From positions 1 to 39,824 of the forward strand of contig JAIRWR010000085.1 in NCBI GenBank assembly GCA_031268885.1: DNA of 39,824 bases, read 5' to 3'. Numbering within the stretch: the stretch's first letter is position 1; each line of letters begins with the position of its first letter. Source of the stretch: Synergistaceae bacterium (GTDB lineage: Bacteria; Synergistota; Synergistia; Synergistales; Synergistaceae). Below, piece by piece: positions 1 through 39,824 of the stretch. The notes beneath the pieces were generated by a model that ran no database searches, had not been told where the DNA came from, and worked only from the letters and a program-made list of their open reading frames with translations. The translations under genes were made by a program, and so were the position numbers.

Positions 1-96
1 AGACTCCTTAAAATTGGGTTTTGCCGCTGATCCTCAGTCATTGGTGATTTTTCTCGCGACAGGAGTTGTTCTCGCGCAACGGCAAACCTAAAGTAC

Positions 97-183
97 GTGA
101 TAACGGTTCACGGGGCGGGTTGCGAATTCGGCCATTTCACCCAATGGGTGAAATTTCGATTTCACTTGAATTGGCGTTATCAC
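97..183. repeat. Widely spaced inverted repeat upstream of the sugar operon
   Basis: GTGATAACG at 97-105 is the exact reverse complement of CGTTATCAC at 175-183. The left copy runs on into GGTTCAC, so 97-111 is itself an imperfect operator-like dyad with GTGA and TCAC at its ends. A third copy of CGTTATCAC is found after the operon at 5772-5780. This could be a pair of binding sites for a sugar regulator acting on the operon starting at 330, but no regulator gene is in the window. What is seen is the repeat; the operator role is inference. Confidence 0.35.
134..154. promoter_or_regulatory. Perfect 9-bp palindrome, candidate operator
   Basis: ATTTCACCC at 134-142 and GGGTGAAAT at 146-154 are perfect reverse complements around the 3-base centre AAT. 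There is no T-run after it in either direction, so an intrinsic terminator is unlikely. A short-spaced dyad of this kind about 180 bases before a sugar-binding protein gene fits a dimeric repressor site. The left edge of the window cuts off whatever lies upstream, so the site could also belong to a neighbour outside the window. Confidence 0.4.
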
Positions 184-228
184 CAGACTCAGCACCATTG
201 TCAAGTACCCTACCCTGTGGTTTGAGGT

Positions 229-278
229 ACTGTAACAGTCATTGACAAATCTCTGGAATTGGAATACGCTTTTATAAC
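229..278 (+). promoter_or_regulatory. Candidate promoter/operator for chvE-gguAB-xylB
   Basis: A consensus -35 hexamer, TTGACA, lies at 242-247. At 17-base spacing the hexamer is TACGCT (265-270), which is weak; a better -10, TATAAC (273-278), is 25 bases away and too far. Directly before the -35 is a perfect 5+1+5 palindrome, ACTGTAACAGT (229-239). A poor -10 next to a good -35 with an adjacent dyad would suit a regulated promoter that needs an activator. The rest of 1-329 shows no gene. Confidence 0.35.
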
Positions 279-329
279 AGAGTGTGGAATGTTTCCTAAA
301 AAACTTTTTAAGTGTAGGGAGTGTTGATA

Positions 330-1394
330 ATGAAGAAATTCTTCTCTGTGGTATTGTGTTTGGCGTTTATTCTGTGTCTTATTTCGTCTGCGGTCGCGGC
401 CGAGAAGATAGGCGTGTCGATGCCGACTCAGAGCTTGCAGCGTTGGAATCAGGATGGAGCCAATATGAAGGCGCGGCTTGAGGCTGCCGGGTATGAGGTT
501 GACCTTCAATTCGGCGGCGACAACGAAGTTCCGGTACAGGTCTCCCAGCTTGAAAATATGATCTCCGGCGGATGCAAGGTCCTCGTGGTATCCGCAATCG
601 ACGGAAGCTCCCTCACGACCGTCCTGAACGACGCTAAGGCTCAGGGGATCAAGGTCATAGCGTACGACCGGCTCATCATGAATACCGATGCCATTTCATA
701 CTACGCCACGTTTGATAATTTCAAGGTCGGCACGCTCCAGGGCGAATTCATCCGCGACCGGCTCAAGCTCGACTCAACAGAAGGCCCGTACAACATAGAG
801 CTTTTTACCGGCGACCCCGGTGACAACAACATTAACTTCTTCTTCGGCGGCGCCATGTCGATACTGAAACCCTACATCGACAGCGGCAAGCTCGTCGTCA
901 AGTCCAGTCAGGTGGAACAGGCCCAGTGCGCTACGCCGAGCTGGAGTACCGAAAGGGCGCAGGCTCGCATGGAGAACCTCATAACGTCCAACAGTTACGG
1001 GCCGAGCGGCGTCAAGCTCGACGCGGTCTATTCATCAAATGACTCCGTGGCAAACGGCATCACGAACGCGCTCGTCGGCGCTGGTTACACGAAGGATAAC
1101 TTCCCGGTTCTAACCGGCCAGGACTGCGATGTAACCGCCATGAAGAACATCTTGGCCGGCACCCAGAGCATGTCGATATTCAAGGATACCCGCACGCTCG
1201 CCGAGCGTGTTGTCGAGATGGTTGACGCGATAATGAAGGGAACGCCTCCCGAGATAAACGACACCAAGACTTACGACAACGGTACGGGCGCCATACCGTC
1301 GTACCTCTGCGATCCGGTATTTTGCACGATAGACAACTACAAGTCGCTCCTAATAGAGAGCGGCTATTATACCGAAGCACAGTTGTCCCAGTAA
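330..1394 (+). CDS. chvE: ChvE-type periplasmic sugar-binding protein of an ABC transporter
   Basis: The product is a 354-residue secreted solute-binding protein that captures monosaccharides in the periplasm and delivers them to the GguAB importer. The first ~24 residues form a signal peptide: MKKFF, a hydrophobic core and an AVAA cleavage region. The mature protein starts KIGVSMPTQSLQRW and continues with blocks typical of ChvE (QLENMISGGCKVLVV, AIDGSSL, IAYDRL, YYATFDNFKVG, NIELFTGDPGDNN) rather than of ribose-binding RbsB. I use ATG at 330 because AGGGAG (316-321) is 8 bases upstream; an in-frame GTG at 321 overlaps that ribosome site. ChvE relatives bind glucose, galactose, arabinose or xylose; the xylulokinase downstream points to a pentose. 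The exact ligand cannot be read from the sequence. Confidence 0.9.
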   Translation: MKKFFSVVLCLAFILCLISSAVAAEKIGVSMPTQSLQRWNQDGANMKARLEAAGYEVDLQFGGDNEVPVQVSQLENMISGGCKVLVVSAIDGSSLTTVLNDAKAQGIKVIAYDRLIMNTDAISYYATFDNFKVGTLQGEFIRDRLKLDSTEGPYNIELFTGDPGDNNINFFFGGAMSILKPYIDSGKLVVKSSQVEQAQCATPSWSTERAQARMENLITSNSYGPSGVKLDAVYSSNDSVANGITNALVGAGYTKDNFPVLTGQDCDVTAMKNILAGTQSMSIFKDTRTLAERVVEMVDAIMKGTPPEINDTKTYDNGTGAIPSYLCDPVFCTIDNYKSLLIESGYYTEAQLSQ

Positions 1395-1430
1395 TTCGCG
1401 CGGGTATAAACGCAAGGAATCAATGTTGTG

Positions 1431-1464
1431 ACAGAGCGGGCGGGCAAATTTTCGCCCGCTCTGT
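1431..1464 (+). other. Intercistronic 12-bp hairpin between chvE and gguA
   Basis: ACAGAGCGGGCG (1431-1442) and CGCCCGCTCTGT (1453-1464) pair perfectly over 12 bp with a 10-base loop. No T-run follows; instead the gguA ribosome site starts 8 bases later. This is the arrangement seen after many binding-protein genes, where a stable stem protects the upstream message from 3' decay or attenuates read-through, giving more binding protein than transporter. The structure is seen; the role is inferred by analogy. Confidence 0.7.
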
Positions 1465-1485
1465 GCCGTATAGGAGGGATGTGGA

Positions 1486-3021
1486 TTGAGAGGCACACTG
1501 CTCCGGCTTGAGGGGATAATCAAGGAGTTTCCGGGCGTACGGGCCCTCGACAATGTGGATATGGATGTGATCGAGGGAGAAATTCACGCCCTGGTCGGAG
1601 AAAACGGCGCTGGAAAGTCGACGCTGATGAATATCCTTTCGGGGATATACCCGCACGGGAGCTACGAGGGCGAAGTAATATTTGACGGGGAGACCTGCGC
1701 GTTTTCAACCATCAGGGACAGTGAAAGACTGGGCATAGTGATAATCCACCAGGAACTGGCGCTCGTTCCCTATATGACGATCGCTGAAAATATGTTTTTG
1801 GGCAATGAACGTGGAACGGCTTTCAACATCGACTGGGACGAGACTCGAAGGAAGTCAGATGAATTTCTGGGCGTAGTGGGCCTTCACGAGTCATCACAGA
1901 CGCTGATAAAGGATATAGGCGTCGGCAAACAGCAGCTTGTGGAGATAGCGAAAGCCCTCGCGAAGAATGTCAGGCTGCTGATTCTAGACGAACCCACAGC
2001 TTCGCTGAACGAAAACGAGAGCCAGAAACTTCTGGAACTCCTCTTGCGTTTCAAGGAGAAGGGGATGACATCCATCCTTATATCCCATAAACTCTCGGAA
2101 GTCTCCCAGGTGGCGGATAGAATAACGATAATCCGTGACGGGCGTACGATAGAGACTCTTACAAAAGGGACGGACGACATCAGCGAGGGACGCATCATTA
2201 AAGGCATGGTAGGACGGGAGATGAACAGCCGTTTTCCGGCGAGAACCCCTAAGATCGGGGAGATAACGCTTGAAGTCAAAGATTGGACCGTACGCCACCA
2301 GCTGTATGAAGAGCGGCTCGTCTGCGAGGATGTATCCTTCAACATCAGGAAGGGCGAGGTGGTAGGGATCAGCGGGCTTATGGGCGCGGGGCGCACGGAA
2401 CTCGCCATGAGCATCTTTGGCCGCAGCTACGGACGCGGGATAAAAGGTTCCATCTTCATAAACGGCCGCGAAGTCCGCCTGAAAAATACGCGCGACGCCA
2501 TAAAAAACAGGATCGCGTACGTCACGGAGGATCGCAAGGGAAACGGGCTTATCCTCTCAAACAGCCTGCGCGTAAACATAACTCTTTCCAACATGACAAA
2601 AGTGAGCAGCCACAGACGGATAGACACCGACCTCGAACGGACGGTCGCCGAGGAGTACAGGAGAATGCTTCAGGTAAAGTGTTCGTCGATAGAACAGGAT
2701 GTCGGCAACCTCTCGGGCGGCAATCAGCAAAAAGTCCTGCTGTCAAAGTGGATGTTCGCGGAACCGGAGATACTAATCCTCGACGAACCGACCAGGGGTA
2801 TAGACGTGGGCGCGAAGTACGAGATATACAAGATAATCAACGACCTGGTATCGAGCGGGAAGTCGGTGCTTTTTATATCCAGCGAGATGCCGGAACTTCT
2901 AGGCATGTGCGACAGAATTTATGTCATGGGGGAAGGGCGTATTTTGACCGAACTCTCGCGCGAAGAAGCCACGCAGGAGGCAATTATGGCGAGCATCCTC
3001 AAATTAGGTAAAGGGGGGTAA
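1486..3021 (+). CDS. gguA: Sugar ABC transporter ATP-binding protein, GguA/XylG type (two ATPase domains)
   Basis: This 511-residue cytoplasmic protein powers the sugar importer and, as usual for the carbohydrate CUT2 family, carries both ATPase domains in one chain. The first has an intact Walker A (GENGAGKST) and Walker B (LLILDEPTASL), with the degenerate signature GVGKQQLVEIAKAL. The second has an altered Walker A (GLMGAGRTE) but a proper signature (LSGGNQQKV) and Walker B (ILILDEPTRGIDVGAKYE). Such asymmetry is normal for the family. The start is TTG at 1486, preceded by AGGAGG (1472-1477); the ATG at 1479 and GTG at 1481 are out of frame or run into a stop. The permease gene begins 7 bases after the stop, so the two are co-translated. 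Confidence 0.92.
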   Translation: MRGTLLRLEGIIKEFPGVRALDNVDMDVIEGEIHALVGENGAGKSTLMNILSGIYPHGSYEGEVIFDGETCAFSTIRDSERLGIVIIHQELALVPYMTIAENMFLGNERGTAFNIDWDETRRKSDEFLGVVGLHESSQTLIKDIGVGKQQLVEIAKALAKNVRLLILDEPTASLNENESQKLLELLLRFKEKGMTSILISHKLSEVSQVADRITIIRDGRTIETLTKGTDDISEGRIIKGMVGREMNSRFPARTPKIGEITLEVKDWTVRHQLYEERLVCEDVSFNIRKGEVVGISGLMGAGRTELAMSIFGRSYGRGIKGSIFINGREVRLKNTRDAIKNRIAYVTEDRKGNGLILSNSLRVNITLSNMTKVSSHRRIDTDLERTVAEEYRRMLQVKCSSIEQDVGNLSGGNQQKVLLSKWMFAEPEILILDEPTRGIDVGAKYEIYKIINDLVSSGKSVLFISSEMPELLGMCDRIYVMGEGRILTELSREEATQEAIMASILKLGKGG

Positions 3022-3028
3022 CGGAAAA

Positions 3029-4201
3029 ATGGCAAAAGCCTTGGATATTCTGAAGAAAAACACCATGGCGCTGGTGCTGGTGCTCGTGATGCTGATGTTC
3101 CAGGCGCTCATCGTCTATAACAACAAAGGGTCGCTGTTCGCGCCGCGCAACATCACCAACCTCATCGCGCAAAACGGTTACGTTATTATCTTGGCCACCG
3201 GTATGCTTCTCTGTATACTTACGGGCGGTAATATCGACCTCTCCGTCGGATCCCAGGTGTGCCTCATAGCCGCTATAGGCGCCAATCTGATCGTGAAAAA
3301 CGGCGTCAACATATACATTGGAATACTGGCCTGCCTTGTGAGCGGGATATTGCTGGGCGCGTGGCAGGCGTTCTGGATAGCGTATATGAGGATTCCGCCT
3401 TTCATAGTGACGCTATCCGGAATGTTGGCGTACCGCGGACTCGCGCGCGTCATCCTGAAGGGTCTTACCATCTCCCCTGTACCGGCGGGATTCACCCGTT
3501 ATTTCGGCTCATTTATCGGGGGAGGCAACGACCTGCCCGCGAAACTCAGGTTCTCGCTCATCTCGGGAGTGATCGTCGTCACTCTGATGATAGCGTTTGT
3601 GGTCTATTCGAGAATCGTAAAGGCGAGAAAAAAATATCAGGTCGAGCCGGCGCTGTGGACGGTCGCTAAATACGCCGTGACCTGCGCGATAGTGATGTTT
3701 GTTTTCTACAGTTTCGGCAAAGACAGAGGCGTGCCGGTCGTCCTGATCCTCCTTGCGATAGTGGTCCTAGCTTATTATTATTACACGTCGAAAACTGTGC
3801 CGGGGCGTTATCTCTACGCGCTCGGCGGCAACGAAAAGGCCGCGAGGCTCTCGGGCGTGAATACAAACGGAGTGATGTTCTTCGCGTACACCAACATGGG
3901 TCTTTTGGCCTCAGTCGCCGCCCTGGTCTGTCTCGCCCGATTCAACTCGTCATTCCCCGATCTGGGGCGCAGTTACGAGATGGACGCCATTGGGGCCTGT
4001 TTTATCGGCGGCGCGTCCGCTTACGGCGGCGTCGGGACCGTCGGGGGGGCGCTTGTCGGGACAATTTTTATGGGAGTTCTAAATAACGGAATGTCGATAC
4101 TGGGCGTCGATCAGAACTGGCAGGAAGTAATAAAAGGCTCCGTGCTTCTGGCGGCCGTCATCTGGGATATCCTCTCCAAGAAACGAAAGACAACCGCGTA
4201 A
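3029..4201 (+). CDS. gguB: Sugar ABC transporter permease, GguB/XylH type
   Basis: This 390-residue inner-membrane protein forms the channel of the sugar importer. It is hydrophobic almost throughout, with roughly ten membrane segments. It carries the CUT2 permease blocks GGNIDLSVGS (near residue 70), RIPPFIVTLSG (about 120) and GRYLYALGGNEKAARLSGV (about 257), and a C-terminal GGASAYGGVGTVGGALVG. A charged loop with extra hydrophobic segments (about residues 190-225) makes it longer than RbsC and matches the ~390-residue XylH/GguB class. ATG at 3029 follows AAGGGGGG. It lies between the ATPase and the kinase in one operon. Confidence 0.9.
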   Translation: MAKALDILKKNTMALVLVLVMLMFQALIVYNNKGSLFAPRNITNLIAQNGYVIILATGMLLCILTGGNIDLSVGSQVCLIAAIGANLIVKNGVNIYIGILACLVSGILLGAWQAFWIAYMRIPPFIVTLSGMLAYRGLARVILKGLTISPVPAGFTRYFGSFIGGGNDLPAKLRFSLISGVIVVTLMIAFVVYSRIVKARKKYQVEPALWTVAKYAVTCAIVMFVFYSFGKDRGVPVVLILLAIVVLAYYYYTSKTVPGRYLYALGGNEKAARLSGVNTNGVMFFAYTNMGLLASVAALVCLARFNSSFPDLGRSYEMDAIGACFIGGASAYGGVGTVGGALVGTIFMGVLNNGMSILGVDQNWQEVIKGSVLLAAVIWDILSKKRKTTA

Positions 4202-4225
4202 CATGAGGAGGCATATAAAAAAACT

Positions 4226-5701
4226 ATGAACGTATTCTTGGGCGTGGACATAGGCACCGCTGGAATCAAAGCGCTCGCCGTGAATGAGGCCGGAAAGGTG
4301 GAATGGAGCGCCGCTAGGCCACTGTCGATGATGACGCCTCATCCGGCTTGGGCTGAACAGGACCCCGAGGCGTGGTGGGAGGGCGTTACCGCCATCTTGC
4401 GCGAAATACCGGACGATTTCAAGGTGGAACGAATTGGCCTGTCCGGACAGATGCACACGCTCGTGCCGCTCGACGCGTCGGGCTGTGTCGTAAGAAACGC
4501 GATACTCTGGTGCGATCAGCGGACGCAGGCCGAGTGCGAATACGCGACCCGCGAACTTGGCGGGGAAGAGTCCGTCGTCGGCTACACTGGCAACCCGATA
4601 TATCCCGGCTTCACAATGCCCAAGATACTCTGGATAAGGAACAACGAGCCCGAAAACTACAGGAGGATAAAGACGTGCCTGATAGCGAAGGACTTTATTG
4701 CCTGGAAGCTCACCGGCGAATTCGGCGCCGAACCTTCCGATGCCGCCGGAAGCGCGATGTTTGATGTGGCGAACGCGCGATGGAACGAGAGACTGCTGGA
4801 AATACTGGATATCGACAAGAATTTCCTGCCCCCCATCCGAGGATCATACCAGGTTCGGGGAAGACTGCGGCGCGAACTCGTATTCTCGGATTCGCTCAAG
4901 GATACCGAGGTGGTGTCAGGCGGCGCGGACAACGCGGTGGCGGCTTTAGGGTTGGGGATATACAGACCCGGCGACTGCATGATCTCGATAGGCACGTCTG
5001 GAACGGCGCTAGCTGTCACCGAGAGCAAAATCCCCGATAAGACTGGCAAGCTGCACTTCTTCAACCACGTAGTACCGGACACGTCTTACTACATGGGCGT
5101 GATGTTGGCGGCGGCCGCCTCGCAGAACTGGTTCAAGGATAAGATGGGCCCGGATCTCTCGTGGGCGCGGATCGAAGACGGGATAGAAGATACGGCGATT
5201 GGCGCGGACGGTCTTTTATGGCTTCCCTATCTGCAGGGAGAACGCACGCCCCACAGAAACCCCAACGCCCGCGGAGTGTTATTCGGCCTGTCGGCTATGA
5301 CCGACGAGATGAGAGTGTTTAGGGCCGTCATGGAGGGCGTCACGTTCGGGCTTCGCGACTCCTATGAACTGTTAAAGAAGATGACGGAGATAAAACGCGT
5401 GATCGTTGTCGGAGGCGGGGCGAAGAGCCACGTCTGGCGCAAGATGCTGGCCGCGAATATGAAAATAGCGATCGACGTGCCGTCCATTGACGAGGGCGGC
5501 GCTTACGGAGCCGCCATGCTGGCGGCTCTGGGCGGCGGAATGTCATTGAGGGAAGTGGCGTCGTGGGCGAAAACCGACAGCGTTATTGAACCGGATGAGA
5601 AGGATTATGAGCCGTATGACGCCGTGTATGAACAATTTGGGAAGCTTTACAAGGACCTGGTGAACCGCTTTGACGCTGTCGCTAAATTATGTTCTGGGTA
5701 G
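4226..5701 (+). CDS. xylB: Xylulokinase-like FGGY sugar kinase
   Basis: This 491-residue kinase should phosphorylate D-xylulose, or a similar ketopentose, to the 5-phosphate for the pentose phosphate pathway. It shows the FGGY fold: GVDIGTAGIKA (ATP phosphate-binding loop, near residue 6), SGQMHTLVPLD and ILWCDQRT (sugar site, about 76-100), GGADNAVAALGLG (about 233), IGTSGTA, then VMEGVTFGLRDS and VVGGGAKSHVWRKM near the C-terminus. Length and motifs match XylB. GAGGAGG at 4205-4211 is rather far (14 bases) from ATG 4226, but no better start is present. No xylose isomerase, arabinose or ribulose gene is in the window, so the true substrate stays open. Confidence 0.85.
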   Translation: MNVFLGVDIGTAGIKALAVNEAGKVEWSAARPLSMMTPHPAWAEQDPEAWWEGVTAILREIPDDFKVERIGLSGQMHTLVPLDASGCVVRNAILWCDQRTQAECEYATRELGGEESVVGYTGNPIYPGFTMPKILWIRNNEPENYRRIKTCLIAKDFIAWKLTGEFGAEPSDAAGSAMFDVANARWNERLLEILDIDKNFLPPIRGSYQVRGRLRRELVFSDSLKDTEVVSGGADNAVAALGLGIYRPGDCMISIGTSGTALAVTESKIPDKTGKLHFFNHVVPDTSYYMGVMLAAAASQNWFKDKMGPDLSWARIEDGIEDTAIGADGLLWLPYLQGERTPHRNPNARGVLFGLSAMTDEMRVFRAVMEGVTFGLRDSYELLKKMTEIKRVIVVGGGAKSHVWRKMLAANMKIAIDVPSIDEGGAYGAAMLAALGGGMSLREVASWAKTDSVIEPDEKDYEPYDAVYEQFGKLYKDLVNRFDAVAKLCSG

Positions 5702-5809
5702 CCGGATTGGAGATTTGGGCCTCAGCGATGTCAATCGCCGGGGAGAGCGTCCGCTTGAATTATCATGAGGACGTTATCACAGACGGGTGACAGGGCGCGA
5801 AACCGGCAG
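5702..5809. other. Gap between xylB and the rplM promoter, with a CGTTATCAC copy
   Basis: There is no gene and no convincing intrinsic terminator for the sugar operon here; only a 5-bp GCGAT/ATCGC dyad near 5729-5742 could form. CGTTATCAC at 5772-5780 repeats the 9-mer found at 175-183 and, inverted, at 97-105. With the downstream GGGTGA it forms a TCAC-N6-GTGA dyad. Confidence 0.4.
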
Positions 5810-5838
5810 TTGACGAGCACTTAAGGTTGTCTTATAAT
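5810..5838 (+). promoter_or_regulatory. Sigma-70-type promoter of rplM-rpsI
   Basis: TTGACG (5810-5815) and a perfect TATAAT (5833-5838) are separated by exactly 17 bases, one mismatch from consensus overall. Transcription would begin near 5845 and leave a leader of about 68 bases before rplM, in which GCGGTT (5842-5847) can pair with AACCGC (5863-5868). This is one of the two best promoters in the window and fits a highly expressed ribosomal protein operon. Confidence 0.85.
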
Positions 5839-5912
5839 TACGCGGTTTGTCTTTGACAATATGAACCGCAACTCTCCTGTCGCGGTGTTTTTTTGGAGGA
5901 GGAAGAGTTTTT

Positions 5913-6359
5913 ATGATAGGAATGCGCACATTTGTCGCGAAGCGTGAAGAGGTCGAACATAAGTGGTATGTCGTAGACGCCGCGGATAAGCATCTGGGCA
6001 GGCTTGCCGTGCAGATCGCGAGAATACTGATCGGCAAGCACCAGGCTACCTATACCCCGCATGTGGATACGGGTGATTTTGTTATTGTAGTGAACGCCGA
6101 GAAGGTTGGGCTTACCGGCAAAAAACTCGAACAGTCAAAACTTTACAGATACAGCGGATACCCTGGGGGACTCAAATCCGCCACTTACGGGGAGGTCCTC
6201 GCCAAACGCCCAGTGCATCTGATAGAGAAGGTCGTGTGGGGTATGCTTCCAAAGACCAAACTTGGGCGCGCGATGTTTAAAAAGCTGAAGGTATATCAGG
6301 GCGCGACTCACCCGCATGCCGCGCAAAAGCCGGTTGAAGTCGGCGAGTTCAAATGGTAG
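5913..6359 (+). CDS. rplM: 50S ribosomal protein L13
   Basis: L13 is an early-assembly protein of the large ribosomal subunit. The 148-residue product carries the family blocks [48 protein letters not shown] and [28 protein letters not shown] ends about 10 bases before ATG 5913. A second ATG at 5922 would match where many L13 proteins begin, but it is 19 bases from the ribosome site, so the earlier start is preferred. It is followed 28 bases later by rpsI, the usual bacterial pairing, with expression from the promoter at 5810. Confidence 0.98.
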
Positions 6360-6387
6360 AAGCGGAGAATACTAGGGAGGTCATGTA

Positions 6388-6780
6388 ATGGACGTCATTA
6401 ATTATTGGGGAACGGGCCGCCGTAAGAATGCCGTGGCCAGGGTTTTGCTGCGTGAGGGCAGCGGAAAGATCACTATCAACGATCGCGAACTGGAGGATTA
6501 TCTCCCGAGGTACTTCTGGAAGTCGCAGGCCATCGAACCCCTTAAGATCGCTGGGGTGGAGGGCAAGGTGGACATAATGGTGAACGCGCACGGCGGAGGC
6601 CTCACCGGTCAGTCGGGCGCGATCCGTATGGGGATTGCCAGGGCGATTCTCAAGCTCAATCCGGACGCGCGCCCGGTCCTGAAGAAGGCCGGTATGTTGA
6701 GGCGCGACTCGCGTATGGTCGAGCGCAAGAAGTTCGGGCAGAAGGGCGCAAGGGGCAAGAGGCAGTACTCGAAGCGTTAG
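6388..6780 (+). CDS. rpsI: 30S ribosomal protein S9
   Basis: S9 sits in the head of the small subunit, its C-terminal tail reaching the P-site tRNA. The 130-residue protein shows the expected YWGTGRRKNAVARVLL start (after MDVIN), GGGLTGQSGAIRMGIARAI in the middle, DSRMVERKKFGQKGARG, and the diagnostic basic end QYSKR. GGGAGG at 6375-6380 precedes ATG 6388 by 7 bases. It is second in the rplM operon and is closed by the terminator at 6829-6867. Confidence 0.98.
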   Translation: MDVINYWGTGRRKNAVARVLLREGSGKITINDRELEDYLPRYFWKSQAIEPLKIAGVEGKVDIMVNAHGGGLTGQSGAIRMGIARAILKLNPDARPVLKKAGMLRRDSRMVERKKFGQKGARGKRQYSKR

Positions 6781-6828
6781 AGCCGCGTTGCCTACCGGAA
6801 AGATTATGACTTTGCGATACAGGATAAG

Positions 6829-6867
6829 ACCCTCGTTCACCACGAATGAACGGGGGTTTGTTTTTTT
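6829..6867 (+). terminator. Rho-independent terminator of rplM-rpsI
   Basis: ACCCTCGTTCA (6829-6839) pairs with TGAACGGGGGT (6847-6857) over 11 positions, with one G-T wobble and a 7-base loop. The stem runs into a T-rich tract ending near 6867 (TTTG then seven T). The position, about 50 bases after the rpsI stop, is right for the operon end. Confidence 0.9.
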
Positions 6868-6913
6868 AAATGTTCCGGCAGCCGGCGATTCCTGTGTTAA
6901 AATGTACTTGATT

Positions 6914-6930
6914 CAAGGCATCGTGCCTTG
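6914..6930. promoter_or_regulatory. 7-bp palindrome upstream of aas, candidate operator
   Basis: CAAGGCA (6914-6920) and TGCCTTG (6924-6930) pair perfectly across TCG. The stem is short and only TTTT follows several bases later, so an operator is at least as likely as a weak terminator. A possible -10, TAAAAT (6898-6903), lies just upstream but has no good -35, so no promoter is called. Confidence 0.35.
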
Positions 6931-6990
6931 CTTGATTTTGTGTGACGCCGGCGTGTTTTCGCGCTTGCGCTGTTTGGAGAGGGGCGGCTG

Positions 6991-9120
6991 GTGATGTGGA
7001 GGTTTCTCGTTAAGATTGTAATCACGTTGCTTTATAGGCCTATAATCAGCATGAAGAGCCTGAAGGATGCGCTGGCTTCGGGAGATCGCGTGATACTAGC
7101 GCCGCACTATTCGTCATATCTGGACCCTGTTCTGTTCGGCATCTTGTCCCCCGAGTCGCCCCTTGTGGTAGTCCCGCGCTCTCTCGAACACATGTGGTGG
7201 TTCAAATTTTTCAAGGGCTGTTTCAAACACGTCGTCATGGATATGTCCGACGCGGCGTCCTTGAAGCAAATAGATAATCTGTGGGATTCGGCCAGGTTTA
7301 TTGTGATATTCCCCGAACCCGAGCCCACCACGAACGGATTGATGATGAAGATATCGGACGTCGCGATAGCCGCGTTCAGCCGCGGCGAGGCGTGGGTGGT
7401 TCCGGCCCGCGCCTGTAACGCTCAGTTTTCGCCATTCTCCAGGATGAAGGGACGCTTTGTTCGCGTGCTCTTCCCAAGGATTACCATGCTCACTGGAACG
7501 GCGGAGAAGATTCGGGCCGGGAATGGCGCCAAGGACTCTAGAAATTCCGTGTTTTTACAGGTTGAGCGGATGATGAACGACATCATGATGCTTGGGATAT
7601 GGGACAAGAAACCACTCTTCGACACTCTCCTCGAACAGAGGCGGCTGTGGGGCGGACGCCGTGTGATGGCTTTAGAGCCGAACGGAGACCGGATCAATTG
7701 GAATGGCTTCATAACCAGGGTGCTGCTGCTCAGGAGGATAGTCGCTGATCTGACGAAGCCGGGAGAGCGAATCGGAATTATGATGCCGAATTCATCGACG
7801 ACGCTCGCCGCCATCATCGGCGCACAGCGCGCGGGCGTTGAGCCGGCAATGATCAATTACTCTATGGGCGCTCGGTCATTGAAGGCGGCCTGTTCCATCG
7901 CCGAAGTCGCGACCGTGATTACATCTCGCCGATTTGTCGATGAGGGCAAATTTCAGCCTCTTATCGACGATCTGTCCAAAGAAGGGATCAAATTCGTGTA
8001 TCTCGAGGATGTATTCAAGGATATGCCCGCGACGCGAAAGATCCTGGCTCTTCTCGAATCCCGCGTGGCGAGGCCGGCGTCCGACCCTGAGCGGGAAGCG
8101 GAGCGCACCGCGGTCGTCCTATTCACGTCAGGCTCGGAGGGAACCCCAAAACCGGTTGCGCTGTCGCATCTCAATATTCAGGCAAACACGGCTCAGGTGA
8201 GGAGCACCCTCGATTTTTACGCGACGGACGTCCTGGTCGATATAATGCCGATGTTCCACTCGTTCGGCCTCTGCACCGGAACAATAATGCCGCTTTCGGC
8301 CGGTATGCCGATTGCGTTTTATCCCACCCCGCTGCATTATAAAAAGATACCTCAGTATTCTTACGAGGTGCGCGGCACCGTGCTCTTGGGGACAAATTCG
8401 TTCCTCGCCGGATATGCCCGCAACGCTGGCTTGTTCGACTTCTTTGAGATGCGCTATGTCATATGCGGGGGCGACAAGCTGAGAGATGAAACGCTCTCCC
8501 TGTGGCTGGAAAGGTTCGGCATTCAGGTTCTGGAGGGTTATGGCGTAACCGAGTGCGCGCCGGTCGTCGGAGTGAACAGGCGCGGGCGTAATCTCTTCGG
8601 CTCCATCGGCATGTCCCTCCCGTGCGTCCGGCCGCGCGTCAGCCCCATAGAAGGAGTCGCCGAGGGTGGAAGGCTCGTGATAAACGGTCCAAACGTCATG
8701 AGGGGCTACATACGGGCCGACGGGTCGATACTCCCTCCGCCGGAGGATGGATACGACACCGGCGACATCGTGACCATCGACGAGAGCGGGTTTATCACGA
8801 TCCGCGGCAGGGCAAAGCGGTTCGCGAAGATAGGCGGGGAGATGATCTCTCTTGCGGGTGTCGAGGAAGCGGTGCTCGAGGTATGGCCCGACGACGTTCA
8901 CGCTGTGGTCAGCATACCGTCTGAGAACAGGGGAGAGGTTATAATCCTTCTAACGGAACGTCCATCGCCGGACAGAGAGGAACTGCGCTCGGAGCTCCTC
9001 GGAAGAGGACTGCCCGAGATAGCGCTGCCTAAGAGAATAATTCAGATCGGATCAATGCCGAGGATAGGAGTTGGGAAGATAGATTACCAGGGCGCGGCGG
9101 CAATAGCGGCGGAAAGATAA
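6991..9120 (+). CDS. aas: Bifunctional Aas: lysophospholipid acyltransferase / acyl-ACP synthetase
   Basis: The 709-residue protein matches the two-domain plan of Aas, which re-acylates lysophosphatidylethanolamine at the inner membrane using fatty acid activated on acyl carrier protein. Residues about 1-200 resemble a PlsC acyltransferase; about 225-709 are an AMP-forming synthetase with TSGSEGTPKP (379-388), PMFHSFGLCTG, LEGYGVTECAPVV, YDTGDIV and GRAKRFAKIGGEMISL. The acyltransferase motifs are unusual: the catalytic histidine block is HYSSYLD (H39, D45), five residues between H and D instead of four, and the FPEG block is FPEPEP (107-112). Acyltransferase activity is therefore less certain than synthetase activity. 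GTG 6991 or ATG 6994 may start; GGAGAGGGG lies just before both. Confidence 0.85.
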   Translation: MMWRFLVKIVITLLYRPIISMKSLKDALASGDRVILAPHYSSYLDPVLFGILSPESPLVVVPRSLEHMWWFKFFKGCFKHVVMDMSDAASLKQIDNLWDSARFIVIFPEPEPTTNGLMMKISDVAIAAFSRGEAWVVPARACNAQFSPFSRMKGRFVRVLFPRITMLTGTAEKIRAGNGAKDSRNSVFLQVERMMNDIMMLGIWDKKPLFDTLLEQRRLWGGRRVMALEPNGDRINWNGFITRVLLLRRIVADLTKPGERIGIMMPNSSTTLAAIIGAQRAGVEPAMINYSMGARSLKAACSIAEVATVITSRRFVDEGKFQPLIDDLSKEGIKFVYLEDVFKDMPATRKILALLESRVARPASDPEREAERTAVVLFTSGSEGTPKPVALSHLNIQANTAQVRSTLDFYATDVLVDIMPMFHSFGLCTGTIMPLSAGMPIAFYPTPLHYKKIPQYSYEVRGTVLLGTNSFLAGYARNAGLFDFFEMRYVICGGDKLRDETLSLWLERFGIQVLEGYGVTECAPVVGVNRRGRNLFGSIGMSLPCVRPRVSPIEGVAEGGRLVINGPNVMRGYIRADGSILPPPEDGYDTGDIVTIDESGFITIRGRAKRFAKIGGEMISLAGVEEAVLEVWPDDVHAVVSIPSENRGEVIILLTERPSPDREELRSELLGRGLPEIALPKRIIQIGSMPRIGVGKIDYQGAAAIAAER

Positions 9121-9171
9121 TGGACGACAAGTGTAAGCGAACGCGCGTCTGATTAAAACTGATTGTTAACG

Positions 9172-9195
9172 TAGGTTGGCATCTAGGTCGGCATC
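9172..9195 (+). repeat. Imperfect 12-bp tandem duplication before the MATE gene
   Basis: TAGGTTGGCATC (9172-9183) is followed at once by TAGGTCGGCATC (9184-9195), identical in 11 of 12 positions. It lies between aas and the MATE gene. No function is apparent; it could be a slippage product or a paired binding site. Confidence 0.5.
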
Positions 9196-9219
9196 GCGCC
9201 GGCCTGAGGAGTGACGGAA

Positions 9220-10572
9220 GTGTCTGTGAGCGGAACGAGACTGATGACCGAGGGAGTGATTTGGAGGCAGATATTTTCGTTCTCCGTCCCTCTGATAATA
9301 GGCAATGTATTTCAGCAATTCTATAATATCGTTGATTCACTGGTTATCGGAAACTACCTCGGAGGAGATGCCTTAGCGGCGGTCGGCGCCGGGAACGTAA
9401 TGATAAACATCATGATAGGACTCTTCTCCGGACTCTCCGCCGGAGCCGGCGTGCTGATCGCGCGGTTTTTCGGGTCAAGGGATGAGTGGGGGATCCGAGA
9501 GTCTGTTCATACGGCGGCGGCGTTTACCATCTGCGCCGGCATAGCTATAACGGCCTTTGGCATATCCATCAGCAACGAGATCCTCGAGATCACGAACACC
9601 CCGCCAGAGGTGTTCGAGGACGCGAGGACGTTTCTATTACTCTACTTCTCCGGGATCATTCCCCTCCTTGTTTACAATATGGGAGCGGCGATACTGAGGG
9701 CCGTCGGCGACTCCAGGACGCCGCTTTACTTTCTCGCCCTGGCCTCGGTTTTAAACGCCATCTTCGTCTATACGGCCGTCGCGGTTCTCGGCATGGGCAT
9801 TCGAAGCGTTCCCATAGCCACCGTGATGGCCCAGACCATAGCCGCCGTCCTGGTCGTCTGGAAACTGATAAAGACCACCGAGGTATATCGGCTCGATATA
9901 TGGCGGATAAGGTTCAATCCCCGCATCCTGTGGAGGACGTTGAGGATCGGCATACCCGCGGGCCTTCAGTCGGCACTCATGGGGATATCGAACCTCGTGG
10001 TCCAAAGCCGCGTAAACGGATATGGCACTCATGCTATGGCAGCCTGGAACATCTACGGCAGAATAGACAGCCTGATGGTGATGCCGATTGTGAGCTTTGG
10101 GCTTGCCATGATGACGTTTACGGGTCAGAATATCGGCGCCGGACTGCGGGACAGGGTGTACAAGGGCACTGTCTCCGGACTTGTAATGAGCTGTTCCCTG
10201 GCCGTAACAATATCCGTGATCATCTGCGCGTCGTGTTCGTGGCTGCTTTCGATGTTTACGGGAGACCCCGAGATCCTGTATTACGGCGGGCGCATGATAT
10301 TTGGGCTGGCGCCGTTCTACTTTCTGGTGGCTGTGATGTACATGCTCATCGGAGTGATAAACGGGGCGGGCTACTCGCTCGCCACCATGCTCATAATGCT
10401 CGCCAATCTGTTCGCGGTGAGAATAGCGGTCCTGTATTTCGAGGCAATGATAGTGAGCGACATCGGCGTCGTCTTCCACGCGTATATCGCGTCATGGGCG
10501 ATGTGCTCGCTCGGCCTCTGGCTGTACTACAAGAGGGGGGGATGGAGGAGGAGCCTCGATCAATATATCTGA
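9220..10572 (+). CDS. MATE-family multidrug/cation antiporter
   Basis: This is a 450-residue inner-membrane exporter of the MATE family (NorM/DinF class), which expels drugs or metabolites in exchange for Na+ or H+. About twelve hydrophobic segments are visible in two similar halves. Typical blocks are IFSFSVPLIIGNVFQQFYNI and VDSLVIGNYLG near the start, and IGIPAGLQSALMGISNLVVQ opening the second half. I choose GTG at 9220 because GAGGAG (9206-9211) is 8 bases upstream; GTG at 9211 would overlap that site. The HAD phosphatase gene follows 13 bases later. The substrate cannot be told. Confidence 0.88.
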   Translation: MSVSGTRLMTEGVIWRQIFSFSVPLIIGNVFQQFYNIVDSLVIGNYLGGDALAAVGAGNVMINIMIGLFSGLSAGAGVLIARFFGSRDEWGIRESVHTAAAFTICAGIAITAFGISISNEILEITNTPPEVFEDARTFLLLYFSGIIPLLVYNMGAAILRAVGDSRTPLYFLALASVLNAIFVYTAVAVLGMGIRSVPIATVMAQTIAAVLVVWKLIKTTEVYRLDIWRIRFNPRILWRTLRIGIPAGLQSALMGISNLVVQSRVNGYGTHAMAAWNIYGRIDSLMVMPIVSFGLAMMTFTGQNIGAGLRDRVYKGTVSGLVMSCSLAVTISVIICASCSWLLSMFTGDPEILYYGGRMIFGLAPFYFLVAVMYMLIGVINGAGYSLATMLIMLANLFAVRIAVLYFEAMIVSDIGVVFHAYIASWAMCSLGLWLYYKRGGWRRSLDQYI

Positions 10573-10585
10573 GGGAGGAGAGAAC

Positions 10586-11389
10586 TTGACATTGATAAAA
10601 TTGATTGCTCTTGACCTTGACGGAACCCTGCTCGACAGTTCGCTCTCGATTCCTGAGGCAAACAAGAGGGCGGTGCGGGAGGCCATGGAGCGCGGCGTCT
10701 CCGTCGTGATAAACACAGGACGTATGTTCTGTTCCACAAGGAGATTCGCCGCGCGGCTCGGGGTGAGCGGCCCTGTAATATGCTACAACGGCGCGATGAT
10801 CTGCCGCCCGGATGGGACGGTTATATTTCACGAGCCGTTGGACCTTGAGGTAGCGCGCGGGCTTCTCCTGATCTTCGAGAAACGTGGACTTTATGTGCAG
10901 TCATATATCGATGACGCGCTCTACGTGAAGGAGATCGACGCGGAGACCATCTCGTACATAAACACGTTCAATGTCGATAGATGTGTCGCCGGAGACGGGT
11001 TCCGCAGCCCAACGACTGCTCCGACTAAACTGCTCTCCGTCACCGGCGGCATCGAACAGTCGCTCGCCGTGAAGGACGAGATATCGGAGTTGTATGGAGA
11101 CAAGCTGTACGTCGCCATATCCAACTCCAACTTCGTCGAGATGATGAATCCGGCGGCCAACAAGGGAGACAGGCTAGCCGATGTCGCGAGGGATATGGGC
11201 ATCGGCATGGAGTCAGTGATGGCCGTCGGCGACAGTGAAAACGACCTTGAGATGATATCGCTTGCCGGAGTGGGAGTAGCAATGGGCAATAGCTTTGAGA
11301 CTGTCAAGTCCGCGGCGGATGATATCGCGCCGACGAACGACGAGGACGGAGTTGCCTGGGCTGTCAGGAAGTATGTGCTGGAAGCCTGA
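10586..11389 (+). CDS. HAD-superfamily Cof-type sugar-phosphate phosphatase
   Basis: This 267-residue soluble phosphatase belongs to the Cof/YidA (type IIB) group of the HAD superfamily, which removes phosphate from sugar phosphates, flavin mononucleotide or similar small molecules. The four family motifs are present: DLDGTLLDS (nucleophile aspartate near residue 9), a threonine in VINTGRM, a lysine in NKGDRLADVARDMGI, and GDSENDLEMI. The large cap lies between motifs II and III. The start is TTG 10586 after GAGGGAGGAG; TTG at 10592 is also possible. It probably shares a transcript with the MATE gene. The substrate is unknown. Confidence 0.85.
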   Translation: MTLIKLIALDLDGTLLDSSLSIPEANKRAVREAMERGVSVVINTGRMFCSTRRFAARLGVSGPVICYNGAMICRPDGTVIFHEPLDLEVARGLLLIFEKRGLYVQSYIDDALYVKEIDAETISYINTFNVDRCVAGDGFRSPTTAPTKLLSVTGGIEQSLAVKDEISELYGDKLYVAISNSNFVEMMNPAANKGDRLADVARDMGIGMESVMAVGDSENDLEMISLAGVGVAMGNSFETVKSAADDIAPTNDEDGVAWAVRKYVLEA

Positions 11390-11506
11390 CCCGGTTTCGT
11401 CCGGTTTGTTATTTAGTCATACCATGCGTTAAGCGATTCTGACGCGTCTGCCTGTTCGCCACGCGGGAAAATATAAGGTTTTCTAAAAAATCATGTTACA
11501 ATTAAG

Positions 11507-11536
11507 TTCGTGCGTGTTGGTCCGTAAATTTATAAT
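11507..11536 (+). promoter_or_regulatory. Weak candidate promoter of the rnf operon
   Basis: A perfect TATAAT stands at 11531-11536, with TTCGTG (11507-11512) 18 bases upstream as a poor -35. An alternative -10, TACAAT (11497-11502), also lacks a good -35. If the first is used, the leader before rnfC is only about 18 bases. The whole 171-base gap after the HAD gene (11390-11560) has no gene and no clear terminator. Confidence 0.4.
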
Positions 11537-11560
11537 AAATGCAGCAGTAGGAGGTGTGGA

Positions 11561-12889
11561 ATGAGTCTGCCGACTTTCAAGAGAGGAATACACCCCAAAG
11601 AGAACAAGTCGCTGACGTCGGAGAGCGCGATAGAGGATTTCAAGCCCTCTGGCGAGTTCGTGTACCCGATGTCTCAGCACATTGGAGCGCCTTGTTCTCC
11701 AGTTGTGAAGAAGGGTGACAGAGTTCTCGTAGGGCAGAAGATTGGGGATACCGAAGCGTTCGTATCGGCGCCGATTTTGTCGTCGGTGTCGGGGACGGTG
11801 AAGGATATCACAACGCGGATGACGATATCCGGAGGCATCGAACAGTGCGTGATAGTGGAGAGCGACGGAGAGTTCGAGAATGGGACGACGCTGGTTCCAA
11901 GGGGCGATTTCAAATCGCTGCCGCCCGCGGATTGCGTCAAGATAGTCAGGGAAGCTGGCATCGTCGGGGCCGGAGGAGCTACCTTTCCGACCCACGTCAA
12001 GCTTTCGCCGCCACCGGACAAAAAGATCAGGTGGATAATAGTCAACGGAGTGGAGTGCGAACCGTTTCTCAACTGTGATAACAGGCTGATGCGTGAAGAG
12101 CCAGAGCCGATAATAGGAGGGCTCGAAATCTGCATGCACGTATTCCCGGAGGCTGAGGGAGTGATCGCGGTCGAGGACAACAAGCCAGAGGCGATCGCAA
12201 GGATCGGGAGGGAGGTCTCGGAGCGCGGATGTAAAGCCAGAGTAATGCCTCATCGCGTCAAGTATCCGCAGGGCGCGGAGAAGATGCTGATCTACACCGT
12301 CACAAAACAGGAGATACCGCCCGGAGCGCTGCCGGCTGAGGTCGGCTGCCTCGTGATGAACGTCCGGACCCTCTATCACATCTGGCACGCGGTCACAGAC
12401 GGGATACCTGTTACGGAGAGGATCGTGTCCGTCACGGGCGACGTGATAGCGAATCCAAAGAACATACGCGCCCCGCTGGGTACATCTGTGCGCGCTATGA
12501 TCGACGCCGCCGGCGGTTTCACGGGCGACCCGGTCAAGATACTGGCCGGAGGGCCGATGATGGGCATATCCATGAGGTCGATCGACGTTCCGATCGTAAA
12601 GGGAACATCTGGAATACTCGCTCTATCGGCCAATGCCGCGAGGTCTTTTACCGAGACGAACTGCATACGCTGCGGAAGGTGCGTCTCGTCATGCCCGATG
12701 GGACTGCAGCCATCCTTGCTCGACCGGGTTGTGAGGCTGCGCGAGTACGCTGAATTCGAAGCGGCTGGCGGTATGAACTGCATTGAGTGCGGATGCTGCT
12801 CGTATATCTGTCCAGCTCGCCGGTACATTACTCAATCGTGCAGGGATGGCAAGGCCGGGGTCATGGCGGCTCGCAAAAAATCCGCGTAA
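11561..12889 (+). CDS. rnfC: RnfC, NADH/flavin- and FeS-carrying subunit of the Rnf complex
   Basis: RnfC is the peripheral subunit where NAD+ is reduced; Rnf couples electron flow from reduced ferredoxin to NAD+ with Na+ or H+ export. The 442-residue protein has the N-terminal barrel-like region of RnfC, the glycine-rich nucleotide/FMN loop GIVGAGGATFPTHVK (about residue 132), NGVECEPFLNCD, and two C-terminal [4Fe-4S] motifs with cysteines at 368/371/374/378 and 407/410/413/417. AGGAGG (11550-11555) is well placed before ATG 11561. It is first of six genes in the C-D-G-E-A-B order typical of anaerobes. Confidence 0.96.
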   Translation: MSLPTFKRGIHPKENKSLTSESAIEDFKPSGEFVYPMSQHIGAPCSPVVKKGDRVLVGQKIGDTEAFVSAPILSSVSGTVKDITTRMTISGGIEQCVIVESDGEFENGTTLVPRGDFKSLPPADCVKIVREAGIVGAGGATFPTHVKLSPPPDKKIRWIIVNGVECEPFLNCDNRLMREEPEPIIGGLEICMHVFPEAEGVIAVEDNKPEAIARIGREVSERGCKARVMPHRVKYPQGAEKMLIYTVTKQEIPPGALPAEVGCLVMNVRTLYHIWHAVTDGIPVTERIVSVTGDVIANPKNIRAPLGTSVRAMIDAAGGFTGDPVKILAGGPMMGISMRSIDVPIVKGTSGILALSANAARSFTETNCIRCGRCVSSCPMGLQPSLLDRVVRLREYAEFEAAGGMNCIECGCCSYICPARRYITQSCRDGKAGVMAARKKSA

Positions 12890-12915
12890 ATTCTGGAAGA
12901 AGGGTGAAGGCATAT

Positions 12916-13854
12916 ATGGATCAGCTCCTCTCAGTTTCAAGCTCGCCGCATATCAGGTCCGAGACGGATACGCGGAGAATTATGGCCTGGGTGATAGCTT
13001 CTCTCGCGCCAGCAGGAGTAGTTGGCGCGTTTTTCCTGGGGACTCGCTCCATTCTGGTAATCGCGGCCGGCATAATATCATGCGTCGCCGCGGAGGCAAT
13101 ATGGCAGAAGTACATGAAACAGCCTGTCACCGTATCGGACCTGTCCGCCGTCGTGACAGGGCTGCTGCTCGCTTATAACGTTCCCCCGACGATACCGCTA
13201 TGGATGGTAGTCTGCGGAGGAGTATTCGCGATGATAATCGTGAAGCACTTCTTCGGAGGGATCGGGCAGAACATTCTGAACCCGGCCCTCGCCGGAAGGG
13301 CCATGATGCTCATCTGCTGGCCCATTGCCATGACGACATGGACGGTGAGAGGGGTCAGCGGAGCGACTCCGCTTGCCGTGCTGAAGGGCACGGATGTCTC
13401 TGGTACGCTCCCATCTATCGCGGACGCGTTTCTCGGCAACATTGGCGGCTGCATTGGGGAGACCTCGGCGCTGGCGATCATAATCGGAGGCGGCCTCCTG
13501 ATTTATAAGGATATTATCTCATGGAGGATACCCGTGGTATACATAGTGACGGTGGCCGTCATTCAGACGCTGCTTGGGCGCCAAGGAGCGCCTTTGATGG
13601 AAATATTCAGCGGAGGGCTGATGCTTGGGGCGTTCTTCATGGCCACGGATTACACCACATCCCCCATGACTTCAAAGGGACAGATTATCTTCGCCTTCGG
13701 CTGCGGGCTCATCGCGTCCCTGATAAGATCGTTTGGCGGATATCCGGAGGGAGTGTCGTATTCCATACTGATAATGAACCTGACGACGCCGATCATCGAC
13801 AGGCTTACAATGCCTCGCGTATTTGGGGAGGTGAAAGATCATGGCGGAAGATAA
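12916..13854 (+). CDS. rnfD: RnfD, flavinylated membrane subunit of the Rnf complex
   Basis: This 312-residue integral membrane protein carries a covalently bound FMN in the ion-pumping part of Rnf. It has about nine hydrophobic segments, the FGGIGQNILNPALAGRA block (about 113-129), and the flavin-attachment motif SGAT at residues 148-151, so T151 is the expected FMN site. An open frame extends upstream inside rnfC, but ATG 12916 after GAAGG gives the usual family start (MDQLLSVSSSPHIRS). The end overlaps rnfG by 14 bases, implying coupled translation. Confidence 0.95.
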   Translation: MDQLLSVSSSPHIRSETDTRRIMAWVIASLAPAGVVGAFFLGTRSILVIAAGIISCVAAEAIWQKYMKQPVTVSDLSAVVTGLLLAYNVPPTIPLWMVVCGGVFAMIIVKHFFGGIGQNILNPALAGRAMMLICWPIAMTTWTVRGVSGATPLAVLKGTDVSGTLPSIADAFLGNIGGCIGETSALAIIIGGGLLIYKDIISWRIPVVYIVTVAVIQTLLGRQGAPLMEIFSGGLMLGAFFMATDYTTSPMTSKGQIIFAFGCGLIASLIRSFGGYPEGVSYSILIMNLTTPIIDRLTMPRVFGEVKDHGGR

Positions 13855-14458
13855 CGCGCGGACGGCTGGAGAGATCTCCGGCGGTGACAGTTTCAAAAAG
13901 ATTACGAGGCTCGGGATCATTCTGTTCACCATGACCGCGATAACCGGGTTGATCCTTGGTGTTGTCTACGAGATAACCCTCACGCCAATACAGCAGACTC
14001 AGGCAAGGCTCAAGACCGAGGCGCTGGCAGGGGCAATGCCCGAGGCCGACTCCTTCTCGCCCCTTGAGATCGCCGACGCGGCCGATCCGATCATAACCGA
14101 AGTCCATGAGGCAAAGAACGGCGGCGAACTGGTGGGTTACTGCATAGTTATCGCTCCCAGCGGCTACGGCGGCCCGATAGAGATGGTAGTGGGCATCCCT
14201 GACGCCGGCGGGGTGCGGGCAATCCGCATCCTAAACCAGACGGAGACGCCGGGACTCGGCGCGAAGGCGCCGCAGCCGCAATTTTCAGGTCAGTTCGACA
14301 ACAAGGAGTCTAACAGGCTCTCGGTGGTCAAATCGACGCCGTCCGAGCCGGGAGATATTCAAGCTATATCCGGGGCAACGATAACATCAAATGCTGTCAC
14401 AGGCGGAGTGAACGTCGCTCTGGAGTACTGGGAGAAGGAACTCAAGGGAGGTAACTGA
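13841..14458 (+). CDS. rnfG: RnfG, periplasm-facing flavoprotein subunit of the Rnf complex
   Basis: RnfG relays electrons through a covalently attached FMN on the outer face of the membrane. The 205-residue protein has one N-terminal membrane segment (about 23-45) and an FMN-binding domain. The attachment motif SGAT lies at 177-180 within AISGATITSNAV, making T180 the likely flavin site; the TETPGLGAKA block (134-143) is also typical. Its start overlaps the end of rnfD, and rnfE begins one base after its stop. Confidence 0.95.
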   Translation: MAEDNARTAGEISGGDSFKKITRLGIILFTMTAITGLILGVVYEITLTPIQQTQARLKTEALAGAMPEADSFSPLEIADAADPIITEVHEAKNGGELVGYCIVIAPSGYGGPIEMVVGIPDAGGVRAIRILNQTETPGLGAKAPQPQFSGQFDNKESNRLSVVKSTPSEPGDIQAISGATITSNAVTGGVNVALEYWEKELKGGN

Positions 14459-14459
14459 A

Positions 14460-15179
14460 ATGAATCCATTTAAGATAATTAAAAATGGGATTACAAGCGA
14501 GAACCCCACCCTGGTTCAGTGTATAGGGCTCTGCCCTACGCTCGCCGTATCGACCAGCGCGATCAACGGCGTCGGAATGGGGATAGCCGCCACGGCGGTT
14601 CTGATAGGCTCCAATATGGCCGTGTCCGCTGTTCGAAGATTTGTGCCGGACGAAATACGCATCCCTATATTCATAGTGCTCATAGCCGGATTCGTAACCG
14701 TGGTGCAGCTTCTGATATCGGGTTTTGCTCCATCGCTCGATAAATCTCTCGGTATATTTATCCCTCTCATTGTGGTGAACTGCATAATACTCGCCCGGGC
14801 AGAGGCTTACGCCTTTAAAAACGGCGTCGTCGAATCGTTCTTCGACGGCATCGGAATGGGGCTCGGCTTCACTATCGCGCTGACGTCGATAGGCGTGGTG
14901 CGCGAGCTGATCGGCAACGGTTCTATCTTTAACGTCGTGGTGACCCCGGCGGGTTTTCAGCCGGCGCTGCTGGTCATCCTGGCGCCAGGGGGGTTCATAA
15001 CTCTTGGAATGTTCATGGGAGCCTTCAGGTTCTTCCAGAACAGGTCGGCGGAGAAGAGAGGGGAGAGCCTCCCCGATGCCGACAGCGGAGGCTGTGCCGC
15101 CTGCGGGAGCGCTGCGATCTGCGGGGTCCGGCCTGACGCCGGGAGCGCGTCACAGACGAACGGCGGCGATGACAGGTGA
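14460..15179 (+). CDS. rnfE: RnfE, membrane subunit of the Rnf complex with a cysteine-containing tail
   Basis: The 239-residue protein is a six-helix subunit that, with RnfA, forms the ion channel core and holds an intramembrane iron-sulfur centre. The conserved half-site cysteines are visible: C25 in IGLCPTLAVS and C108 in VVNCIIL. After the last helix (about residue 190) there is an extra hydrophilic tail of roughly 45 residues with C212, C215 and C221 in GCAACGSAAIC, followed by a Gly/Ser/Asp-rich end. The short E. coli-type RnfE lacks this. The stop overlaps the rnfA start by one base. Confidence 0.95.
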   Translation: MNPFKIIKNGITSENPTLVQCIGLCPTLAVSTSAINGVGMGIAATAVLIGSNMAVSAVRRFVPDEIRIPIFIVLIAGFVTVVQLLISGFAPSLDKSLGIFIPLIVVNCIILARAEAYAFKNGVVESFFDGIGMGLGFTIALTSIGVVRELIGNGSIFNVVVTPAGFQPALLVILAPGGFITLGMFMGAFRFFQNRSAEKRGESLPDADSGGCAACGSAAICGVRPDAGSASQTNGGDDR

Positions 15180-15757
15180 TGGACCTCCTCTGGATATTCC
15201 TGGGCTCCATATTTGTGAATAATATCATCTTCGCGAGATTCCTGGGCTGCTGCCCGTTTCTCGGTGTCTCGACGAAGACTGAGACGGCGAAGGGCATGGG
15301 CGTGGCGGTAATATTCGTCCTCGTCATGGCCGCTATCATGACCTGGATCGCCTACTACAAGGTGCTGGCGCCCCTTGGGCTCGAATATCTCTACACCCTC
15401 TCGTTCATCCTCATAATAGCCGCGCTGGTGCAGTTTGTCGAACTGGTCTTAAAGAAGATCAACCCCGTGCTCTACAAATCGCTCGGGATCTTCCTTCCGC
15501 TCATCACGACGAACTGCGCGGTGCTCGGAGTGTCCGTGATCAATATGAACGAGGGATACGGTCTCGTCTCGTCCATCGTCAACGCGCTCGGATCGTCGAT
15601 CGGATTCCTGCTCGCCATAGTACTGATGGCTGGAGTCAGGGAGCAGATCGACCGCAACACCAACATACCGAGATGCCTGCGGGGGCTGCCCATCGGGCTG
15701 ATTACGGCCGGTCTGATGTCCATAGCCTTCATGGGTTTCAGCGGCATGATAAAGTGA
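15179..15757 (+). CDS. rnfA: RnfA, membrane subunit of the Rnf complex
   Basis: RnfA is the pseudo-symmetric partner of RnfE in the membrane. The 192-residue protein has six predicted helices. It carries the expected cysteine half-sites, C24/C25 in RFLGCCPFLGVS and C113 in LITTNCAVLG; with RnfE these would bind the intramembrane cluster. ATG 15179 shares its A with the last base of the rnfE TGA stop, a classic coupled arrangement; a GTG at 15176 is possible but less likely. Confidence 0.96.
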   Translation: MDLLWIFLGSIFVNNIIFARFLGCCPFLGVSTKTETAKGMGVAVIFVLVMAAIMTWIAYYKVLAPLGLEYLYTLSFILIIAALVQFVELVLKKINPVLYKSLGIFLPLITTNCAVLGVSVINMNEGYGLVSSIVNALGSSIGFLLAIVLMAGVREQIDRNTNIPRCLRGLPIGLITAGLMSIAFMGFSGMIK

Positions 15758-15767
15758 GGGAGCGAAT

Positions 15768-16601
15768 ATGATCTCATTTAGCGGAGTGTTCTACCCAACG
15801 GTCGTTATGGGCGTGCTCGGTCTGGTCTTTGGAGCCCTGCTTGCGTTCGCGTCCATAAAGTTTTTCGTGATGACGGATGAGCGTGTGTCGAAAATCCGCG
15901 AGATACTGCCAGGCGCCAACTGCGGCGGCTGCGGTTATCCAGGCTGTGACGGCTACTCCGACGGCATTGTGAACGGCGGAGCGAAGACCAACCTCTGCGC
16001 GGCGGGAGGTCCATCGCTGGCGGAGGGCATAGCCAGAATTATGGGCATCGAGGGCGAGGCGTCCGTCCCAAAGATGGCCTTTCTGAAGTGCAAGGGGACG
16101 CCGGATATATCCGTCCGCAACGCCAGATACGACGGTATCGGAGACTGCCGTTCCGCCGTAATCGTACCCAGCGGCTCGCCGAACTCCTGTCCGTTTGGCT
16201 GCGTCGGCCTCGGCACCTGCGCTAAAGTCTGCTCCTTCGGAGCTATTTCCATGGCCGGCGGGCTCGCCTTGATCGACCACAATATCTGCGTGGGCTGTGG
16301 CGCGTGCGTCTCCATCTGTCCAAAGGCTGTGCTGGCGCTTGTGCCGGTGTCATCGAATATTCAGGTGATCTGCGGCTCGAAGTGGAAGGGCCCAGACGTA
16401 AAACGTGTCTGCAAAGCGGGCTGCATAGGCTGTGGTATCTGTGCCCGCACATGTAAAGCCGGCGCGATTACCGTCGAGGGCAACCTGGCGAGGATTGACC
16501 CGAACAGGTGCACGAACTGCGGCGACTGCGCCGCGAAGTGTCCCGTCAAGTGCATAGAGTGTGTCGTGCTGAAAGATGATGAAGAGAAGAAGATCGCCTA
16601 G
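15768..16601 (+). CDS. rnfB: RnfB, multi-cluster ferredoxin-accepting subunit of the Rnf complex
   Basis: RnfB takes electrons from reduced ferredoxin at the cytoplasmic face. The 277-residue protein has an N-terminal membrane anchor (about 8-32), a [4Fe-4S] domain with C52, C55, C60 and C77, then ferredoxin-like motifs with cysteines at 141/145/151/155, 174/177/180/184, 219/222/225/229 and 248/251/254/258. That is enough for about five clusters, plus extra cysteines at 202, 215, 262 and 265. Such a cluster-rich RnfB as the last gene of the operon is the form known from anaerobes such as Acetobacterium, longer than the E. coli homologue RsxB. Confidence 0.95.
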   Translation: MISFSGVFYPTVVMGVLGLVFGALLAFASIKFFVMTDERVSKIREILPGANCGGCGYPGCDGYSDGIVNGGAKTNLCAAGGPSLAEGIARIMGIEGEASVPKMAFLKCKGTPDISVRNARYDGIGDCRSAVIVPSGSPNSCPFGCVGLGTCAKVCSFGAISMAGGLALIDHNICVGCGACVSICPKAVLALVPVSSNIQVICGSKWKGPDVKRVCKAGCIGCGICARTCKAGAITVEGNLARIDPNRCTNCGDCAAKCPVKCIECVVLKDDEEKKIA

Positions 16602-16679
16602 CGATCCATTTCGTCTCTCCTCGTCACCCTAAGATTTACTGGCAGGCGCTAGGAAGATTTTGTGCTAGGAAGTGAATGA

Positions 16680-17618
16680 ATGGCTCTTTTTGAGGTAAAA
16701 AATGATACCGTGAGGGGGGTGATGGAGCATGTGTCGCCATACCTTCACGGAAAGGATGAAGCGCTTATAAGGGTTCTTGTATGTGTCTTTTCCGGTGGCC
16801 ATATACTAATTGAGGATCTTCCAGGGCTTGGCAAGACCACCTTGGCTGTGGTGACCGCTCGCGTGTTCGGATTCACATTTGGAAGGGTTCAGTGCACGAA
16901 TGATCTGCTCCCGACGGACGTCACCGGGCTCAACGTATTCAGGGCGGAGCGGGGTGAATTCGAGTTTCACCCGGGGCCGATCTTCAACAACCTCGTTTTG
17001 GTCGATGAGATAAACCGGGCCTCTCCCAAGACTCAGAGCGCGCTCTTGGAGTCCATGGGCGAGGAGCAGGCAACTATAGACGGAATTACGCACAGGCTCG
17101 CCGAACCTTTCATAGTGATGGCAACGCAGAATCCGGCGGAGTACGCGGGGACATTTCCCCTTCCCGAGTCTCAGATGGATCGCTTTATGATGAGGATGTC
17201 CATAGGGTACCCAGACAGGAACTCCGAACGCGATATACTGAGGCTTGGCCTGAACAGGCGCTCCATCGATCAACTGCCTCCGCTCTTCTCCGCCGCGTCT
17301 GTCGTCGGACTCCAAAGGGAGATCGAACACGAGGTAACCGCCGGTGACAGGATATTGGACTACATCCTCTCCATTACGGAGAAGACCAGATCTCACCCCC
17401 TCGTCGCCTGCGGGATCTCGACGAGGGGAGCTATGGTTCTCCTGAAGTGCGCGAGGTGCGTGGCCTGGATGCGAGGGAGGGACTTCGTCGTTCCCGAAGA
17501 TGTAAAGGTATTCGCTGGCGACGTGCTCCTGCACAGGATGCAATTCAAGGATGGGTCGAGATCTGAGGGAGGCAGGATTCTCCAGTCCATCATGGACGAG
17601 GTCCCGGCTTTGAAATGA
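16680..17618 (+). CDS. MoxR-family AAA+ ATPase
   Basis: This is a 312-residue MoxR-type AAA+ ATPase, a chaperone-like family that often works with DUF58 and transglutaminase proteins on maturation or stress of the cell envelope. It has Walker A in EDLPGLGKTTL (GKTT at 51-54), Walker B VDEIN (108-112), a sensor block MATQNPAEYAGTFPLPESQ (about 148-166) and the arginine-containing MDRFM. ATG 16680 follows AGGAAG. Its last four bases overlap the DUF58 gene. The exact client protein is unknown. Confidence 0.92.
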   Translation: MALFEVKNDTVRGVMEHVSPYLHGKDEALIRVLVCVFSGGHILIEDLPGLGKTTLAVVTARVFGFTFGRVQCTNDLLPTDVTGLNVFRAERGEFEFHPGPIFNNLVLVDEINRASPKTQSALLESMGEEQATIDGITHRLAEPFIVMATQNPAEYAGTFPLPESQMDRFMMRMSIGYPDRNSERDILRLGLNRRSIDQLPPLFSAASVVGLQREIEHEVTAGDRILDYILSITEKTRSHPLVACGISTRGAMVLLKCARCVAWMRGRDFVVPEDVKVFAGDVLLHRMQFKDGSRSEGGRILQSIMDEVPALK

Positions 17619-18517
17619 AGCGTGTGATAAGAGTTCGAAAGACTGGGATCATCTATATAGTCATGACTATTATCATGGGCGTGATAGCCATAAACGGCGG
17701 CAACAACCTTCATTATCTCGCGACGGCCGTCCTGTTGGGCTATATGTCGGCATCCGGAGTGGCCGGCAGAAGCAATCTTCTCGGGATAGACGTGTCGCTG
17801 TCGTTCCCAGACGAAATTTATGCCGGCGCGCCGTTTCTCTTGACGGTGGACGTGACGAACACACGCCGGAGCGCGCCGGTGTTTCTGATAGATGTGAGGA
17901 TTGGCGGGGCAAATCTGTTCTTTCCGGTGATTCAGCCCGGCGAATGCAAGAGTGGTTCGATCGTGCTCTCATTCCACTCGCGAGGGTATAATTTCGTAGG
18001 CGAGATGGAGATCTCCTCGGTCTATCCTTTCAACCTGTTTACACGTTACAGACAGATGGACATAGAAGACGGAATACTCGCTTTCCCAAAGAAAGCCCCC
18101 CCGCACGAGGAGGCGATTTTTGTGAATATAGGCAGCGCGGACGCGCGGGCCGTAGCTGACCAAACCCCTCAGGATGCTGATATAGCCGGTGTCCGTCCAT
18201 ACATTGACGGTGACCCTATGAAGCGCGTACACTGGAAATCCAGCGCCCGAACTGGACGCCTCAACACCAAGCTATACGACGGATCGCCGGATGGCAGTCT
18301 GGCGTCCGGCAGGGTCATCGATTTAGACAGTCTGGCGCAATATGGACTTGAGCGGGCGCTGTCCATAGCGTCGAGGGAGATATCCTACTCTCTCCGGTCT
18401 GGCGAGACGATGGGCATTGCCGGCGGAGGAACGTTCCAATCCGCGACTGGCTCGAAGTCCGATAAGTTATCAATGTTAGCCTGGCTGGCGCTTTATGAAA
18501 AAAAGCATAACCCTTAA
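17615..18517 (+). CDS. DUF58 membrane-associated protein
   Basis: This 300-residue protein has two N-terminal membrane segments (about residues 11-48) followed by a soluble region. The DUF58 signature appears at 194-208 as RPYIDGDPMKRVHWK, followed by SSARTGRL. The function of the family is not settled; it nearly always sits with a MoxR ATPase, and parts of it resemble von Willebrand A-like folds. The start overlaps the moxR-like gene by 4 bases and the end overlaps the transglutaminase gene by 23 bases, so the three proteins are very likely made together. Confidence 0.88.
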   Translation: MKRVIRVRKTGIIYIVMTIIMGVIAINGGNNLHYLATAVLLGYMSASGVAGRSNLLGIDVSLSFPDEIYAGAPFLLTVDVTNTRRSAPVFLIDVRIGGANLFFPVIQPGECKSGSIVLSFHSRGYNFVGEMEISSVYPFNLFTRYRQMDIEDGILAFPKKAPPHEEAIFVNIGSADARAVADQTPQDADIAGVRPYIDGDPMKRVHWKSSARTGRLNTKLYDGSPDGSLASGRVIDLDSLAQYGLERALSIASREISYSLRSGETMGIAGGGTFQSATGSKSDKLSMLAWLALYEKKHNP

Positions 18518-20489
18518 GAACCTGCTGATATTTAATACGACAGTGAGTGTTGCTGTCGCTTTTATGGCAGCCTCCAGCGTAATCCAGTTTCCGTTTAAAA
18601 TAACTATCTTCTGCGGAGTCTTGTTCGCGCTCTTTCTCGACTTCTCGCATCTGCCCAAGCCGCCCAGGATTGTCCTAAACGCCGCCTCGGTCGTGATTAT
18701 GATGTCGGCATTCATGCGCATCACATATCAGACGATTATCGAGACATTCACCGGAGCCATTATGATGATGATCGTTGTCAAGCTGCTCGAAGACCGCCGC
18801 GCGCACGATTACGTACAGATAATATCGATGCTTGCGGTCTCCGTTGTCTGCTCGGCGATAGTGAGCATAAGTCAGGGGCTGATCTACTACTGTTTTTTGA
18901 TAAGCTTTCTCGCAGGATTTGAACTGCTGCTCTCAGCCTGGTTTGATAAGGAGCCCGGCGCTATCCTGTCGTTTGGAGTCGTCAGGCAGTTATTCACAAG
19001 GTCCTCTGTCATATGGTGGATGATGCTGCCCCTCTGCCTCGGCCTCTTCTTTATAGCTCCGAGGGCCGCGGTGGTCATGCTGCGGCCGCCCGGTCCAGGC
19101 GTCCAGGAAGCCCGCATCGGATTCTCCGACTTTCTCACCCTCGGCTCCGTGCGAAATATTCAAGAGAATGACGCCATTGCCTTCAGAGCCGAGATGAAGC
19201 TGCTGGCTCCAAAGGATCTTTACTGGAGAGGAATAGTTCTCGACGTTTTTACGGGAACCTCGTGGCTTCCGTCAAGAAGATATCCCGCCCAGTCCCCGGC
19301 CGGCGCTGGCAGCGATGTCGTAAGGCAGTCCATAGTAATGGAACCTGGGCCGAGCCGCTGGTTGTTCGCGCTCGATTTCCCAATCTCGACATACGGCGAT
19401 GGAGTAGTCTCGTTTGGCCAGGGAATATACCGCCGCTCCGCGGGTGGAAATACCATGTATTCGAGACGTTACGAATATGAGGCTATCTCCAGGATATCCT
19501 CGTCCTTCGCGCCGTCGGATGAACGCGTTGACATCAGCCGTTATCTGAGCATCCCAGACAATTTCAACAGATCGTCGATTCAATCCCTGACGGAGAGGCT
19601 TTTAAGTGGGATCGGTGACGACGAAAAGCCGCGCGCTGTAATGAACTACCTCTCTCCTCCGCTCTTCGAGTACTCCCTGGAGGACCTTCCAATGTCGGCC
19701 GCGCCGACCGAGGACTTTATATTCAACAGCAGGCGGGGAAACTGTGAATTCTTCGCGTCCGCAATGGCTGTGATGTTGCGCGTATCAGGCGTTCCGGCAA
19801 GGCTTGTCGCGGGATACCACGGAGGGGCGTACAATGATAGCGGAGGTTACTATATAGTAAGTCAGAACAACGCTCATGTATGGGTTGAGGCGTGGGACGA
19901 CAGATCAAACCTCTGGCGGCGTTACGATCCTACCCCGGGCGCGGAAAGCGGCTCCTTTGCCGCTATAGGCGTCGAAGAGTACAGCCGCCTCTCAATGTAT
20001 CTGGATGTGCTGAATTACCGGATATCACGCGTCTTTATGGAGTACGACAACAGTTCTCAGAGCGAGGCTCTTTACCGAATGAGAGAGATCATCAGCAATC
20101 CAAGCGCGGCCATCAAAGATCTTGCCGGCAATATGAGATGGATCGATGAATATTCCGGCAGACTCGCGGGGTTGCTCCTGCTTGCGGGCACAACAGCCCT
20201 CGTCCTGTATATAGCGCTCCGCGCCAGGCGAAAGACGACGGAGGAGAAGCTGCTGGAGGGATTTCATCTGGCGATGACGCGCCACGGCTACAGGCGGAGA
20301 CCCTGTGAAGGGCTGGAGGAGTTCATATCGGCGATGCGCAGAGGCCCAGAACCAGAGGAACGACTCTTTGCCCTCGCCAACGATTTCGTGGCGCGATTCG
20401 AGGAGCGTTATTTCAAGGGTATCCGAATAGCGGGGAGTGATGCCGAGTACCTGAAAGGCCTCATCTCCAGGATCCGGAGATTTAGTTGA
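18495..20489 (+). CDS. TgpA-like membrane transglutaminase-fold protein
   Basis: The 664-residue protein has about six N-terminal membrane helices (DUF3488/TgpA type, roughly 1-200), a periplasmic transglutaminase-like domain and, near residues 557-577, another helix before a short cytoplasmic C-terminal domain. The catalytic triad of the fold is intact: C417 in RRGNCEFFASAMAVML, H461 in NNAHVWVEAW and D478 in RYDPTPG. Whether it cross-links, cleaves or only binds envelope proteins is not known for most relatives. It is the third gene of the MoxR-DUF58 module and the last + strand gene before convergent transcription. Confidence 0.88.
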   Translation: MKKSITLKNLLIFNTTVSVAVAFMAASSVIQFPFKITIFCGVLFALFLDFSHLPKPPRIVLNAASVVIMMSAFMRITYQTIIETFTGAIMMMIVVKLLEDRRAHDYVQIISMLAVSVVCSAIVSISQGLIYYCFLISFLAGFELLLSAWFDKEPGAILSFGVVRQLFTRSSVIWWMMLPLCLGLFFIAPRAAVVMLRPPGPGVQEARIGFSDFLTLGSVRNIQENDAIAFRAEMKLLAPKDLYWRGIVLDVFTGTSWLPSRRYPAQSPAGAGSDVVRQSIVMEPGPSRWLFALDFPISTYGDGVVSFGQGIYRRSAGGNTMYSRRYEYEAISRISSSFAPSDERVDISRYLSIPDNFNRSSIQSLTERLLSGIGDDEKPRAVMNYLSPPLFEYSLEDLPMSAAPTEDFIFNSRRGNCEFFASAMAVMLRVSGVPARLVAGYHGGAYNDSGGYYIVSQNNAHVWVEAWDDRSNLWRRYDPTPGAESGSFAAIGVEEYSRLSMYLDVLNYRISRVFMEYDNSSQSEALYRMREIISNPSAAIKDLAGNMRWIDEYSGRLAGLLLLAGTTALVLYIALRARRKTTEEKLLEGFHLAMTRHGYRRRPCEGLEEFISAMRRGPEPEERLFALANDFVARFEERYFKGIRIAGSDAEYLKGLISRIRRFS

Positions 20490-20491
20490 TA

Positions 20492-20527
20492 CCGATCTGA
20501 CCGATCTGACCGATCTGACCGATCTGA
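20492..20527. repeat. Perfect 4 x 9-bp tandem repeat (CCGATCTGA) between convergent genes
   Basis: Four exact copies of CCGATCTGA run at 20492-20500, 20501-20509, 20510-20518 and 20519-20527. They fill most of the 57-base gap between the tgpA-like stop and the smc stop on the other strand. Each unit contains GATC and TGA, so any read-through in the tgpA frame would meet a stop. No terminator hairpin for either gene is visible. It is probably a short minisatellite with variable copy number. Confidence 0.9.
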
Positions 20528-20546
20528 CGAGACGCGGGCTATTCTC

Positions 20547-23500
20547 TCACGCCCAGTCCTCCACCCGGACGCCGATCACCTTTGAAAGGCCTGGTTCCGT
20601 CAGGGTTACGCCATAAAGAATATCAGCGCGTTCCATGGTGGCTCGCCTGTGCGTCATCACCAGTATCTGACGCTCCTTTGACGCCTCCTTCGCCAGGTCC
20701 GCGAAACGCCTCAGGTTTGCCTCATCCAATGCGGCGTCTACCTCGTCGAGAACGGCTATGGGAGACTGAGCCACTTCGAGCGACGCAAAGAGCAGGGCTA
20801 TCGCCGACAGAGACTGCTCCCCTCCTGACAACTGACCGATTCCGGTCGGGTATTTGCCTGGGGGCCTCGCTATCACATCGACGCCGCTGTCCCACAGAGA
20901 CTCGCCCTCTATCATCTCCAGCCTTGCGTCGCCGCCGACGAATAAACGCTGGAAGAGGGCGTTGAACTTTTTGTCTATCTCCTCCAGAGCCTCGGTAAAG
21001 ATCATCCGGGCCTGTCTGTCCGCATCGGAGATAATTCTGTCCAGCTCCTTCATGCTCTTACTGACGTCGTCGAGGTTATCCCCAAGGAAGTCCATGCGTC
21101 CCCCCAGATTCCTGTCCTCCGAAAGCACGCCCATATCCACCTCGCCGAGCGCCTTGAAGTTCCTCTCCCGTTCACGGATCGAACGCCTCAGCTCGTCAAG
21201 GTTGACTTCGAGCGGCTCCTCTCTGTCGGCATACGGATATTGTTCTTCCCACGTCTGGATAAGCTCGCCTCTCTCCCTGACGCAATCCGCAATCCTCATA
21301 TCGCAGGCCGTCAGATCTGAGGATGCCGTCTGGCCGGCCGACTTAGCTCTCTCCAATCGTTCCCTCCTTCGATCCCGCCTGCCGGAGATCGACTCGTATC
21401 TTTCGGCAAATCCGGCCATCTCTTGGACTAGCGCCCTCCTCCTGGCCGCGATCTCCGCGTAACGCGCCGCCAGCCTTCTCAAGTTCGACACGTTGTTCCG
21501 CGCGTCCTGTTCGCATACCGACATCTCCGTGTCCAGATCCACCATAGCCTTCTCGGTCTGTCGAGTCTCTGACATAACTCGCTCCAGGATGACAAAGGAC
21601 GATCTCCCCTTCTCCTCGGCGACTGCCACACCGCTCTTAAGCCGCTCGATCTCCTTTATCAGATTTATATCGACATCCCTGACGTTCTCTGGCGCCGCTG
21701 AGCAGAGCTCTCTCTTTCTGCGGGCAAGGCTGGCGTAGACGCGGGCGCCCTCCTTGAGCGAGACGGTAATGGATTCGCGCTCGTTTTCGAGGCGCGCCCT
21801 GCGCTTTATGATATCTTCCTTTTGTGAGTCGAGTTCGCTGCGCTTTGACGACAGCGCCCTTATCTCGGCCGATATGGACTCCTTCCTACCGGAAGCCGAT
21901 GTCTCCTCTTCTTCGAGTCTGGAAGATTCCAGCGTCAGAGAGTCCACGAGGCGGCGCGAGGCTTCGGCTTCCGCCTCTATCTTCGATATGGCCGATTTTA
22001 TCTCTATTGCCCTCCCCTGCTTTTGGGCGCGCCCACCGGATATCGCGCCGCCGGGCTGAAAGACCTCGCCGTCCAGAGTGGCGATAGGTCCCCTGAAGCC
22101 GCCGCGCACAATCGTCTGTCCCGTCTTATAATCATCTACTATCAGAAGATCGCCCATGATGTGCTCGATGCACGCTCGCCAGTGGTTCTCCGTTTCGACC
22201 AGCTCTATCGCCCATCCGACGATCCCTTCTCTCGGCAGTCTGCTGGAGATGTCGCGCTGTCTCGGCCGGCTTCGTTCGAGGGGGAGAAAAGTGGCCCTCC
22301 CCAGAGCTCTCTTCTTGAGCGCCTCGATGCAGACGCCGACCTCTTCAATCGTATCCAGAAGCAGCCAGAACTGCCTGCCGCCCAGAAATGCTTCGACAGC
22401 AGCCGCAAACTCTACCGGACATGTAAACGCGTCGATCACGGCGCGGGGGCGCGCGTCGATGCGGCCGAGTTTCGCCGCCGACAGGATGTGCTGAACCTGA
22501 CTCGGATATATCTCCGTCTGGGCCTGGTCTTGCAGTTCTGAGAGACGTCCGCTGATCTTGAACGACTCCTTCTTGGCTCTCTGGAGATCGGCTGTCGCCT
22601 TCTGGAGGCTCGCGTATACGTCACGATAGCGCGAAGCCTCCTCCGCCCGCGTGTCGAGAAGCTCCGAGTAGCGGCGCTCCAGATCGTCCATCTCACGCTC
22701 TATCTCCTTCAGCGAATCATCGGCCAAGTCCGGGCTGTCCCCCGCTCTGCCGTTCGCTCCCCGCAGCGCCAGCCCGAGTGATTTCATCCGGCCCTTTAAG
22801 GTCGACATCTCACCGTCGATCTCGCCGCGCTCACGATTTATACGTTCCCTGGTCTCCCTTGCGAGTCTCGTCGACTCCTCCTGTCTCCTGTAATTCTCTT
22901 CGGCTTCGGCGAGTTTTTTCCGAAGTTCTTCGAGTTCCCTGGACCCCTTCTTGGAATCCTTGTTCAGTCTCTCGTTCTCCGCCCTCAGTGATTGCAGTTT
23001 TCCCTCCAATCCGGCCCGCTCATCGGTGATCTGCGACAGCCTGCGGCGTACGGATGTCAGCGCCGCCCCGTATCCGTAGGCTGTCCTGGAGGAGTTCGAG
23101 AGACTGGTCTTGGCGATCTCAAGTTCACGAACCTGCGCCTGCCTCGTCTGAGAGAGTTCCGCGATATTTCCCTCAAGAAACGCCAGATCCCTCTCCCAGA
23201 GCCCTCTCCACAGCTCCCGTCTCCTGAGCGCTTCCACCAGCGCGTCTCTTTCACCCGACGCGACGGCGATGGCTCTTTCGCACGCGGCGCGCCTCGCCCA
23301 ATAGAGCAGTCTCCTGTCTCCTTCGAGCAGGTCAAGCATCTCTCGCGCCGCGGATGCCCGTTCGACTTCGGGGGCGATCTCGCTCCGCCTTGCGGATAAC
23401 TCGGCCAGGTGTATCCGCAATCTGTTGTACTCCTCCCCCGCCTCCCGCAGCCTTTCCGAGGCGTCGCCGCGTTTCTTCCTGTACTCGTCGATGCCGAACA

Positions 23501-23966
23501 GGGATTCCAGCAGGATTCTGCGTCCAGTAGGGCGCTGCTGGATGACGTCAGCGACATCTCCCTGGCCTATGAAGGCGAACCTATCGCCCGCCAACTGCCA
23601 CCTGCGCTTCACCTCGTCGAGTTCGGACAGGGTTACGCGAGAACCGTCAACTGTGACGACAGCGCCCGAGTCGGATACACGCCTCCTGATGGCGCAAAGC
23701 CTCGTGCCTTCCCTCAGCTGTACGGAGACCTCGGCCTCCGTCGCCGCTGAACGGGAGGATGAGCCGTGGAATATAAGCCCCCCCTGATTGGCTATTCTGA
23801 GTTTCGTCGCGTGAGAATCGCCGAGTACCCACCTCAGGGCATCGAGCAGATTGCTCTTCCCACTGCCGTTTGGCCCTACAATCGCCGTCATGCACTGTTC
23901 GAGTCTCAAGTCGTGAGAGCCGCCGAAGCTCTTGAAGTCCTTAAGCTGAAGTCGTGCTATGAACAA
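20547..23966 (-). CDS. smc: Chromosome segregation protein SMC
   Basis: SMC is the dimeric ATPase that organises and segregates the chromosome, normally with ScpA and ScpB. The 1139-residue product has the N-terminal Walker A GPNGSGKSN (31-39) followed by LLDALRWVLGD, two long charged coiled coils, and a hinge around residues 495-640 (it includes RPRAVIDAFTCPVEFAAAVE and GGRQFWLLLDTIEEV). The C-terminal signature is LSGGEQSLSAIALLFA (from 1046) and Walker B is VLDEVDAALDEAN. The start is TTG at 23966 with AGGGAGG about ten bases upstream, inside the end of rng, which it overlaps by 26 bases. No scpAB genes are in the window. Confidence 0.95.
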   Translation of the reverse strand: MFIARLQLKDFKSFGGSHDLRLEQCMTAIVGPNGSGKSNLLDALRWVLGDSHATKLRIANQGGLIFHGSSSRSAATEAEVSVQLREGTRLCAIRRRVSDSGAVVTVDGSRVTLSELDEVKRRWQLAGDRFAFIGQGDVADVIQQRPTGRRILLESLFGIDEYRKKRGDASERLREAGEEYNRLRIHLAELSARRSEIAPEVERASAAREMLDLLEGDRRLLYWARRAACERAIAVASGERDALVEALRRRELWRGLWERDLAFLEGNIAELSQTRQAQVRELEIAKTSLSNSSRTAYGYGAALTSVRRRLSQITDERAGLEGKLQSLRAENERLNKDSKKGSRELEELRKKLAEAEENYRRQEESTRLARETRERINRERGEIDGEMSTLKGRMKSLGLALRGANGRAGDSPDLADDSLKEIEREMDDLERRYSELLDTRAEEASRYRDVYASLQKATADLQRAKKESFKISGRLSELQDQAQTEIYPSQVQHILSAAKLGRIDARPRAVIDAFTCPVEFAAAVEAFLGGRQFWLLLDTIEEVGVCIEALKKRALGRATFLPLERSRPRQRDISSRLPREGIVGWAIELVETENHWRACIEHIMGDLLIVDDYKTGQTIVRGGFRGPIATLDGEVFQPGGAISGGRAQKQGRAIEIKSAISKIEAEAEASRRLVDSLTLESSRLEEEETSASGRKESISAEIRALSSKRSELDSQKEDIIKRRARLENERESITVSLKEGARVYASLARRKRELCSAAPENVRDVDINLIKEIERLKSGVAVAEEKGRSSFVILERVMSETRQTEKAMVDLDTEMSVCEQDARNNVSNLRRLAARYAEIAARRRALVQEMAGFAERYESISGRRDRRRERLERAKSAGQTASSDLTACDMRIADCVRERGELIQTWEEQYPYADREEPLEVNLDELRRSIRERERNFKALGEVDMGVLSEDRNLGGRMDFLGDNLDDVSKSMKELDRIISDADRQARMIFTEALEEIDKKFNALFQRLFVGGDARLEMIEGESLWDSGVDVIARPPGKYPTGIGQLSGGEQSLSAIALLFASLEVAQSPIAVLDEVDAALDEANLRRFADLAKEASKERQILVMTHRRATMERADILYGVTLTEPGLSKVIGVRVEDWA

Positions 23967-25455
23967 TTACGCGGTCCTCCCTGTGCTCCATCAGTTCGGC
24001 TCGATGCACAACCCGCGTCAGAGTCCCCTGAAAGTCTATTCTGAATTTGTCCCATCCAAAATCCGGACACTCGACGAGGTAAAATCGCCTGTCGAACTCC
24101 TCCTCCCAGATGGTGAGATACGTCTCCGCGATATACCGCGCTATTATTGCGTTCAACTCGATAACAAAGGCCTCCGAATGCGAGCCGAGCACCGCCTTGC
24201 GGAGAAACCTCTTCACCTTCATCGCGACGGTCTCCTCTTTGTCCACCCATCCGAGTCCGCCGCAGAACGGGCAGCCTCGGCTCATAACGGAACGCATGTC
24301 GAGCCTGGCGCGCTTGCGGGTGATTTCGACGAGCCCCAGGGTGGTTACGCCATAAACCCTTGCTTTGCACCTGTCCCCGCGAAAGAGTTCCTGAAGCTGT
24401 TCGACGAGTTTTTCCCTGTACTCCTGACTCTCCATATCTATGAAGTCAATAACTACTATGCCCCCGATGGCCCTCAGCCGGAGCTGTCTCTCTATCTCCT
24501 CCGCGGCCTCCGAGTTTGTGTGAAAGACCGTATCCTGGAGGTCCTTCGACCCGATGAACTTGCCGGTATTCACGTCTATTACAGTCAGGGCCTCCATCTG
24601 GTCTATGACGAGATACGCTCCGCTCGGAAGCCATACCTTGCGGTCGCGCAGCTCTTCTATGGCGCGTTCGACTCCATAGATCTCGAATATTGGCGGATTT
24701 CCCTTATATAACGTGAGCTCAGGCTTGAGGTCGCCGGTCAGTCTCCGCAGAAAGGATGAGATGTTCTCATACTCGTCGGCGGAATCCACCACTATCTCTC
24801 CGATGCTGTCGGTGAGCTCGTCCCGCAGGATTCTCTCCACCAGCCCGATATCCCTGTTCAAAAGGCACGGCGCGCTGTTCTTCTTAGCCTTCCTCTCCAC
24901 TTCCGCCCAGTTCTCCAACAGCTCGCTCACATCGCGCGACAGGCTCTCCTCATCGCAAAACTCGGCGGCCGTCCGTACTATGATTCCAAATCCATCCGGT
25001 CGCAGGCGTCTCGCCAGGCCTCTCAGCCGAGCCCTCTCGTCGTCGCTCGCTATCCTCTTGGAGACTCCGACGTCGTTGTTATACGGAACGAGCACAAGAT
25101 AACGGCCGGCAAGCGACACACGGGGAGAGACCCTGGCGCCCTTGCCCTTTCTGGGGGTCTTCAAGACCTGTACCACCATGTCCATCCCCGGCTTCACCGT
25201 CATGTCCCTGACGTCGTTCAGGTACAAAAAACCGTTTCTCCCATCTCCAAGACTGAGGAACGCGGCGTTCATCCCAGGCAGCACGCTATCGACCCTGGCC
25301 TTATAGATCTCGCCTGTCCTCTGTCTGTCGAGCATTCGCTCGATATACAGGTTTTCCAGTCTTCCGCGCTCGTCCAAGATGGCGATCCTCATCTCCTCGG
25401 GGTCGGCGACGTTTACCACCAGCTTCATCTCGCTACTTTTATCGTTCCTGTCCAT
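23941..25455 (-). CDS. rng: Ribonuclease G/E
   Basis: This endoribonuclease should cut AU-rich single-stranded RNA, acting in rRNA maturation and mRNA decay. The 504-residue protein has an S1-like domain near the N-terminus (GEIYKARVDSVLPGMNAAFL), the catalytic aspartates in VIDVNTGKF (D294) and VVIDFIDM (D337), and the zinc-link CPFCGG (C395, C398). It lacks the long C-terminal scaffold of E. coli RNase E. I choose ATG 25455 because GGAGGG is 8 bases upstream; the TTG at 25461 is too close to that site. The gene overlaps its upstream and downstream neighbours. Confidence 0.94.
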   Translation of the reverse strand: MDRNDKSSEMKLVVNVADPEEMRIAILDERGRLENLYIERMLDRQRTGEIYKARVDSVLPGMNAAFLSLGDGRNGFLYLNDVRDMTVKPGMDMVVQVLKTPRKGKGARVSPRVSLAGRYLVLVPYNNDVGVSKRIASDDERARLRGLARRLRPDGFGIIVRTAAEFCDEESLSRDVSELLENWAEVERKAKKNSAPCLLNRDIGLVERILRDELTDSIGEIVVDSADEYENISSFLRRLTGDLKPELTLYKGNPPIFEIYGVERAIEELRDRKVWLPSGAYLVIDQMEALTVIDVNTGKFIGSKDLQDTVFHTNSEAAEEIERQLRLRAIGGIVVIDFIDMESQEYREKLVEQLQELFRGDRCKARVYGVTTLGLVEITRKRARLDMRSVMSRGCPFCGGLGWVDKEETVAMKVKRFLRKAVLGSHSEAFVIELNAIIARYIAETYLTIWEEEFDRRFYLVECPDFGWDKFRIDFQGTLTRVVHRAELMEHREDRVIVHSTTSA

Positions 25456-26068
25456 GCTCAAAACCCTCCATCAAAGGTATGACCCTGTGTTCCGCCTCGC
25501 TCCAGCCGCCAACCGCGGACCGCGATATTCGGAGCCCCCGCCAGCCGGGTATGACCCCTGAGGAGACCAGCTCTTTCACCATGAGAGATACCCCGCAGCG
25601 CTCAAGATCTCCGGACGAGATGGACAGTTCCTCTCCGCGTTCCTCAATATCATACAGGGCATTACGGCTGCCGAGCAACGGCCGCAGGACATCCACGATT
25701 TCGCGGAGGCTTGCGTCGCAAATTGATTTTATCGAGTACTCGGCCGCGGTGCAGAGTTTGTTGAGCGATGGTCCCTCAGCCTCGTTGGCGCCGACAATAT
25801 CGATACCGGCCGGCAGGCTGCGCTTCCAACGCTCCAACAGATCGTCGTTCCACTCTGAGAACCAGAAGTCGGCAGGTTCGCGAAGGGCTATGACGCCCAC
25901 TGGCAACGGAGGCCCCAGCGCGAGTTTTGGATGCGGCGAGAAACCTTGCGTAAACTCTGGATGCAGTCCTGCGCGGCGAGCGGCGCGTCCGAAGAGCATC
26001 GGGAGATCAATGTGGGACACAAAACAGGCATACCCTTTCTTTGAAAAGTGTATTCTTATCCTGGACAT
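25439..26068 (-). CDS. Radical-SAM-linked protein (TIGR03936/DUF2344)
   Basis: This 209-residue protein has the start typical of the family found directly after a TIGR03960 radical SAM gene: RIHFSKKGYACFVSHIDL, then GLHPEFTQGFSPHPKLALGPPLPVG. In some bacteria the two are fused. The biochemical role is not established; the constant pairing with the radical SAM enzyme and RNase G suggests RNA or ribosome modification, which is inference. ATG 26068 has a GTGAGG site 8 bases upstream. It overlaps rng by 17 bases. Confidence 0.88.
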   Translation of the reverse strand: MSRIRIHFSKKGYACFVSHIDLPMLFGRAARRAGLHPEFTQGFSPHPKLALGPPLPVGVIALREPADFWFSEWNDDLLERWKRSLPAGIDIVGANEAEGPSLNKLCTAAEYSIKSICDASLREIVDVLRPLLGSRNALYDIEERGEELSISSGDLERCGVSLMVKELVSSGVIPGWRGLRISRSAVGGWSEAEHRVIPLMEGFEHGQER

Positions 26069-26119
26069 TTAAAAAACCTCACCGCCTTGTCCGCGAGCGG
26101 GCAGGGACATAAGGGCTCT

Positions 26120-27904
26120 CTAAGCATTCCGGCACGTCTTCGCGTATCTCTGCCACCCGCACAGATTGCAGCCCGTGCGCCGGCAGTCGCCGGTCTGCTC
26201 GCCGCCAAACGCCAAGGCTCTCTCGGCCGCGAGAAATTCTTTCGTCACCCCTGTGTCGATAATATCCCACGGCAGCGGTTCGTCAATCTCGCGTTGTCTT
26301 GACGCGTACCAGTCGGGATCCAGCTCCAGATCGCGAAAGACCTCAAACCAGAGGTCCGCGTTGAAGCACTCCGACCAGCCGTCGAACCTCGCGCCTCTGC
26401 TCCAAGCCTCCAGTGTCGCCTCGCCAAGCCTCCTGTCTCCCCTCGCGAAGATTCCCTCCAGAAAGGTCTGATCAGGCTCGTGATAGGATAACGAAATTTT
26501 GCTGTTTCGAACCAGGTTTTTGACGTATCTGCCGCGCTCGCGAAGTTCGTCCCTTGTGGCCTGCGCCTCCCACTGGAATGGCGTGTGAGCCTTTGGGACA
26601 AATCCAGCGAGCGAGGCGGAGATATCTCCTCGCCGTTTATGCCGTTTCGCTGCCGCAACGGCTCTGAAAGCTATATCAGCTATTCCGTCCAGGTCCTGAT
26701 AGGTCTCTGTGGGGAGTCCCATCATGAAGTACAGTTTCACCCTGTTCCACCCGTGTTCGAAGACCGCGTCCAAAGTCGAGTCGATATCACTGTCCGTGAC
26801 GTGCTTGTTGATCACCGCGCGCAGTCTGGCGCTTCCAGCCTCGGGAGCGAATGTCAGGCCCCCGCGCCTCATCGTCTCCAGCTTTGCGGCGAGCTCCACC
26901 GAGAATGAATCCATCCTGAGGCTTGGAAGACTCAGTTTAACGCCGTCTTGTCCGAGAGACTGGGAGAGGAAACCCAGCAGATCGACAAGCGGCGTCCAGT
27001 CGCATGTGGAGAGCGAAAGAAGGCCAATCTCCTCCCAACCCGTGAAACGAAGCAGATCTTCTATCTGTTTCGACACCGACTCCAAACCTCGCTCGCGCAC
27101 CGGCCTGTCTATAATGCCAGCCTGACAGAAGCGGCATCCCCTCGTGCAGCCCTTTGACACCAAAACCGCCGCTCTGTCATGGATTATGTTCATGTTGGGT
27201 ACTATCATGGTCCTGTGAAGAAAACCGCCGTCCAAGTCCTCCACTATCCTGCGGCGCGCGGGAGTCGCGCTGAATCCCGGCACGTACATGCCACGGATGG
27301 CCGACAGCGCCCGCAGTCTCTCCTCCCTTTTGCATCCCTTGGTTGAAAAGAGCGCCGTTAAAAGCTCCGGCACCGTATCCTCACCGTCGCCGAGGCAAAA
27401 GGCGTCGAAAAAGATTTCAAGAGGAGCCGGCGCAAGGGCGCCGCATCCTCCGCCAATGACAATCGGATCGCGGTCTCCCCGATCCGACGAGCGAAGCGGC
27501 ACACGGCCCAGGTCCAATATCGTCAAGATATTGGTGCTGCAGAGCTCATATTGAAGCGTGACGCCGATCGCGTCGAAATCGCTGAGCGGACGCCCAGTCT
27601 CCAGCGAACGGAGAGGCAGGTTCGCCTCCCTCATCGCGGCCTCCATATCTATCCAGGGACAGTAAGCGCGCTCGACCTCAGCGTAGTCAAGCGTCCGGAT
27701 CAGCGAATATAGTATCTGATATCCGAGGTAGCTCATGCCCACCTCATACACGTCAGGAAAGGCCAGGCAGATGCTGACCCTCTTTTTTCCAAGGTCTCCG
27801 TCATCGGAGGGCGCGCTGCCCCACTCGCCGCCTGAGTACCTTCCGGGGCGTCTGACCGTTGAGATCAACGGCCAGTAACCGGCTGAAATACCCTTCTTCA
27901 TCAT
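26120..27904 (-). CDS. B12-binding/radical SAM protein, TIGR03960 family
   Basis: This is a 594-residue radical S-adenosylmethionine enzyme. The N-terminal part, about 1-230, resembles a cobalamin-binding-like region (RVSICLAFPDVYEVGMSYLG, GVTLQYEL). The cluster motif is CTRGCRFC with C253, C257 and C260, followed by QAGIIDRPVRERG. A later FAPEAGSARLR and a C-terminal Cys-rich end (CRRTGCNLCGW) are also family marks. The reaction is unknown. ATG 27904 is preferred over a TTG at 27937 that would overlap rodA. The linked small partner gene lies 51 bases downstream. Confidence 0.88.
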   Translation of the reverse strand: MMKKGISAGYWPLISTVRRPGRYSGGEWGSAPSDDGDLGKKRVSICLAFPDVYEVGMSYLGYQILYSLIRTLDYAEVERAYCPWIDMEAAMREANLPLRSLETGRPLSDFDAIGVTLQYELCSTNILTILDLGRVPLRSSDRGDRDPIVIGGGCGALAPAPLEIFFDAFCLGDGEDTVPELLTALFSTKGCKREERLRALSAIRGMYVPGFSATPARRRIVEDLDGGFLHRTMIVPNMNIIHDRAAVLVSKGCTRGCRFCQAGIIDRPVRERGLESVSKQIEDLLRFTGWEEIGLLSLSTCDWTPLVDLLGFLSQSLGQDGVKLSLPSLRMDSFSVELAAKLETMRRGGLTFAPEAGSARLRAVINKHVTDSDIDSTLDAVFEHGWNRVKLYFMMGLPTETYQDLDGIADIAFRAVAAAKRHKRRGDISASLAGFVPKAHTPFQWEAQATRDELRERGRYVKNLVRNSKISLSYHEPDQTFLEGIFARGDRRLGEATLEAWSRGARFDGWSECFNADLWFEVFRDLELDPDWYASRQREIDEPLPWDIIDTGVTKEFLAAERALAFGGEQTGDCRRTGCNLCGWQRYAKTCRNA

Positions 27905-27923
27905 CGTGGCCCGCCATAGCGAG

Positions 27924-29054
27924 TCATCTGTACACAACCATCGTCATCTTTCCTCTCACGGATGAGACGGCCACACTCTGCGCGAGCGCGAGCCCGATCA
28001 TCGTCATAAGTAGAGAGCTTCCCCCATAACTAAACAGAGGGAGGGGGAGGCCTGTTATAGGCGCCAATCCCATGCTCATCGCGACGCTCTCCATTACCTG
28101 AAACCACGTCCAGGCCACTATGCCGACGCACAGCAGCTTTGCCCTGATATCCTTAGTGCGGAACGCCGCGCGAAGTATTCTCCAGAAGAGGATGGAGAAG
28201 AGGACTATCACTATCACCGCTCCAATAAAGCCGAACTCCTCAGCATAGACGCTGAATATAAAATCTGTGTGCGGCTCCGGAAGAAAGTGAAGCCTTCCCT
28301 GGGTTCCGTGAAGAAACCCCTTTCCCCAGAGTCCTCCCGAGCCAACGGCGATCCGAGATTGAATGACGTTGTAGCCAGCTCCTTGAGGATCGATGTAGGG
28401 GTCCAGGAAGACCTTGAGACGGAGCTTCTGGTACTCCTTCAGGCTCCGCCAGAGAAACGGCATAGTAAACACCCCCGCAAGCACGATTCCTCCGAGGTAT
28501 TTGACCGGCGCTCCCGCTACGGTGAGAATAGCGAATATTATGGCGCAGTAGACGAGCGAACTCCCCAGATCAGGCTGCAACAGTATCAAAACTATGCTTG
28601 CTCCCGAAAGTATGAGAGAGGCTATAAGCCTCTTCAGCGTGTCCGGGGGATAACGAGAGCAGAAGCGCGACATTGAGAGAATGAGCGCGACCTTTCCAAG
28701 CTCCGATGGCTGAAATCCGACCGAACCGACGCGAAACCAGCTGACCGCGCCCCGTGAAGCCGAACCCGTCAGCAAGAGCACTATGAGCAGGATAATGGCG
28801 ACGCCGTAAATCCAGAAGGCCACGCGCACAAAGTTCTGGTATCCGATTCGCAGGATAATAACGTATACGGCGATGCCGAAGAGCCCCCAAAGCGCCTGTT
28901 TCAAAGCGTTCGTCGCGTTTGCCGACATGACTCCGACACCCGCGCTGAATATGGATACCAGGCCCAGAGCAAACAAGCAGAGAATGGCGATGAGCATGAC
29001 CCGGTCGATTCCCCTGCGGATCTCGCCCCAGCTGTAAGGCGGTTCAAATGTCAT
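27924..29054 (-). CDS. rodA: RodA, peptidoglycan glycosyltransferase of the elongation machinery
   Basis: RodA polymerises lipid II into glycan strands together with PBP2 under MreB control. The 376-residue SEDS protein has about ten membrane helices and typical blocks: ALGLVSIFSAG near the start, FQPSELGKVALIL, LLQPDLGSSLVY, GGLWGKGFLHGTQGRLHFLPEPHTDFIF (28 residues spread over the extracellular loop, named here by its ends GGLWGKG and HTDFIF), and LPLFSYGGSSLL close to the end. It lies next to the min genes and downstream of mrdA, its enzymatic partner, in one transcript. Confidence 0.93.
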   Translation of the reverse strand: MTFEPPYSWGEIRRGIDRVMLIAILCLFALGLVSIFSAGVGVMSANATNALKQALWGLFGIAVYVIILRIGYQNFVRVAFWIYGVAIILLIVLLLTGSASRGAVSWFRVGSVGFQPSELGKVALILSMSRFCSRYPPDTLKRLIASLILSGASIVLILLQPDLGSSLVYCAIIFAILTVAGAPVKYLGGIVLAGVFTMPFLWRSLKEYQKLRLKVFLDPYIDPQGAGYNVIQSRIAVGSGGLWGKGFLHGTQGRLHFLPEPHTDFIFSVYAEEFGFIGAVIVIVLFSILFWRILRAAFRTKDIRAKLLCVGIVAWTWFQVMESVAMSMGLAPITGLPLPLFSYGGSSLLMTMIGLALAQSVAVSSVRGKMTMVVYR

Positions 29055-29059
29055 ACGCT

Positions 29060-29335
29060 CTAAACGCTCCTCTTGTTGCTGCGCCTGCGGACCGTCAACA
29101 CCGGAATGTTCGCGACCAACGCGACGGATGTGCTCTCTCTCGCGAGCTCCAACTCGATACGGTCCTCATCTATTTCGACATAGTTCTTTATTACCGATAT
29201 TATGTCGCGTTTCATGTCATCCATCATATCCGGGGAGATGTCCGCACGATCCATCATCAAAGCCATAACTAATCTGTCTTTTGCGGTTTTCCCGGAGTGC
29301 TCCTCTTTGACGAGAAACTTCGACAGCAGACTCAT
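29060..29335 (-). CDS. minE: MinE, topological factor for cell division
   Basis: MinE stimulates the MinD ATPase and releases MinCD from the membrane, so that division is allowed only at mid-cell. The 91-residue protein has the short amphipathic N-terminus (MSLLSKFL), the MinD-interacting stretch AKDRLVMALMMDRADISPDM (about 18-37), and the C-terminal dimer domain with VIKNYVEIDEDRIELEL. A strong GGAGGTTGGGAGA ribosome site precedes ATG 29335. It is directly between minD and rodA. Confidence 0.94.
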   Translation of the reverse strand: MSLLSKFLVKEEHSGKTAKDRLVMALMMDRADISPDMMDDMKRDIISVIKNYVEIDEDRIELELARESTSVALVANIPVLTVRRRSNKRSV

Positions 29336-29347
29336 TCTCCCAACCTC

Positions 29348-30151
29348 CTACAGACCGAAGACACGCTTCAGTCTCCCGAACAAGTTACCGTTTCCGCTCG
29401 TCGAATCGACTGGCATAAAGGGGATGTTATCGCCGACTAATCTGGCGGCTATGTTCTTAAAGGCTCGCGCGGCCGGAGAGTCGCTCGATATTGTCAACGG
29501 CTCCCCAGCGTTCGCGCTCTTGACCACGCTCTCGTCCTCCGGCACCATTCCTATCAGGTCGATTGCCAGTATATCCAATACATCGGCGACTCCGAGCATG
29601 TCGCCCTTCTCCATCATGTGAGGTCTTATCCTGTTCACTATAAGGCGTATCGGGGATTTCTCCATCGATTCCAGAAGTCCTATTATCCTGTCGGCGTCTC
29701 TTACCGCGGATACCTCTGGCGTAGTGACGACCAAGGCCTCGTCAACCCCAGCCGCCGCGTTTTTGAATCCAGCCTCGATACCGGCCGGGCTATCGACGAT
29801 GATGTAATCGAAGTCAGCTCTCAGTTCGTCACAGACCGCTACCATCTGCTCGGCCGAGACGGAATCCTTTGTCTTGCTCTGGGCCGTTGGGATCATAAAG
29901 AGATTTTCCAGCCTCTTATCCTTGATCAATGCCTGCCTGAGACGGCATGCTCCATCTATAGCATCTATCAGTGTATAGACAATGCGGTTTTCCAGCCCCA
30001 TTATAACGTCGAGATTTCTGAGCCCCACATCCCCATCTATCGCCACAACCTTCTTCCCCATGCGAGCAAGCGCGGCGGCTAGGTTTGCCGTCGTTGTCGT
30101 CTTTCCTACCCCACCCTTTCCAGAGGTCACTACAATAACGTGCGAGTCCAT
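29348..30151 (-). CDS. minD: MinD, septum-site-determining ATPase
   Basis: MinD is a ParA-family ATPase that dimerises on the membrane with ATP and recruits MinC. The 267-residue protein has the deviant Walker A GKGGVGKT (11-18), followed by TTTANLAAAL, a DGDVGLRNLDVIMGLE block (39-54) and VDSPAGIEAGF. It ends in an amphipathic tail (NLFGRLKRVFGL) that serves as the membrane-targeting helix. GGAGG precedes ATG 30151. It sits between minC (69-base gap) and minE (12-base gap). Confidence 0.96.
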   Translation of the reverse strand: MDSHVIVVTSGKGGVGKTTTTANLAAALARMGKKVVAIDGDVGLRNLDVIMGLENRIVYTLIDAIDGACRLRQALIKDKRLENLFMIPTAQSKTKDSVSAEQMVAVCDELRADFDYIIVDSPAGIEAGFKNAAAGVDEALVVTTPEVSAVRDADRIIGLLESMEKSPIRLIVNRIRPHMMEKGDMLGVADVLDILAIDLIGMVPEDESVVKSANAGEPLTISSDSPAARAFKNIAARLVGDNIPFMPVDSTSGNGNLFGRLKRVFGL

Positions 30152-30220
30152 TTAAATTCCTCCTCGATAGAAATACAGAAATAACTGTCATATTAACTGG
30201 GCAGGATCTTTCCCTCTGTC

Positions 30221-30883
30221 TCACTTCAACGCCGGCCAGTAGTCTATCAGCACAGAGCCGTCGTCCACGCGCACTGTAACCATCTTACCCCACCACTGCG
30301 CTCCTCGCTCTAAGGAACCTATTCTGCCGCCTATACGCACCTGCAAGGCCTCCATGGACCTGGCTATGACTATCGTGCCCTCGTCGCCCTCGCATCCCGC
30401 GTGCACAAGTCCGTTCAGACGCCCGAGAACAGTAATGTTCCCAGTGGACAATACCTCCGCGCCATCATTTACGTGTCCGTCGATAATGACATCCCCCGAG
30501 TGTTCGACGCGCTGACCGGAGCGAAGTGATCTCTCTAATACCAGCGATGGCGCTGTTCCTGGCAATTTCGCGCGCGCTGTCGCTGGCACGGGCTCCGACG
30601 TCGAGAACCCGGCTCTCTTCATGTTGTCCTGGGATTCCGCGTCGTATGTGATCCACGCCACAACCCGAACCTCCGACGGCCAGACGAAATCTGTCAGGAT
30701 TCTGGACACCAGTCTCTCGTCGAGTTTTCTCGCGCCGAAATCCAAAATGACCTCGGCGCCGCGAAGTATCCGTTGCCCTCTGAGCCTGATGTCGCCAAGG
30801 GCGGCAGGCAATTCTTCGGCGGGCATGCCCTCGGAGATGATACACCTCATCATGGAATCTGCCGTGCCCTTGATCTTTATCAT
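30221..30883 (-). CDS. minC: MinC, FtsZ-inhibiting division-site protein
   Basis: MinC blocks FtsZ assembly away from mid-cell. The 220-residue protein is divergent in its N-terminal domain, as usual, while the C-terminal beta-helix is easy to see: RSGQRVEHSGDVIIDGHVND, GAEVLSTGNITVLGRLNGLV and HAGCEGDEGTIVIARSMEAL, the latter half including the MinD-binding RSMEALQVRIGG face. ATG 30883 is 7 bases after GGGGGG; GTG 30886 just before it is the alternative. A 72-base gap to mrdA (30884-30955) is AT-rich and might hold a promoter, but no clear hexamer pair is seen. Confidence 0.93.
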   Translation of the reverse strand: MIKIKGTADSMMRCIISEGMPAEELPAALGDIRLRGQRILRGAEVILDFGARKLDERLVSRILTDFVWPSEVRVVAWITYDAESQDNMKRAGFSTSEPVPATARAKLPGTAPSLVLERSLRSGQRVEHSGDVIIDGHVNDGAEVLSTGNITVLGRLNGLVHAGCEGDEGTIVIARSMEALQVRIGGRIGSLERGAQWWGKMVTVRVDDGSVLIDYWPALK

Positions 30884-30955
30884 CACGATACCCCCCTAAA
30901 ATAATTTCGATCAAACTAACACGAATATATCATAAATAATAAAAGCATGACCAGT

Positions 30956-32695
30956 TTAGTTATGTTCGAGCAGATATGCCAACATCCGCGCGACAAGAGG
31001 TCCCGCCGTCGAAGCTCCGGATCCGCCTCCCTCGACAATGACCGCCGTCACGTACCTTGGGTTGGAAGCCGGCGCGTATCCCACAAACAACGCGTGATCG
31101 TCCCCATGAGGATTCTGGGCTGTGCCTGTCTTTCCCGCAATCTCCACTCCATAGTTGTTCGCCGCCCTGCCCGATCCTCTCGTGACTACCTCACGGAGGC
31201 CTCTGCCGATAATGTCTATATTTTCGCGTGAAATGCCGACTTTTTTCAACTCTGGCTTCTTGTTAGCGTTGAGCTTGGGAGTGACGAGATTCCCCTTGTT
31301 CGCGAACACCGCGAACACGCGAGCCAGCTGCATCGGCGTCATCAGCAGAAATCCCTGGCCTATGGAGTAGTTCACCGTGTCGCCCTGATACCACGATTCC
31401 TTAGTTTTAGTAGCTGACCTCTTCCATTCCCTCCCGGCCCTTACTCCCCTCAACTCCCCAGGCAGGTCTATTCCGGTGCGCTCGCCCACCCCAAGCGCTT
31501 GTCCCCACTTCGTCAGCCTGTCTATTCCGACCTTCACGCCCATCTGGTAGAAGTATACGTCGCACGAGTCGCGAATCGCTCCCAGAAGCGACTCGGTTCC
31601 GTGTCCGCTCCTCCTCCAGCAGCGAAAGGTCTGGGGACCAAGCTGGAAATTCCCCGGGCAGAATACGGTCGAACGAGTGTTCGCGATTTTTTCCATCAGG
31701 ATCGCGGAGGCTGTGACCACCTTGAACGTCGATCCGGGCGGGTAAGCCCCGCCTATGACCCGATTCATCATTGGCCTGTCTTTATCCTCCAGCAGGGAGT
31801 TCCACTCCTTCTGCGATATCCCCCACGTCAGAGGATTGGGGTCGAACGTCGGAGATGACAGGAATACCAGCACGGAGCCATCGTTTACATCCATCGCCAC
31901 CATCGCGCCCCTCCGATCTCCCATGATCCTGGCTGCCTCCCTCTGAGCCGCGAGATCGAGCGTCAGTCTGATGTCACCGCCCTTCTGGGGGTCGTTATAG
32001 TTTATGTCCCTCAACCTGCGCCCACGCGAATCGACCTCGACGACCTGATCGCCCACCATGCCTCTCAGGTCCTCCTCGTACATGGCCTCGATGCCGTTTT
32101 TCCCTATAATATCTCCAGCCTGGTAGTACAGGTCTCTCTGGTCTTCCAGTTCGTCTCTCGTTATCTCGCCGACGTAACCGATGACGTGGGCTACCAGAGC
32201 GCCTCCGGGATATATTCTGCGCCAAACCGGCGATGGAAAGAGAACTTGAGAGAAATCGGAATCCATGACGAGATCCGATACCTGAGCCAGGGTAAGGTTC
32301 GTCGCGACCGAAACAGCTCTATACGGGGCCACATACTGTTTTTCAACATTGGCCTTCAAACTGTCGGGCGTCATTGGAATTCCATGACGGACAAAAAGCG
32401 ACGATACATTGGCGAAATCTTCCTCACGGCGGAGGTCCATCGGATAGCCCTTTATATCGAACGTCCTCACGTTGACGGCGAGCGGAACCCCGCTCGCGTC
32501 GTAGATATTGCCTCTGGGCGGAAGAATACGCACCATCCTCAGCCTGTTTCCCGACGCCAGCTCGACGTATTCATCCGCCTTAACGAGCTGGAAGTAGACG
32601 AGTCCAACAATGAGGAGCGCCAACAGGAATATGAAGATATTGCGGATGTATATCAGCCGCTGGTCGATATCGAAGAGATCAAGCGCCTTATACAT
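30956..32695 (-). CDS. mrdA: Penicillin-binding protein 2 (MrdA), elongation transpeptidase
   Basis: PBP2 cross-links new glycan made by RodA during side-wall growth. The 579-residue protein has one N-terminal membrane helix (about 19-38), the dimerisation region with ILPPRGNIYDASGVPLA, and a transpeptidase domain with the active-site serine in STFK (322-325), SCD (377-379) and KTG (522-524). SxD in place of SxN is usual in PBP2. ATG 32695 overlaps mreD by 8 bases. The gene follows mreBCD and precedes minC. Confidence 0.94.
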   Translation of the reverse strand: MYKALDLFDIDQRLIYIRNIFIFLLALLIVGLVYFQLVKADEYVELASGNRLRMVRILPPRGNIYDASGVPLAVNVRTFDIKGYPMDLRREEDFANVSSLFVRHGIPMTPDSLKANVEKQYVAPYRAVSVATNLTLAQVSDLVMDSDFSQVLFPSPVWRRIYPGGALVAHVIGYVGEITRDELEDQRDLYYQAGDIIGKNGIEAMYEEDLRGMVGDQVVEVDSRGRRLRDINYNDPQKGGDIRLTLDLAAQREAARIMGDRRGAMVAMDVNDGSVLVFLSSPTFDPNPLTWGISQKEWNSLLEDKDRPMMNRVIGGAYPPGSTFKVVTASAILMEKIANTRSTVFCPGNFQLGPQTFRCWRRSGHGTESLLGAIRDSCDVYFYQMGVKVGIDRLTKWGQALGVGERTGIDLPGELRGVRAGREWKRSATKTKESWYQGDTVNYSIGQGFLLMTPMQLARVFAVFANKGNLVTPKLNANKKPELKKVGISRENIDIIGRGLREVVTRGSGRAANNYGVEIAGKTGTAQNPHGDDHALFVGYAPASNPRYVTAVIVEGGGSGASTAGPLVARMLAYLLEHN

Positions 32696-33158
32696 GCTGA
32701 CCTGCCGTCTTGAAAGCGTAAATCAGGCACAACACCGCCAATGCCGGAACGGACAGCAGTTGTTGGATCAGGAACATTCTCGTTGCGGCTTGGCTTGGCA
32801 CAGCCCATAAGAAGTAGTGCGCAATGCCGGACAGAAAGTGAATTCCACCGGCAAGTCCCGCGAAGAGCGCGGCGCTCCGCCCCCCTATCGGAGTCCTGTT
32901 CCATACCCAGAAGACCAGGACAACCGCAGCGACGTTTATCAAACCGCTCATCCCTGGGATGACCACCCATCTGAGATCCCACAGAATTCCTCCAATGAAT
33001 GCGAACCATAACCACCATGATATCCGCCTCTCATTAAGCGGTTTTGATATCGTCATGTATATCACCACAAGCATAAAAAAATCGGGCACAAGCATAAAAC
33101 CCATCATCAGGACCTGCAATAGATCCTGCATCAACCAGACGGCGATCGACACGATCAA
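32688..33158 (-). CDS. mreD: MreD, rod-shape membrane protein
   Basis: MreD is a small polytopic membrane protein linking MreB/MreC with the wall-building enzymes. The 156-residue product has about five hydrophobic segments and the loosely conserved GGILWDL block. Sequence identity alone is weak in this family; position between mreC and mrdA makes the call safe. TTG 33158 is used, because GGAG stands about 7 bases before it; GTG at 33152 is farther away. The start codon overlaps the mreC stop. Confidence 0.88.
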   Translation of the reverse strand: MIVSIAVWLMQDLLQVLMMGFMLVPDFFMLVVIYMTISKPLNERRISWWLWFAFIGGILWDLRWVVIPGMSGLINVAAVVLVFWVWNRTPIGGRSAALFAGLAGGIHFLSGIAHYFLWAVPSQAATRMFLIQQLLSVPALAVLCLIYAFKTAGQHV

Positions 33159-33940
33159 TTCCGAACTCCGGAAACATCACCTATAAGCAGCACCTGCAGA
33201 TTGTAAAGCTGAGTCAGATGCGCCCCCGAAACCACGCTCCTCGGCGTAAAACCATCCCGCGTGTCGCCGTCTCCCCATATCTTGCCTATCGGTATCCCCG
33301 GCGGCAGATAGTCTCCGACCATAGCGGTCGATACCATCATTCCGCGTTTAAATTCTCTCTCGGGCGGCATATAAAGGAGCCAGATATTTCCCCTGTCATC
33401 GCCGTTTATGACACCCAGGTCCCACGTCTCGTTCACGACCGCAGCCAACAAAAATGAAGCCGATGTTATGAGCTCCACCCACGAATAGTTCTCGCCGGCC
33501 ATGATGATCTTACCTATCATGTATCCTTCTGAAAGCACCGGCGCCCCGATCTTTACTCCTTGGGAGGAGCCCATGTTAATACGAACTTCCTTCCACCACG
33601 CGTCCGGGTATCTCAACGTTACCCTGGCTCCGATCATCTCGGAGGTGGATACGGGAGGAGGCAGGGCGGCATCATGCAGAGCGGCGCGGAGCGCCAAGTT
33701 CTCTATCTCGAGTTCTCTGTTTCGGTCCTGGAGGCCCTTTCGTTCCATCATCCAGTTCCCGGCGGTCTGCACCAGGGCTCGAATCTCCTGGACCGGCGTC
33801 TCGGGGTATGACAGCATAACGCCCACCTTGTCCGCCGCGAATCTGATGGTCAACGGAAGAGCGTATGACATCCACAGCGTCATGAGCCCAAAAAACATAG
33901 CCACAAGCGAATTTACCAGAATAGAATTGAGTTTGCTCAC
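33155..33940 (-). CDS. mreC: MreC, rod-shape-determining periplasmic protein
   Basis: MreC forms filaments in the periplasm that activate PBP2/RodA. The 261-residue protein starts with a membrane anchor (about 8-30), has a coiled-coil stretch (DRNRELEIENLALRAAL, about 73-89), and then the beta-domain with GSSQGVKIGAPVLS and GYMIGKI. GTG 33940 starts it, 35 bases after the mreB stop. The end overlaps mreD by four bases. Confidence 0.92.
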   Translation of the reverse strand: MSKLNSILVNSLVAMFFGLMTLWMSYALPLTIRFAADKVGVMLSYPETPVQEIRALVQTAGNWMMERKGLQDRNRELEIENLALRAALHDAALPPPVSTSEMIGARVTLRYPDAWWKEVRINMGSSQGVKIGAPVLSEGYMIGKIIMAGENYSWVELITSASFLLAAVVNETWDLGVINGDDRGNIWLLYMPPEREFKRGMMVSTAMVGDYLPPGIPIGKIWGDGDTRDGFTPRSVVSGAHLTQLYNLQVLLIGDVSGVRN

Positions 33941-33975
33941 AGTTCGGGCGAAGCGCCTCCCTTGCTGTTGTCACG

Positions 33976-35031
33976 CTACACTGTCGAGTGATCGACGGTA
34001 ATAGATATCTTGTCTCCGCGATCCACGGTCTCGAGCAGCTTCCCAAGGCCTATAGCCACAGAGAGAAGCGGCTGCTCCGCCATGTGGACGGGCACATTCA
34101 TGGCATCGGAGAAACGAACGTTCAGTCCTCTCAGAAGCGCGCTGCCCCCGGTCAGCACCAATCCCTGGTCCACTATGTCCTTGACCAGCTCGGGGGGGGT
34201 CTGCTCCACCGCGTAGCGGAGCATATCCTCAATGCGGCAGATGAAGGGTTCGATGGCCTCTCGAACCTCATTCGAAGTTACTTTGACGACCTTGGGGAGT
34301 CCATCCATGAGGTCGCGCCCTTTTACCTCCATTTCGAGTTCTTCTTCAAGCGGGATCACGGACCCGATCTCGAACTTGACCGATTCCGCCGTGCTGTCGC
34401 CGATCGAGAGAGTGTAATTCTGCCTCATCATCGATATTATGGCGTTGTCGAGATCTTCTCCCGCCGTGCGGAGGGAGTTGCTTATCACCACGCCGCCCAG
34501 GGAGAGGACCGCGACCTCGCTGGTGCCGCCGCCGATATCAACAACCATATTGCCGCGAGGTTCGTTGATGGGCAGCCCAGTGCCCAGGGCCGCCGCCAGA
34601 GGTTCCTCGACAACAAAGGCTTCCCTGGCTCCGGCGCCGAGCGTCGCGTCCACGACGGCCCTTTTTTCGACCTCCGTGACGCACGCCGGCACGCATATCG
34701 CCACTCTGGGATGCGCCATCATTCGACGCCCCTGATTGGCCTCCGTCATGTAATAAGCGACCATCTGCTCCGTCATGTCGAAGTCGGCTATAACGCCGTG
34801 CTGCAGCGGACGTATAGTCTCGATGCCCACCGGCGTCTTGCCGATCATCTTCTTCGCGAAGTGGCCGTAGGCGATGACCTCCTTGCGGCCCTTGTTTCCC
34901 ATCTTGCGGATGGCGAGAACCGAGGGTTCGTCGATTGTCACCCCCCGCCCTTTTACATATACCACCGTGTTGGCGCTACCCAAGTCTATCCCGATATCTC
35001 TGCTGAAGAGACCGGATAAGAATTTAAACAT
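33976..35031 (-). CDS. mreB: MreB, actin-like rod-shape protein
   Basis: MreB polymerises under the membrane and directs side-wall synthesis. The 351-residue protein has the actin-fold nucleotide blocks IGIDLGSANTVVYVKG (phosphate 1, about 13-28), MVVDIGGGTSEVAVLSLGG (phosphate 2, about 161-179) and LTGGSALLRGL (adenosine block, about 293). The N-terminus begins with hydrophobic MFKFLSGLFS, suitable for membrane contact. It is the first gene of the long morphogenesis run and is preceded by 273 bases without a gene. Confidence 0.97.
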   Translation of the reverse strand: MFKFLSGLFSRDIGIDLGSANTVVYVKGRGVTIDEPSVLAIRKMGNKGRKEVIAYGHFAKKMIGKTPVGIETIRPLQHGVIADFDMTEQMVAYYMTEANQGRRMMAHPRVAICVPACVTEVEKRAVVDATLGAGAREAFVVEEPLAAALGTGLPINEPRGNMVVDIGGGTSEVAVLSLGGVVISNSLRTAGEDLDNAIISMMRQNYTLSIGDSTAESVKFEIGSVIPLEEELEMEVKGRDLMDGLPKVVKVTSNEVREAIEPFICRIEDMLRYAVEQTPPELVKDIVDQGLVLTGGSALLRGLNVRFSDAMNVPVHMAEQPLLSVAIGLGKLLETVDRGDKISITVDHSTV

Positions 35032-35304
35032 ATATACAGCCTCGCTTCCCGTCAGGCATACAATCGTTTTTTATACAAAACATTCGACGCGATATACCTT
35101 CGCGAATCTTATAGTACCACATAATTATCTATCTCTGTTGTCTTTTTCCGAATAACGGTTAGAGGAAATAACGGGCGCTTGCGTTATTTATTGTTATAGC
35201 TTTCAGTGGCGTGGCGCGCGCCTGATTGTGTTACGTTCGTTGCGCAGCTGCAGATCTTAACGTTCGCGAGTATAGACTGTCATAGGCGCGAGGTTGGCGG
35301 TCTG
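35032..35304. other. Gap between mnmE and mreB with AATAACGG repeats and a hairpin
   Basis: No gene is seen. AATAACGG occurs at 35151-35158 and 35167-35174, a 16-base period. AAATAACG (35166-35173) pairs perfectly with CGTTATTT (35182-35189) around an 8-base loop. Neither side of the stem has a T-run, so it is not a standard terminator of mnmE. The promoter of the mreB run should lie here on the - strand; several AT-rich -10-like stretches exist but none has a good -35. Confidence 0.45.
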
Positions 35305-36672
35305 TCATTTGCCGACGCAGAAGTCGCTGAAGATCGTCTCCAGCAGGTCCTCCGTCGCGTCAATCCCAAGGATCGCTGCGACAAGGGCCGCGGCGTCCGC
35401 GAGCAGGGCGCACGTCACGTCGATTCCGGCGGACTCCCGGAGGGCTGAAAACGCGTCGTCGAGGCAGGAGACAACGCCTGAGAGTGCCTCAATCATCCTC
35501 GATGTCGCGGCATAACCCTCGGCAGGAATGGAGTCGCCGAGCGAGAGTTCCAATATCGAATCCTTTAATCTGTCCAGGCCAGCTCCCGTCAGCGCTGAAA
35601 TTTCGACCGTCTCGGCAAAGGGGCCGAGCTCCTCGATATCCCCGACCGATAGCCGTGATGGAAGATCCGATTTGTTGATCGCGAGCATCGAACGCCCGTC
35701 GCCGAGTGACAACGCGATGTCTCTGTCATCGTTCGAAATCCCCGCGGATGAATCAACAACCAGGACGCGGATATCCGCCTCCCTCATGGCGCCGATTGCC
35801 CTCTCGATCCCCGCTGCCTCCAGCGCGTCGCTCGTCTTCCTGATTCCGGCCGTGTCCACAAAGCGTACCCGAAGCCCCCCATGTTCTATTGAGGCATCGA
35901 CGGTGTCCCTGGTTGTCCCGGGTACGTCGGTCACAATCGCGCGATTCTCCCCGAGGAGCGAGTTCAGCAGCGACGATTTGCCAACGTTGGGCCTGCCAAG
36001 GATTGCGACATTTACGCCGCTGTTTAAGACCAACCCGGCCCGGCAACGCCTCAGAAGGTCCGCCGCGCTGCTGCGGACACTCGCCATCTCGCCTGAAATT
36101 TCGGACGCGTCACGCTCGTCCACCTCGTCAGGATAGTCGAGTTTTGCCTCTATCTGAGCGCGGAGGGATGTTAGGGCATCCATGAGTCCTCTGGCGCGTT
36201 CCGACAAGCCGCCGTTCAAGGACCTGCATGCGGACAACAGAGCGGCGTCGCTAGCCGCTCTGATAATCCCGCATACTGCCTCGGCTTGGGTCAGGTCGAT
36301 CCGTCCGGACAGGAAAGCCCTCTTGGTGAACTCGCCTGGGAGGGCCATCCTGGCGCCGGCGGCGAGCGCGATTTCGAGCGCTCGCCGAGCGGCGAGCATG
36401 CCGCCATGGCAGTGTATCTCAGCGGATTCCTCGCCGGTATAACTTGCCCGCTCCTCAAAGCGCACGGCCAATACCTCGTCTATTGTCTCTCCATCGAAAA
36501 CGATCCGACCGAGTGTCATCCTTCGCGCCGGTTCTTCGAGTAGACGTCCCGTTCCGGCAGCACTGGTGAAAAATTTATCAACGAGAGCCACCGATCCGAC
36601 TCCGGACAGCCTCACGATAGATATGGCCGACTCGCCCCAAGCGGTGGCGACGGCGGCGATTATGTCGTTCAT
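35305..36672 (-). CDS. mnmE: tRNA modification GTPase MnmE
   Basis: MnmE, with MnmG, places the (carboxymethyl)aminomethyl group on the wobble uridine of certain tRNAs. The 455-residue protein has the N-terminal folate-binding domain (SIVRLSG, ASYTGEESAEIHCHGG, LPGEFTKRAFLSGRIDLTQAEA region), the GTPase domain inserted in a helical domain with GRPNVGKSS (226-234), PGTTRDTVDA and DTAG, and the invariant C-terminal FCVGK (451-455). I use ATG 36672 because it gives the family N-terminus; a TTG at 36717 would add 15 residues and overlap the upstream gene. MnmG is not in the window. Confidence 0.95.
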   Translation of the reverse strand: MNDIIAAVATAWGESAISIVRLSGVGSVALVDKFFTSAAGTGRLLEEPARRMTLGRIVFDGETIDEVLAVRFEERASYTGEESAEIHCHGGMLAARRALEIALAAGARMALPGEFTKRAFLSGRIDLTQAEAVCGIIRAASDAALLSACRSLNGGLSERARGLMDALTSLRAQIEAKLDYPDEVDERDASEISGEMASVRSSAADLLRRCRAGLVLNSGVNVAILGRPNVGKSSLLNSLLGENRAIVTDVPGTTRDTVDASIEHGGLRVRFVDTAGIRKTSDALEAAGIERAIGAMREADIRVLVVDSSAGISNDDRDIALSLGDGRSMLAINKSDLPSRLSVGDIEELGPFAETVEISALTGAGLDRLKDSILELSLGDSIPAEGYAATSRMIEALSGVVSCLDDAFSALRESAGIDVTCALLADAAALVAAILGIDATEDLLETIFSDFCVGK

Positions 36673-36691
36673 ACAGAAATCGCGAGGGCCG

Positions 36692-37483
36692 TTATGAATC
36701 TGAGCGTATGAACTCAACGCCCAGGACTACAAGCCTGTCCAGTGAGGATTCACCGTCGAAGCCGGCCACGGGCGAAGTGCAATCGACAAGAAGCCTTATG
36801 ACCTGTTCTCTCCCACCGATCTCTCCAAGTCTTTTCACATATGACGAGACAGAGGCTTCGACGCAGTGACTGAGAGCTTCGCCTGAAAATGTGACTGTGT
36901 CGGACTCGGCGAGCTTCCTCGCCAGGTTCTCGTTGAACATGGTATCGCTCCACGAGTTATCGACGCCCTCGAATATCGAGAATTGATCCGTGTACGGGTT
37001 TTCCCCCTTGAATACGTATCGAACTGGTCTCCCCGTGGCTTTGCGCCAGAGATCCAACGCGTCGCGCAGTGGATCGGCGATCTGGTGTCCCCACGTCGAT
37101 ACGAGACAGTGTTCCGGCCATATTGTGAGCGATTCGGCGCCCTTCTCCCCCAGCGTGTCGAAGAGCCGTTTCGCCGCGGTTTCGTTATCCCCCGCGGCAG
37201 CGTGCCATTTGCCGCGTCTGTAGTCTTCCGGCGCAATCGATGTGAACGGCGCGGGGTGATTGGATCCTTCGTCGAGCCAGAAGCCTGGATGAAATACGGC
37301 GACCGCGTCATGAGAATCCAGTGATACGATTATGTCCGAATAGTCGCCCCTCCGCCTTCCGATGTGCCTGGCGAGCCTTTCGATATCAGCGGCCGCCCCT
37401 TCAACATACAGCGCGCCGCTGGGATCGCAGAAGTCGTTCTGGGGATCTACTATGATAAGGACATTTCTAACTTCTTTTTTCAT
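36692..37483 (-). CDS. Nicotinamidase/isochorismatase-like cysteine hydrolase
   Basis: This 263-residue hydrolase belongs to the isochorismatase superfamily. The triad is visible as D13 in VDPQNDFC, K159 in YVFKGENPYTD and C207 in EALSHCVEA. Probable metal ligands are D56 and H58 in SLDSHD. The WPEHCLVSTWGH block (122-133) is typical of nicotinamidases, which turn nicotinamide into nicotinate for NAD recycling. It is clearly longer than common PncA (about 200 residues), with added segments around residues 68-118 and 140-157, so a related amidase is possible. GAGGAGG precedes ATG 37483. Confidence 0.8.
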   Translation of the reverse strand: MKKEVRNVLIIVDPQNDFCDPSGALYVEGAAADIERLARHIGRRRGDYSDIIVSLDSHDAVAVFHPGFWLDEGSNHPAPFTSIAPEDYRRGKWHAAAGDNETAAKRLFDTLGEKGAESLTIWPEHCLVSTWGHQIADPLRDALDLWRKATGRPVRYVFKGENPYTDQFSIFEGVDNSWSDTMFNENLARKLAESDTVTFSGEALSHCVEASVSSYVKRLGEIGGREQVIRLLVDCTSPVAGFDGESSLDRLVVLGVEFIRSDS

Positions 37484-37512
37484 GATCGCGCCTCCTCATA
37501 TTCGCGAAATTC

Positions 37513-37526
37513 TGTACATTTGTACA
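37513..37526. promoter_or_regulatory. TGTACA-TT-TGTACA double palindrome, candidate operator
   Basis: TGTACA occurs at 37513-37518 and 37521-37526, each half a palindrome itself, separated by TT. It is 30 bases upstream of the - strand hydrolase start, where a repressor could block the promoter or ribosome access. No convincing -35/-10 pair is seen beside it. The regulator is unknown. Confidence 0.4.
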
Positions 37527-37692
37527 ATGCCCAGGTTGCCGCCAAACACAATGGCGTTTTCGCCTTCCAAATGTACTATACCATCATTGAGGCGCAAAGC
37601 TCCACAAAGATGAACGGATATACGCGCGCCGGCGGGTGAGATATTCCAGAGCGAAAGTTCATCCGATTATTGGAGCGCTTGAAACCATATAT

Positions 37693-37890
37693 CGGCCGGC
37701 TACAGCGGCAGACGCGCGTTCCGGCCGGGACAGACAGTCCAACGCGCGATGACCGCGCCGAAAAATTTCAAACCCACAGATCTTCGGCGCGGCTCGTTTA
37801 AGGACGCACGCACACAAAACTCCTTCCAACAACGCAACATCAACAGACTGTAACACGAACCGCGGCTTGGGTCTCGAACAAGCCGCGGTT
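37693..37890. other. Three consecutive perfect hairpins in a gene-free divergent gap
   Basis: Stem 1 pairs CGGCCGG (37693-37699) with CCGGCCG (37721-37727). Stem 2 pairs CCGCGCCGAA (37753-37762) with TTCGGCGCGG (37783-37792), 20-base loop. Stem 3 pairs AACCGCGGCTTG (37858-37869) with CAAGCCGCGGTT (37879-37890), 9-base loop, followed on the + strand by TATGTTA. Stem 3 looks like a terminator, yet no gene ends before it on the + strand. A small RNA reading + and ending there, or a structured leader of the - strand hydrolase gene, would explain it. I recognise no known riboswitch, 6S, SRP or tmRNA signature. The 37484-37986 gap has no other clear feature. Confidence 0.45.
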
Positions 37891-37913
37891 TATGTTACGC
37901 GGCGTCCTCTCTG

Positions 37914-37942
37914 TTGGATGTCTCGATGTCCGATGTTAAACT
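37914..37942 (+). promoter_or_regulatory. Weak candidate promoter of the citG-like gene
   Basis: TTGGAT (37914-37919) and TAAACT (37937-37942) are 17 bases apart; each matches four of six consensus bases. It lies about 45 bases before the citG-like start and after the third hairpin of the gap. A TATATT at 37942-37947 could be an alternative -10. Confidence 0.35.
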
Positions 37943-37986
37943 ATATTCGCGGTCATAAAAATTTGAGCTGGATAGGGGGAGAATAC

Positions 37987-38961
37987 ATGTTGAACGCGAG
38001 GCCGGATCATCGGACCGCCTGTGATCTGGCTGTCTCCCTTGGCGCCATGGCTGCCCTCGCTTCGTTCGAGGAGCTGATTCTCTCGCCTAAACCTGGTCTC
38101 GTAGACCCGACCGACAGCGGCAGCCATAACGACATGTCATGGCTGACCTTCATCAAGAGCGCTTCCGCCCTTGCTTCGACCTGGCGCGAACCGGCGTTTG
38201 AAGGTATCGTCAGCGGTTGTCTCGAACCGTCGGGCAATCCGCGTCTAAAGCTGCGGATGCTGGGAATCGAAATGGAGAGGAAGATGTTTGCGGCAACAGG
38301 CGGAGTCAACACGCATAAAGGGCTCATCTTCTCCCTCTCGCTCATCCTCGCGGCGGCAGGCGCTTGCGTCGCGAGTGGGAATTCATCTCCGGGCGCGATC
38401 TGTGCCGAGGCGGGCGGCATAGCGGCCCCGCTCGTTCAAGATGACTTGAGGAAGATAAGGGGCATGGCGTCTGAAGGAAAATCGCTGACACACGGGGAAA
38501 AAATTTTTCTCGAACACGGGATTGGCGGCATAAGGAGCGAGGCATTATCGGGCTTTCCATCCGTGCTTTCGGCGCTGGCCGAGATGGAAAACGCGATATC
38601 GCTCGGCGCCTCGCTGAAGAACGCCTCGCTGGCGGCACTGTTATTGCTGATGCGCGACGCGGAAGATACCAATATAATCCACAGGGCGGGCATAGAATTT
38701 TGGAGGGAGGCGTATAGGGACAGAATCATAATCGCAAGGGAAAATTTCGATCCCCTGAGGCCGGGACGCTATATGCCCCTGCTGGAGCTCAACCAGTTTC
38801 TAATAAGTCACAGGGCAAGTCCCGGAGGCGCGGCGGACCTCCTTGCCTGTGCTCTTTTTCTGTATCACGGTAAAATATTGTACAGCAAATACGCGCCCTC
38901 TTGGGTAAAAAGGCCGGATCTAGCAGACACAGAGATAGAGAACACCTACAGAGGTTTTTAA
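37987..38961 (+). CDS. CitG/MdcB-type triphosphoribosyl-dephospho-CoA synthase
   Basis: Members of this family make 2'-(5''-triphosphoribosyl)-3'-dephospho-CoA, the precursor of the prosthetic group of citrate lyase or malonate decarboxylase acyl carrier proteins. The 324-residue protein shows the family blocks LILSPKPGLVDPTDSGSHND (about 30-49), GGVNTHKGLIFSLSL (105-119), IGGIRSEALSGFPSVL, RDAEDTNIIHRAG and SPGGAADLLACALFL. ATG 37987 is preceded by AGGGGGAG; an open frame reaching back to 37867 runs through the third hairpin and is not used. Neither citrate lyase (citDEF, citX) nor malonate decarboxylase genes are nearby, so its client protein is unclear. Confidence 0.85.
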   Translation: MLNARPDHRTACDLAVSLGAMAALASFEELILSPKPGLVDPTDSGSHNDMSWLTFIKSASALASTWREPAFEGIVSGCLEPSGNPRLKLRMLGIEMERKMFAATGGVNTHKGLIFSLSLILAAAGACVASGNSSPGAICAEAGGIAAPLVQDDLRKIRGMASEGKSLTHGEKIFLEHGIGGIRSEALSGFPSVLSALAEMENAISLGASLKNASLAALLLLMRDAEDTNIIHRAGIEFWREAYRDRIIIARENFDPLRPGRYMPLLELNQFLISHRASPGGAADLLACALFLYHGKILYSKYAPSWVKRPDLADTEIENTYRGF

Positions 38962-38966
38962 CTTGT

Positions 38967-39011
38967 TAACCCGCGGTTTGAGGATGACCGCGCAGAGGAT
39001 GATCGCGCGTA
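38967..39011. repeat. Short hairpin and imperfect 15-bp direct repeat after the citG-like gene
   Basis: CGCGGT and ACCGCG in 38971-38992 can form a 6-bp stem a few bases after the stop codon; no T-run follows, so it is at best a weak terminator. GAGGATGACCGCGCA is followed by GAGGATGATCGCGCG (about 38980-39009), 13 of 15 positions identical. Confidence 0.4.
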
Positions 39012-39040
39012 TTGACGTATGATACAAGGCGTATTATTAT
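39012..39040 (+). promoter_or_regulatory. Sigma-70-type promoter of the mini-flagellin gene
   Basis: TTGACG (39012-39017) and TATTAT (39035-39040) are exactly 17 bases apart, each one mismatch from consensus. Transcription would start near 39047, giving a leader of about 70 bases. It looks like a housekeeping promoter, not the TAAA-N15-GCCGATAA type used by the flagellar sigma factor. Confidence 0.75.
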
Positions 39041-39119
39041 TAGTGCGGTGATATATAAGTTTCCTTAAAACAGAGAGGTTGACAGATGGAAGGATTTTCA
39101 GACAGGGAGGTTTTGCGTC

Positions 39120-39434
39120 ATGAGAGTGATTCCGTTCATTGTTTCGCTTGATGGTATATCGAAATCAAACGGCGCGAAGCACGCCGAGAGATCGGTTGTA
39201 AGTTCTCGCGAATTCGGCGCGGCCGACAACGTGGAGGTCTCCTCGCATAAGATCGTCGAAGTCGATAACGCCGTCGGGCCGGAAAATCTCAACGCCGCGG
39301 ATTCCCTCATAAACGACGCGAATATTCTCAAAAACCTCCTCGATTTCGCGAAGCGCGAAATAATCTCAAACGCTGACACGTCACTCAGAGGTCAGGCTAA
39401 CATGAGTCAACAGTCCATTATGGAGTTGTTTTAG
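39120..39434 (+). CDS. Small protein made of a flagellin C-terminal domain only
   Basis: The 104-residue product has a novel first half (MRVIPFIVSLDGIS and onward) and a second half, residues 53-104, that reads like the end of a flagellin: GPENLNAADSLINDANILKN, LLDFAKREIISNADTSL, then RGQANMSQQSIMELF. These align by eye with the usual ENLTAAESRIRDVDMA, FTKNNIL and LAQANQQPQGVLQLL elements. The N-terminal flagellin domain that normally pairs with this part is absent and is not found upstream. AGGGAGG about 9 bases before ATG 39120 and a good promoter at 39012 suggest it is expressed. Known binding partners of this region of flagellin are FliS and FliW; binding here is inference. A decayed flagellin remnant is the alternative. 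Confidence 0.8.
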   Translation: MRVIPFIVSLDGISKSNGAKHAERSVVSSREFGAADNVEVSSHKIVEVDNAVGPENLNAADSLINDANILKNLLDFAKREIISNADTSLRGQANMSQQSIMELF

Positions 39435-39639
39435 CCGTCTCTTCAGCGCAATAGAGCTGTTCGGCAGAGAACGGACACAATACTGTAAACTGATTTGGAA
39501 TATTATGATATAAAATCAACCTCTTTTTAAATGCTTATCCGGTGAATAACGTTTTTTGACAACTTCTCAAACCACCGCAGACAGGATAACTGCTGTTGAG
39601 TTGATTATTTTGCGATGTCCAAAGCGCTTTGGAGGTGTA
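39435..39639. other. Gene-free gap before the partial nuclease gene
   Basis: This is about 205 bases without a supported gene. TTGACA is at 39556-39561 but the nearest -10-like GATAAC (39585-39590) is 23 bases away. An AT-rich stretch with TATGAT and TATAAA lies at 39501-39516. No clear terminator of the mini-flagellin gene is seen. Confidence 0.4.
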
Positions 39640-39642
39640 ATG

Positions 39643-39824
39643 ATGGAGAACAGAGCAAATAGAAAGTACAAGGACAGCGTTTTCACCAAGCTGTGCGAGG
39701 ACAAGAAAAGGCTGATCGAAATTTATAACGCCATAGCGGGAAAGAACTACCCCTTGGATACTGAGATCGAAATCGCCACGCTGGACGACGCGCTGTTTTT
39801 AGACCGGCGGAACGACGTCGCCTT
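39643..39824 (+). CDS. Rpn/PD-(D/E)XK nuclease-family protein, 5' part only
   Basis: The reading frame runs off the right edge of the window after about 60 residues. The start (ENRANRKYKDSVFTKLCEDK, then RLIEIYNAIAGKNYP and a LDDALFLDRRNDVAF end) is typical of the multi-copy Rpn / putative transposase family with a PD-(D/E)XK nuclease fold, common in Synergistota and Clostridia genomes. Rpn proteins promote RecA-independent recombination in E. coli; the function of this branch is not settled. GGAGG (39631-39635) is 7 bases before ATG 39643; an ATG at 39640 is adjacent. The catalytic residues, if present, lie outside the window. Confidence 0.75.
   Translation, partial: MENRANRKYKDSVFTKLCEDKKRLIEIYNAIAGKNYPLDTEIEIATLDDALFLDRRNDVA

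Follow-up and report, generated by a model that had tools for sequence, protein, structure and literature searches.

A conserved structured element divergent from a nicotinamidase-like gene in Synergistaceae, a probable small RNA gene

We analysed a 39,824-nucleotide stretch of DNA from a Synergistaceae bacterium (contig JAIRWR010000085.1 of assembly GCA_031268885.1), referred to here as the window. A gap at 37484–37986 lies between a nicotinamidase-like gene on the minus strand and a CitG-like gene on the plus strand. The nicotinamidase-like protein scored below the cut-off of Pfam Isochorismatase and matched nicotinamidase chains in the PDB (best E 4e-10). The features of the locus are as follows.

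36692–37483, minus strand: nicotinamidase-like gene, a neighbour of the element in all six carriers
37512–37527, no strand assigned: palindromic operator-like site CTGTACATTTGTACAA, at most two mismatches from TTGTACATATGTACAA
37548–37553, plus strand: conserved ACAATG, 20 bp before the −10-like hexamer and weak as a −35 (by eye)
37574–37579, plus strand: −10-like hexamer TACTAT of the RNA, TAYYAT in six of six carriers
37586–37900, plus strand: proposed small RNA with putative ends, from fold z-score and homologues in five genomes
37677–37689, plus strand: conserved GCTTGAAACCATA, with GCTTG..NNCCATA common to G000, G002, G018 and G069
37693–37699 with 37721–37727: perfect stem of 7 bp
37713–37720 with 37741–37748: perfect stem of 8 bp
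37753–37762 with 37783–37792: perfect stem of 10 bp
37753–37792, plus strand: hairpin 1, whose loop contains AAACCCACAGATC at 37770–37782
37819–37835, plus strand: unstructured pyrimidine-rich linker ACTCCTTCCAACAACGC, with CTCCTTCC also in G018 and G069
37850–37898, plus strand: hairpin 2, the proposed 3′ end, terminator-like with a weak T tract
37858–37869 with 37879–37890: perfect stem of 12 bp
37987–38961, plus strand: CitG-like gene (Pfam CitG, E 3.5e-66), the far-side neighbour, not kept in relatives

A preliminary description of this DNA had placed three perfect stems of 7, 10 and 12 bp in the gap. A search with loops of 3–30 nt recovered all three at those places, together with the stem of 8 bp. 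The whole 39.8-kb window contains five perfect stems of at least 10 bp, two of them inside the gap, and two of at least 12 bp, one of them inside the gap. Of 1,000 copies of the gap simulated with a first-order Markov model, none had a pair of 10-bp stems or a single 12-bp stem, and 1.1% reached four 7-bp stems. The stems of the gap are real and exceed chance. The 12-bp stem is the core of the longer hairpin at 37850–37898, whose arms of 20 nt are 90% complementary. Folding of 37590–37912 gave a z-score of −5.7 on the plus strand and −2.5 on the minus strand. The hairpins are not dispersed repeats, as a DNA search found the gap only once in its own 2.4-Mb genome. The other perfect 12-bp stem of the window, at 1431–1464 (ACAGAGCGGGCG..CGCCCGCTCTGT), is apparently intergenic and has no T tract.

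Besides the window's own genome (G000), five other Synergistaceae genomes (G002, G018, G031, G069 and G073) carry the element. G000 and G002 belong to one genus and the other four to another, so that the structure extends across two genera of one family and is not confined to close strains. Each of the six carriers has the element head-to-head with a nicotinamidase-like gene. On the far side, the window has citG and G002 has a flavodoxin/reductase-like gene; G031 and G073 have another short gene there, and G018 and G069 a ligase-like, convergent one (names other than CitG were assigned by eye). With four different far-side neighbours among six genomes, the element is not tied to the downstream gene; citG itself lies at another locus in G003 and G018. 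We read the DNA upstream of the nicotinamidase-like gene in 16 genomes of the family, whose proteins are 56–100% identical to that of the window, and at six further loci. An automatic check of 21 loci, namely 15 of those 16 genomes (all except G065) and the six further loci, found both operator and RNA at the nicotinamidase gene in six and neither in 15. Neither was present in G001, the closest relative by protein (81%), or in the upstream DNA of G065, which we read by eye. In G014, a different palindrome and a hairpin precede a convergent gene (by eye). At one further locus (L045, upstream of position 4001), we saw by eye about three direct copies of a unit of roughly 85 bases, within which the nicotinamidase gene begins.

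The six copies share a common order in the direction of the RNA: palindrome, ACAATG or a variant of it, TAYYAT, body, hairpin 1, linker and hairpin 2. The body, measured as cut, is long in G000, G002, G018 and G069 (264–350 nt), whereas G031 and G073 have a short one (130–134 nt); GCTTG..CCATA is common to the four long forms and missing from the two short ones. The loop of hairpin 1 is A-rich and shows CCCACAG in five of the six carriers, with ACCTCAG in G031; in the 21-locus check, CCCACAG was found at none of the 15 other loci. The linker reads CTCCTTCC in G000, G018 and G069, CTCATCTC in G002 (and also in G018 and G069), and ACCCCAAC in G031 and G073. Downstream of the G073 copy (L036, about 3570–3690) lies a tRNA-fragment-like stretch with repeated hairpins (by eye).

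The preliminary description had proposed covariance across related genomes as a check on the stems, and both hairpins proved to be kept with compensatory changes, hairpin 1 in six genomes and hairpin 2 in five. MAFFT alignments of hairpin 1 in all six copies were wrong, so its pairs were counted on a hand alignment: all six pairs of the stem are standard in every carrier, and in four of these pairs both partners vary from genome to genome. For hairpin 2, we used an alignment of five genomes, leaving out G031 because it could not be aligned. Here 14 of 23 pairs had changed on both sides and 78.0% of cells pair. None of 500 shuffles scored as high on four of five measures, the exception being further pair types (180/500), and slid controls had 0–7 pairs changed on both sides. 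G069 and G018 compared alone showed 8 double changes in 23 pairs, with 1 of 46 cells unpaired. Judged from these alignments, the stems are kept by compensatory changes, as for a free-standing bacterial small RNA, and a conserved structured element is well supported by the sequence comparison.

The TGTACA double palindrome reported earlier beside the start of the hydrolase gene corresponds to the operator-like site at 37512–37527. A site within four mismatches of TTGTACATATGTACAA, 53–96 bases into the upstream stretch, was found in exactly the six RNA carriers, with its best palindromic form, ATTGTACATATGTACAAT, in G069. The other 15 loci had no operator at that place; a match 506 bases away in one of them (L211) was taken as chance. 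Since the operator is missing wherever the RNA is missing, it appears to go with the RNA and not with the nicotinamidase gene in itself. From the operator centre to TAYYAT is 53.0–55.5 bp in all six carriers; this distance to the −10 on the hairpin side is fixed, whereas that from operator to gene varies. ACAATG is present in four of the six, with CAAT and CGATG variants in G018 and G031 (by eye).

Consensus scanning scored no promoter-like or terminator-like site in the window. Across the six carriers, the scan scored a promoter at TAYYAT in two (G069 and G073), left the proposed sites of G002, G018 and G031 unscored, and gave no terminator in the direction of the RNA in any. A strong 3′ hairpin is present in all six; TTTTT follows the last hairpin on the plus strand in G031 only (by eye), where the scan did not score the hairpin as a terminator and the stem has internal mismatches. 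The terminator-like match in G069 is on the opposite strand, where the convergent gene ends. In G018 and G069, the ligase-like gene runs towards hairpin 2, which may therefore also end that gene there.

Indirect signs make the plus strand the likely one to be read. On the plus strand, fold z-scores were −4.0 (G000, computed for 37586–37900), −3.4 (G002), −6.4 (G069), −4.1 (G018), −4.8 (G073) and −4.3 (G031); on the minus strand, in the same order and for the same G000 interval, they were −2.0, −3.7, −5.5, −3.2, −2.1 and −0.6. The plus strand thus folds better by z-score in five of six, G002 being slightly better on the minus strand. Hairpin 1 of G069 has one G–U pair on the plus strand only, which would be A–C on the minus strand, and the wobble pairs of hairpin 2 are divided between the two strands.

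These observations bear on the suggestion, made in the preliminary description, that the gap holds a long leader controlling the nicotinamidase-like gene. Such a 5′ leader would be transcribed on the minus strand, and its hairpins would respond to a ligand or protein and so regulate the gene. The nicotinamidase gene is indeed the one neighbour kept in all six carriers, the folds of G002 and G069 are strong on the minus strand as well, and TACTATA/TATAGTA in the window reads as a −10-like hexamer both ways, with TATAGT at 37575–37580 on the minus strand. This minus-strand reading is, however, lost in G018 and G069, where TAYYAT on the plus strand stays (by eye). The best-conserved block, like the operator, is in the stretch that separates the hairpins from the gene, in the place of a promoter. 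The fixed spacing from the operator to the −10 on the hairpin side, the better plus-strand folds and the lack of any matching Rfam leader family for the window, G002 and G073 also argue against a leader. We consider it unlikely, and less likely than a small RNA.

Two further explanations do without a non-coding transcript. An open frame crosses hairpin 1 in the window (37747–37851; 34 amino acids from ATG) and in G002 (35 amino acids from TTG); the two share KPTDLRR and both end just before hairpin 2, as a small protein gene might. The shared residues nevertheless stem from the conserved loop letters, the other four carriers have no counterpart among frames of at least eight amino acids, a stop lies beside the motif in that frame in G069 and G073 (by eye), and neither start is preceded by a clear ribosome-binding site, which makes a small protein very improbable. 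The gap might instead hold regulatory DNA and unrelated hairpins, such as a terminator or degenerate mobile sequence, and no RNA gene. That most close relatives lack the element, that the window scored neither promoter nor terminator, and that the G069 copy holds a stretch (query 79–110) matching many places in related genomes would all fit. Against this, the CCCACAG loop and the linker letters are kept while the stems change in step, which is not as expected of DNA operators or repeats, and the element is single-copy and had no match in plasmid or phage collections. We regard this explanation, too, as improbable.

A covariance-model search, also proposed in the preliminary description, found no match in the window to any of the families of Rfam 15 at the gathering score. 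Relaxing the threshold to E values of up to 5 or 2 gave only far sub-threshold matches in the sequences scanned (the window, G002 and G073), and those in the window were nonsense. The exact 13-mer AAACCCACAGATC had five matches in 52 genomes of the family, three of them being the RNA (G000, G002 and G073); the other two (G018:C63 and G014:C23) lie elsewhere and have no matching stem. This search missed G018, G031 and G069, which came from reading the upstream regions. A model built from three sequences (R1; 33 columns, with one poorly aligned stem) matched in 59 of 180 genomes of the order at E ≤ 1, and only its three training loci exceeded 31 bits. About 30 further matches were viewed as sequences; none was taken as a member and many looked like coding sequence. 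R1 misses three true members and therefore gives no distribution. A DNA search of the 180 genomes with the G069 region recovered only G018 as a real relative, along with many short matches on query 79–110. The corresponding stretch inside the G069 copy (L205:2421–2452, beginning TTAAGGGAAACGCTGACTCAATC) is a dispersed repeat of these Synergistaceae. Separate short DNA matches in G009, G029, G030 and G028 look like coding sequence. Viral contigs likewise had no match to the element, and a narrow literature search found no related report of a small RNA divergent from nicotinamidase.

Together, these data favour a plus-strand small RNA gene that spans about 37586–37900 and diverges from the nicotinamidase-like gene, a reading to which we assign a probability of roughly 0.6. 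The preliminary description had offered a small RNA running from about 37600–37690 to 37890; the five syntenic relatives, the compensatory stem changes and the fixed distance from operator to −10 support that proposal, with the amendment that the 5′ end is likely to be slightly earlier, near 37586. The element, with only six members, is probably a new small-RNA family of an ordinary kind.

In the mechanism that we propose, transcription would start at a weak promoter with the −10-like TACTAT, and a regulator bound at the palindrome would control it. The palindrome lies about 66 bp before the putative start, which is a usual place for an activator, and an activator is plausible here. As the palindrome is also in front of the nicotinamidase gene, RNA and gene would be co-regulated. 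The RNA would end at the long 3′ hairpin. Both its loop and its linker are C-rich and exposed, which suggests that it may act by base-pairing with purine-rich stretches of mRNAs, ribosome-binding sites for example, and without Hfq. We found no match to Hfq (PF17209) in G000, G001, G002, G003 and G073, in a search whose controls matched in 5 of 14 genomes and whose assemblies are 82–97% complete. Pairing with the nicotinamidase message was not above shuffles in any of the six genomes (z −0.75 to 1.28). A search for a shared target through the complement of the loop gave 23 near matches in three genomes, of which three were the RNA itself and none was clearly at the start of a shared gene.

Hfq-independent trans-acting small RNAs, such as the staphylococcal Rsa RNAs, expose C-rich loops or linkers and pair with ribosome-binding sites. 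The element resembles them in being a free-standing gene in a gap, with a strong 3′ hairpin and C-rich sequence in a loop and an unpaired stretch; it differs in coming from another phylum, in having no sequence or Rfam match and in being known from sequence alone. It also resembles divergent pairs of a small RNA and a regulated gene, with one palindrome between two divergent units and a fixed distance to the −10 of the RNA. The two-way −10-like reading in the window recalls the bidirectional promoters with symmetric −10 elements described in PMC12825309, but G018 and G069 have lost this symmetry.

Compared with divergent pairs under one operator, the regulator here is only a lead, to a NarL/LuxR-type response regulator (L242:776–1456 in G069). 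The same palindrome occurs in G018 (G018:C7, L241 at about 1501–1516) and G069 (G069:C98, L242 at about 1501–1516) at orthologous places, flanked on one side by a response regulator with a GerE (LuxR-type) domain and on the other by an OEP/TolC-like efflux gene; with two mismatches allowed, the site did not turn up at that place in G000. We treat the link as a lead because the intergenic DNA around this second palindrome is also similar between G018 and G069, and because a reversed control pattern matched too, with one match per strand in each of G069 and G073. The most far-reaching reading, to which we give a low probability, combines an Hfq-free new family absent from Rfam with a role of the RNA as an arm of a two-component regulon, with the same palindrome at nicotinamidase and at the regulator/TolC-like gene. 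If that were true, NAD salvage and envelope efflux would be connected through the RNA, in a phylum for which very few small RNAs are listed. Hardly any small RNAs have been described from Synergistota; the table of PMC9029176 gives one for Synergistetes. With its defined loop, linker and operator and its six natural variants, this candidate family offers a seed alignment that libraries lack.
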